Shown: piece after piece, positions 1 to 64,000 of the stretch
How positions within the stretch are numbered: the first letter of the stretch is position 1
Layout of the letters: each line of letters starts with the position of its first letter
Assembly: GCA_903813345.2 (NCBI GenBank)
Contig: CAIIXF020000009.1
Coordinates: 1,178,001 to 1,242,000 of the forward strand
Source of the DNA: Owenia fusiformis
Taxonomy: Eukaryota; Annelida; Polychaeta; Sabellida; Oweniidae
Direction: 5' to 3'
DNA: 64,000 bases
Notes under the pieces: model-generated
The model's input: the letters and a program-made list of their open reading frames with translations, nothing else
The model's database searches: none
Told to the model about the DNA's origin: nothing
Program-made: the position numbers and the translations under genes

Positions 1-651
1 AGAGCCGTCCAAACTGCCAAACGTATTCTCAAATCAGAAGACCCCTTAAGCTCCCTTATGAATTATCGGGCCACTCCAGTCAGTTCTACAGGTAAAACGC
101 CAAGTCAATTACTCTATGGTAGACAAATCAGAACTAAACTGCCAGTTTCGCCTGAGAATCTAAACCCAAATTGGCCTGATAAACAGGAAGTTCAAAACAA
201 TGATGCTAAAGCAAAATCACTGTATGCCAAACATTTTAACAGATCTCATGGTGCAAGAAAACTTGAGAAACTGTCCCCTGGACAGTCTGTGAGAGTGACG
301 CTTGATCAGGAAAAGGCATGGAGTAAACCATATAAGGTTCTCAATCAAGCTCACACTCCTAGGTCATACATTATCAAAAGTGACAGTGGAACTTTGTTCA
401 GGAGAAATCGTAGACATTTGATGCCAACAGGCCATGATCCTACTCCTACTCCTGAACGGGGTTCTAAAATGCTTAAACCAATGGTGTTTTTCTCGAGTAA
501 ACATCCCAAGGAGGGAGGGATAGATGGTGGTGGTCAAAATACTAATAATGTTCCACTTACTAGTAATACTACACCAGTCTCTCATAGCTCTATTCACCGC
601 GTGAAAGGTGTCCCAATCCAAGAAAATCCTATCTCGGATAATAGCGGATAA
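1..651 (+). CDS. 3' end of Ty3/gypsy-type pol (integrase C-terminal part), 5'-truncated by window edge
   Basis: The frame is open from base 1 to a TAA at 649-651; the first internal ATG at 58 is not a real start. The residues NYRATPVSSTGKTPSQLLYG and the following RTKLP are the conserved block at the end of the integrase core in Ty3/gypsy-type retrotransposons (known of the family). A basic C-terminal stretch follows. Integrase would insert element cDNA into the host genome. The protease, reverse transcriptase and RNase H parts would lie left of the window. The last 20 or so codons overlap DNA that recurs, inverted, near 19200-19260 without pol coding, so the ORF tail may read into the terminal repeat. 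Whether the full element is intact cannot be judged here. Confidence 0.85.
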   Translation, partial: RAVQTAKRILKSEDPLSSLMNYRATPVSSTGKTPSQLLYGRQIRTKLPVSPENLNPNWPDKQEVQNNDAKAKSLYAKHFNRSHGARKLEKLSPGQSVRVTLDQEKAWSKPYKVLNQAHTPRSYIIKSDSGTLFRRNRRHLMPTGHDPTPTPERGSKMLKPMVFFSSKHPKEGGIDGGGQNTNNVPLTSNTTPVSHSSIHRVKGVPIQENPISDNSG

Positions 652-1850
652 ATCCGTGATCCAGATATACGCAATAAAATGCTAGATAATTATTACACAA
701 GGCGGGGAAATCTTATCTTGCATAACTCCGCAATGGGAACCCTGATGATTCAAGAAAATGCATGTTTTGTATTAATCTGGATCACACAATAGTTCTATCG
801 CATTTTCCATTTATTTTTTGTATTGTACAATAAAGGTCTTTGTTACTTTATGGATATTTTCCCATTATGAGATACGTGGTTTTTAAGATTGACATATAAC
901 TGCATTATCTAATCCGTTGATGTTAATTCTTGAATATTTCTGCATAGTCAGATGATGAAATGTTATTTTCCGTATAATGTTGGATAAGGGAATGCAATGA
1001 AAATGTATTCCGGATAAATGTGGCATTTGTAGATTCAGGAAATTTTGTTTATTGTTTAATTTTGCATCGCTTAATGCAAGAAAGTTGTATTCCCGTATAA
1101 AGCTGGATAAGGGAATGCAACGAAAATGCATTTCGGATAAATGTGGGATTAGTAGATCCAGGATATTTTGTTTATTGTTTAATTTTGCATCGCTTAATGC
1201 AAGAAAATTGTATTTCCGTGTAAATCTTGATTAGGTAATTCGTCAAAATAACGGTTTTTCATGATTTAGGTGTTGTTAGATCCGGAGTTATCATTTCTTG
1301 CATATTTCTGCATCTCTAGATAAGGGAATATTATTTTCCTTATAAATATGAATTAAGTAATGCATTAATTTATTGATTCTGGATAAATATAACATTGCAT
1401 GATGCGGAGATATAGTTTTGTATATTTTTTCCTCATTGGTTGATGTACAAAAATATAAATCTTGCATATATATGGGTTAGTTAATTCCTCCAAATAACTG
1501 TTTTGTATAATGTATGTATTGTAAGATCCTAGATTATCTTTACTTGCATATTTTCACATCTCTTGATATGGGAATATTATATCCTCTATAGATATGGATC
1601 TTGAAAAGCATAAGGTATTTTCACGTATTTTTCATCATTGTCCAATGCACAAAAAATAATTTCCACTCACATTCGGTTCTGTTCAATCAGTGCATTGTTA
1701 GATCCAGATCTCTTGATTTGGGGATATCATTTCATTATTTCTGTATTTTCATTAGTATGTATATCGCAATGCATTGCAAAAATCAATTCTGGGTAAATAT
1801 ACTATTGTCAGATCCATAGGTTTATTTCCATGTAGTATATACCCTCATTT
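590..1850 (+). repeat. LTR-like AT-rich repeat block downstream of pol
   Basis: AT-rich DNA directly follows the pol fragment. It contains an internal near-duplicate of about 130 bp (compare 1020-1110 with 1150-1240) and recurrent short motifs such as GCATATTTCTGCATCTCTAG. A polyadenylation-like AATAAA lies near 829-834. Bases about 590-900 match the reverse complement of about 18970-19260, and later parts match 17690-18960 inverted. Position after pol and presence elsewhere without pol suggest a 3' LTR; exact LTR ends were not resolved. Confidence 0.55.
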
Positions 1851-2345
1851 CTAGCTACATAGAAACAAAAATGGCAAGACAGATGTTTGTATGTCCATTA
1901 TTTTATTGTAAAAATGAGCAATAAAGCCCATAAAATCATAAACTACAATACACTTTACAAAGTCCTGATGGCTGAGAACTATAAAAATGGCTAATAAATA
2001 ATTAAAAATGCAAAAGTATTATTTAAAACAATATGGTGAGGCAGATACCAGAACATCTAAGTTGCATTAGGATAATAATATCTGGTGATAGAAAAATACA
2101 TGTAAGTAGTTCAATGCATTGCTTTCAAAACATACATATAATTAAACATATATGCGTATAAACTGCCATATTAAAAACTTCTGAGAATCAAAACTGCATT
2201 AAAAATGAAATAACATATTAATTTGTAAGTTCCGTATTTCAATCAGAAATCACCTTAATAGCATTACACTGATAAAATCCCAGCCTTGTACATAATTTTA
2301 GAACAAATACAGTAGAGGAACAACTCTTAAAAACATTGTACAACT
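1851..2345. other. AT-rich non-coding stretch
   Basis: No ORF of note, RNA gene or tandem array is visible. The sequence is AT-rich and resembles degraded repeat DNA between the LTR-like block and the next repeat. Confidence 0.5.
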
Positions 2346-2349
2346 AAAA

Positions 2350-4510
2350 AACAGCAACGCCACAGAGTGGCAAATCCAACCAAACAAAACATGTTTTTAC
2401 AAATAATGCCCATCTAACAGGTAAAATTTGAACCATATTAGTCCACTGGTATTTGAGTTATTAAAATTGTGTTTCTATGAAAAATGGTGGCCATTTTAAA
2501 CTCAAGCTTGAAATAGTTTCTTATTGAGCAGAGCTCCTTTGTCCCTAGGCATCAGCATATAAAATATAGTTTGAAGACAATAAAATCAAACTAAGGAATG
2601 CATATGTTTTCATTATAACTGTTACCTAGAATTGAAAACTGTGACAGTCCATACTTTGTATTGGAGATTAATCCACCATTCAGACATGTTGTACAAGCAC
2701 AAATTGCTAAAATATAAAACAGCATAAAAATTACCCCTATTTTTCAGAATGGTCACTCACAAGGTAAGTTTACATGAGAAAGTGTTATGATTCAGAGTAG
2801 GCATATATAAAAGGATGAGTCTGGGAATGAGTCTGGATATCGACTTGGAAAATATTGAAAATTGTATTGTCTGAAAAACAAACTCAATCACACATATTAT
2901 GAAACCTCAATATCTTATCCTTCTTCTAAGAGTACAAAAATATCAATTTGTATCACAATTCATGAAGAATATCGGCATCAAAAAGAATGCATATCACTGT
3001 GCCACAATTGAAAAAATTCAAGTTCAAATACTAAATGAATAATTTATACAAAAAGTTTGAAACATATCCTCCAAAACATTGCTTACTTTCTTTGTATAGA
3101 CATTGAACATATGGCATTTCTTGATTAGTGAATTGGTGTTTATCTGGGTAATCAAGGGATAGTAGTCACTCAAAGTTACTGAGCATCCAGTTTTGACACT
3201 TCCATTGTGTTGGTAAAATTACACATATTTCAGTCAAATTCATGCTGAGCACAGCATTTTGGTTTCAATTTTATAATCTCTATACATGACCCTGGTGATA
3301 GAGTCAGAATCAATCAAAAAACTAAACCAGAAAACTGTGCTCATTGTGAAAATTAAAGGTGAAGCTACTTTTTTTCCTGATATTTCTTACATCAAATTGC
3401 AGCCATCTTGTTTTTCCCCTTTCAAATTAAACTGGTGGAAAATTCAAAAATTTAAATCCTAAAATATATTTAAAAAGTAAAGTTATTTCTTCTTTATATT
3501 TCATATGTGTTGCCATTGGTATTTTTTCTATGATAATGATTATTTGTTTTCTGTTAAGATACTTATTTTAACTCTCAGCAGGGGGTTGATTATGCATCAA
3601 AACTCATGAAAAAGTATACTTATCAAATATAACTAGGACAGTTATAAAAATCATATTTCATATACATTTGACTGAGGGACCAAAAGGGCATATATCCAGA
3701 CTCATCCTTGCAACAAATAGACTAGATGCGAGTAGAAAAGTCACTTATTTTACTTATTCAGAGCTCAGTAAGGTCTTTTGTGATTAAGCTGACCAAAATT
3801 TACATCCAAAAATCAATTTGAAAAATCAACTTTTTGACCTTTCAAAGGTCACTGAAGGTCAAATCCTAAAACTAATGTCAGATTTGAACTCCTGCCAACT
3901 CGTAGATGAATTTCCCAAAAAATTTGGTCAAATTGAAGCAAGTTGAAAAATAACTTATTTTTACTTTTTTGATGTCAAATATTTCAAAAACTGTAAAAAT
4001 TTGATGCTGACATATATTGAGCAATATGTAGGGAATGCTTAAATCTAGTAATTATGTAATTCATTGCAAGAAATGATCAAGTATAAGGCAAACTTTGAGA
4101 AACTCGTCAATCACAAAACCTGCCATTGACTTTATACATGAGGAAGTTTCCTGAAAATGAAGTCCTACTTTTTGTCAAATTTTATAGAGTAAACACCAAA
4201 AACTGTAATTCCAAGAGCTTTGAAATCTTCAGAGGACATAAGTTGCATATGAGTTATGAGTTACTATAACTATGAGTTATTTGAAAGTTCTACTTCTAGT
4301 ATTTACAGAAAACTTGACTTTTTGACGTCAAAATCAGCAATTTCTCGGAAACCAGGTGAACTTGGGAAATGGCGATGATAGGTCAAATAGGCATAATGGA
4401 TATGCATATATAATGAATGTGGATATGACTCATTCCGAATAGCAGTTTTAATTTGTGAGGCCAATGTTGACGGACGGACCAACGGACGGACGGATGTCAC
4501 AGCGGACAGA
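2350..4510. mobile_element. Diverged (GACG)n-tailed repeat element, copy 1
   Basis: The left edge (AGCAACGCCACAGAGTGGCA at about 2353) resembles the left edge of the copy at 7757. The right end carries an imperfect GACGGACGG run at about 4468-4495. No coding potential is seen between them. The boundary pairing is inferred from the other copies; the interior is too diverged to be sure it is one element. Confidence 0.4.
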
Positions 4511-5350
4511 TTTTTCGATAACAGCCTGTGACAAAACGTACTGTTTATGTGTTGCTAGGCAGCGTAAAATGTCAAACATATCAAAAAGTTCAAATCTAAC
4601 AGAAATATGCCAAATTGGCTAAAGAAAACGTCAGAACATGTGACATAAATGTCTGTCCAGGGTACCTGTATATCCTTCCCAGAAAAAAGATACTGTATAT
4701 CAACATGATTTACATTTTGATATACATCTAATTTTGGTCTATAAAAAACATCCATGTAAAAAAGTGTTGATGTTGATTACTTATCACCCCTCGTAAAATA
4801 TATGGGGTATCGAATGTTTTTAGGGTTTTGTTCCTCTGACCCTTTTTCAATATGTTGATCGTCTTAGTGTCTTTGAAGCTTTTATCTAACTCCAGAATCA
4901 GTTTATAAAATTCAATTGTTCTCCATGTTAGCCTCATCAGAATAACGATTGTTGATTCAGGATCCACTCCCTTGTCCGACATTATGTCACTAGTCACTCC
5001 TTGCCAAGGTTCTTTCTAATCAGTTGTCTTTAGTTGAAATGAGTGGTAATCCTTTGTCTGAAAGTATACAATTACAACCTCAATAAACTAGATCTTGATG
5101 ATTCATAGACTAGATGCGAGTAGAAATAATCTTGATTTGTGGAATTAAATATTTAAAATTCAGAAGGCAGGTCAAATCTTTAAATATGGTTTCGAAACTT
5201 TTTTATACAACTTTGAAAATATAATTTATTTGAAAATGTGACTTCTAATCCATGTAATAAAATCATAAAAGTGAAATATCTTTTCTTGTATTGTACAGAT
5301 AACATTTTCTTTTACTAGACATTTTTAATTTGCATAGTAAAATACATAGA
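4511..5350. other. Non-coding stretch with dispersed-repeat fragment
   Basis: No gene is seen; the short minus-strand ORFs (66 and 89 codons) show no recognisable motif. From about 5104 it holds GATGCGAGTAGAAATAATCT and following DNA that resembles the element at 60864-61293, so a decayed relative of that element lies here. Confidence 0.45.
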
Positions 5351-5367
5351 GGTTATTAAATGGGAGG

Positions 5368-5477
5368 TTTTTGATACAGGGTATATCTGAGGGAAATACA
5401 ATATATCTACCCGAGGGACCGTAGGTACCGAGGGTTGATATATTGTATTTACCGAGGGATATACCCTGTATCAAAAA
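5368..5477. repeat. Hairpin-forming inverted repeat
   Basis: Arms read TTTTTGATACAGGGTATAT on the left and its reverse complement on the right. Both arms continue through GAGGGAAATACAATATATC and its mirror. It could fold into a stem of about 50 bp and is probably a small MITE. Flanking bases (GGTTATTAAAT and ATTCAATAAC) may extend the symmetry. Confidence 0.7.
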
Positions 5478-5679
5478 TCGAGCATTCAATAACTGATTCA
5501 TCCTATAGATACTTAGTAGATTTTAAGAATTAAATATTCATTGAATGTTAGGGAACCCTAATGTAATAATTACAAACAATAATTACAATCAAAACATGAA
5601 TATTTTATCTCAATTTAAAGTCCTCAACAAGCTTTTAACATGTTACAGTGTATGAAATTAATATTTATTAAATAGAGCC

Positions 5680-5820
5680 AAAGTATATCCCGGGAATTCA
5701 AAAAAGCAGCGAAAGAAATTCCCGGGTATTGCTGATGAGCAGGTGATATCTATATCTCCCGCTCACCTCAGCGGGAGATATATATATCACCCGCTCACCT
5801 CAGGTATCGATTATATTCCC
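5680..5820. repeat. Cluster of short palindromes
   Basis: Two CCCGGGAATTC / GAATTCCCGGG-like blocks are followed by repeated GCGGGAGATATA and CCCGCTCACCTCA segments that pair with each other. Likely another small foldback repeat; ends are not clear. Confidence 0.45.
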
Positions 5821-6079
5821 GCATGTTTTTTACCTATTTCACTACTAAGTATTGGATAAATAGAGGTGATATGAAAATTGAACCACTAAAACAGATGGAT
5901 ATTTAAGTTGACTGAACTTTCTACAACTATACGAGTATTTGTCTTTAATTTGGCGAATTTTTTGCAATTGGAAAATTGCCAAATTAAATAGTAGCCAAAA
6001 ATCCTTGGAATTAGACAATTTTTTTCGTTTGGTGTATTTGACAGATATAAGAAGGATACCAAGAAAAATGGAGGGAAAG

Positions 6080-7225
6080 GAGGAGGGAAGGTATTGCAAC
6101 AGATTTTGGACAGTCATATGTTCGATTTTGGCTATTTTCTGAGGGTTTAAACAGTTGCATATGGTGGGCTAATGCATTACTTCCAGGAAAAGCACTCATA
6201 GAGATAATAAAATTATTTTGACTTTGAGACAGGGAAGACAGTCGGTATGTGATGGCATGCGCAAAGCTCTATTATGGCGGCCAATCCGATGTCTTGGAAT
6301 TTCATTCAAGAGCTAGTAATGCTCGCTACATGTCTTCATCATAAGTGTTCATCAGATTGGTGCGTGCTCAGGAGAAAATCACCAATCAATCACGTTTATA
6401 AATTGATTTTGCCCACGAGAATTACAAGGGTAAAGAAATTCGTATTTATAAACGAACAAATTTGAGATAACCAAATATCAGTCAGAGAAATCTGACGATC
6501 TACGAAACATCAAAAAATCAAAAGCGGGCTGACGGCGTATTCTACTAAATGTTGTCTATTTCATATATACTATTCTACTATCTCAAAGTCGAAATTATTT
6601 TATCATCTCTATGAGTGCTTTTCTTGGAGGTAAAATCAGAAAATAGCCCAAATCCAACATATGACTATCCAAAATCTGTTTTGATACTTTCCCCCCTCCT
6701 TTAAATATTTGAGAAATGAAAAACTGACTCTTTTTCCAAAATCTAAAAATTAACTTTTAAAGTCACTACAAATAGTAAAAAATGATTAATACAGTCAATA
6801 TGGTTCAACGAAAATGGGACTTCTGCGCATGTTAAAATTTTTCGTCAAAACTCAACTTTTGTTCAAGTTGATACGATTGTCTTTCGAACTAGAGACTTCC
6901 CTCATTCGAAAGATCATAAAAGACTTTATCTATACTGAAAATCTTAGATCCAAACATAGTAGAATATGCCGTCAGTCCTCATTTGATTTTTTGAAGTGAG
7001 TTTCGTAGATTGTCAGATTTCTCCGACTGATATCGGGTTATCTCAAATTGGTATGTTATAAATAAGAATTTCTTTACCGTTGTAAGGCGCATGCGCAAAA
7101 TTGATTTATAAACGTTATTGGTTGATGGTTTTTCTCCTGAGCATGCGTGAAGTCTGATGAACACTTATGACGAAGACCGGAGCAAACATTACTAGCTCTC
7201 GAACGAAATTCCAAGATTCAGATCA
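6080..7225. repeat. Two interlocking inverted-repeat pairs
   Basis: Segment about 6080-6230 is the reverse complement of about 6580-6710. Segment about 6290-6550 is the reverse complement of about 6955-7225. Arms are diverged but align over their length. The ORFs inside (61-63 codons) are products of the arms and show no motif. This looks like one foldback element inserted into, or rearranged with, another. Confidence 0.65.
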
Positions 7226-7756
7226 TTTCGCCGTGTTTGCTAAGCGTGTATACCACACTACTATACCCCCATACTGTATCCCTTTAAAAGAAGTACAGGC
7301 TACAGGGAAGTTGCAAATGGAGGACGTTTGTTTATTTCCATAGTTCTGAATGTATACTAGATTTTACACATATTCTAAGTGTTCTTCTATACATTGTATA
7401 GATTCATCGAGCAGTTTGCAACGTATTATTACCAGAAAAGCCCAATGGACAAAGATAGAGAATACCCGCTCCATTTGCAACTTAACCGTACCCTGTATCA
7501 TTTTTAAATGTGGTCACGTGGTAGGGTAGTGTGATACGTGAATGACAAGCTGTTTTGAGTAGATCAGGTACCTGTTTTAGACACAACATTGATTTAGCTT
7601 GACATTGATGTGCACATTGGCACTTTTGAGCATGTTAATACAAGTTTTTACACTCTTAGCACGAGACAGGTTTTCGAAAAATCTGTTATCTGATTCACTC
7701 GATTATCGTATGCATATGTATTTCTGCTGACATTTCAACACCACATCACATAGACC
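7226..7756. other. Non-coding stretch
   Basis: No ORF, RNA gene or clear repeat structure was recognised. Confidence 0.5.
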
Positions 7757-8591
7757 GCAGCAACGCCAAAGCGTAGCAAATCCCATCGAACAGTCATGGC
7801 TGGCATATTTACAAACAAAGTATATAGCAAAAATGGCAGCCATTTTTCAAAATGGTCACCTTCTACCAAAAGTGTCATTAGACAGTGTGCCATGCTTATA
7901 GTATTCACATACCAAATATGAACAAAATCGCTTCACTACTTTTCGAGCTATAGAAAAATATGTTAAAATAGCGGCCATTTTTCAAAATGGCTGCCTTCTA
8001 CCAAAAGTGTCATTAGACAGTGGGCCATGCTTATAGTATTCACATACCAAATATGAACAAAATCGCTCCACTGCTTTTCGAGTTATAGTAAAATACGTTA
8101 AAATGGTGGCCATTTTTCAAAATGGCCGCCTTCTACCAAAAGTGTAATTAGACAGTGTACCATGCTTATAGTATTCAGATACCAAATATGAACAAAATCA
8201 CTCCACTACTTTTCGAGTTATAGTAAAATACATTAAAATGGCGGTCAAAATGGTGGCCATTTTGAAAAATGGCCGTTTTCTACCAAAAGTGTCATTAGAC
8301 AGTGTGCCATGCTTGTAGTATTCACATACCAAATATGAACAAAATACATATTACAACTAAATTACTGTAAAATCGGCACTAAAATTGCCGCCATTTTTAA
8401 ATGAGAGGCCATTTTGAAAATCGCCTTTCGAGCAGAACTTCTACCCCCATAGGGTATATGTGTACAAAATATGAACAAAATCGGGCCAACAGTATTCGAG
8501 TTATTGCTCGGACGGACGGACGGATGGACGTACGTACGTACGGACGGACGGAGGCGTTCCCTATATCCCTCCGAACTTCGTTCGATGGGAT
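7757..8591. mobile_element. (GACG)n-tailed repeat element with internal 135-bp tandem units, copy 2
   Basis: Left end ATCCCATCGAAC (about 7778) and right end GTTCGATGGGAT (about 8580) are complementary, forming a short terminal inverted repeat. Between them are about four units of roughly 135 bp, each with CCATTTTTCAAAATGG and TACCAAATATGAACAAAATC. A GGACGGACGGA tract follows at about 8510-8555. ORFs on both strands at 8362-8679 derive from the tract and are not genes. Probably a non-autonomous DNA element. Confidence 0.65.
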
Positions 8592-10185
8592 AATTACGAT
8601 GCAGAATGATAATAAAACACAAAACAACTACTTAATTCCACTTGTTATTTCACAGGAGGTAAAAATGCACACTGCCTAGATTCTTTGTAAGGGTCGTCAG
8701 ACATCGGATTGGCCGCCATATTTGAAATGAAAATATCACTAAATAGAGCTCTGCGCATGTCTCAACATTTCGACTGAATAAGAACATATTTTCAAATTTT
8801 ACATGAGGACTTTAAAAACTTTATTCTCCCCTGACCCTGACAGACCTTGTCTTCAATAGGTATCCATGTTAAGATGACACCAACTTTTTTTTACATCATT
8901 GTAGATTGGTTGAAACTGGAGTCTCAAAACTTACAGGCCCGTAGGGTTCAGGGGTCCCCTGGCCAAAAATTCTCACCATTTTGAGCACTTTTCAAGCGAT
9001 TTTAGCCTTTTTTGGACCAATGTTGTCAAAGACAAACTCCCTTGAATTTTGAAAAGTAATCCCTCTTGGCATAGGGCTGGCAATTGGCCGGGTCAACATT
9101 CGTAAAATAAAAAATCATAATATTTACTTACGAAATACATTATCTACTAGTTCACCTAATTCCTGCTCCTCTTTTGCTCTTGTGCACACAATTCTCTATG
9201 AGGGCTTCTCTTCTCTTTGGTTCCTTGCTTAGGATGCTGAAAGTAACATTATAGATAAAGATTAAGATATAATATTGATCTACTTTGGTATCTATTATTC
9301 CTAAGTGGAGAGATGAGATGAAGCTTTCTTTTACATGAGACAAATCAGAGAGGTATTATTGTGCAATAAATCACTATTTAGTCTTTGTTCCTCAATAAGA
9401 CCCTTTTCTATATTATGAAGTTACATATAGCTTTATAAAGTTCAGTATTTGAATCCTTTAAACGTACCTATCTCTCTCTTGGATTGAATCAAAGGAGTTC
9501 ACTGTAGGCTATTTTCGCCATATTCTGAAAAATAAAAATATGGGTATCTTGTGTAGATTATTGCAGATTATCTTTCATAAATATGAGATAGATCTATCAA
9601 ACATACTAAAATGCCATGATTTTGCGTCATCACAGAAATCCAGAGAATTTGAGTTTTTAAAATGTTGGCAAGGGACCACGAGTTGTTTGTAGAGTGAATC
9701 TGGGGAGCTTTTTCACGCATTTCACTTGTGTGTTTCATCTAAAAAACATCAGTGCGTGAAATAAGGATTTTTTTAACCTAGACATTTTGGCAGGCCAGCC
9801 AGATTTTAACCAGCCATATCATTTTTTCTCAGGCCAATTTTTTGCAGCCTGTTTCTTACTTCTCTGGCCAAAAATTTCATTTTCCATATTTCTCCACAAC
9901 CACTCTAAAATGAGATTTAGTTTAGTACAATATTAACAAAGTAAAACTAATTCCATTGCATGTCATGTATCATTCACTATACTGTACTTGATGACTTAAC
10001 CAACAGTCTGGGTGTGTTGATTCCCCCCTAGATTCACCTTACAAAAACATGAGGAACATGTACATATTGATCAAACTAAATTGTACTGATTTTGGTCGGT
10101 TTAGAATTGCTCTCAGAAGCTTCAAGGTATTCAAAAACACATACTATGTACACAGACTCCACTAACAGACTAAAATTCAAGGTAT
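8592..10185. other. Non-coding stretch
   Basis: No gene was recognised. One minus-strand ORF of 63 codons at 9152-9343 has no motif. The region from 9780 to 9900 is a diverged copy of some dispersed sequence, without clear ends. Confidence 0.5.
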
Positions 10186-10740
10186 ATATTAGAGGTGTCA
10201 CGGTCCAAATAAATTTCGGTACGGTACGGAACGGTACAAATGGTCTCGGGACACGATACTTTCGAGACAGGACGGGACAGAACATTAAAAATGATACAAT
10301 GTCTGATGATGACAGTTTCACTTTCAGTTTCACTTTTCAAAATCATATTCAGAAATACGTCAATTAAAATCGAATATAAAGCATCTGCCGTGAATGTGAT
10401 CGGCATTTCACATAGTCTGCATGGTGAACTATCACCAATTCGTTTACCTTGTGATATCGGAGTCCCAAAATACTTCCAAACTGCCGACTTTTTGGACTTA
10501 GATGCCGGTTCGATTTTTCAATTTCTTTTCTACATCCGGCATACTGATAATGCACTCGATTTGCGAACGACGATGAAGAAATGAGTCATCCATAGCCAAT
10601 CAAAATCACCGTAATTTCAACAAACAACAACAGCCAATCAAAAGTCACGTTATATCTTGGGCTTCAGTATGAAAACAAAAATATTTGAAATTTTTTTAAA
10701 TCTTCAACAAAAGTCATGGAATAAGCCGAAATCGCGGGGA
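10186..10740. mobile_element. Possible hAT-like element end
   Basis: AGAGGTGTCACGGTCC followed by GGTACGGTACGGAACGGTAC at about 10192-10240 resembles the terminal and subterminal style of hAT-type DNA transposons (family knowledge). No matching second end was found, and the overlapping ORFs in three frames (10076-10584) look like by-products of the repeat. A fragment is the best reading. Confidence 0.35.
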
Positions 10741-11689
10741 ATTCGGAGGATTTCCGGACTGAAATGTGGGTTCTATTCATGGGCAATCTAACGAATGCCA
10801 CAAATGTCTGGCAGGCCAAAATGTCTGGGTGATTTTATCAAAACAAGCCATCTATAATTTTGTCAGGCCAATGGCCGATGTCGGACGTCTATTTCGCGCA
10901 CTGAACATCAATACATTTTAAAACATTTTATTGACTATAAGATTGCACCATATAATCCTAAGATTATCTATGGATTAACACCCAGGTATTGATATTTTTC
11001 AAACTTCAGAGGGCTGGGAATCATTATTACGATTGCTTTTGAATAATATTTATGCTGTTTTAAATGGGTTTCATGTATCTCAATAATTTCTCAAATTGTG
11101 TTAATGGAACCCCTTCCTCCTCAAAGAGAAAATTCTTGGGATTAAGGAAGGAATAACATTTACACAATTTGAGAAATTCTTGGGATACATGAAATATGAA
11201 TAGGACAATAGCTAAATGGAACACTCTACCAGGTGACATGTTAGACTGTGACAGTCATAGTAGTTTTAAATCATCATACTATGCCTATGTCAATAACTGC
11301 AATTAAATATATAGATCTATGTTTTAATGTAAAAGGTCCCCAGTGCACAGCAACAAGCCTGAACTACTGGGAAAGAGGGGAGATGTCAACATGGAAGCCT
11401 GACAGTCTCCCCAGGGTATTTCAAAACAAAGGGACTTCCTAGGGGGGTACACGGGCCAACCAGGAAGGTTCCTTTCAATTTCAAAATGAGTTGTAAACCA
11501 TAAAGATCTATTTTTAAATTATATTCTATTCAAATTCTATCACTGGTTAGTGTTAAATTATACATCCGCTTCATATGGGCTTATTAGCCTTTTGCAGATA
11601 ATTGACATAGACATAGAATATACTTTTCCATATATTTTTGCACAATGGTCTCCTGATTTCTTGGGGTTCTACTGATGCAATAAAACCAC
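10741..11689. other. Non-coding stretch with a short inverted repeat
   Basis: At about 11075-11200 the sequence TTTCATGTATCTCAATAATT with AATTGTGTTAATGG is followed by its approximate inverse, about 100 bp in total. Nothing else is recognised. Confidence 0.4.
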
Positions 11690-11831
11690 ATGCTATCTAT
11701 TGCAAGACTTATGCCTGGTACAACTGTCACCATGTTATTAGATGTTTTTAAATTTCGCAAGGATCCTGCCATGACTGTGGTATTGTTATCGTGAAAGCCT
11801 GGTATAACCATGACATAGAGGTTCTTATATG

Positions 11832-11960
11832 AGTACCTGTGCAAGATCGTCCATTCTTGATGAGCTTTGATAATTCTTCTTTATCGAGTCGCAAACGTGA
11901 TAAAGAAACGTTATCAAAGCGAGTCAAGAATGGACGATATTGCACAGGTACGAGTACAAG
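11832..11960. repeat. Hairpin inside the 11.7-13.5 kb element
   Basis: GTACCTGTGCAAGATCGTCC on the left pairs with GGACGATATTGCACAGGTAC on the right. Pairing continues through TTTGATAA / TTATCAAA toward a loop near 11880-11895. Confidence 0.75.
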
Positions 11961-12344
11961 AAAGTTTTTCTTATATGACTCTGTATAATACTTTATTTTC
12001 ACGTTTTCATAACAAAACTGGGTGCAAAATAGCTTCAGATTAATGGAACTTCATCTTTCAATTGTTATGACATCATAACAATATTGTAGAAAATACATGG
12101 ATACACGAGGCAACAAAGCTCCATTGTTATGACGTCACAGCTTAGTTTTGTAGAATGAGCATGGATACTCTTAGCAACAGTGTATTTGTTGCTATGTTGT
12201 TGATGTTTATAGACCAGTGATGTCACAAGTAAATTTCATCTTACACGAGTGACTTTTTAGGATGAAAGATGGCAATATCTTGCATGGGGTAAAGATGGCT
12301 GTATCTTGGTTAGTCATAGGAGAAAGTGCTATACTATATTGCAA

Positions 12345-12510
12345 GGTGTGTCATGACCCTGGTAATGTTAAAGCCTGATATGACTGTGACAATGCTATAT
12401 TATATTGCAAGGCCTGTCATGACCGTGGTAATGTTAAAGCCTTAAATGACAGTGGCAATGGTTGTAAGTCCTGTCATGACCGTGGTAATGTTAAAGCCTG
12501 ATATGACTCT
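12345..12510. repeat. Short tandem repeat, about 2.5-3 units
   Basis: Three occurrences of CTGTCATGACC(C/G)TGGTAATGTTAAAGCC-like sequence are spaced about 55-75 bp apart. Confidence 0.6.
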
Positions 12511-13500
12511 TGAATGAGATAAGAATTACAGTTTGTGGAAATGAATTATGAGTTAAGGTGCCATGGAAGTTAACAGGAAATGACAAAACAAAAAATGCCA
12601 AAGCCATGCTGGATTTTTAAAAATTTTTGAACCAAGATAACAGAGTTCTGTTTGGACCTCTGGTCAGTTTAACTAGTTCCACATATCATTTACATGACTG
12701 AGAACACAATGGAAATGGTCAGAATGACCATAAACATGATGAAATAACCTTTTCAGCCCTCTGAAAATGTGACTGAAAAATAGCTAAAAGTAGGTGCTCA
12801 GGAAAGGTCAATGAACAGAATCTTTTGATTTTTTCAGAAAATGTGTCCAATATATTGCTTAAAATGATGCAATCATCATCATGAAATTTTAAAAAATTGT
12901 CTGATACAATAACAGCTGTAGTAAAAAGGAAAATAGACCGATTTTCAAATCAGTTCTTTTTTTTAGATTCCAGCCATTTTAGGTCTCACGATATCTCGTG
13001 ACTTTCGAAAGTAAAAATTTGCTACAAAATAACTCGTGTTAGCTTAATATGAATAGTCACGTGATCTTTCAGCGGTAATACCCATGCGCATAAAAAGTAC
13101 AATGCGCATGTGCACGCATGCGCAAAAAGTTAAAAATGGTGCGTGCCAGTTCTGTAATTTCTCCACTTTAACTGCAATTACACAACAAGTAGGACTTATT
13201 GTCACCACGCGTCATGAAAAGGGCAAGTTACATTCAATTATCTTCTTAAATACCGTTTCTTATTCCAGCGCGCCTGCTGGAAGTTGGAGAAAACCACTTC
13301 ACAAGACGGTATATTTTAACGGTTCGTCAGCTGGCTTTTGAGCCAGCTATGTTCAGTAAAGCCATGCAATATAATATAGCATTGTCACGGTTATACCAGG
13401 CTATCACGATAACACTACAACAGTCATGGCAGGATCCTTGCGAAACTTAAAAACACTTAATATGACGGTTGTGCCAGGCATAAGTCTTGCAACAGATAGG

Positions 13501-14117
13501 GTCTGAATAAAACAGTAAAAATCCAATGATCTCTAGATATGATGAAACGAATGATGAAACATATTTTCCCACATTAAATCACAACGATAAAGAGAAGTTA
13601 TTATTTGGCCTACCTAGGTTTTCTTCCTTGAACTCTGAAAAGGTTTCTGGAATGCATTTTGGCCGAGTGGTGCTTCATTTTTGTCTTCGACTCCTGTGAG
13701 ATACTTCCAAACATATGTTACGATGATGATGATAAACTCACTCTTCGTGATCTGCTGGCATAACATCCATAAGTGTGATGATGGGGACGATTTGCGTTTT
13801 TTTATTTTTCAATTTGAATTTCTGAGCTGACCGTTTTCTCGAATAAATCATCGACTGGCGTTTTCCTCCAAATCTGGCGGCGTCTGCATATTTCACATTG
13901 GGTCTCCCCTTGAAAATTACATCTCTATTACTCATGACCAATCTAATGTACGTAAATATTAATAAAAATGGCTAGAGTCGAAGATATCTATGAAAAAGGT
14001 GGGAGAATTTTAAATAACGAATTTAGAATTTTAAAAATGGCCGGTTTGAGGATTCCCGGATGATAAAACTTCGTTCAGTGATTTCTCCCGGGAATTTCTA
14101 TTTCCTGCGGACCCTAT
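13501..14117. other. Non-coding stretch before the satellite
   Basis: A 67-codon minus-strand ORF (13738-13941) has no recognisable motif. No repeat or RNA gene is seen. Confidence 0.45.
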
Positions 14118-17100
14118 TTCCAATTACTCCTTATTATACGATGATTGTTCTTAATATGTCAAAGAAGTCAGAGAAGCAATTTACATAAAAGTGCCGAGTT
14201 GAATAGATTCCCATAGGAACATTATAGTACGGTTCAATGTTGTGACTGTGAACTGGGTCAATATTGTTTGAAGTGTCTAGGAACATTACAGTATGGGTCA
14301 CTCTTGTATGAGCTAATTCTATCCCGTTTTGGAGGCATAGTGACCTTATAGTACGGACCAATCTTGTGTGAGCAGGGCCAATCTTGTGTGAACCCGTGTA
14401 GTCTCATGTTACAGGCATAGGAGCATTATAGAACGGATCAATATTGTGTGAACTGGGTCAATATTATGTGAGGTGCCCAGGAACATTACAGTACGAGGGC
14501 CAATCTTGTGTGAGATAGTCCAATAGTATGTGAGAGGCATAAGAACATTGTAGTATTGGTCAATATCGTGTGAGATGTGTCAATTCTTGTGTATTGTGCC
14601 CAGAAACATTAGAGTACGGTTCACTATTGTGAGTTTTAATTCAATCCCGTGTTGCTGGCATAGGGACCTTATAGTACTGGTCAATCTTGTGTGAGAAGGG
14701 TCAATCTTGTGTGAACCCGTTCAGTCTCATGTGAGAGGCATAGAGGCATTATAGTACGGATCAATATTGTGTGAACTGGGTCAATATTGTTTGAGGTACC
14801 CAGGAACATTACAGTAAGGGTCACTCTTGTATGAGCTAATTCTATCCCGTTTTGGAGGCATAGTGACCTTATAGTATGGGTCAATCTTGTGTGAGAAGGG
14901 CCAATCTTGTGTGAGATAGTCAAATAGTATGTGAGAGGCATAAGATCATTGTAGCATTGGTCAATATCGTGTGAGATGTGTCAATATTGTGTATTGTGCC
15001 CAGAAACATTAGAGTACGGGTCACTATTGTGAGATTTAATTCAATCCCGTGTTGCTGGCAAAGGGACCTTATAGTACTGGTCAATCTTGTGTGAGAAGGG
15101 TCAATCTTGTTTGACATAGTCCAATAGTATCTGAGAGGCATAAGAACATTGTAGTATTGGTCAATATCGTGTGAGATGTGTCAATATTGTGTATTGTGCC
15201 CAGAAACATTAGAGTACGGGTCACTTTTGTGAGATTTGTTTCAATCCCGTGTTGGTGGCATAGGGACCTTATAGTACTGGTCAATCTTGTGTGAGAAGGG
15301 TCAATCTTGTGTGAACCCGTGCAGTCTCATGTTACAGGCATAGGAGCATTATAGAACGGATCAATATTGTGTGAACTGGGTCAATATTATGTGAGGTGCC
15401 CAGGAACATTACAGTGCGAGTCACTCTTGTATGAGCCAATTCCATCCCGTTTTGGAGGCATAGTGACCTTATAGTATGGGTCAATCTTGTGTGAGAAGGG
15501 TCAATCTTGTGTGCGATAGTCCAATAGTATCTGAGAGGCATAAGAACATTGTAGTATTGGTCAATATCGTGTGAGATGTGTCAATATTGTGTATTGTGCC
15601 CAGAAACATTAGAGTACGGGTCACTTTTGTGACATTTAATTCAATCCCGTGTTGGTGGCATAGGGACCTTATAGTACTGGTCAATCTTGTGTGAGAAGGG
15701 TCAATCTTGTGTGAACCCGTGCAGTCTCATGTTACAGGCATAGGAGCATTATAGTACGGATCAATATTGTGTGAACTGGGTCAATATTATGTGAGGTGCC
15801 CAGGAACATTACAGTGCCAGTCACTCTTGTATGAGCTAATTCCATCCCGTTTTGGAGGCATAATGACCTTATAGTATGGGTCAATCTTGTGTGAGCAGGG
15901 CCAAACTTGTGTGAGATTGTCAAATAGTATGTGAGAGGCATAAGAACATTGTAGCATTGGTCAATATCGTGTTAGATGTGTCAATATTGTGTATTTTGCC
16001 CAGAAACATTAGAGTACGGGTCACTATTGTGAGATTTAATTCAATCCCGTGTTGCTGGCATAGGGACCTTATAGTACTGGTCAATCTTGTGTGCGAAGGG
16101 TCAATCTTGTGTGAGATAGTCCAATAGTATCTGAGAGGCATAAGAACATTGTAGTATTGGTCAATATCGTGTGAGATGTGTCAATATTGTGTATTGTGCC
16201 CAGAAACATTAGAGTACGGGTCACTTTTGTGAGATTTAATTCAATCCCGTGTTGGTGGCATAGGGACCTTATAGTACTGGTCAATCTTGTGTGAAAAGGG
16301 TCAATCTTGTGTGAGATAGTCCAATAGTATTTGAGAGGCATAGGAACATTGTAGTATTGGTCAATATCGTGTGAGATGTGTCAATATTGTGTATTGTGCC
16401 CAGAAACATTAGAGTACGGGCCACTATCGTGAGATTTAATTCAATCCCGTGTTGCTGGCATAGGGACCTTATAGTACTGATCAATCTTGTGTGAGAAGGG
16501 TCAATCTTGTGTGAGATAGTCCAATAGTATCTGAGAGGCATAAGAACATTGTAATATTGGTCAATATCGTGTGAGATGTGTCAATATTGTGTATTGTGCC
16601 CAGAAACATTAGAGTACGGGTCACTTTTGTGAGATTTAATTCAATCCCGTGTTGCTGGCATAGGGACCTTATAGTACTGGTCAATCTTATGTGAGAAGGG
16701 TCAATCTTGTGTGAGATAGTCCAATAGTATCTGAGAGGCATAAGAACATTGTAGTATTGGTCAATATTGTGTGAGATGTGTCAATATTGTGTATTTTGCC
16801 CAGAAACATTAGAGTACGGGTCACTATTGTGAGATTTAATTCAACCCCGTGTTGCTGGCATAGGGACCTTATAGTACTGGTCAACCTTGTGTGAGCAGGG
16901 CCAATCTTGTGTGAACCCGTGCAGTCTCGTGTGAGAGGCATAGGAGCATTATAGTTCGGATCAATATTGTGTGAACTGGGTCAATATTGTATGAGGTGCC
17001 CAGGAACATTACAGTATGGGTCACTCTAGTCTTGTATGAGCTAATTCTATCCCGTTTTAGAGGCATAGTGACCTTATAGTACGGGTCAATCTTGTGTGAG

Positions 17101-17170
17101 CAGGGCCAATATTGTGTGATATAGTCCAATAGTATGTGAGAGGCATAAGAACAAAGTAGTACGGGTCAAT
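14118..17170. repeat. Satellite array with exact 200-bp period
   Basis: The same positions recur every 200 bp; for example TCAATCTTGTGTGAGAAGGG sits at 15081, 15281, 15481 and 15681, with variants at 16081, 16281 and 16481. Each 200-bp unit is two related halves of about 100 bp, built from shorter units around TCAATNTTGTGTGAG and CATAGGGACCTTATAGTAC. About 15 units are present, the first few more irregular. Minus-strand ORFs of 67-86 codons recur per unit, but 200 is not a multiple of three, so they change frame every unit and do not form one repeat protein. Confidence 0.9.
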
Positions 17171-17239
17171 TTTGGAACTACGAACAATGACGAATGATAA
17201 TTAGATTAAAAGATGCGGAGATAGTCAAGCAAGTAAAAT

Positions 17240-18047
17240 TATCGTATCAAAAGAAATTTAGAAAGAAACAACGGCCGTTTCGCACATTCCGGGAATAAAA
17301 ATGCGAGAGGATGATTAAGTAATGCAGATTGTATAGGATTTGTATTTCTCTGGAGCACCGGGGTTCCGACGAATGAGTTATGCAAGATCAAGTAATGATT
17401 GTTCATTCTTTTTATTGGATATTGTTGGATCACGTCACGGCGAATGATTGTTCATTCTTTTTATTGGATATTGTTGGATCACGTCACGGCGTGTTATATG
17501 CATTATTAATCAATTTGTGATTTTCTATTGTCAAGTACTTATTTTATGCAAAGAATGCGAAAATTATATTTCGTCATCGACCAATGAGGAGAAATACGCT
17601 AAAACTATATTTTTTATATCTGTTATATTTATCCAGAACATACTATTGCATATCCAACTATATACAGGAAATAAAATTACCGATTCTAGAGATGCAGAAA
17701 TATGCAAGAAATAATAACCCCTGATCTTACAACACATGTATTATGCATAACAGTTATTTTGATGAGCCTAATCCCGATTTATACGGGAATACAACTTTCT
17801 TGCAATAAAACAAAGTGATGCAAAATGAATCAATAAAGTAAATTTCTCGGATCTCCGTATACCACATTATCCAAAATACATTTCATTGCATTCCCTGATC
17901 GAACCATATACGGGGAATAAAATTTCATCATCTAGCTTAATAAAAATATTCAAAAATTAACATTCACGGATTAAATAATGCAGATATATGGCGATCTTAA
18001 AAATTTCTCACAAAAGAAAAATATACAATAATAATATATTGGGACCT
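17240..18047 (-). repeat. LTR-like repeat block, inverted relative to the left edge
   Basis: TAGAGATGCAGAAATATGCA (about 17687) and following bases are the reverse complement of motifs at 1280-1320, and the block at 17330-17450 is a diverged inverse of 660-780. It is therefore related to the LTR-like DNA next to the pol fragment but in the other orientation. No pol coding is attached. Confidence 0.55.
17394..17493. repeat. Perfect ~50-bp direct duplication
   Basis: ATGATTGTTCATTCTTTTTA through GTTGGATCACGTCACGGCG occurs twice back to back. The copies look identical, so the duplication is recent. Confidence 0.85.
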
Positions 18048-18355
18048 AAGGGGATTCGAACAGCGACTTCCCGCGCGGGAACCGAGGATTCCACCTCTAG
18101 ACAACCGGTGTAATTGTCATAGAGAGTCTGTCCGATATTCTAAATTTAGAAATCTTGGAATAATTAGTTTACCGGTGAACATCTGCTGGGCAATAATTGC
18201 AGACACAAACATCATAATGACACCCTTATCGTGATTATTTGAACTAAATATTCCCCAATTTGTACAAAACTATTCATTTTATCAATACAACCAATAAAAG
18301 CCCCAGGGACCCGGGAACAATCCAAGATTGCGTTTTTCGAAACGGGCAGCTTTGA
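18048..18355. mobile_element. ~310-bp insertion with tRNA-like segment
   Basis: Compared with the sister copy near 18970-19030, the LTR-like sequence is interrupted here and resumes near 18356. The left end of the insertion (18048-18120, minus strand) resembles a tRNA: a B-box-like TGTTCGAATCC and an A-box-like TTGTCTAGAGG lie about 30 bp apart, with a CCCGCGCGGG hairpin between them. The acceptor and T stems do not pair well, so it is not a functional tRNA gene; a SINE fragment or tRNA-derived relic is more likely. The tRNA-like part lies at the 3' end on its own strand, which is unusual for a SINE. Confidence 0.4.
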
Positions 18356-19860
18356 TGCATTGCTATTCGTATAAAGGAAATAATACAATTCTAGAGATGA
18401 ATAATATGAAAGGAACTACAACCCCTGATCTAACAACACATAAATGATGCAAAACAGTTACTTTGATGAATTACGTAGCCTAATTGTATTGCATTGTATA
18501 TCTTTATTGCCCATAATGAAATGGAGATACAAGTTATATGAACAGTAATGTAAACCGGATATGGAAATTATATTTCATGCATTCTTGGACCCATCAATGT
18601 GAATATGCAAAAATGTATTGCTGGTGTACCGAATTAATATATTTATGCATACTATATCAATTTCTAGAGATGCAGACATATGCAAGAAATGATAACCCCG
18701 GATCTTAAACGAATAAATTATGTAAAACAATTATTTAAATGATTTGCCTAAGCAAAATTTATACAGGAATACAACTTTCTTGCATTAAGCGATGCAAAAT
18801 TAAGCAATAAAAAAATTCCATGGATTTGCAAAATACAACATTATCCCAATACATTTCCATTGCATTCCCCGATCCAACAATATACGGGGAATCACATTTC
18901 GTCATCTAGCTATACAATAATATCTAAAACTTATAAGCTTATGGATTAAATAATGTAAGTATATGTCCATCTTAAATACCACGTATCTCACAATAGGAAA
19001 AATATAAAAGAATTAACAGAGACCTTTATTGTTCAATACAGAATATATATGGAAAATGCGATAGAACTATTGTATGATTTGGTATAATACGAATCTTGCA
19101 TTTTCTTGGATCATCAGGGTTCCCATTACAGAGTTATGCAAGATTAGATTTTCTCCGCCTCATGTAATAATTATCGAGCATATTCTTTTGTTTATTTGGA
19201 TCACGGTTACATCCGCTATTATTCAAGATAGGATTTACTTGGATCGGCATCCCTTTTCCGTGGTGAACATACTTAACATTTACGCGGATCTCTACTTTTC
19301 CTGCATTTTACGATACCAGCCGTTAATGCTGGGTTCCCAGAGCAAATGCAGAATATTAACATGTTTGTTACCGGATGCAGCAATATATGTGTAATATAAA
19401 TATGTTACTGGCTGATGCCAAAAAATGTGTAAAACATAGCTGTATCATATAATACTGACAAAACACGGTTTAATGAAACATTTGCATTGCCCAACTATGC
19501 AGATTTATTTGTTTTTGCATTAACGCGTATCATCCATTAATCCCAGGTTTCCATATAAATTGCATTTTCCCGCATAATAACTTCCTTGTTGCATTATATT
19601 GCATTGTTCGATGCAGAACTATATTAAAATATTAACATGTTATTGCCTGATGCAAAAATTAAGATGAAACATATATCCGCATCTTCTAATACTGATAAAA
19701 CACGGCTTAATGAGACGTCTGCATTAACCAATGATCCGGATCTGTTATATCTTTGCATTTTATTGCATCAGTCGCTAATACTGGATTTCCATTAACGTCG
19801 CATTTTCCCGGATAACAGCAGTTTTACGCAGTGATTATCACTGAACCAAGTTCTAGTTCT
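18356..19860 (-). repeat. Further LTR-like repeat DNA, inverted
   Basis: About 18970-19260 is the reverse complement of about 590-890. This includes the TTTATTGTTCAAT segment and AACCCTGATGATCCAAGAAA read on the minus strand. Beyond it (19260-19860), a unit containing TGCATCAGGCAATAACATG recurs twice at a spacing of about 240 bp. A 106-codon plus-strand ORF at 19074-19394 lies in this repeat and is not supported as a gene. Confidence 0.55.
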
Positions 19861-20559
19861 CCATTAAGGAAATCAAAGAGGATTGTAAATCAGCCAAAGT
19901 GGCTCAAAGACTATGTAACTTGAAATGATACTTTTCATGCATATAAACTGTCAAGTCTCATAAGACAGTAGTGTACATTCAGACATTAAATGATTAAAGC
20001 TCATAATGATGTACACATAGTTAACAGTTTGTTTAGATAATGATCTTTATAAAATGTTCAAACAACACAGATTGGTGTGGATTACGTTTTATAATGCATG
20101 TTTTATTTTAAACATTTATATTGATAATATGTAAGACAATATTTTGTTAGAGATGTGTAGAAGAAAAACAAAATCAGCATACAGTATTTTCTACTACCGT
20201 ATTAAACATGATAAGTGCACAGGATGAATACAGGTTTGAGACATGGACTCATAAGCAGTGAATATTGACTTTTAATACCCTGCTATATATATCTACAGAT
20301 GAAGACTCTCAAAATTGTAGACACTTTTGAACATTTAAACATAGGCCTATAGACTGATAAAATACTTCAAAAAAGGGAGATGTCATGTAATTGTCTGATT
20401 GTATTGTTGGGCTGGCAAGCCATACTTATTTTGTATTACGTCATTCTGGACGGTGATCGGGGCTTACGCCATATTGAAATAAACTGGACAAAGTCAGCCA
20501 ATATATCTCTTAGTGTTATTCGAAATATAACGTAACAGAACACACCCTGTATGCATTTC
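19861..20559. other. Non-coding stretch
   Basis: No gene, RNA or repeat structure was recognised. Confidence 0.5.
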
Positions 20560-22140
20560 CATTGCCATCCATGTATTAAATGACCTCTAGACTACACTTA
20601 AATGTAAAGTGAAATTCATGTATTCAATGACCTCCAGACTACACTTAAATGTACAGCGAAATCCATGTATTAAATGACCTCTAGACTACACTTAAATGTA
20701 CAACGAAATCCATGTATTAAATGAACTCTAGACTTACACTTAAATGTACAGCAAAATTCATGTATGAGAGGACCTCTAGACTATCCCTAATGTACAGCGA
20801 AACCCATGTATTAAATGACCTCTAGACTACACTTAAATGCTCAGCAAAATCCATATATTAAAGGACCTCGAGACTTCCTTTAAATGCACAGCGTAATCCA
20901 TGTATTACATTAGCTCTAGACTACCCTTAAATGTTCAGCAAAATCCATGTATTAAATAACCTCTAGACTATCCTTAAATGTACGGCGAAATACATGTATT
21001 AAATGACCTCTAGACTACCTTAAATGTTTAGCGAAATCCATGTATTAAATAACCTCTAGACTACCCTTAAATTTACGGCGAAATACATGTATTAAATGAC
21101 CTCAAGACATTCCTTAAATGCTCAGCGAAATCGATATTTTAAAGGACCTCGAGACTATCCTTCATGTAGAGCGACTTCCATGTATTAAATGACCTCTAGA
21201 CTACACTTAAATGTACAGCGAAATCCATGTATTAGAGGACCTCTAGACTATTCTTAATGTAGAGCGAAATCCATGTATTAAATGACCTCTAGACTACACT
21301 TAGATGTAGAGCGGAATCCATGTATTAAATGACCTCTAGGCTACACTTAAATGTACAACGATATCCATGTATTAAATGAACTCTAGACTACACTTTAATT
21401 TACAGCGGAATTCATGTATGGGAGGACTTCTAGACTATCCTTAAATGTACAGTGAAATCCATGTATTAATGACCTCTAGACTACCCTTAAGTGCTCAGCG
21501 AAATCCATATATTAAAGGACCTCCAGACTTCCCTTAAATGTTCAGCGAAATCCATTTATTAAATAAGCTCTAGACTACCCTTAAATGTTCAGCGTAATCC
21601 ATGTATTAAATAACCTCTAGATTACCCTTAAATGTACGGCGAAATACATGCATTAAATGACCTCTAGACTACCCTTAAATGTTCAGCGAATTACATGTAT
21701 TGAATTACTTCTAGACTACCCTTAAATGTACAGTGAAATTCATGTATTAAATGACTTCTAGACTACCCTTAAATGTACAGCGAAATACATGTGTTAAATG
21801 ACCTCTAGACAAATAACAAGTTTTTATCTTGTTGAATTTTACTAAGTAGTATTGTAACTACATATTAAGATGATAACAAGACCTGACATTATTTCTGCTT
21901 TAAATGACGTAAAGCGAAATACATGTATTGAATTACCTCTATACTACCCTTTAATGTACGGCGAAATACATGTATTAAATGACCTCTAGATTACCCTTAA
22001 ATGACGCAAAGCGTAATCCATGTATTAAATAACCTCTAGACTACCTTTAAATGTACGGCGAAATACTATTAAATGACCTCTAGTCTACCCTTAAATGTCC
22101 AGCGAATTACATGTCTTAAATGACCTCTAGACTACTAGAC
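20560..22140. repeat. 47-bp minisatellite, left part
   Basis: Roughly 33 units of 47 bp contain CATGTATTAAATGACCTCTA and GACTACACTTAAATGTACAGCG. Units differ by scattered substitutions. A unique segment of about 100 bp interrupts the array at about 21808-21905. The array continues at 27906 after inserted elements. Confidence 0.9.
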
Positions 22141-23103
22141 AAGGTGCATTTTCATCTAGAGGAAATGTGGTAGGCGTTTAGTGTTAAAAGTGTTCTGACA
22201 AGTGTTTCTTATGTAACTTTTTATGCTGAATCCAAAAAACCATGTTGGCAAGATGAAATATGATTATTTAACCCTTAAAATGCCATGTTAGTCCCCCTAC
22301 CCCCAAAATTCACCCCTATCAGGGGGAAAAAATTTGTCAACCTAAAATAACTTTGATTTTATGGTTTTTGTAGGTGAAATACATGGACATTGTATAAAAT
22401 AAACATTTAAAGTATAAATGATACGGATTACTCTTAAGAAATTTGAATAAAAGCAAAAAGTATGTACCCCAGGGGGCAAATTTATGACCCATTTTTTACT
22501 TTTCGTGTCATAACTTTTTTATTAGACAATGATGGAAGCTAAAAAAATCCATGTAAAAGGCATAATACCTGGTCTACTAATCCTGCAAGAATCAAAGTAA
22601 TTCCTTTGATAATTGCCTTGAAAAAAATTAGTGAGTTTAAGAAAAAATGACATTTTAGCTGGGACTGATTTTATGTGTGACTATAACTGACCCCTATTGC
22701 TTTAACATTTATCCCTCTGTATTCATATATTTGGCATTTTAGAATAAATCTAAAATATAAAACTTATTTTAGCTAAGTTTTAGGAAGATCTAAGCTTTCT
22801 AGCATGTTCAAATATTAAAAATTCATGAAATATGATGTCTAAAATTGATAAGTTATAGGTATACCCTTGGAAGACCCCTATAATTTCTTATTTATGAACA
22901 TATTTGTACCAATATTAGTTTTCTAGCTTAGACAAATAATGTATGATATATCCTGGCTTGGCTTTCTGGTGGTTTGAACAATCTTAGGTGTTATCATTGA
23001 AAATTCATTCTTAAATCATAGGTCTGCAATTGATTAAATTCAAGTATACCATTAGCCTAGTATCATTCTACTTTGGGTGTCCAAAAAACAGGACCGAAGA
23101 AAA

Positions 23104-23640
23104 GTTAATTAACTTTGTCAATCCTGCATATTCTGCCTCAAAACTTCAGAATTATTCAGTTCATTCAGTATGAATTTTGTTGTGAAAGTTTCATGATAAT
23201 CTGCCTGTGGAGTCAAAAACTACAGCACTTAACAACATACATGTATAGCAGTATGTCCAATGTGGCCACTTCTCCTCTACATGCACAATCAAATCTGGCG
23301 ACGGAAGTTGTTCAATTGTCCATGGCGTGACTAAAATCTATCTAGAGAAGTAAAACTAGTGTCAGACAAATTCTCAGATGTTCTTCAATTTTAAGTTGAT
23401 AGCTTCATCAGAAGCTTTGCAATCCATGTTGGTATGTGTAGGAGAGTCATCAACAGCTTCGTTGGCTGGAGTGGTGGCCACATTTGGCATGTGTTGTAAA
23501 ATGCTGTAGTTTTTTATTTACTTTATGAGCAGATTATCATTAAATGTTCACAACAAAATTCACATTAAATGAAGTAAATAATTCTGAAATATTAAAGCAA
23601 AATATGCAAGATTGACCAAAATAATCAACTTGAACAAGCT
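23104..23640. mobile_element. Nested inverted-repeat MITE in the left arm
   Basis: Segment 23110-23280 is the reverse complement of 23470-23640; GTCAATCCTGCATATTCTGC pairs with its diverged inverse at 23598-23618. The right arm lacks it at the equivalent place, so it inserted after the arms formed. A plus-strand ORF (23115-23330) falls in the arm and is not a gene. Confidence 0.7.
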
Positions 23641-23869
23641 ATGGTTTCATAGATTAGTTTGATGTATAACATATTCCGAGCTGACTCTCTGTTTATTTAA
23701 ACCATCTAAGAGGCTTAATCATTGAAAATCATTACAAATAAAGGTCTAAACAGACAGTATTAAGGTACACTATTAGAATACCCTTATTATTTCCAGGCTT
23801 AGAGTTTATTGGTACCTACTACTGTTTCATAGCTCGGAGGTTTAATATATGGTATTACATACCCAGCGA

Positions 23870-24180
23870 AGCATTTGTATTGAAGTCAATGGAGCTGAAG
23901 GTCGGCTATATATTCCTGTATAGCCGCCAAACCTTTTACCATGACAATCTTATGACGTCATCGGGACGTCATGTTTCATTTCTTCCTAATTTCACTCGCA
24001 CACAGACACGTAGCGTCATGGATATAATGTAGCCATGATATAAAAGTATGTAATACAACAGTTATGTCCGTATCATTGAATATATGCCTTCGGTCTGTCG
24101 TAATATAACCCTCGCAAGCTCGGGCTATATTGGTGACAGAGCTCAGGCATATATTCAATGATAGGGACATAACTGCTAAA
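23870..24180. mobile_element. Nested palindromic element in the left arm
   Basis: CATTGAATATATGCCT near 24074 pairs with AGGCATATATTCAATGATA near 24143, around a TATAACCCTCGCAAGCTCGG centre. It is absent from the right arm. A minus-strand 64-codon ORF here comes from the hairpin. Confidence 0.65.
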
Positions 24181-24653
24181 TATATCCTGACTAGTTTTTC
24201 TGCAGATTTGAACCAATGACAGGTCTTATCATTGATTATACTTCATATACTAGGTCTAAAATTGAAGTATTCAATAGAACCCTCTATGTAAATTCAAAAA
24301 AGGATTCAAAATGACATTAACCTCAACATTAGATCTGAATAAGGATTAAAATCCTTCATAGAGCTGAACAGGGAAGACAAGACTAACTTCATTCTGGTGT
24401 TGATACATGGACCTGGTCCAAATCTTGCTATACTTCATCCAAGCCCAAAGAAAGGGAAATTAGGAGCTTCATCTCAATGCATTTCAATGCATGATTCCTT
24501 ATTTCATGACCACCAAAATTATGGAAGGTGTGGCACAGTAAACTTAGAGGAAATGCACTAACTATTAGAATATAGTACCTGCTGCAGTTGAGCGTGGATT
24601 CTTGCATTGAACTATGTGGTAAAAGGCTCTACAAATTCAATCAACCAAGTTGA

Positions 24654-25262
24654 TTGACCCCAAAGCCAGTATGCTATTGGTTAGAAGGGTGGCAGAATTG
24701 TAGGTATAACACAAAGACAATATCTGCATTGAATAGATGGGCACCGGGGTATAATCTTAGGTCACACATGGGGAGTCCAAATAAGAATGATGTTTGGACT
24801 TGCGTTTTGAGATTCCATAGAGGGGGGGGGGTGGTAATTTGCAAATCAAAACAAGAATCTATGGAAGAAGATAAAATATGTGACATGCTGCTGAAGTTTG
24901 GCATGTTTTCAGAAGATCCATTACTTAATCTCCAAAGTATATGTACAAAAGATGTACTCACAGAAACAATCAACAGGCTCGACAGTTTGGCCAACAACAA
25001 CTGGATGTCTTTGTGTCTTAGAGGTTGATACCAACAGGGTCAAATGAAAGACACAACATTTCTTGATCTACTGAGCAAGCACCAACATTTTTTAAACTAT
25101 ATGCCTAATCCCAATATAAACGAGCAGAAAGTTGTTAAGGCAGACAGGAATGTTTTGCAGAATCTTATCACTGCATATGAAGCTAACCACAGACCTGTGG
25201 GCATCAATGAAATCATGAAACATGAGCTGATGTCTTTTCCAATAGCCCTCATTGATGAATGA
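24654..25262 (+). pseudogene. Broken ORF in the loop of the foldback element
   Basis: One frame runs from 24654 to a TAA-terminated... end at 25262, interrupted by a single in-frame TGA at 25026-25028; the two halves (124 and 72 codons) share the frame. I do not recognise a named domain. The second half, with KADRNVLQNLI and GINEIMKHELMSFPIALIDE, has the look of a recurrent uncharacterised protein found among invertebrate repeats (the EL-x-S-x-P-x-(S/A)-L pattern); this is recollection, not a search. Its place in the loop between transposon arms makes a captured or element-encoded gene fragment likely. No catalytic triad can be pointed out. There are no introns, and a G-run near 24822-24830 could also mark a frame problem. 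Confidence 0.4.
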
Positions 25263-27417
25263 AACATTCAAGCCAACTCAAATGTACTCTACTCCTTAAC
25301 TGTTTAACAAATGGTATTGAAATGCCAACCGTAATATTTCCAATATATGATCCTTACATCTACATCTGAGGATTTGGCTACAGTCTTCAAGGAAGCAAAA
25401 CTTCAGCAGTGAAGTGTACTGTGCCCCTTCTTGCATACTTTTGGTGGTCATATCTCATGAAAAAGGGGATCATGCATTGAAATACATTGAGATGAAGCTC
25501 CCTATTTCCCTTTCTTTGGGCTATGGTGAAGCGTATCAAGATTTGGACCATGTCCATGTATTACTACCAGAATGAAAAGTAATCCTTGTCTTCCTTGTTT
25601 AGCTCTATGAAGGATTGTAATTCTGATTTACAAGAGTCATCCGAGATCACATCAATCAGTTGCTTTATTTGATTTCCAGATCCAATGTTGTGGTTAATGT
25701 CATTCTGAATATTTTTGAATTTCCCATATATGGTTCTATTGGATTTAAATTTCAAAAATTGCTACTCTGCAAAAACTCTCATTAACTGAAACATCCCACT
25801 AATTCAAAATGTTGTCAAAGTGAGTATACGCCATTTGTCAAGAATTTCTGCCTTAACTCCAAGAGTAACACAGAAAGGTTAATGCGGACAGGGGGGGGGG
25901 TGATTTTTTAATATGACTAAACATTGTTCAGGGAAGAAAACTCCATAAAATGAAGATTTGTATGAATCATTGGTACTTTTGCTCTCACGTCATGCAATTG
26001 TCAAGCTGCTTAGAATGAAATTAGCCTTGTCTTCCTAGTTCAGCTGTATGAAGAATTGTAATTCTGATTCAGATCCAGTGTTGAGGTTGATGTCATTCTG
26101 AATCTTTTTTGAATTTATCATAGAGGGTTCTATTGAATACTTCAATTTTAGACCTAGTATATTAAGTATATTCAATGATTAGATCTGTTAGGTGGTTCAA
26201 ATCTGCAGAAAAACTAGTCAGAATATGTCATATATCAAACCTCCGAGCTATGAGACAGTATTAGGTACCAATATACTCTAAGCCTGGAATTAATAAGGGT
26301 GTTCTAATAGTCTACCTTAATACTGTCCGTTTAGGCCTTTATTCGTAATGGTTTTCAATGATTAAGCCTCTTAGATGGTTAAAATCACCAGAAAGTCAGC
26401 TTGGAATATGTCATACATCAAACAACTAATCTATGAAATCATAGTTAGTTCATTTATGCTCATACCAGTAGAATGATACTAATGGTATACATGAATTTAA
26501 TCGATTGCAGACCTATGATTTAAGAATGAATTTTCAATGATAACACTTAAAAGATTGTTCAAACCACCAGAAAGTCAAGCCAGGATATATCATACATCAT
26601 TTCTCTCAGCTAGAAAACTAATATTGGTACAAATATGTTCATAAATAAGAAATTATAAGGGTCTTCCAAGGGTATACGTCAATTCATCAATTTTAGACAT
26701 CATATTTCATGAATTTTTAATAGTTGAACATGATAAAAAGCTTAAATCTTCCTAAAACTTTGCTAAAATAAGTTTTATATTTTAGATTTATTCTAAAATG
26801 CTAAATATATGAACACAGAGGGATAAATGTTAAAGCAATAGGGGTCAGTTATAGTCACACATAAAATCAGTCCCAGCTAAAATGTCATTTTTTCTTAAAT
26901 TCACTAATTTTTTTCAAGGCAATTATCAAAGGAATTACTTTGATTCTTGCAGGATTAGTAAACCAGGTATTATGCCTTTTACATGGATTTTTTTAGCATC
27001 CATCATTGTCTAATAAAAAAGTTATGACACGAAAAGTAAAAAATGGGTCATAAATTTGCCCCCTGGGGTACATACTTTTTGCTTTTATTCAAATTTCTTA
27101 AGGGTAATCCGTATCATTCATACTTCAAATGTTTATTTTATACAATGTCCATGTATTTCACTTACAAAAACCATAAAATCAAAGTTATTTTAGGTTGAAG
27201 AATTTTTTCTCCCTGATAAGGGTGAATTTTGGGGGTAGGGGGATTAACATGGTATTTTTAGGGTTAAATAATCATATTTCAGCTTGCCAACATGGTTTTT
27301 TGGATTCAGCATAAAAAGTTACATTAGAAACACTTGTCAGAACACTTTTAACACTAAACGCCTACCACATTTTACAGAGAGACCTTTTGCAGAAAAGCAC
27401 CCGGTCTATACCCTTAA

Positions 27418-27905
27418 CACCCCAGTCACATTTGTCGCACGGCGGCCGCAAGTCGACCGCAGATCAATTAAATCGGTGAATTTCTGCGGCGAGCGTAGAA
27501 AAACTACGCTCGCCTTGCGGCCTCCGTGCGGCGTATGCAGATTATTACAGGCCGCAGGGTCGCCGTAGAAATTATAACTCTGAGTTATAATATTTGTTCA
27601 TTTCTGAGGTCCCCGTTGAAATCAACTGGCTCAACAATATTGAATCATTATTTGTCAATGTTTCACGATCACTTTTCATTTGATGACATCCTAGCACTAT
27701 GAATAACATTTATAAATTGTCCCGATGTAAATTTAATGAAAAAAGTATTATTTATCAACAGAAATTTAAAATTCACCGTGCGGCTGCCGTAGGAAATGTG
27801 ACTCCAAAAGTATGAGAGCGCAGAAATTCCACGGCGAGCGTAGAAATGTTACTGGCCGCAGAAATGATAGACCGCAAGGTCGCCGTAGGAAATGTGACTG
27901 GGGTG
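27418..27905. mobile_element. 488-bp MITE, PIF/Harbinger-like, TSD TAA
   Basis: Ends read CACCCCAGTCACATTT and its exact reverse complement, flanked by TAA at 27415-27417 and 27906-27908. Removing the element and one TAA restores the minisatellite unit CCCTTAAATGTCCAGCG. The interior is GC-rich and self-complementary (GCGGCCGC, CGGCGAGCGTAG). A 3-bp TAA target duplication is characteristic of PIF/Harbinger elements (family knowledge). The 94-codon ORF at 27284-27568 crosses its boundary and is spurious. Confidence 0.85.
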
Positions 27906-28180
27906 TAAATGTCCAGCGAATTACATGTCTTAAATGACCTCTAGACTACCCTTAAATGTCCAGCGAATTACATGTCTTAAATGACCTCTAGACTACCCTT
28001 AAATGTCCAGCGAATTACATGTCTTAAATGACTTCTAGACTACTCTTAAATGTACAGCGAAATACATGTATAGTATTAAATTACCTCTAGACTACCTTTA
28101 AATGACGTAAAGCGAAATACGTGTATTAAATGACCTCTTGACTAGTGAAATCCATGTAGTAAATGATCTCTAGAGGTTCA
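27906..28180. repeat. 47-bp minisatellite, right part
   Basis: About five to six units continue the array seen at 20560-22140, with the subtype GTCCAGCGAATTACATGTC that also occurs last in the left part. This match shows the array was continuous before the insertions. Confidence 0.85.
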
Positions 28181-28424
28181 TATTCCATTAAAGGGCGACG
28201 AGTACTTGTAATTCTCATAATTGTACATGTAACTTTTAAAAGGCAAGTAACCTATGTCCACATGAACAAGCTACAATAATTATAGGAACAAGGTCTGTGT
28301 CCTAGTCTATTGGTTGTCTAAGTTACCTTTTATCTAAAATCGAGAATAAATGTTAATAGTATGATCAATGATGATCCGATTGTGAGTCCGAGAATATTGA
28401 AAAACGCGGTATGTTTACAGATTA
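28181..28424. other. Short non-coding stretch
   Basis: Unique AT-rich DNA between the minisatellite and the next MITE; no feature seen. Confidence 0.5.
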
Positions 28425-28913
28425 CCGGATTTTCTCGCATATAAGCCCTGGGCGTATAACTGAAAGAAGGGGTAATTTCGTCTGTTATTTTACCTCTTAT
28501 TTTTCGCCCATGGGCGTATAAGTGTACTACTTTCGATTTTTGGCCCAGTGAGCGTAAAGGTGAGAAGAGCTGATGAATACAATGGTTCCTCAAAGACTAC
28601 CGTGCCTACTGTTGTAGTCCTACCGCATGTTTTGTAAGAATTATAAAGGAAATGTCACCTACAACCTTGGACTTAATGTTGAAACAAAGTAACAACAGAA
28701 CGATCCACCACTGCCACTTACGGCACAGCGTTGAACTTAATGTTGAAACAAAGTAACGACAGAACTATCTGCCAGTGACAAAATACTCTTGAATTTATTG
28801 AAAAAATCAATAAATAATCATTTTTTATAGGCCCATGGGCGTATAAGCGTACTACATTCGATTTTTGGCCCATGGGCCTAAATTTAGGGGGGCGTATATG
28901 CGAGAAAATCCGG
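28425..28913. mobile_element. 489-bp MITE with TIR CCGGATTTTCTCGCATATA, flanked by TA
   Basis: The left end CCGGATTTTCTCGCATATA is mirrored at the right end (TATATGCGAGAAAATCCGG). Subterminal CATGGGCGTATAAG and GATTTTTGGCCC blocks also pair. TA dinucleotides flank both ends (28423-28424 and 28914-28915). An internal dimer of about 95 bp (GAACTTAATGTTGAAACAAA) lies at 28650-28790. A minus ORF (28330-28593) is part of the repeat. Confidence 0.8.
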
Positions 28914-29094
28914 TATATATTTATAATTCACAATCCATGCTACATTTCAGATTCTATATACGTGCATATATTTAAACTGTTTTAAGTACATGTAACAGTC
29001 GTTGTCTCACTTTTTACTTAAGTATACTTGACTTTGGTGTAACGAATAGTTCAGACTAGTCACTTCCCAATTCAATCAATCACTTGTGATTACA

Positions 29095-29765
29095 TATCAA
29101 AGATCATCAGTAATTCATGTTTTGGTACGTGTGTGGAAGCCCAATTGTTCTAGGCTACCCAAGTGTTCTGCCTCTTGCCCAACTGTTCTGACAACCCAAG
29201 TGTTCCGAGATCGCTTATCTTATAATTCACAAGAGAGGGTTCAAAAAATAAAATTTTGCTGGAAAAATGCTAGGATAAAAAAGAGAGTCCTAAAATGTTG
29301 GCTTGTTGAAAGTTTTGACCCAATTTTTAAAAACTAGGCCAATTTTTTCTAAAGACACATTTTCCAAAAATGAGGTATATTCCTGAAATTGAGACCCAGC
29401 CTAATCATATTGCTATATACTGTCTAAATATTATATTGCTCAGGAGTGTCCGATGGTACAAAAGTCGAACAGCCGGGGATTTTACATTCCCCAATGGGTA
29501 CCCTGTTAGTTTATATGAATAAATGGAAAGCCTTTTGTGCACGAGGCAGCCACATTACAAGTGGTTTCATTAGCTTAATTTCAAGTCATCTCTGTAGAAA
29601 CCTAAAATTGATATTAGAAATTGAAAATCACCGTATCGAGTATATTTGATAAAATAAGTAAACCCAGAATACTTGAGCCAAGTCAGAATACTTCAGCAAG
29701 AGTCGGAATACTTGGGTAGACCAGAACACTTGGAGCTTCAAATACGTGCTTCCTCAATACGTTTT
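29095..29765. mobile_element. Inverted-repeat element with ~110-bp arms
   Basis: About 29100-29215 is the diverged reverse complement of about 29655-29760. Both arms contain short tandem units around CCCAAGTGTTCTG (its inverse in the right arm). Two ORFs of 83 and 67 codons inside have no recognised motif. Confidence 0.6.
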
Positions 29766-30438
29766 GGGATCTAACTGCAGTTAGTATCATTCAAAATGTC
29801 GGACAAAATTCTTTTGTTTTCGATTCACCTCAGATTTCAGCTAAACCAAGTTAAAATGTTTCGCCATTCAAACAAATATTAAAAGTTACGATTGTAAACA
29901 ACAACAAGGAAATATTCAAACATGATACTGGAGATTTTTAAAGAATGGCTTCACTTAAGATGAACGTAAACGGGCTAAAAGTGCAGATCTTAACCGTTTT
30001 TGAAGTTCCGTTTACGTAAAAAGTGAGGAATGATGACTCCATCGTCTCCACCTTCTGAACTATCTGTTCGCAAACGTTAAGAGTTTCTTACACGTCGACA
30101 CTGACACACGTTTGTGATAAAAATGTGGAAATTCTGCCTACAACTGGTGAAAAATGGAAAAATCTGAACTCGAGGTTCCGACATTTTGTTAGGCCTACCG
30201 AAACATATCCGTTTCAATAACTAGTTTGAAGAATGTAGTACCATTGAGGATATAAAACTTGGTGGATCACTGAAAATCGGAATTCAGGCGATTTCTAACT
30301 TTACTTCATCAGCTCTGATATCAGAAAATCTTTTATCACATATTTTATCACAATTTTTTTTATCACAATGGACCTTTTTTATAGATAATTTGTTTTACCT
30401 CCTCAGAATAATGTATATAACAAGAACACAAATGTGTA
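29766..30438. other. Non-coding stretch
   Basis: A short imperfect palindrome around AAACGTAAACGGG / CCGTTTACGT occurs at about 29960-30018. Nothing else is recognised. Confidence 0.4.
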
Positions 30439-30442
30439 CAAA

Positions 30443-31986
30443 ATGTCCCCACCAATGGGTGATCCCATCAAATGGTTATCCTGAAAATGAGTAGACAAGA
30501 CTTTACCAACACAATTTTAATTGATCCGTCACACAGTTAACTAGAAAACATGTAAACAAGACTTTACAGACAAGATTTTAGGATGGAAAATCCAAAATGG
30601 CTGCCTTGACATTTACCCAGAATGTCAAAAAACTAATCTGTTCCTAGATTTTCATACTAAGAATCATCCCTGAAAATATGACATTGATCTACCAAATGGT
30701 TCACCTGAAAACGCGTAGACAAGACTTTACAGACAAGATTTTAGGACAGAAAATCCAAAATGGCTGCCATGACATTTACACAGAATGCCAAAAAACTAAT
30801 CAGATGTAGATTTTCACACTAAGAATCATCCCTGAAAATTTGAAATTGATCTACCAAACGGTTCACCTAAAAACGCGTAGACAAGACTTTACAGGCAAGA
30901 TTTTAAGACGGAAAATCCAAAATGGCTGCCTTGACATTTATCCAGAATGTCAAAAAACTAATCAGATCTAGATTTTCATAGTAAGAATCATCCCTAAAAA
31001 TTTGAAATTGATCTACAGAACGGTTCACCTGGAAATACATAGACAAAACTTTACAGACAAGATTTTAGGACAGAAAATCCAAAATGGCTGGCTTGACATT
31101 TGCCCAGAATGCCAAAAAACTAATCAGTTCTACATTTTCATACTAAGAATCATCTCTGAAAATTTGAAATTGATCTACCAAACGGTTCACCTGAAAACGC
31201 GTAGACAAGACTTTACAGACAAGATTTTAGGACGGAAAATCCAAAATGGCTGCCTTGACATTTACCCAGAATGCCAAAAAACAAATCAGATCTAGATTTT
31301 TATACTAAGAATCATCCCTGAAAATTTGAAATTGATCCACCAAACGGTTCACCTGAAAACACGTAGACAAGACTTCACAGACAAGATTTTAGGACGGAAA
31401 AATCCAAAATGGCCGACAATAAAAAAGTGATTATGTGTTTTTGCTGATTTTTTCTTACAAAATTATCACATATTACTACTGTTAACAATAACATAGGCTT
31501 TTACAACAAAGTAGATCTGAAATTATTTATAACGCTACTAAATAGTTAAAGTATGAAAACTCAAAAACACCATTCAATATGATACAAAGTATTATCGTGC
31601 GCTAACTTTTCTTAAGACATTCAAAATGGCTGACATGACTGAGCTAACAGGTCCAAAACCTAATCAGATCTAGAATGAAGTGAGCTGAACAAGATGTTAA
31701 AGTTTTAAAAGCAACTGTGAAGTCGTTTTTCTTAAAGTTTGCAGACAAGGATTTTAGCATTTGACTTCAAAATGGCCGACAGGAAGTAGGTATCGAGTTA
31801 AAAATTTTTCATCCACATCTGTATGCACTCATAAGTTATCCCTGAAAATTTGAAGGTGATATCTGTAGCGGTTTTGGAGAAAACTCCCGGACGTACGGAC
31901 AGACGGACGGACGGACGGACGGACGGACAGACAGACGGACGCGCCTAGGCCGACAATATGGCCCCACACTATGTGGTGGGGACATA
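30443..31986. mobile_element. (GACG)n-tailed element with internal 162-bp tandem repeats, copy 3
   Basis: The left end GTCCCCACCA (30443) and right end TGGTGGGGAC (about 31975) are complementary. Six units of about 162 bp follow, each with AATCCAAAATGGCTGCC (at about 30592, 30755, 30917, 31078, 31241 and 31404). A GGACGGACGGAC tract occupies about 31890-31935, then CGACAATATGGCCCCACA. A 97-codon ORF (31002-31295) spans two units and is a repeat by-product. Like copies 1 and 2 it combines inverted ends with a (GACG)n tract, so these appear to be one family of non-autonomous elements. Confidence 0.75.
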
Positions 31987-34900
31987 AAAAGGCATTTACA
32001 TGCAAAATGTCACCACCTATCATTTCTTACAGACGTCGAATGTCGTCCACGAAAAAAGTTGGGAAATTGACAACGTGTCATCACTTCTGGTGGACATAAG
32101 AAAAGCATAAAGTAATATGTAAATATTTTGTGAATTGTTGAAAGCTTAATGTAAAATTGTAATTAAGAAGATTATGGGAGTTCTACTTTTGGTAACAATT
32201 TAGCCAAGCTACTCTCTCTTCCCATTAATGTTGAACTAGGTCTAGCACAGACTTGACAAGATTTTGATTCATTACCAACAGTTGCTAAAGCATTGCTAAA
32301 TAGTGTGTAATTCCATCAACCACTTGTTTACAACGATCACTTGCGAAACCATTGGACACAAGATAGTGAAGACATTTTCTAGAATGAATTATTTTTGTAT
32401 CAACACTTTTTAAAAGTCTCATTAGCAGATACCAGCTGGGTCATAGCTTTGCTATCTAATTACTGTTTTTTATAAAATTGTAATTGTTAACACAGTATGA
32501 AACTAAAATAAATGTACAAGTCAATACCATGATAAAATGTTGTCACTTTCGAATGCCATTGAAGGTCAACTAAAAGTCAAATCTAGTCAGAATTGAACTT
32601 TTGAAAACTTTTAGAAAGAAAAATTTGGTCAATTTGAAGCAAGTTGAAAAATACCCTTTCGACCATTTTTAACCTTGAGAAGGTCATTAGAGGTCATAAC
32701 TCAAATCTAGTCAGATTTGAACTTCTGAGAACTTGTAGATGATTTCAAATATTTTGAAGTCAGTCTAAACAGTATTTGTTAAGTTATTGGAAGTTGTAAG
32801 AATGTGTTACAAAAGAAAGAACAGGTCCATTTAACAGACTATTGGTCCACTTAGACTTTTTCTGAAAAACTCATTCTTCCATTTACTTTTAAAACCGATT
32901 GCAAGTTGTAGATAAACCTTTCTTCTTGAGATGTGCAATTTCAAAAAGTGGCATAAGTTCTCCGTTTCTTTGAAAAATTGGCAGTAAGAACCCCTATCAC
33001 AAGGCTGTCTGAATATGGGTACACATAATGTTTACCATCAAAATAATATCAAATCTTATCATAATATAGAATTTAATATATGGAACATATGGTATACAAG
33101 TATTCGGAGAAGAAAATTGACAAAATCTAGCGATGTATGTAGTTTACCTATGCAAATCTAGAAAACATTGTCATTTTTCGTTCACTTTGTTATCAAGTTT
33201 TAGCATGGTGCTCATTCCCTTTCATTGAAAAGTTAACCGTCAGCCCACACTCCCACAAAAAATATATTGAAACTGTATAATGCAGAGACTGTAAAGTAGC
33301 TTCTCTGCAAATATCATTTTTGTGGGAGTTTGGGCTCACCACTAAAACTTAACTTTTGTGATGAAAATAAGCCTGACTGGTTTATGTTTTCAATATGGCT
33401 GCTAACCTGGGCATACATGTACACTACATAACTGCATGTACAGATTAGGCCATCCAAAATTGATTATATGTTGGCATTCTGATGAAGAGCCTTATACTAA
33501 AAACTATTATTATATAAACTATATTTAAAGGGTTTTGTATATTATTTAAGAGTGAAAATGCAATAACACATTGTGCCAAAGCAAGTAACACACCTCTTGA
33601 GTTGAGATGACCTTGTTAATGAAGTTTATATACATGTAGAGAGTAGAGAGTACAAGTAGAGAGTACATGGGGACATTTTGTTTTTTCTGAAAACATAGAA
33701 TTTAGTGACTTTATTATAAGAAAATCTTTGAATGGCCTAAGTTTTTTTCTAAATAGGGAATTAGTAGAAATTATTTTAGGCAATCCTTTGAGTGTCATGC
33801 CATTCATAATTGATGCTGCCTTATATTTTATGATATATATTGAGAGAGGATTTCTCTGAATTATTTGTGTTTCAAATATGGGAACCGAAAATCGGCAAAT
33901 AACTTTAAAAGTAAGTGTACATTCAAACATTTTAATTTCAAATGCCAAATAAAATGCCAAAGGGCATTTGTTAAAAGTGACCCTATAACTATTTAGAATA
34001 GGGCAAATCTGTTTAGAAAACTGGCGAGAAGCAATAGAAATTAGAAACTTCATTATTTTTGAATTGCCCTTGTGTGCATTTAATTTCAGTCATTTTATCC
34101 TAATTGCCCATGGGCATTTAAAATAATAATCACATCCCAACTCTTAAAACATGCTTAGGATACTGTTAAGAGTCTCAATAGGCAACGAGAATATTCATTT
34201 TTGAAACAAAAAATTTATTCCCCCTCAAAATGCCCATATTGGTATTTATTCTCAAGATTTTCAGGTAATTGCCCGTGATAATTTATTTAAAAATTTTTTT
34301 ATTTCTATTCACATGTCTTTTTATCAGTCACAATCAAAATAAAGCCAATTGCTCTCATTTCTTGGATTAGAAACAGTAAAATTTTGACAAAAATAGCAAC
34401 TCTCAAAGTTGACCTTTTAACCACCCTAGTGTCAAGGTCAAATGTCAAAACTCTCAGAAATCACATTTTAAGTAATGAGTCATACTTCCTCTTCAATTCC
34501 ATGTCAATATATACTTGTTTTGTAGGGGGGCTAAAAGAGGGGTTTACCGCCACCTGTCCTTTGTTACAGACACCCACCGCCATTCACCAAAAATTGGAAC
34601 AATATGTCACCTTAGTGGCTTAGTGGTGACACAATAAGTATGAGTAACTAACTATAAAGTGGAAAACGAAATGAAAAACAAGACAAAACAGAATGTTTAT
34701 GTTTTACACCTTTCCATGTCTATTCCTTTATACATAGATACAATGTGTGAAATATGATGCAATATTTACAAATATGGCTGACAGGATGATGTCATATTCT
34801 ACTGAAATTTCCGAGGATAAAATGTCAGGCAGGAACAAGTGTTCATGATGAAGCAAAACAGGATGAAAAAGTATGGAATTATTGAGTAAAATCAAAGGAA

Positions 34901-35628
34901 ACAGACATTTTATACTTTATACTTGTAATTGTGTGAAAACACAGAAAGCCAGTCATTTCATTAGAATAGTACAAGTGTGTGAAATAAATAAGACTGAAGA
35001 AACACTTTAACCTCAGAAATGTATAATAACAAATATGACATCTGGAAATATATTTTATATCATACAGTTTTGCTACTGGCTAATGATTGAGGGATTAAAT
35101 TAGTCTCAAATGAATACTATTTATCTGATTACAGAGAAAGTAACAGATTGAAGCTCAGTTGAAAATGCATGAAGTTCAAAATCAACATCAAACCATGTTT
35201 TAATGGTTATCTTATTATTATTAATTACAAAAGTGATAGCACTTCGCAATATATTGATGATATGTGCTATCTACGAAACATAATTTTACCTCATTTTTAA
35301 TTGCATTAGATCACAGAATGCCAACAATTCCCAGCATGCTTCAATTAAGTGCTGTTGCATGCTGTGAGTACAACTACCTTCTTTGTCATAATTTGCTTGA
35401 TATAAAATGCTATTTCAATACTGCAACCTCATTAAAAAGATCAATCAATACACATAAACAATAATACATTAAGCTTTAAATGAAGTGCAGTAAATGTACT
35501 GTAATACATCTTAAAGCATACTGAAGTACATCTTAAAGTGTACTTTAGTACATCTCAACAAAATGTTCTTAGTTTCTGTACAGATATGATTTCCACTATT
35601 CTTTCAAACAGTGTGATTTTGCTTCTTA
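31987..35628. other. Long gene-poor stretch downstream of TM9SF3
   Basis: No host exon was recognised. Contents seen: a hairpin at about 33240-33350 with ends GCCCACACTCCCACAAAAA and TTTTTGTGGGAGTTTGGGC; a 145-codon minus-strand ORF at 33616-34053 without a recognisable domain; and a repeat-like AGGGGGGCTAAAAGAGGGGT segment at about 34525. Confidence 0.5.
33236..33350. repeat. Small hairpin (MITE-like)
   Basis: GCCCACACTCCCACAAAAA on the left is mirrored by TTTTTGTGGGAGTTTGGGC on the right over about 110 bp. Confidence 0.65.
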
Positions 35629-36113
35629 TGGCCTAGTCACATAGCCCGGCCGATGAGGTTCCGATGAGCCAGCGATGCAATTTTCACCGAACTCGGCCGA
35701 ACACCGGCCGGACATCCATGGCGTTTGTTGCTTAAAACCGCATCGGTGGCAGCTCGGTGAAATTTTAACTTCGGAGTTAAATTTCACCGGGCTCTCACCG
35801 AGCTCCCTCATCGCAGCCCCATCGTAACCACATCAGAACACACGTTGGCCGGTGCGAGGCCGAGTATCGGTCGGTGTCCCGTGCATCTGAGACAACCAGA
35901 GGACGAGGTTTTTTTAACGGACACCGGCCGAGCTCCGACAGAGCTCTGGCCGATGTGGGACAGAGCCTTGGAAAGTATAGTACCTGAAGATGTCCGGACG
36001 GAGTCCGTTCACGTCACCGAGCTCTGCTTCCGATGAGGAGAGCTCGGTGGCACCAAAAAAATCCACCGAGCTCTACCGATGCCGGACATCGGCCGGGCTA
36101 TGTGACTAGGCCA
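35629..36113. mobile_element. 485-bp GC-rich MITE with TIR TGGCCTAGTCACATAGCCC
   Basis: TGGCCTAGTCACATAGCCCG at the left is mirrored exactly at the right, with TA on both outer sides (35627-35628 and 36114-36115). The interior is rich in CCGGCCGA, GAGCTCGGTG and their inverses and could fold along its length. The subterminal AGTCACAT is shared with the MITE at 27418-27905, suggesting related families. Both internal ORFs (61 and 63 codons) are products of the palindrome. Confidence 0.85.
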
Positions 36114-36115
36114 TA

Positions 36116-37938
36116 AAAAGAGAGCTTCATCTACATACTGAATTCTTTCATTTAGCAAAGTCATACAATTTTATACATCATAGGTGTCTGCATTTATTTC
36201 ATAGTCTATCTTGTGATCATTATATTCTAAATGTCAAAACTGTATACTTATTTGAATTAGCCTTCAGGCCTCTTTCATAAACCGCTACATTTTCTTGTTA
36301 GGGCATTAGTTCTCTCTAAAGGGGCAAGTCAAGTTGAACTACCATGGAGTACATATTTTACAAGGATTTATCTCAAGGCCATAGATGGATATTTCAATTT
36401 CTAGCATTCTCAAAAGATTGCAGTTCTGCTAGATAGTTCCAAACTAGAAACTATACTAGGCCAACAATATGGCTCCACATTATGTGGTAGGGACATAGAA
36501 AGTGTAAATTAGGGAGGCTAATATTAGATAGCTGTTACTACATTAAACTTAAAAGGTATACAAACATATATGAACACGTACATATATGGAGACCTGAGAT
36601 CTGATTGGTGGAGCCATATAAGGAGACCCGTGAGCCGATTGGTGGAGTAGAATGAAGTTCTACCCCTCAACCAATCAGATCTCAGATATTAAACTCAATA
36701 TTACATTATTCAATACTTATCCATTTTACAAATATTATAATGGAAACCATAAAATCTAACTATCCATTTGAGTAAAATGTTTGACATTTTTTGCTTAATT
36801 AAACCTTTATGTCAACTACCCTTATTTAGAATTTTCTTGATCACTTCATTTGCAGGTGGCAGTGTCACAGTCCATTTTTACAAGATATTCCCTGTGAAAC
36901 AAGCAATTCACTTAAAAATGCTTTTTTTAAAACTACCAAAGCAGCTCCCAGATCAACATATTTATTTTCTCTTGTCGAGTATTTGGTTTGCTTAGAACTT
37001 TATTTACATTGTATTTTATCAGGTGGTTCTCACTGAATAAATCTTCAAGAATATTTCAAAAATTCACTCGTAAATAACGTGTTGCACTTGGCTACTTGTT
37101 TGTTATGAAGCAGACAGCTTTTAACATGTAGCACCATCAGAGGAGGTCTGCTACTCCCATCATGCAACAATTTGCAGCATCAGAGGAGGAATAATGTTTC
37201 CATAATGCATTTTCAAGTTTTATCAACCACCAGCAGTTAATAAATTCCCAAAGACAAAGAAATAAACTTTTAATAATAAAATTTAAAAAAAACTTAACAT
37301 TTGCCTACTTTCTAATATCTTCATTTTCCAAGACTATCCTTCATTATACCATTATACATAACATCTAACAATAAAGAACCTCCATTTCAAATGCCAATCT
37401 TATCATACCTAAACCATTAGATTTCTGGAACTAAGGCGGCTGATATTTTATTTGTAAACAATCCAGAGTATCAATAACATGCCTTTGTATTTAATTCCTC
37501 ACTAATTCCACTCTTATTTTGTAGATAACCATGACATTTTACTTATATGGGCATAAACAATAAATACTTTGTTGAAATAATGGAATATAAAACAGGTGTG
37601 AGATTTCTATATGCACTTTTAGTGTCATTTATCTCCAATAGATGGAATGAGCGTTCTTTACCAACTTGTTCCAGAGCAGTTGGTCGGCAAGGTGTAGCGT
37701 CAGATGATGTCTGTTATTCCCATCATGCAAGATCCAACAATTCTTGACATCTAATAATGTTCAAGAACATTCAATTCATGATCACATTTCAATCCTGCGA
37801 CATCCATCATGAGACACACTTTTGTCTCAAAGACACCCCTGTCATGATGACACGGACACATTTGATCATCCCACAGATTCCCATTACCAAATCCCTCGTT
37901 TTAATTTGAGTTCTTCTGTTCTACGATAGCACCACATG
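36116..37938 (-). other. Downstream flank and probable 3' UTR of TM9SF3
   Basis: No exon is seen. On the minus strand, AATAAA-type signals occur at 37447-37452 and 37001-37006, about 0.5 and 0.9 kb after the TM9SF3 stop, so the 3' UTR may end near either. A palindrome around GAGATCTGATTGG / CCAATCAGATCTC lies at about 36590-36690. GGCCAACAATATGGCTCCAC near 36462 resembles the right end of the element at 30443-31986. Confidence 0.4.
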
Positions 37939-40900
37939 CTAGTCAATCTTCACAGTCGAGTAAATTTTTCGTACAAAAGAGTTTGTTCCGATATATCCCA
38001 TAGTACCTGGAAAATAAAAATGCATATATGAATGATGCAGAAATATTTGTCATACATCATAGGTGCATAGATATTTACATTAAAACCCTTAAGTATTTAA
38101 CAATTCAAAGCAATCATATATTAAACTAGAGTAGTGAATGCAACTCACCACACATGATTCCAAGGCCCATACTAAACATACCCATGTAGCCAAAATAAAA
38201 CATAGTTTGAAAGAATCCATACATTCTGGAAAACAAACAAGAATATAGATATAGTTTTACTGATCACTTTTGAACAAGGCATAAACAATATATCTAAAGG
38301 AGAGGGGGTTGTTTGTAAAATGAATTCGCTTATTTTTATCAAGTTATACAGTCATTACAAGTTAAACAGTCATTACAAGTTATACAGTCAGTACAAGTTA
38401 TAGTCAGTGCATGTTATACAGTCAGTACAAGTTATACACTCAGTACATATTATACAGTCAGTATAAGTTATACAGTCAGTATAAGTCATACAGTCATTAC
38501 AAGTTATACAGTCAGTATAAGTTATACAGTCATTACAAGATATACTGTCATTACAAGATATAGAGTCATTACAAGATATACAGTCAGTATAAGCTATACA
38601 GTGCTTGCAAGTTATACAGTCAGTACAAGTTATTCAGTCAGTACATGTATACAATCAGTATAAATTATACAGTCATTACAAGATATACAGCCATTACAAG
38701 ATATACAGTCAGTATAAGTTATACAGTCATTACAAGATATACAGTCAGTGGGATTGGGGAATACTCAGACACAAGTGTTAACTTTCACATATACTTATAA
38801 TTGTGTACTTACTTAGTTTTAAAGAAGAAATAGTAGAATGAATACATATAGACGTAGGCAGCTGTGGAGGCTGCCGCTAAGAAGCTGGTCCATTGCCTGA
38901 AACATAAGACAAAATAGTAGAATGAATACATGAAAACAAAGGCAGCTGTGAAGATATGAATCTGGACCATTGCCTGTGTTAGAATGAGTTGTCTTGGGGA
39001 ACGGTTGACCAGTTACCCTACATTTTATGACTTGTACTAGTGGAATAACGTCATAGAAATAGTAGATCTTTACTTACCATCTGTAATCCTCTGCATTGAG
39101 TAAGAAGTAAGTGCAGACAATGGTGACACATATTGTAACAACCAGTAATATGACTAGAACCAGCAGCATGAAGCCGTACACATAGTAGATCTTGTACGCC
39201 CAGAATGAAGTGAATATAAAGTACCTGCAAAAATAACCAGAATAATTAACAACTGGATTAGACAAATGTACTTTAAGATTCATGATTGACAAAAACTAGC
39301 AAAATACTACACCAGGACGTCCAATTAGCCTTCCAATAAAAACTGAATTTTAGAATCATGGGTATTATAATACTTTATTTACATACAATTTATATCAAAT
39401 TGGTCAGTAATTTAAAGGGACAACAACTGTTACTAATAAAGTTACAGCCATTTCTGTCTCAAGGCACAAGTGGCAAAACACAAAACAGTAGGCAGATAAA
39501 ACAAGGTTTACTTACATTTCTATGAATATTGATCCAAAGGGCAGGATTCCACCCAATAACACTATAACAGCTGGCTCCATGAACCTACAACAACAGAACG
39601 ACATAATTATACAACAATATTGTACTGTACACAAATCATGGCTCCATGAACCTACAACAACAGAACGACATAATTATACAACAATATTGTACTGTACACG
39701 AATCATGGCTCAGCGCTTGCATTAGGTTAGAAAATTTGTGAGTCCCAAGGACGCAATTTTTTTAAAAAAGTGTGTCCTTTGAAAAAAAGCGTGTCCCCTA
39801 TTTCTAGCCTGTTTTGAGGTAAAACTTTATTTTAAAAGCATTTTTTACCAAAACACCTTTCAGTTTTTGATTTCTTGCCGCGAATTTAAAACGGAAGTAA
39901 ACGTTAAGTACGGACTGAATAAATGCATGTTCGTTCATTCGACAATGAATACATTTTATTTCATGAATAGCCTAATATTTGTTTCTGAATAGGAAAACTG
40001 TGGCGTGTCATGATTTCAAATCTAAAAATAAACAAAGTCGAAAAAATTCGAGAGAATCATGATTATTTGTAAATGTTCAACATATTGAGCCTTATTTACG
40101 ATTCAAATAAAGGTGAGAGATCATAATTATTTGTTTTTGTTAGGTATTGTTGTAAACACATTGTAGTATTGACCTAAAAAAAATTTGCGTCCAAAAAATG
40201 GAAATATTTTCAATTTTTGCGTCCTCCAAATTATTTTTGAGTCCTTAACATGTACGAGACGCCGTTAATGCAAGCCCTGATGGCTCCATGAACCTACAAC
40301 AGAACAACATAATTATACAACAATATTGTACTGTACACAAATCATGGCTCCATGAACCTATAACAGAACGACATAATTATACAACAACAATATTGTACTG
40401 TACACAAATCATGGCTCCATGAACCTACAACAGAACGACATAATTATACAACAATATTGTACTGTACACAAATCATGGCTCCATGAACCTACAACAGAAC
40501 GACATAATTATACAACAATATTGTACTGTACACAAATCATGGCTCCATGAACCTACAACAACAGAACAACATAATTATACAACAATATTGTACTGTACAC
40601 AAATCATGGCTCCATGAACCTACAACAGAACGACATAATTATACAACAATATTGTACTGTACACAAATCATGGCTCCATGAACCTATAACAGAACGACAT
40701 AATTATACAACAATATTGTACTGTACACAAATCATGGCTCCATGAACCTATAACAGAACGACATAATTATACAACAATATTGTACTGTACACAAATCATG
40801 GCTCCATGAACCTACAACAGAACGACATAATTATACAACAATATTGTACTGTACACGAATCATGGCTCAGCGCTTGCATTAGGTTAGAAAATTTGTGAGT

Positions 40901-43900
40901 CCCAAGGACGCAATTTTTTTTAAAAAGTGTGTCCTTTGAAAAAAAGCGTGTCCCCTATTTCTAGCCTGTTTTGAGGTATAACTTTATTTTAAAAGCATTT
41001 TTTACCAAAACACCTTTCAGTTTTTGATTTCTTGCCGCGAATTTAAAACGGAAGTAAACGTTAAGTACGGACTGAATAAATGCATGTTCGTTCATTCGAC
41101 AATGAATACATTTTATTTCATGAATAGCCTAATATTTGTTTCTGAATAGGAAAACTGTGGCGTGTCATGATTTCAAATCTAAAAATAAACAAAGTCGAAA
41201 AAATTCGAGAGAATCATGATTATTTGTAAATGTTCAACATATTGAGCCTTATTTACGGTTCAAATAAAGGTGAGAGATCATAATTATTTGTTTTTGTTAG
41301 GTATCGTTGTAAACACATTGTAGTATTGACCTAAAAAAAATTTGCGTCCAAAAAACGGAAATATTTTCAATTTTTGCGTCCTCCAAATTATTTTTGAGTC
41401 CTTAACATGTACGAGACGCCGTTAATGCAAGCCCTGATGGCTCCATGAACCTATAACAGAACAACATAATTATACAACAATATTGTACTGTACACAAATC
41501 ATGGCTCCATGAACCTACAACAGAACGACATAAATATACAACAATATTGTACTGTACACAAATCATGGCTCCATGAACCTACAACAGAACGACATAATTA
41601 TACAACAATATTGTACTGTACACAAATCATGGCTCCATGAACCTACAACAGAACGACATAATTATACAACAATATTGTACTGTACACAAATCATGGCTCC
41701 ATGAACCTACAACAGAACGACATAAATATACAACAATATTGTACTGTACACAAATCATGGCTCCATGAACCTACAACAGAACGACATAATTATACAACAA
41801 TATTGTACTGTACACAAATCATGGCTCCATGAACCTACAACAGAACGACATAAATATACAACAATATTGTACTGTACACGAATCATGGCTCCATGAACCT
41901 ACAACAGAACGACATAATTATACAACAATATTGTACTGTACACGAATCATGGCTCCATGAACCTACAACAGAACGACATAAATATACAACAATATTGTAC
42001 TGTACACAAATCATGGCTCCATGAACCTACAACAGAACGACATAATTATACAACAATATTGTGCTGTACACAAATCATGCTACTCCTTTTATTGTAACCA
42101 TTAGTATTAAATTAAATTGTAGGCAATTAAAATGGACTATACGTATATCCAAATGTTAACATTGTTAACAAGTGCACATTTCATTTATGTATCTCACTGA
42201 AAACATTTCATTCTATGTGTGCATCAAAGCTTTGTCCAAGATAAGGCTGAGAACTTACCATTTTTTTTCAGGGATAGGTCGAGGGACTGCATTGATTCGA
42301 CAAGGATAGTTGGGTTGCCCAGCCAGATTACGACCCAATACAGTGCCAACCAGTGTCAAAGGTAGAATGACGAACAGACATATACACGTCACAGCAACCT
42401 GTAAACAAAGTCATGTTTACATCACTGCTTTTTAGGTATGTTCTAATAATACAACAGATATGGTATCCAAGTTCCAACACTACTAATAGGATACCCAACA
42501 GTAGTCCATTCTTTCTATGAAGCCATGTGTTTCCTAAATATAAAAACACTCACCATGGTTCCCAATGGGATTGCTCTTGAAGTGTGGTAACTAATCGCAA
42601 TAAAATTGATGAAGAATGCTGTGCCACAAACGATAAATGGGATCAAAGAGGCGCTGATGACCATCTGCTTGATCCAAAGCTTGCCACCCATTCGGGAATA
42701 CAAACTGCCACCAAAGTAGCCGTTTACAGGGGATGTAGCTGCATAAACAAAGATAGCTGTGCTCAACAGGGAACCACGCCTGAAAGTGAATAAAGCACAT
42801 AACCATTAGGGGAACATCATGAAATATGGACCAGTTATCATGTCATCATGCCTAAATCAAGCTGATTCAGATGGAAAGAAACCGTCTCCATGCTTCCTCC
42901 AGTGATTATATCTATATCTATAAAATTACAATTTTAGTGCAGTGTAGCCAGTGCAAGGATTTATTTTAATCAATTTCAACTAATAATAATTCCAGAACTT
43001 AATTAATGCTCATAGTATAAATAAATGCTACATTAAATTAAACTTATAAATTTCACTTACTCTGTGTAAAGCTCGCCCAAGATAGCAAACATAATAACAG
43101 CCAAGGATACAAAGCATATCTGATATCCTGTCCCCACTAGGGAGGAGAATAACAATGGATTAGTAGCTGGTCGGAACACATCTCCATGAATCTGTTTCCA
43201 ACCATACTCATCTCCTAAATCTCGTTCCTGGAAATATTGCAAATGATTGCATCAATTTTAGATAAGGGAAATGTAGAAGTACACATTTTTTCATATTACT
43301 ACAGTTATTCCTAACAGATCAATCAAATGTATATCCATTATGATAAATGTATCAATTGTATCCATTTTAAGATACATGTATGATATGGATATATACTGCC
43401 AAATGAACTTGGCTCCAAAAAGGTGCACATTCACTTAGTGACACAGTATTTCTCTCTAACATTGAAATGTTGGTTACAACAGAGATGTAAAATTTACAAA
43501 GTCAACCTGTGGAAAGGTCAACAGTAATGTACCTACCATATCATCGAGGTCATCATCTTTGCTGTATCTTGCATAGTCCTTCCTCAGAGTTCTCATAAGA
43601 ATCATACTGACGAGACCAACCAGGAAGATGACCATCATAAACGAGTTGAAGATTGAGAACCAATGAATCTGAAAGGTAAAATTTGTTCATAAATATACAT
43701 CCTGATGTAAAGAGAGGGGAATTAATCAATAATTTCACATAAATATCACACTATGATTTCAGTTATTTTTCATTTCATGTATCTTTTCATCTTGTTGTTC
43801 AATTTTTCAAAATTTCACTCACTTATGATTTGCGGACTTTTCGAAGAACTTTAATTCTCAACCATTTTTAATCTATTATGTAAAAACTAAAAAATTCTCT

Positions 43901-46900
43901 CTCATCCATTTTAGTTTCCCTTTTCCCTGACCCTGGCAACCTTGAGTAACAATAAGAAATGAACCCTTTCAGTAAGCAGCACTTACTTACAATGAACAGT
44001 TTTGGCAAATATGGGGGGTCTATATACACCAGTTTTACTTTAGCATACTTACTCTGTGTTGGAAGAAGTTTGGATCTAGGTATTTATCAAATCTGTCATG
44101 GAATATAACACCAGATTTATGCCAGACAACCTGTAAACAACAGATATGTTTGAAATATATGATTATATACTGTATGAAGTTCAATTATTAATATATACTA
44201 ATAAAAATACATTCATTTTCATGTTTAGAAAGGAATCATTATCAACTTGAAATTTGTTGAAATTACATTAAATCTAAATGTTTAAATAATGGCCAAATAT
44301 TATGAAGTTACAGCACATCTAATACCGAGTGGGGGTACCACAGAGCATTTGTTATTTTTTTTATATGTTGCCTAGGTGATCCTCTTTGTTGTATCATGCA
44401 TTTTTGCTGTGCCTATGCTTAAATTGATATTATTATAGCCAAGTCCCATTATTGTACCTACCTCATATGTAAAGGCTATTTTAGTATTGGGAGCCAACTT
44501 CACTTTAGCTTCACTTGTAAGGTTAACATCTACGATCTGGTCGCCATTGTAGCCAATGTCAAACTTCTTGTGGGTCCACAGATAATAGCCATCTCCATCC
44601 TCTTCAATTTCTCCCACAATGCCTGAAATACAAAGAGAGGTAAGGTGTTATTCTTTCCTAGTGCCATATAAGAAAAACTACCATTTCATTCGAAAGAATG
44701 CTGGCACTGGATTTGGGCTGAGAATTGTTTTTATTTTTTCCACAAATAAACAAATGTATGTTGCACTATTCTGATACTGATAGCATCTCTCTCTGTTGCA
44801 TCAAAGGTCCAGATGGGCAGAGATGGAAAGGGTGTGGCTTACAAAAATGATGTTTCACATTCATTTATAGGTTTTCAACCTAGCGTTGCTTGGGTTTCAC
44901 CCAGTCTAAAACCAGTGAAAGAACTGATCAATGACCAGATTTGAACAAAGATTAGAGGAATAACTACCACCCTTTTCTTGAAATAAATCAGATGGAGGTT
45001 GGGGACTAATCATTGGATTCTTCAAGGCATATTAATGAATCTAAATATAGATCATTTTGAAGAGTCGACTGCAAACAATAAGTGCCATCTATTGTTGAAT
45101 TGGGTGAAACGCCCCAAATGGAATTTACTCAAGGGAATTTTTCATACCTATGCAATATGTATTTAATTAAAATACGTTAATAAGCTTTATTAGTTTGAAT
45201 ATCAATCGAATCTGCTCTTATCACATTTTGAAAAAGATTCACCTGCTACAAATACAATCACCCAATTAGCAACTTTTACAATATTATTGATTGCTAATAA
45301 CAGAAGTCAATATTAATGATAAATGCCTACAAGTAAAACTCTTTGATCGAAATAACGGATAGAATCTAAATAATAAAGTAATACACGACTGTTTGAACTT
45401 AAGGATACAATTACACTTAAATGATAGAATGCTTTAATTTGTAGATATCTATCTACCAACCAATTCCCTTGCATAAATTCTGGACATCAATATTTTGATT
45501 GTAATCTATTGAACTATTTTATCTCTCAAATTTTAACAGATAGCCAATATAGAGAGCATTAAAAATCCAAATAAGTACTAATCCAGTATAGCCTCTATAG
45601 ACATAGTTATGATGCCACCTGGGAAACTCATGGTTCATGAGGTCTGAGAGTATTAAGTTCTGGTGTTCGGTCAATTTCAATTTCCCAAAGAAACAGCAGA
45701 TATCAAAAATCATTTGTAAATTGTGAAATAAAACTGATGTTTCTCACATACCGTATATTATAATATTGGAAAATACAGGATTCATAATATGCAGGTTAGA
45801 GGTCTCAACACCTACTTGTGATATGCGCATCATATGCAAACTGTGTGGTAGAACTAAATGTCATTGACATTCTAATTAATTGTGAATAGAAATGTATGTT
45901 CACTTTGCTCTTATATTCCTATTAGATTAAACTTTGAGAAAACATCATTGCAGAAATGCTCCAGAAATTAATAACAAAACAGGACTGCATTTCCGGATAT
46001 TTGTAATGTAACTTGTTCAGGAACTAAAAGAACCACAATCAACAATTACACTTTTATAAATATATTTTGGATTGTTTGTAGTTACCATTTGGCTATAAAA
46101 TGTATGGCCTTTGTATCTTGATGCTCTCTGACCCATTAATTGACCTCAAAATCAATATAGCATTTACACTCAATATTACAAGAGATAATAATAGCTTTAC
46201 ATTTAAATATATTCTGAAAATCTGCTTACCCCAGATTGGCAAGTCATCTATGTACATCTGATACCAGTAATGATTCTTAACTGCATATACAAAGGCCTGG
46301 TACTTCTCCTCAGAGAGCATCACCTCGCAGTATTGCGTCTTACTTTTTACATCAGCTAGAAAACAACAACAAGTAGTTAATGGAAGCAAAACAGGATGAA
46401 AACAAGATTACAGAAAATAAATATGTGTAACAGGCAGACAGTTAAGTTTTGAAATACAGGTGTGATATGTTACTCCAGAAGTGTCTCATCCTCCGATCAC
46501 AGGGCTTCAAAATCCAGAATATCTTCTTTCTTTTTACCCCCTGCTATAAGCAGTTAGCATTTTCCCGATTAAGAACTCCCAATTTGATTCGCTGTCGCAA
46601 CACTGCGACAGCAATCATGTATACGTCATCGGTGCATAATTAGATCACGTGATTCAGTTTAATCGGGCGCTTCCATCTTGGTTATAGCAGGGGAGAAGAA
46701 GGAGGTATGGATTCTGGACACCTGCTTAGGAGGATGGAAGTGTCTGTACTCTTAAGTTTTACAAAGAGACAGAGGGAGATGGTCTAATAAATCATTTAAT
46801 CATTTCAGTGAAATAACACACTTATATTTTGTCTCAAATTAAGTTACAACCGGTCATTGTGAAAATACCATTTGCAATAAATTGTTACCTTTGAAGTCTA

Positions 46901-49285
46901 TATCAAGTCCGCTGAATTCCAACTCCACTCCTTGCAGTGCCTCTCCCAGGGTCTCATGGTAATGTCCAATAGCCTCCTTAGGCCCTGGACAGAATGGTAG
47001 CGAGAAGTACTCATATGTCTCCTGTCTGTTGTGGTAAGGTCCAACAGTGTTCATCCAAAGAACAACCTCTTCATTGTCTTGGTACTGGAATAAAGCAATG
47101 AAGAAAATAAGCTCATCATATTTAATTAACTCTATCAAGAGTTGTATAGCATCCTTTGTAGAGAGCTTTGTTTACACACTTTGAATATATTTTGATCTAA
47201 CCATGACCACTTGGATAAGATTGATCAAAAAACAGTTAACGGAATCAGAAATGCAGTGATTCCATCTTATAAATGCCTTCACGAAAACAACATTTATTTC
47301 ATATTTTACAAGACTATTATATGATATTTACTTTTGCATGGCTTATTAAGATCTTATTATCAGTCAGAGGGTTTTAATTACAACTAGCTTTTGTGTAATT
47401 GGGGCAATTAAATGATGCATACTGTTACATTTGTATATATCATCTGGGCCTATGGGCTTATTATTAAACTGAGCACAACTCAAATCTGGAATATGCTTCA
47501 AGTTGTTTATCTGTGATAAACCCAGCCCTAACTAAGTAAATGGCCATCCAATACATAAACATGACATCCGATATCTTATCTTAAACTGTCTTCAAAACAA
47601 AGCCCACATTTAAGAATTAGAGGGTGCTAAATAAACAATATTTAGAAAATAGAAATGAAATTTGGGTTTAATTGGGGTTTTCAAAAGATGGCTTTCCTAA
47701 TTTTGAGGTTGTCTCGTTGATTTTCTTGATACTCCAACAGACCCATAGCTCTATGTGGCAATGGATTATATTTTGATGACACCTCTAACTAAGAGTCTAA
47801 ATATATCATCTTGAGACACATGTTCAATCAGGGACATGAATTGTTTCACTAAATAAAAATTAACAAGAGAGAAAAACCGAAATTTTGTTTTGGATACATA
47901 TCTGCGTCTGGAGAAGATGATTCTCTGGTTACCCATCTATTTTGGCGATAGCATTTATCCCTCGACCGAGTTTGGGTTCTTGCTTGGGGAAGACAGAGCT
48001 CATAAAAAGTTACCTTCTTCTAAGGCCACTGTATCGTGGCCTTCCAGTACAGATATATTCCTGCATGAACAACTGGTCATGTCGTAATCATAAATTTGAA
48101 ATCATATGTCCGCCATTTTTCCACATCACAATTTGAATTGCGAGTTTTGGTCTTATTACCTCACCAAAAATCCCAAAACACACATAAAGTGATCAGTGTA
48201 TTAGTTCACATCTTCTGGATCGCTAACTTAGAATTTACAGCCGGTTACTAATGCCAGACATTAACGACATTTCGTCCAGTTTTCGAACATCGCCATTTTT
48301 CTTGGAGCCATTTTGTTTTAATTTTAGACGAAATCCTGATGAAATCATGTCATATCTCATCAAGGAGCCGAGCTGGGTCCGGTTTGATTAATGATTTATT
48401 TATCTGGCGATTTTTAAAATATTCAATAAATTTATGACACCCCGGCCAGCTTTTTTCAAATAGAATTCACAGTATTCAGATGAAATCCCCTCTAGCCAAG
48501 TATTGGCTAGAGACTCGAGTAAATAAAAAGAAACCCTCAGGGTTGGAGTGCATAGTAGGGGTAAACTTTTGAACCATTTCCTTCTTATTTTCCAATGAAT
48601 AATGACATGTTCCATAACCAGATCAAGCTGGCTCTGCATGGTCTCTTGACGCACCCTGAACAAGGGGAGGAAATGTCCAGGCCTCATACAGATGCTGGCA
48701 AGATTCTTTCCAAGTAGGATCATAAGATCAATAAATATTCCTCCTGATGAGTCTCTCAAAGAAATTTTAAAATGATGGTTGAGCAGCCATTTCAGAAAAA
48801 TATCCATTTCTATAGCCTATGATTTTTTTTCCAAGCTCTCATTTTTCACATATTGCAAACATATTTCATAAAGCAACCAAATCCATTTCATTCAGTACTT
48901 CACCATGGACTTCCATGACCATGATTAAAGACAACAAATACATTTCTGAATTGGAGGGTAAAAGTTGGGTGTTGACTTCCCCAAAATAAATATTTGTTTA
49001 CATTTTTAGTCCACTTTTACAAATATTTCACATTGCAGACTACGACCAAATACCTGAAATAATGGTAAATGATAGTTATATTTGAGCTTGGCTAATAGAC
49101 AAACGAATATTTTTGAGCTGTTTCTAGATATTTTTCTAACAAATACGTAGAAAAATTATGCAGGTCAAAAATACAAAATTTTCGAAAAAAAATTATCCAC
49201 TTACTGTATGTGAGTGTTCATCCGCATCTAGGCATTTTAGAAATACTAAAATCACACAGAGTGTCCTTAAAGGTTGATATCTCAT
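37939..49285 (-). CDS. TM9SF3: Transmembrane 9 superfamily member 3 (nonaspanin), 14 coding exons, complete
   Basis: Coding exons in transcript order: 49285-49205, 47084-46889, 46355-46230, 44622-44462, 44130-44053, 43668-43537, 43227-43061, 42779-42554, 42398-42259, 39584-39516, 39224-39078, 38896-38813, 38225-38149 and 38006-37939 (TAG). All 13 introns are GT-AG and phases match, giving 583 residues, close to the usual 589. Residues 1-21 are a signal peptide, followed by DEHSHT, a lumenal domain ([35 protein letters not shown]) and nine hydrophobic spans starting with exon 6 ([20 protein letters not shown]). [18 protein letters not shown] and [12 protein letters not shown] are family hallmarks. 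The protein ends in VKID; the KxD motif retains nonaspanins in the Golgi through COPI (family knowledge). It is a multipass Golgi/endosomal membrane protein linked to sorting of membrane proteins. Identity rests on near-continuous similarity to TM9SF3. Intron 9 carries a large array of decoy acceptor sites. Confidence 0.96.
38340..38755. repeat. ~18-20-bp tandem repeat in TM9SF3 intron 12
   Basis: About 22 imperfect units of the type ACAGTCAGTACAAGTTAT alternate with ACAGTCATTACAAGATAT. It lies between exon 13 and exon 12, less than 60 bp from the exon-12 donor. Confidence 0.85.
39711..40279. mobile_element. 569-bp TIR element in the TM9SF3 array, copy A
   Basis: Ends CAGCGCTTGCATTA and TAATGCAAGCCCTG are near-complementary. 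ATGGCT flanks both sides (39705-39710 and 40280-40285). No ORF is inside. The short flanking duplication and CAG-type ends suggest a hAT-like non-autonomous element, though hAT normally makes 8-bp duplications. Confidence 0.7.
40868..41436. mobile_element. 569-bp TIR element in the TM9SF3 array, copy B
   Basis: Same length and nearly the same sequence as 39711-40279, in the same orientation, at the same place in the minisatellite unit, 1157 bp away. It therefore arose by duplication of a block of the array and not by a second insertion. Confidence 0.85.
44884..45125. mobile_element. Possible small inverted-repeat element in TM9SF3 intron 3
   Basis: GGGTTTCACCCAGT near 44891 and TTGGGTGAAACGCCCC near 45100 are inversely related and about 210 bp apart. 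The rest of intron 3 (44623-46229) shows no recognisable feature. Confidence 0.35.
46470..46750. mobile_element. Inverted-repeat MITE in TM9SF3 intron 2
   Basis: AGTGTCTCATCCTCC and CCCCTGCTATAA on the left are mirrored by TTATAGCAGGGG and GGAGGATGGAAGTGTCT on the right. The centre contains CGCTGTCGCAACACTGCGACAGC, a second small stem. A plus ORF at 46449-46643 is spurious. Confidence 0.7.
47085..49204 (-). other. TM9SF3 intron 1
   Basis: A 2.1-kb intron with donor GTAAGT and acceptor TTCCAG. It holds an open frame of 135 codons on the minus strand (48400-48807) and two overlapping ORFs of about 65 codons on the plus strand (47890-48136). None shows a motif I recognise. They may be relics of mobile DNA. 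Confidence 0.5.
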
Positions 49286-49460
49286 TTTGATGTGCTCCAA
49301 AATATAAATGCAAGATTAGAAATTGAGATGTCGATGGATATTTTCCTAAAATTCGTCGCTATATTTTCATAATGGCGGATCCTGAGCCACGTATACTGGA
49401 TGCTTCGCGGATTGGGTAGCAAAAATCCTTTCCGTTTCACACTGCCAGTTTTGAGTTGCG
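49286..49460 (-). promoter_or_regulatory. TM9SF3 5' UTR and probable core promoter
   Basis: Immediately upstream of the start codon, locally richer in CpG than the flanks. It contains AATGGCGGA (plus strand, 49371-49379), which fits a YY1-type initiator-proximal motif. A four-codon upstream ORF (ATG AAA ATA TAG on the minus strand, 49370-49359) would be in the 5' UTR if transcription starts farther upstream. The start site itself is not known. Confidence 0.45.
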
Positions 49461-50524
49461 CGTTTCATGTTAGATCGAAATGTTTTTGGTAATTAATTAC
49501 TATTAATCTAGTATCATCTGACAAACACCCACTTGTTTTCAAGATAAAAAATGAAAGTTACGAATGCATTTATTCATACCAACCAAGAAAAGTTTTACCA
49601 TCATGCCCGGTGATCGGACAAAATGAATGGAGGGGTGCAGTAAGCGATCTCTACAAGAAAATCCAACAAATCAGGAAGATTTATTTTTTCAAGAGAAAGT
49701 ATACAACTGAATTGTTAAATGAATAGGCGCGGTACATTGCAAAATATGTGAGGTCTTCTATTACATCTCTGGAGAATGAAAAATGGGAAAATTTGGAGTT
49801 ATATAACTTTAATTCAAGTACGGGCCTAACTACTACTGTGACGATCCTTCAGATTACTTTGAGCATGGTAATGGAATTGCCTTGAAGGATTGTCACTTTG
49901 TTCAACTTTTTGCTCTTCACTTTATCAATTGTGCTTTTAGTTACTCAATATTTAAAGAGTTATAAAATAATTTAAATTCTGTAAAAGGGTAGTCAGTATT
50001 ACTACTTTGGCTATACTCTTAAAGTATGGTTAGAGTTTAAGAATTTTAATCTATATTCATATTTAGGTTAATAACCTTCTCTTGTGTTTTTCATGTAATA
50101 TTATTTACAGGATTAATGTCAACATATTTTGTTCATAACAAGAGTTTAATGTTAAGGTTTTAGGCCCAGTTTCATATTTAATGTTATGTTACAAACTTTT
50201 TAGAAAGGGCAGTTGTCTGGGTTTGTTTTCAAAAATCCAAAGTGAGGCTTATTAAGCTCGATTTAAGTAAATAAGCACGTTTTAAGTGAATTGTCTTTTT
50301 CTGTGCTTTTATGATTCGAATTCAAGCCGGCCAGACATGGAAAACATTTTGTGGAATTTTAAACATTAAATCGTCATTAAAATTGGATATTTATATTGCC
50401 GCAGATAAACCAACTTAGGTGTACGAGTTGGTAAAGGTAATTGACTTGATCTAATTGTATTTTTGCAGAGTTTTAGTCTTTGAAAAGAAGTATCTGTACA
50501 CTTGACTTTTTCCTTAATTTTATT

Positions 50525-50840
50525 TATTTGCCTTGTGAACATCCCGTGTTTATATTGTCCCAGGGATTGTTAAGGAACATTTGACAAGGTTAACGCAAAG
50601 TTACACGCAGAGTTTTTGTCTTAAAGAACCTATGTAACTTATTAACCAGCGTCGAAAGCAAGTTCCCGGGGTTCCTTATGGAACCTTCTATACAACATCC
50701 CCACAGGGAATCGTTTAGGAATATTTGACAAGGTGTACGAAAAGTTACGGTCTTTACGAACCTTATGTAACTTGCTCTAAACCAGTCAACTGCAAATTCC
50801 AGGGGTTCATAGACACCTCTATACGACATCCCCCCCCCCC
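50525..50840. repeat. ~160-bp imperfect tandem dimer
   Basis: CATTTGACAAGG...GTTAC...TATGTAACTT and CGACATCCCC-like segments occur twice (first half about 50560-50700, second about 50715-50835). A 79-codon minus ORF (50590-50829) runs across it and is not a recognised gene. Confidence 0.6.
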
Positions 50841-52154
50841 CATCCAGTTTGGGACTGTATTTAGTTTGTTCACAGGGTAAATTTTATTAATATACTTGAA
50901 ATACTCCTTTGTATATTTGTATGTTAAATTCTGGGTAATTTATCTAAAGGTGAAATCCCAGGCTTATGGGACCATTATCAAAGAACTGATCATTGAAGTA
51001 CTTTTAAGGGTCATGGTCATTCGAAGCCCATTTTCGGACTTAAGACACCCCCTCCCCTTCTAGTTTTCCATGTCTGGTCTAATTTTATGTTAACCACATT
51101 CTAATTCATTATAGATACTAGAAATACTTTTAAAATACTGTTTCCCATTTGTTTGCCAATTGTACCATAGTCTGATAGTGGCAAAATGATGTTCCACTTT
51201 TCATGTGAGTAGTATAGAGAGCTGATTTCAACCCCACCAGGGATTATATAAAATTGCACTGTTGAGTTACATTTTTGGGAAAGACACATTTTAGGCTTTG
51301 TTGCAAATTGTTTAACTGAACTTCCATTAGCTGTGCTGTTTTATGCATGTTTGGTTTGAGAGATTATTTATTTGATATACCATCTCGGCAGTACTGAATT
51401 GTGTAATGTTTGTGTAGATTAGTAAATAGAAATAGAGTCGTTTTTATACATTATATAAAAATCCACAGAATATCACTTGTTGTGTTCGATTGTTTATATA
51501 TATGTTAGAAAATTCCCCTTTCATTTTATCTGAAGTAGATTCTGGATTCAAAATAGATTCCGACTAAATTCCAGGTGACTTAAGTGATACTAACATTCAA
51601 GCAACAAGCTTTATCTTAGCTCATATTTGCTAAGGGCTTCTTTGAATAACAATCACTCACAATAAGTCATACATATATTTTCCCAGAAACTATGCAATAG
51701 TGCAGAGCTAAAGTACAATCCAGGATCTTACTTTCTTATTTAACCTTTGTCTTATTGAGAATATTAGTGAGAATTTCATTCATCCTGGTACCAAGTCGTT
51801 ACCTCAAACATCATTTACTTCCAATGTTTTCTTACTTGCTTGTTTAAATGGTGTACAAGTAATATTATCCCCTGATGAGTTTGACAGATTCAGTGATTTG
51901 AAATAGCCCAACTTTAATTCTTACAAACTTTCCCACTTTTATTGTGACCAGCGAGCTTAATATACAGCTTGAAGTCCATCGTAGCCCTCTTGTGGCTAGG
52001 ACTTCCACCTGGTTATACTCACACCCTAACATTATACTTATTTGATACAACTTAACACTGGGCACATTCAGAATCTGGAGTCTGTTGCCATTCGCCTTTA
52101 TGAGACATACAACTTACATTGAAAACTGACAAATCTTACTTAGTCTATATTCAG

Positions 52155-52310
52155 ATTTTGTTATCCCGTAATTGTTATCCCAAAATTGTCCCACTTCATC
52201 CCAATTATTTTTATCCCAGAATTTATCCCTAAATTTTTATCCCTAAATTTATCCCTAATTTATCCCTAAATTTTCATCGCAAAATTTATCCCAATTTGAT
52301 CCTATTTTGT
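52155..52310. repeat. Short tandem repeat of TATCCCTAAATTT type
   Basis: About ten imperfect 12-16-bp units with core ATCCC(T/A)AAATTT. Confidence 0.75.
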
Positions 52311-52903
52311 TATGATACTGTGAACACGGATGTTGTTCAATTAAATAGGGATACACATTTCAACTTTTACTTGAACTTGTCCCGAAACTAAGTTAATTAA
52401 GATATCAAATCAAACTATTGATTCTTAGACTGTATTCTGTTTACGACCCTCAAACCACGCTACCACACGAGGGTCGTGACACTACTACCCCCTCCGTTCA
52501 TTTTGTACGATCACCGCGGGGCGTATACCATGCATGGTGGCCAGCGTGCAAGAATACAACTGAGCATCAGCAAACTTGAACACAATCAAGTTTGTTTACA
52601 GATTACACCCACTGGCGGATCTGGGGGGTCCCCCCCCCTGGGTTGGCCCAGAAAAAGAATTGGGCCCAAAAAGTGTTGGGCCAAGAAAGGCCTTAAAAGA
52701 TTTTTTTTTTAAATGATTTTTTCCCCTTTTGCCTAAGAGTGTCATTTATTTTTATGAGAACTATGTTTCTCTATACTACACAATTCAGGACGGGTGGAGA
52801 TTTATAAATTTTCAAGTATTTATTGTGATTTAAAAAATCAGAAATGTGCGTTGTCAACTCGAATGTACGTTATCCCTGTAATTGGAATTCATGAGATACA
52901 CGT

Positions 52904-54196
52904 CAGTGGCGTAGGAACAATGTACGCCAAAACGCCAGTGCGTAGTGTTGAAAAGTGAGAATAAAAATTTTCCTATGTTCTTTAATCATATTTTCTCATT
53001 GTTCATAAATTGTAAAAGTAATCTCGAGCACACTAGTCTAAAGAAATGTTTTGTGGATACCATATCATTATTGGTCTGTCTGGCAAATATCATTTAACAG
53101 ATTGAATTCCCTTACCAACATGCTTTATTTCATGAAAATCGAGTCTATCTTATGAATTTTAAAAGTAAAATACAATTTCGCCAAATATTCGTGAATCGCG
53201 TTCTCTTCACGAATTTGAGAGAAAAACTGTTTTTTCATTTTTTCTCATGTTCTGTAATGCTTATGCAAACTATGGTATCATATGATTATAATGATGAACC
53301 TCTTTAAAAGATGTATATTTTTTTATTCTCCCCTACCCCGATTTTTCAATTTCACTACATCGATTTATATTCCGTTTCTATGCAAAATCATAGACAGAAA
53401 TTATAGTTAAGTCAGCAATTATCTATTTTCTTACTAAATCACTAATTGTTATTAGTAGTACTTCTTGAAATATGAATGTTAAAGACAAAAACAACTTGAA
53501 AATGCTGATTATTCAATAACACGTTTCATTGATTTCAGTTCTAGAAAAGCGATTACCTAGTTTTTTTCATTTGAAAAATAATAAATTCTTGTTTTATAAC
53601 ATTTTTGGCACCCCCTAAGTCACGTTGACCTCGATTTGACCTTTGTTGTGGGGGTGTTTATTTGTTTCATTGATCACGAATGCGTTTCTTCATATCAATT
53701 AATCTGTACGTATTGTTTTGCACGGTACACGATGGAATCAGAAAATACTATATATCTAAATTCAATTATTCGAAAATTATTAAAAAATCTCTTATTGTTT
53801 TGGAAATTGGTCGTCTCAATCGTTCGAGACATTAGCAAAGTGAGAATGATTTGTGTCGAGATTTAAAAGATAGGCTTTCCAAGGTGATTTTAAATGATGA
53901 AAATCATTCGAACATTTTAAAGCACATTAAAAAGGTATCAGGGATTTAAAGCTTGCATATAAAATCGAAACGCCAACCTATACGTATGACCAATCGCCCA
54001 TACAAATGCATCGCTTAAGTATTTCCATTCACATTTAGGTTGTGAAAACCATTGCAAGCTTAAAATCTCTGTTTTCATAAAATGACATTTTACGAGCATA
54101 AAATAGGCGTTTTGATATAGAATATTGACACAATTGTTTCATATTTTTGGCGGGATTTTTGGCGTAGTGTTGAATTTACACCTTCCTACGCCCCTG
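52904..54196. mobile_element. ~1.3-kb TIR element with ends CAGTGGCGTAGGAA
   Basis: The left end CAGTGGCGTAGGAACAATGT and right end ACACCTTCCTACGCCCCTG are complementary with few mismatches. Secondary copies of GGCGTAGTGTTGAA also lie near both ends (about 52940 and 54162). One 76-codon ORF (53636-53866) is inside, without motif. Outside it, TTGTCAACTCGAATGTACG (about 52852) is inverted at about 54692-54710, so this element sits inside another inverted-repeat element of about 1.9 kb. Confidence 0.65.
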
Positions 54197-55320
54197 GTAG
54201 GGTTAATATTAAACAATGTAATGGTTTCATTTCAAAATTTATTAGGTTTGAGTGAGTAATGAGTAACAAGTGATCTTGAACGAACATGTTCAAGTATTCT
54301 TTTTGCTTTTTCATTTTATGAAAGTATTGTGGTGGTGGTGGTTAATTTGTGCCCATTTGGTGTTAGCTTCCAGCCCAAACTCCCATCCAGTGTCTCGGAA
54401 TAGAATATGTTGAAGATTAACACTGCCACGGAGTCTGCTTCCATCCTGTTTGATTATTTGGCGTCCAGGTACCTTACGTTTTGTTAGTATTGATAGATCT
54501 ACTGATCTATACTAGCTTATTGAATATGACTTTTTAAAATCCCGTTTATGATATATCTGGAAAGTTTCAATAGTTCAATCGAAGTAATTCTGTTATTGTT
54601 TTAAATGAATCTGACCCTATGTCTGTCTGCGTTATGAAAAAAAACGTTGTGCATCATGCATTAGGGTTAACTGAATTGAGTAAGTTCAATGGGACAACGT
54701 ACATTCGAGTTGACAACATACACTTATGATTTTTTAAATTATAGCCAAAATGTTAATACTAGTCTTATTAAATCTTCAACAGACCTTAATTGTGCTGTTT
54801 AAAGAAACATATTCTCGATAAAAATATTCGACACTCTTAGACGACAGGGGAGGAAACGATCAAAGGAAATGTGTAAAAATAAAAACCGTGACAACATTTT
54901 CCAACCGATCAATTATATGGGTAGATTGACTACACATCGAGCACCGTTCGAAAATCTTTTAACGTTATTAGAAAGTTAAATGTCTTCCTAAACGAATACA
55001 CAGAAAATCAAACATGAAATCCTTAATGCATTCCTCAGATTCTTTTTTAAAACCTACATCAAACCTACATCATTATCTTTGCTTCAAATCGGTTAAATAG
55101 TGACATCGTACATCAAAAGTGTACTACGGTATATTTTGTCACTGTACCTTGTCGATGGTGTGACTGTACCACGGACCAAAACAATCAAATTAATCTACAT
55201 GGCCAAAGATTAACTGACACGATGGGAATGTACAATTGTAAGTTTACATGTATCCACTCCGGGAGTGGGGCTCCCCGCAGATCAGTGTGAAAACTGTGTG
55301 AATGATACCATCTAACACGC
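54197..55320. other. Non-coding stretch
   Basis: Apart from the inverted match at about 54690-54720 to the left side of the preceding element, no gene or repeat was recognised. Confidence 0.45.
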
Positions 55321-55329
55321 ATATTGAAT

Positions 55330-57340
55330 GCAATCCTACGTCACCACTATTCAAGGAAGGTCCATGGTGTCACTATTGAATGAAGGTCATTGTCGCCACA
55401 ATTTTTGGCCCCTGTTGAATGGTGAAGGTCGCTAAAATATCTTTCAATAGTGGTGACATTGGCAAACACTTGGTTCCTGACCTAAAAACCTATCGTAGGC
55501 TATGTATATGGGAATCTATCCAATTTTTTAATGAATCAAGGAAGGTCTATATCTAATGAAAATAACTTATTTTAGTGCAGTTACTGATATACTGAACACG
55601 ATGTAATTATGTTACGTGCGTTCTCTTTTTCGGATCAAAAGTGACATATCATTTTTAGCACACCGGCCATTGGAAAGCATTTTTTGTCATTTCGAATGTA
55701 GTTTTTACCAGAATGATGTTTAACAACTGAGATATCAAACATTACGTTACGCGTTAATCTTTAAGAAAAAAAAACGACGTGACCGCGGTGTATATTTGTT
55801 TTTTTCATACTGCATATAATGCCGGGGTGTTACGTTCGTTTCCTCACCATGATCCACCACAATAAAAGTGGTCTTATAACAACCATAGACCGATATATCA
55901 CTTAAAATATGGCATTGCAGAAGGTGTTACGTTTTTCATTGTGATTTAAAATGGTTAAACACATTTTAATCACGACCTTGTAAAGGTACTTAGTCAATGG
56001 CCTCCTAGTTTTTAGTTTTATCTTCCTCTGTCTTCTAAATTAGCATCTATTCATCTTCATGTAAAAGACCGACAGCCGACCACGTGTACCCAACTTTGGA
56101 GAGTGACTGGTCAGTAGTCAGCGATCGGTCTTTTCCGTCAACCCGAATGTAGGTCCATGTCGCCATCATTGAATAACGGCCCAAGTCGTAATTATTGAAT
56201 GAAGGTCCATGTCACCACTATTGGATGTGTTAAATGCCCGTGTTGTCCCTCTTGATTGACAGTCAATGTCAACACTTTTGAATGTCATAAATGTCCACGT
56301 TGTCACTATTGAATGAAGGTCCATGTCATCACTATTGAATGTAGGTCCATATTGCCATTATTGAATGGGGGTTAATGCCACCACTTTTGGATGAAGGTTT
56401 ATGTCACCATTAATAAATGTAGGTCCGATTGCCACGATTGAATGACAGTCAGTGTCACCACTATTGAATGTGATAAATGTCCCTGTTGTCACTTTTGAAC
56501 GGGGATCAATGCCATCACTTTTTAATGAGGGTTCAAGTCACCATTATTAAATGTCGGTCCACTACTGAACGGGGATCAATGCCACCACTTATGGATGAGG
56601 ATCTATGTCACCATTATTGAATGAAGGTCCATTTCGCCACTTTCAAATGACAGTCAATGTCACCACGATTGAATGTGATAAATGTCCCTGTTGTCACTTT
56701 TGAATGGGGATCAATGCCATCACTTTTTAATCAGGGTTCAAGTCACCATTATTAAATATAGGTCCACGACCACTATTGAACGGGGATCAATGCCACCACT
56801 TTTGGATGAGGGTTCAAGTCACCATTATTAAATGTAGGTCCACTATTGAACGGGGATCAATGCCACCACTTTTGGATGACCACCACTTTTGGATGAGGGT
56901 CTATGTCACCATTATTGAATGAAGGTCCATTTCGCCACTTTCAAATGACAGTCAATGTCACCACTATTGAATGTGATAAATGTCCCTGTTGTTACTTTTG
57001 AATGAGGATCAATGCCATCACTTTTTAATGAGGGTTCATGTCACCATTATTAAATGTAGGTCCACTATTGAACGGGGATCAATGCCACCACTTTTAGATG
57101 ACCACCACTTTTGGATGAGGGTCTATGTCACTATTATTGAATGAAGGTCCATTTCGCCACTTTCAAATGACAGTCAATGTCACCACTATTGAATGTGATA
57201 AATGTTCCTGTTGTTACTTTTGAATGAGGATCAATGCCATCACTTTTAATGAGGGTTCATGTCACCATTATTAAATGTAAGTCCACTATTGAACGGGGAT
57301 CAATGCCACCACTTTTGGATGAGGGTCTATGTCACCTATC
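55330..57340. repeat. Degenerate ~24-bp tandem repeat with higher-order structure
   Basis: Units of the type AAGGTCCATGTCACCACTAT / TGAATG appear diffusely from about 55330 and densely from 56150. In the dense part, a longer block with GATAAATGTCCCTGTTGT and GATCAATGCCATCACTTTTT recurs four times, roughly 210-290 bp apart (about 56470, 56690, 56975 and 57200). An 83-codon ORF at 57259-57510 starts inside and is not supported. Confidence 0.8.
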
Positions 57341-58118
57341 TTGACGATGGTATAAGGTCGTTATTCACCTGTGGGGATGTAATGTGGAATATCGGTCACT
57401 GCATTCCCACGGGAAATATTGATATCATCCTCGTGATTCCCCATATCAAATCCCTCCTGGTGAATAACTACTTTGTATCTGAAACCGCTCAGCTCACAAC
57501 CCTTATCTAAATAATTATGTACAAAAGTGATTGTTTAATAAATAACCATGTTTTATTTAAAACAGATTAACAGCTCAATGTGGAAACACAATAGGAGTAG
57601 GTATGTTGAATATTCTGTGACTAAAACAATTAATATGTAAATATTTGTCTTCATTTTCGAAACAAAAGATATTACTGAACTGATATAACACGTATATGTA
57701 ATATATCTAGGAATTACTGAATGGTTTGTAGCAATTTCAGAGATACAACAATCATCTTTTTTAGTAAAAGAAAACACTCATTCCTGCTTTACTATATCTA
57801 GTTGAAAGTATATACTTCTAGTGTACTTGTCTATTTGACATTTCATGTAAACTTATGGCTAAAAGGTCACATCCTCGTACCTCATAGAATATCCTATAAA
57901 ATCCATGATGCAACACACTGTTTATTAGTTTACTGGTTTCAAGATTAAGTAAAATATTCACCATTTTGTATTGTATGAATCTTCAACTGTTACTATTTGT
58001 ATATATTGAATCCCTCGCAAAAAGTTCATTAAATGTCAATATCCAGCTAAACAATCATTCTATTAACTTTTCACGAGGGTGTATTGACTTTAGTTTAATT
58101 TCCTAAAATTGTTGTTGG
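57341..58118 (-). other. 3' flank and probable 3' UTR of UQCRFS1
   Basis: No ORF with a motif. On the minus strand, an AATAAA signal at 57926-57921 lies about 195 bp after the UQCRFS1 stop and is the best polyadenylation candidate; another is at 57557-57552. Confidence 0.45.
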
Positions 58119-61100
58119 TTAACCAACAACCAAAACGCCATTTCCAGGGAAGCTATGTTCTGGTACTTCTAGATTAAGGGGGGCAGGGCCTTTGCGGATA
58201 CGTCCTGATGCGTCGTAATGAGAGCCATGACAGGGGCAATAATAGCCTCCATATTCACCTGCATTGGCGATAGGAACACATCCTGGAATTTCAATAAAAC
58301 ATGATATGTAGTATTATACAATATTGGGCAAGCAGTTTGGCCTTTTGTTGTAAATGAATATGGATGCCATTTGCCTGCATTTAAGTTAAAACATGTCCAT
58401 TATTGTGGGTAGGTACTTCCTTCAAGAAAGGTACATGCCACCTGTTGGTGATGATGTCATTCTTACAATTTCAGGGAATAGGATAAACTAAATATTACTG
58501 TATTTCATTTCAAGAGCAAACAATTCTGTCTTGACAAACATTGCTGTCTTTTGTATACTATCTGGCCAATAATACCCTTACAAGTATATAGGGCTCACCA
58601 AAAGGGGCAAAAAACAAGATTCATTGGAAAGGAACTAAAAGCTGCAATATTTCGAAACCAATCTTGGAGTCTTTGTCTGGAAGCATGAATGCAATAATTG
58701 AGGATGACTCTCCACAAACTTGCACATTTGCCTGGCCAGCAAATTGATGTAAGGGTGTTAAGAAAACAACTGTACATACCTAAATGTGTACACACTCCTA
58801 ATAAAATCAGCCATTTGTCATCTTTAACACGATCCTCATCTCTCTCTGGATCGCGAAGTTGGGCAATATCTACAGCACGTACCTCCTCTATTTCATCACT
58901 TGGTCTGTGACGAACAAACAAAGGTTTGCCTGCAACATGTCAATAATATTTATTGTATAACCTATTGGCACTAAGAAGAATGTCCCTTCCCTCGATTTAC
59001 ATTTCAGTAATATTTATTGTATAACCTATTGGCACTTCACAAGACTGTCCCTTCCCTCAAAAATCTGCCCACATTAAATAGACCCATTGGCATACCTCTC
59101 CATTTAAATACAGAAATCTGCCCACATTAAATAGACCCATTGGCATACCTCTTCATTTAAATACAGAAATCTGCCAACATTAAATAGACCCATTGGCATA
59201 CCTCTCCATTTAAATACAGAAATCTGCCCACATTAAATAGACCCATTGGCATACCTCTCCATTTGAATACAGAAATCTGCCCACATTAAATAGACCCATT
59301 GGCATACCTCTCCATTTAAATACAGAAATCTGCCCACATTAAATAGACCTATTGGCATACATAAAATAGACCCATTGGCATACCTCTCCATTTGAATACA
59401 GCACTTTTTCCTTCTGGCACATCTTCCATGTTAATTTCAATTTTTGCCAGAGCAAGCACATCAGCTGATGCACTGAGGCTGCCGATAAACTCTTGCACTA
59501 CACTCTTTCCACCATATGCAAGGCCAAGACCACTGCCTGAAAGAAGAAATGATTCTGTGAACCCAGTTGAACTTTTGTTTTACCTAGAAGTGATATACAT
59601 GTATATCGCTTTGAAACATGCTTTTGAGGTAAAGATGAAAATTAAATAACGAGAGCAAAAATATACTTTCTGGATTAAATCAGTAAATATTTACAAATGA
59701 AGTACACATTTTTGAAAAACTATGAGAATAGCAGAGCAGAATAAGAATAACCACTTTCTGTAATGAAATAGAACAAATGAAATACAATGTGATGTATTGT
59801 GACAATGATTTGTTTAAAGGAAAAGAACATCTTTGAAAAGCTGTTGCAGAGAGAAACAAAATATTGTATACAGAGATTGTATAAATCAATCAGATTGTGC
59901 TAAACGTACCTATCATAGTGAGATATGTAAAGCTTTTCCTTGAGACTTGTGTTGCTTCAGATTTTGCACCAGTGTTTTTCACACTGGGGCGTCTATATTC
60001 TGAGAAATCGGGCACGCTGATGTCTGAGTGAGCAAACCTCACCTGGGTAGATCCTAAAACAGAAATAATAGAAAACATGGAATTTGGCTCCCATTGACTA
60101 GATACATATAAAATAATAGGTATTTCAAAATGATACGCATAAATTTTTCTTATGTTAGCATCTAATATTCATTCGTGTAAAATATTCATGAATCAAAGTG
60201 CCAAATATTCATAGGTGTCAAATATTCATGAATCAGAGTGTGAAATATGCATTAGCATCAGCCATCAAATAAAGAGCAAATTTTATTTTAACTAATTAAG
60301 ATGCAATAAATACTGGGAAAACAACAAAAAACTAATTAACCATCAAAGTCCTCAATTTGTTCATACAATTGGCTTTGCAGCAATGCTTTACAGCCTAAAT
60401 ATGGAACTCCACTAAAATTGCCATCTTTAAGAAAAGCTATGTAAAATTCCCTTTCAAAAACGACCCTAACTAACAACCATTGATTCTCCACCCAAGGAAT
60501 CATGCTCAGGCCTCAAAAAGTCTGGGAGTGCTAATAGGAACATGGGCACCAATAACGGAAATATGGTAGCTTTAATTTGGCGCTATTAACTTGGCCGATT
60601 GGGTAAATTTGAAATGTTGGCTGCTATTAAATTTTGCAATCGAACCATCAGTAAATCTTTAAATCTGGTATCTTTCGAAGAAACCAGATGTAATCTCAGT
60701 TCAATAATGCTCTTAATGCACTCGAAACTCATTTTGAAACACTGGCTGATTTTAAGATTGATTTGTATTGTATATATGCAATCAAGACAGCCATTACTTT
60801 TCAATTGTGGCATTGAGAGAAGGTAAGAATGCATGTTCGGAATTGTGATGCATTCCTCAATAACCCAGATGCGAGTAGAAATAATCTTGATTTACGTCAT
60901 TAAAAATTCAAAATTCAGTCAAAGTAATATCATATTTGAAATCTACATGTAAAATTACATCTAGAAATGTGGTTTTAAAAAGTGTTTATCAACTTTGAAA
61001 AATTACTTTTCTTCGAAAATGTGACTTCTAGCTCGGGGAGATTCCCCATAGACCCCATGCTATAAAATCACAAAAAATGAAATATCTTTTCTTTTAGTGG

Positions 61101-62944
61101 ACAGATGATATTTTGCTTTACTGGACATATATTCATTAGTATAAGTATTAGACACATAAGGGTTATATGAAAATTGAGCCACTTAAATTGATAATATTCA
61201 AGTTTAAGGGAACTTTCTTATATACCTGCCATGTTAATTGACCCGAATCAGCCACCTGGTGGTGAAACTGGTAACTACCTACTCGCATTTGGGTAATTGA
61301 GTCAATGTTATATTTCAAACAGGAGTCACCCCTTCCCCACACTATCTTCATCTTTCAGTTTTGCACAAAGAGTGCACTAATGAACCTAGAAATGACTGGT
61401 GAGAAGATTTGTTTTGCAAACTGTAGTTGCTCACAATATTATGAGTTCAAACAGATTTGAATTTATGAAAACTTGTAAATGATTTTGAAAAAAATTGGAA
61501 AATTTGCAAGATGAAAAAAGACCTTAGAAGTTTCTTGACCTTGAGAAGGCCATGGAAGGTCAAATCTCAAATCTAAAGTCAGATTAATTTTGAAAAGAAT
61601 TGAAGTCAGTCAGTATTTGTTAAGATATTGGAAGTTGTAAGAATTTGCTGCAGATGCCAACCACCAACTGCAGTCAGAAAAAACGGACACCATAACAATA
61701 TGGTGACATAAAAATGAAAAAATTCAGTGACAGAAGGTCTCTATTTTATACATTTTACAAATAAATCTTCTTTACAGTATTTTTTATGCAAAAAGTGCAC
61801 TCTGTGCAAAGCTGAAAGATGAAGACAATCTGGAGAAGGAGTGATCACTACTTGAAAAATAACATGTGACTCAATCAGAGGGGGATTAACACCAGAGTTC
61901 AAAGATGACATACGCTTATAATGTAAACCTGTATTGCGATGACATACACCTCTGATTGGTCCAAATCGATAAACAAAAATGGTGGATTCAAAATTTTCTA
62001 ATAACGCTTGGAATTATATTATGTTGATTCCTGGCGTATAACCAATATCATAGCTTGGTTTTTCACATCAAGATAAAGAAATATGTAAGGATTATGTTTA
62101 CATCGATTAAAACATCACGATGATGCATGATGCACTTTGTTCGAATATTAAGAGAATTTGTGCAAACAAAGGTGGTACACAAGAGACGTATCATGTCGTT
62201 GCGCATCGCTAAAGCTCTGGTTTATCGGCAAAACGAAATTTTTTTCGTTTTTGATTGCAATATTTGCATGTAATATTTAACTTATATCAACCCTCAAATT
62301 CTCTCATTTATTGGTACATGTACTTCCGGGCCAGTCCGAACGGGGAATCCCCTATTAAATCCAACCGCCATTTCGGTAAGTGTGGAATTTCTTTCGATAC
62401 AAAACGAAATTTTTTTCGCTCTGCTGATAAACAAAGACAATTTTGGATTCAACTACACGAAAAGAATGCTATATACCAAGGAATCTATTGAAGTAGGTAT
62501 CTAAAGTGTAAGGGGCGTAGATAATTCTCCCAAGTTGTAATCGTACAGGCAAAAGATTGGGCTCGTTCCAGGACTATAGTCATGACACAGGATAAGTTGA
62601 GACATTCTCGAATCTCAGGACCATAGATCTAAAACAGTATTCCGGGCATGAGATAACTAGTCTATATACCACCAAATAGGGAGTGTCGGAGTATGTCATT
62701 GGATGTGTATTAATATATAAGAAAACAACATACTTCCTAGTCCTGTTGAAACTGATAGGCATCCTTTCGGTACACTTCGAGCCAGTGCCTGGTTTGTGAG
62801 AATTTCTTGACTTGGTTGTAAAACTACGTCCGAACTTTTGACAAGAACGGGTGCTATTACTGGTGATACGCCTGATGGAACTGCATTCACTGTTGCCGTA
62901 AGAGCAGGAAAGCTGCTACTTACTCGACCTACAGATCTTAACAT
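58119..62944 (-). CDS. UQCRFS1: Cytochrome b-c1 complex Rieske iron-sulfur subunit, 5 coding exons, complete
   Basis: Coding exons in transcript order: 62944-62734, 60053-59910, 59536-59384, 58929-58780 and 58282-58119 (TAA). Introns are GT-AG and all lie in phase 1; the product is 273 residues, matching the usual 274. The protein accepts electrons from ubiquinol through a 2Fe-2S cluster and passes them to cytochrome c1 in the inner mitochondrial membrane. The N-terminal ~75 residues form a basic, serine-rich presequence. [14 protein letters not shown] follows, then one membrane span (FTYLTMIG to AYGG) and the hinge ([16 protein letters not shown]). The cluster motifs are CTHLGC (exons 4-5) and [20 protein letters not shown] (exon 5); all cluster Cys and His residues are present. 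It is divergently paired with SDHAF2. Intron 3 carries decoy copies of the exon-3 donor. The exon-1 donor (GTATGT at 62733) gives G-R at the junction. Confidence 0.96.
58930..59044. repeat. ~55-bp duplication next to UQCRFS1 exon 4
   Basis: CAATAATATTTATTGTATAACCTATTGGCACT-type sequence followed by (A)GACTGTCCCTTCCCTC occurs twice (about 58940-59000 and 59005-59058). It adjoins the 53-bp array and the exon-4 acceptor. Confidence 0.7.
59045..59390. repeat. 53-bp minisatellite in UQCRFS1 intron 3 that carries the exon-3 donor
   Basis: The unit contains TTGGCATACCTCTCCATTTA on the plus strand, which on the minus strand is the last bases of exon 3 (TGTATTNAAATGGAGAG) followed by the donor GTATGCCAA. 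The real junction is 59384/59383. Five further complete copies of the donor lie at about 59093, 59147, 59200, 59252 and 59306, and a truncated one near 59356. The copy at about 59252 shares the TTTGAATACAG variant with the exon itself. Confidence 0.92.
59537..59909 (-). other. UQCRFS1 intron 2
   Basis: AT-rich intron with acceptor TTTCAG and donor GTACGT. The ORFs inside are spurious. No repeat was recognised. Confidence 0.5.
60864..61293. mobile_element. 430-bp MITE in UQCRFS1 intron 1, TSD TAA
   Basis: Ends read CCCAGATGCGAGTAG and CTACTCGCATTTGGG, flanked by TAA at 60861-60863 and 61294-61296. TAA duplications suggest a PIF/Harbinger-type element. Related fragments, including GATGCGAGTAGAAATAATCT, occur near 3724 and 5108. 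Confidence 0.8.
61318..61855. mobile_element. Inverted-repeat element in UQCRFS1 intron 1
   Basis: TTCATCTTTCAGTTTTGCAC with AGAGTGCAC (about 61348-61376) is inverted at about 61796-61825 (GTGCACTCTGTGCAAAGCTG and AAAGATGAAG). Interior bases resemble GACCTTGAGAAGG-type DNA also seen at 32650-32780, so this is a dispersed family. It ends in CACCATAACAATATGGTGACA near 61689. Confidence 0.6.
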
Positions 62945-63073
62945 TGTCTATTTTAGCTAAAATGTTATGAAAAACTAAAATTTCGAAATTTTTCAAATCC
63001 AAGATGGCGTATTCGAATGTCGTAAAATCGACGGAAAAGTAGTCTCAAGGTCAAACTTTTATGAAACCAAAAA
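62945..63073. promoter_or_regulatory. Shared bidirectional promoter of UQCRFS1 and SDHAF2
   Basis: Only 129 bp separate the two start codons. The gap contains CCAAGATGGCG (62999-63009), which fits the YY1 consensus, and TCAAGGTCA (63045-63053), a perfect half-site for ERR-type orphan nuclear receptors known to drive oxidative-phosphorylation genes. No TATA box is placed for either gene. Start sites are not known; both 5' UTRs must be very short or overlap. Confidence 0.7.
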
Positions 63074-63532
63074 ATGTTTCGAGCTGTTTCAAAGGCCGTT
63101 TTCAGTGGCTTATCTGCCTCTAAATCTATCCAAACTAGGACAATATATGTTGGGGTACGTCTCTCAAAGGGAGAAACACCCGACGATATCCAGGTACCCC
63201 CAGTACCCGTGTATAAATATAAAGCAAATGAGACCATGCAAGAGAGACGGGCAAGATTGTTGTATCAAAGTAGAAAAAGGGGAATGCTTGAAAATGGTCT
63301 GCTCCTTAGTCAGTTTGCACAGAAATTCTTAGATAAACTAACTGATGAACAGGTACTTATGTATGATAAACTCATAAATTTACCAAGTAATGATTGGGAC
63401 ATTTACTACTGGGCGACAAATAAACAAGAACCTCCCAAGGAATTTGAAAATGAGGTCCTTGAGATGCTCAGAGAACATGCGACAAACAAGGATATGGAAT
63501 CACGTATTCGACAACCAGACCTTTATACCTAA
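63074..63532 (+). CDS. SDHAF2: Succinate dehydrogenase assembly factor 2, single exon, complete
   Basis: A 152-residue uninterrupted ORF; vertebrate proteins are about 166 residues. The factor promotes covalent attachment of FAD to the SDHA flavoprotein and so assembly of respiratory complex II in the mitochondrial matrix. The N-terminal ~30 residues are basic and free of acids (MFRAVSKAVFSGLSASKSIQ), as in a matrix presequence. The core has the family signature RARLLYQSRKRGMLENGLLL, then DEQVLMYDKLINLPSNDWDI and YYWAT. The start is chosen for its A at -3 and the presequence. The gene diverges from UQCRFS1. It lacks introns here, while vertebrate copies have several. No poly-A remnant follows, and the promoter arrangement argues for a functional gene, not a retrocopy. 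Confidence 0.95.
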   Translation: MFRAVSKAVFSGLSASKSIQTRTIYVGVRLSKGETPDDIQVPPVPVYKYKANETMQERRARLLYQSRKRGMLENGLLLSQFAQKFLDKLTDEQVLMYDKLINLPSNDWDIYYWATNKQEPPKEFENEVLEMLREHATNKDMESRIRQPDLYT

Positions 63533-63708
63533 ATTAGCTTGTGAACTTCAAATCAACATTTTTGGATCAGAAATACTCGTATAATAACATGATCTACAAC
63601 TGTAACCAACTTCCTTGACCACTTGACCCGGGATGTGGACCACTTCGCGGAGAGCGTTGCGCATCAATAAGTCTGCATCTGCTCGATGATTAGCTCACTA
63701 AATTACGA

Positions 63709-63714
63709 AATAAA
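63709..63714 (+). terminator. Polyadenylation signal candidate for SDHAF2
   Basis: AATAAA lies 177 bp after the SDHAF2 stop, with T- and GT-containing sequence downstream. It is the first canonical signal on this strand. Confidence 0.5.
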
Positions 63715-64000
63715 ACCAAAGTTTATGTAGACGCGCCTAAAGTCTTGATATGGAAAACTGATAATTCTGTGCGCCTTATCATAATTAATAGTTAATGCCA
63801 GTTTGGCATTAACTCAACATACTGAGTGGAGTAACATGTTTCAAACTTACCTGTCACAGACCTGTAAACATGATGAAAACTATAACTTTATACACGGAGT
63901 GGACATACAGTGGCTACAATTGGTTACTTTTCCCGTGGACTCTCTTGAAAGCCCATGCCTTTCCTTCACTTTATTGTTATTATCTATGGTCACAGGGCTC
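63715..64000. other. Right edge of window
   Basis: No ORF with a recognised motif. On the minus strand, CATGTTTACAG and GACAGGTAAGT near 63848-63872 look like splice sites around a very short segment, but no coding context supports an exon. Confidence 0.35.

Follow-up and report, generated by a model that had tools for sequence, protein, structure and literature searches.

A junction-spanning minisatellite with 20 decoy acceptor sites in intron 9 of an EMP70-family gene of Owenia fusiformis

The host gene and its intron 9 array

The window analysed here, a 64,000-nucleotide stretch of an Owenia fusiformis contig, carries on its minus strand a gene that encodes, over exons b to m joined in frame, a protein of 490 residues without internal stops. 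The product matches Pfam EMP70 (3.3e-163). Within this family we take the gene to be TM9SF3, a name that follows the label of the first-pass annotation. For the 173-residue piece encoded by exons 9-13, no relatives of solved structure were found at E 0.001. The numbering used for exon 10 and intron 9 should hold if one exon precedes exon a, the first one located. Exon 10, the 69-nt exon to which the real acceptor belongs, joins both neighbour exons in frame, and the gene is open across the junction. The exon start reads TTGTTGTAG/GTTCATGGAGCCAGCTG (here and below, a slash marks the cut), and the remaining 56 nt of the exon are single copy within the window. Among the 11 other introns measured in the gene, 10 are 142-587 nt long and one has 1607 nt. 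Intron 9 has 2674 nt (Table 1), and would be about 230 nt long once the array and its inserts are subtracted; 179 unique intron 9 bases occur once in the window.

Table 1. Coordinates of the features at the intron 9/exon 10 junction (positions of the window)
Feature	Position	Strand	Remarks
Exon 9 (exon h), upstream of the array	42259..42398	minus	In frame; ends AAAAAAAATG/GTAAGT, donor ATG/GTAAGT; single copy in window
Intron 9	39585..42258	minus	2674 nt
Repeat block 1, farthest from exon 10	41437..42079	minus	10 junction copies
Insert B, 569-bp, MITE-like	40868..41436	minus	14-bp terminal inverted repeats, 13/14 match; duplicated AGCCAT flanks
Repeat block 2	40280..40868	minus	9 junction copies
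Insert A, 569-bp	39711..40279	minus	Differs from insert B at 5/569 positions; sits where B does in the unit
Repeat block 3	39572..39711	minus	2 copies: exon-adjacent decoy unit and real junction unit
Nearest decoy acceptor	39640..39653	minus	First exonic base 39651; no difference from real site over -48 to +13
Real acceptor AG/GTTCATGGAGCC	39573..39586	minus	First exonic base 39584
Donor-like GTT/GTAGGT	39583-39591, then 16 more up to 42033	minus	17/21 junction copies
Exon 10 (exon i)	39516..39584	minus	69 nt; donor AAT/GTAAGT; first 13 bases within repeat

The array spans 39572-42079, with repeats totalling 1372 bp in three TRF blocks. About 20 tandem decoy acceptors had been announced at 39573-42078 in the first-pass annotation, and both the number and the position are confirmed: the 14-mer AGGTTCATGGAGCC is present in 21 exact copies in the window, all on the minus strand, against a mean of 0.17 and a largest value of 2 in 100 shuffles with 2 mismatches allowed. 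Allowing up to 2 mismatches in the window itself revealed no copies beyond the 21 exact ones. These exact AG/GTTCATGGAGCC copies correspond to the real acceptor of the 69-nt exon and to 20 decoys, a motif-level term that we use for sequence copies seen in DNA alone. As announced too, near-identical acceptor-exon starts precede the real one, in 20 copies, down to the decoy with first exonic base 39651 (hereafter decoy 39651), which matches the real site at every base from -48 to +13.

Units are spaced by 64 nt, with some 67-nt steps (4 of the 21 copies have a unit length of 67 nt). Spacing rises to 639 and 642 nt at two places, where the 569-bp inserts lie. The 64-nt unit is made of 51 intronic and 13 exonic nt. 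The 64-bp unit with its AG and exon start described in the first-pass annotation is thus correct, except that the exonic part (GTTCATGGAGCCA) has 13 bases and not 12. Its extent of about 2.5 kb into the intron is right as well, but the two inserts went unmentioned, and they split the 1372 bp into 2, 9 and 10 units. The AG/GT splice signal is kept in all 21 copies. Among the 70 alignment columns, 11 vary between copies (6 of them as gap columns of two 3-bp indels), and the last 16 are constant. We considered a special conservation of the junction core and rejected it, as overall variation, judged by eye, was too low to call constraint.

Tandem repeats make up about 16% of the window (26 arrays, merged by hand), with units of up to 222 bp, for example in arrays 14496-17170 and 56145-57322. 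When the 24 founding units were placed at random relative to the 26 TM9SF3 exon edges, at least one edge was covered in 41% of trials, and random placement of whole arrays covered at least one in 81% of trials (arrays and units being those merged by hand). With such rates in a window of this repeat content, the position of the array is in itself unsurprising, and its rarity was rejected as an argument. Rfam at gathering scores and tRNA scans gave no matches, and an exact pattern of the repeat unit had 0 matches in viral contigs. Elsewhere in the window, an open frame is present on the minus strand at 58595-58939; we assume a resemblance to the Rieske subunit of the cytochrome bc1 complex, and this 114-residue frame has no Pfam match at E 0.001.

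Inserts and history of the array

Terminal inverted repeats together with a target-site duplication, as expected of a MITE, are found for the 569-bp insert: relative to uninterrupted units, both inserts are flanked by a doubled 6-bp AGCCAT. No third copy of the insert exists within the window, and an exact pattern of the insert end gave 0 matches in viral contigs. On the minus strand, a unit with the ATTCGTG variant comes after each insert. Because the two inserts share both their position in the unit and this adjacent variant, a block duplication that included the insert is indicated. Blocks 1 and 2 nevertheless differ, by their unit number (10 vs 9), by point variants and by 3-bp indels. Along part of block 1 (41437-42079), AATTATG and ATTTATG unit variants alternate, which suggests growth in two-unit steps.

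Comparison of the units gives an intron edge TAGCATGATT, an exon edge GAGCCAGCTG and a hybrid GAGCCATGATT, a combination consistent with a tandem duplication with a CA overlap. The 64-bp junction segment (the last 51 nt of the intron and the first 13 nt of the exon) would have been duplicated in tandem, with breakpoints at the apparent 2-bp CA overlap yielding the first extra unit. The junction unit would then have been amplified to 21 copies; the MITE-like element would have entered one unit, and its block would later have been duplicated once. We infer this order of events from the units themselves. Tandem duplication is described as a route of intron gain (PMC4974935).

Splice-site strength and consequences of decoy use

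Splice matrices were built from this one gene, with 12 acceptors, and with 12 donors or, when that of exon 10 was omitted, 11. The acceptor matrix is a rough one, made from the 12 other acceptors of the gene. It gave the real site 3.26, 18 of the 20 decoys 5.55-6.86, one decoy 3.26 and one 2.32; leave-one-out scores of the 12 other acceptors ranged from -0.78 to 17.92. The real acceptor ranked 45th among the 108 AGs scored in intron 9, tied with decoy 39651. The first decoy met is 232 nt from the exon 9 donor, a distance like that of most other introns of the gene. The lower score of the real site compared to 18 decoys, and this early first decoy, argue against local strength or first arrival as the selector. 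A branch-point pattern scan gave no match, so that no branch point is proposed.

Within TTGTAG/GTTC lies a donor-like GTT/GTAGGT, whose cut is 4 nt upstream of the acceptor cut; the four junction copies that read TTATAG are without it. This motif scored 6.19 in the 11-donor matrix, which omits exon 10, vs 6.97 for the exon 10 donor, and a GTAGGT donor occurs at exons c and e of the gene. For 14 of the 20 decoys the next GTT/GTAGGT is found 60 or 63 nt downstream, and a single repeat unit could in principle be defined, judging from its motifs, as a short stop-containing exon. This spacing weakens a simple exon-definition argument, and the copy-number-dependent version of the expression brake considered below rests on it. 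Recursive splicing at AG/GT was rejected, the regenerated donor ATG/GTTCAT scoring -0.37. The dual-specific sites of UBC and VCX3A (PMC10809524) are similar in that a repeat-unit motif is readable as donor and acceptor. In what that source describes, a single AGGT core is read both ways, whereas here the donor-like GT precedes the acceptor cut by 4 nt, and judging by the matrix no AGGT core would act as both; moreover the repeats here are intronic and contain stop codons, unlike those of UBC and VCX3A.

Joining exon 9 to a decoy leads to an in-frame stop in all 20 cases, 13 nt past the junction for 18 of them (peptide F M E P stop), and 46 nt past it for the two decoys that run into an insert. 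The exon implied from the decoy to the exon 10 donor would be 778-2511 nt long for 19 of the 20, and 136 nt for decoy 39651. By implied exon length, decoy 39651 is the only plausible rival to the real acceptor, and as it equals the real site over 61 nt (-48 to +13), discrimination between the two must come from outside that stretch.

Known relatives and competing explanations

The array is of a known kind, that of the junction-spanning 'mirages' of amphioxus, and a large example of it. As in the mirages of Adh3, BflGb6, BflGb9, TnC and PGBD5, a minisatellite lies across an intron-exon boundary with an intact exon adjacent. Two traits of the kind are found here, namely tandem repeats across the boundary (51 + 13 nt per unit, 21 copies) and splice signals retained in the repeats; AG/GT signals are reported for many amphioxus repeats, and AG/GT stands in 21 of 21 here. 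The published excerpts give 6 and 3 copies for two BflGb6 haplotypes and 2-7 for PGBD5 assemblies, vs 21 here, with units of 150-160 bp (BflGb6), 60 and 108 bp (PGBD5) and 10-72 bp (Adh3), vs 64 bp. A transposon-like insert duplicated inside the array is a feature of this locus, unlike the amphioxus mirages as those excerpts present them, and the hosts they describe are cephalochordates (PMC3087553, PMC3902484). According to the same excerpts, Adh3 data and globin RT-PCR indicate that regular splicing is apparently undisturbed by mirages, whose clusters differ in length between haplotypes (PMC3087553); the Adh and TnC mirages are likewise without splicing interference, PGBD5 being a further case (PMC3902484).

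Human CBS offers two other comparisons, here as given in extracts of the reports. In 844ins68, the intron 7/exon 8 junction is duplicated in tandem over 68 bp, the distal site is strongly favoured and the mRNA is normal (PMC2630376; the sites are termed donor sites there, though exon 8 starts at an acceptor). It has two copies, vs 21 here, and an insert is not part of that description. The 31-bp CBS VNTR is also a multi-copy repeat at a boundary, that of exon 13/intron 13 (PMC5188458, PMC2630376). It differs by lying on the donor side, with 16-21 units, and by a copy number reported to reduce activity.

One alternative is an array acting as a brake on expression, in which a sizeable share of transcripts goes to the decoys or to a 60-nt poison exon and then to NMD, with more copies giving less output. 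The early stop after all 20 decoys, the rough matrix, in which 18 of the 20 outscore the real acceptor, and the donor-like motif that follows 14 of the 20 at 60-63 nt all point that way, as does the reported lowering of CBS activity by the 31-bp repeat (PMC5188458). We nevertheless consider a brake unlikely: the exons implied by 19 of the 20 decoys would reach 778 nt or more unless internal donors work, and the available accounts report amphioxus mirages without splicing disturbance (PMC3087553, PMC3902484) and normal mRNA from the CBS 68-bp duplication (PMC2630376). Somewhat more doubtful still is the fuller, copy-number-dependent version, where each unit is a poison acceptor and mostly a possible 60-nt poison exon, and where array length varies among individuals and sets the mRNA level.

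An assembly artefact, such as two haplotypes placed in tandem, is an improbable source of the copy number or of the second 569-bp insert and its block. The 5/569 difference between the inserts could equally be allelic, and the draft-genome version of one globin mirage is described as apparently aberrantly assembled (PMC3087553). However, the window has just one copy each of exon 9, of the exon 10 body and of the 179 unique intron bases, and the two blocks can be told apart by their unit counts (9 and 10) as well as by point variants and 3-bp indels. About ten decoys remain even after one block and its insert are taken away. Block differences and single-copy flanks thus speak against a plain assembly copy; mixed haplotypes may occur inside the array. 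We give very little credit to RNA folding as the means by which decoys are hidden, neighbour units pairing with each other and the last unit being left without a partner. A pair of units reaches -33.5 kcal/mol (z -2.51 vs shuffles, compared to z 0.08 for the real junction context), but tandem shuffled-unit controls fold as well in 33/300 (two units) and 28/300 (three units) cases. In the shorter of two windows, the real acceptor region was less paired than 19 of the 20 decoys (0.506 vs mean 0.392, sd 0.074), whereas in the longer one it fell within the decoy range (0.37 vs mean 0.35, sd 0.086). At the cut itself, the four bases of the real site were in both windows less accessible than those of most decoys. 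One window leaned towards this explanation, and after the repeated-shuffled-unit control it was unsupported.

A tolerated junction-spanning minisatellite, or mirage, that arose by duplication, with the exon-proximal acceptor being used and decoy products removed, is in our opinion the probable explanation. The acceptor adjoining the exon 10 body with its GTAAGT donor would still yield a correct mRNA, and the array would be tolerated for that reason. Exon definition would favour the exon-proximal acceptor, just one decoy being within ordinary exon length of the donor, and the last acceptor is presumably the chosen site. Decoy products would carry an early stop codon, so nonsense-mediated decay should clear them. 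The anatomy of the array, its duplication pattern and the reading frames are direct observations. The 21 exact junction copies with an open EMP70-matching frame support this explanation, as do the stops after 20/20 decoys, the implied exons of 778-2511 nt for 19/20, and the mirage and CBS 844ins68 precedents. Against it stand the 18/20 decoys that outscore the real acceptor in a rough 12-site matrix, and the decoy at 232 nt, since splicing by intron definition or on a first-come basis would lean towards decoys; single units might also be recognised through exon definition, given the donor-like motif of 14/20 decoys. The first-pass annotation had proposed that either sequences of exon 10 select the true site or mis-splicing is frequent. 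Choice against decoy 39651 does require sequence or distance outside the shared stretch, but the alternative is incomplete, as it omits position relative to the donor: for 19 of the 20 decoys the implied exon has 778 nt or more, and the two-copy human case favours the distal site. The stop after every decoy, the overlapping donor-like motif and the two inserts had also been overlooked.

The locus represents a natural and extreme splice-site competition, with twenty extra acceptors in one intron and wrong choices marked by a stop. If splicing is accurate here, distance to the downstream donor or sequence past +13 must suffice for the choice; if it is inaccurate, copy number would tune expression. 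The locus also shows how a junction duplication can expand with no change to the encoded protein.
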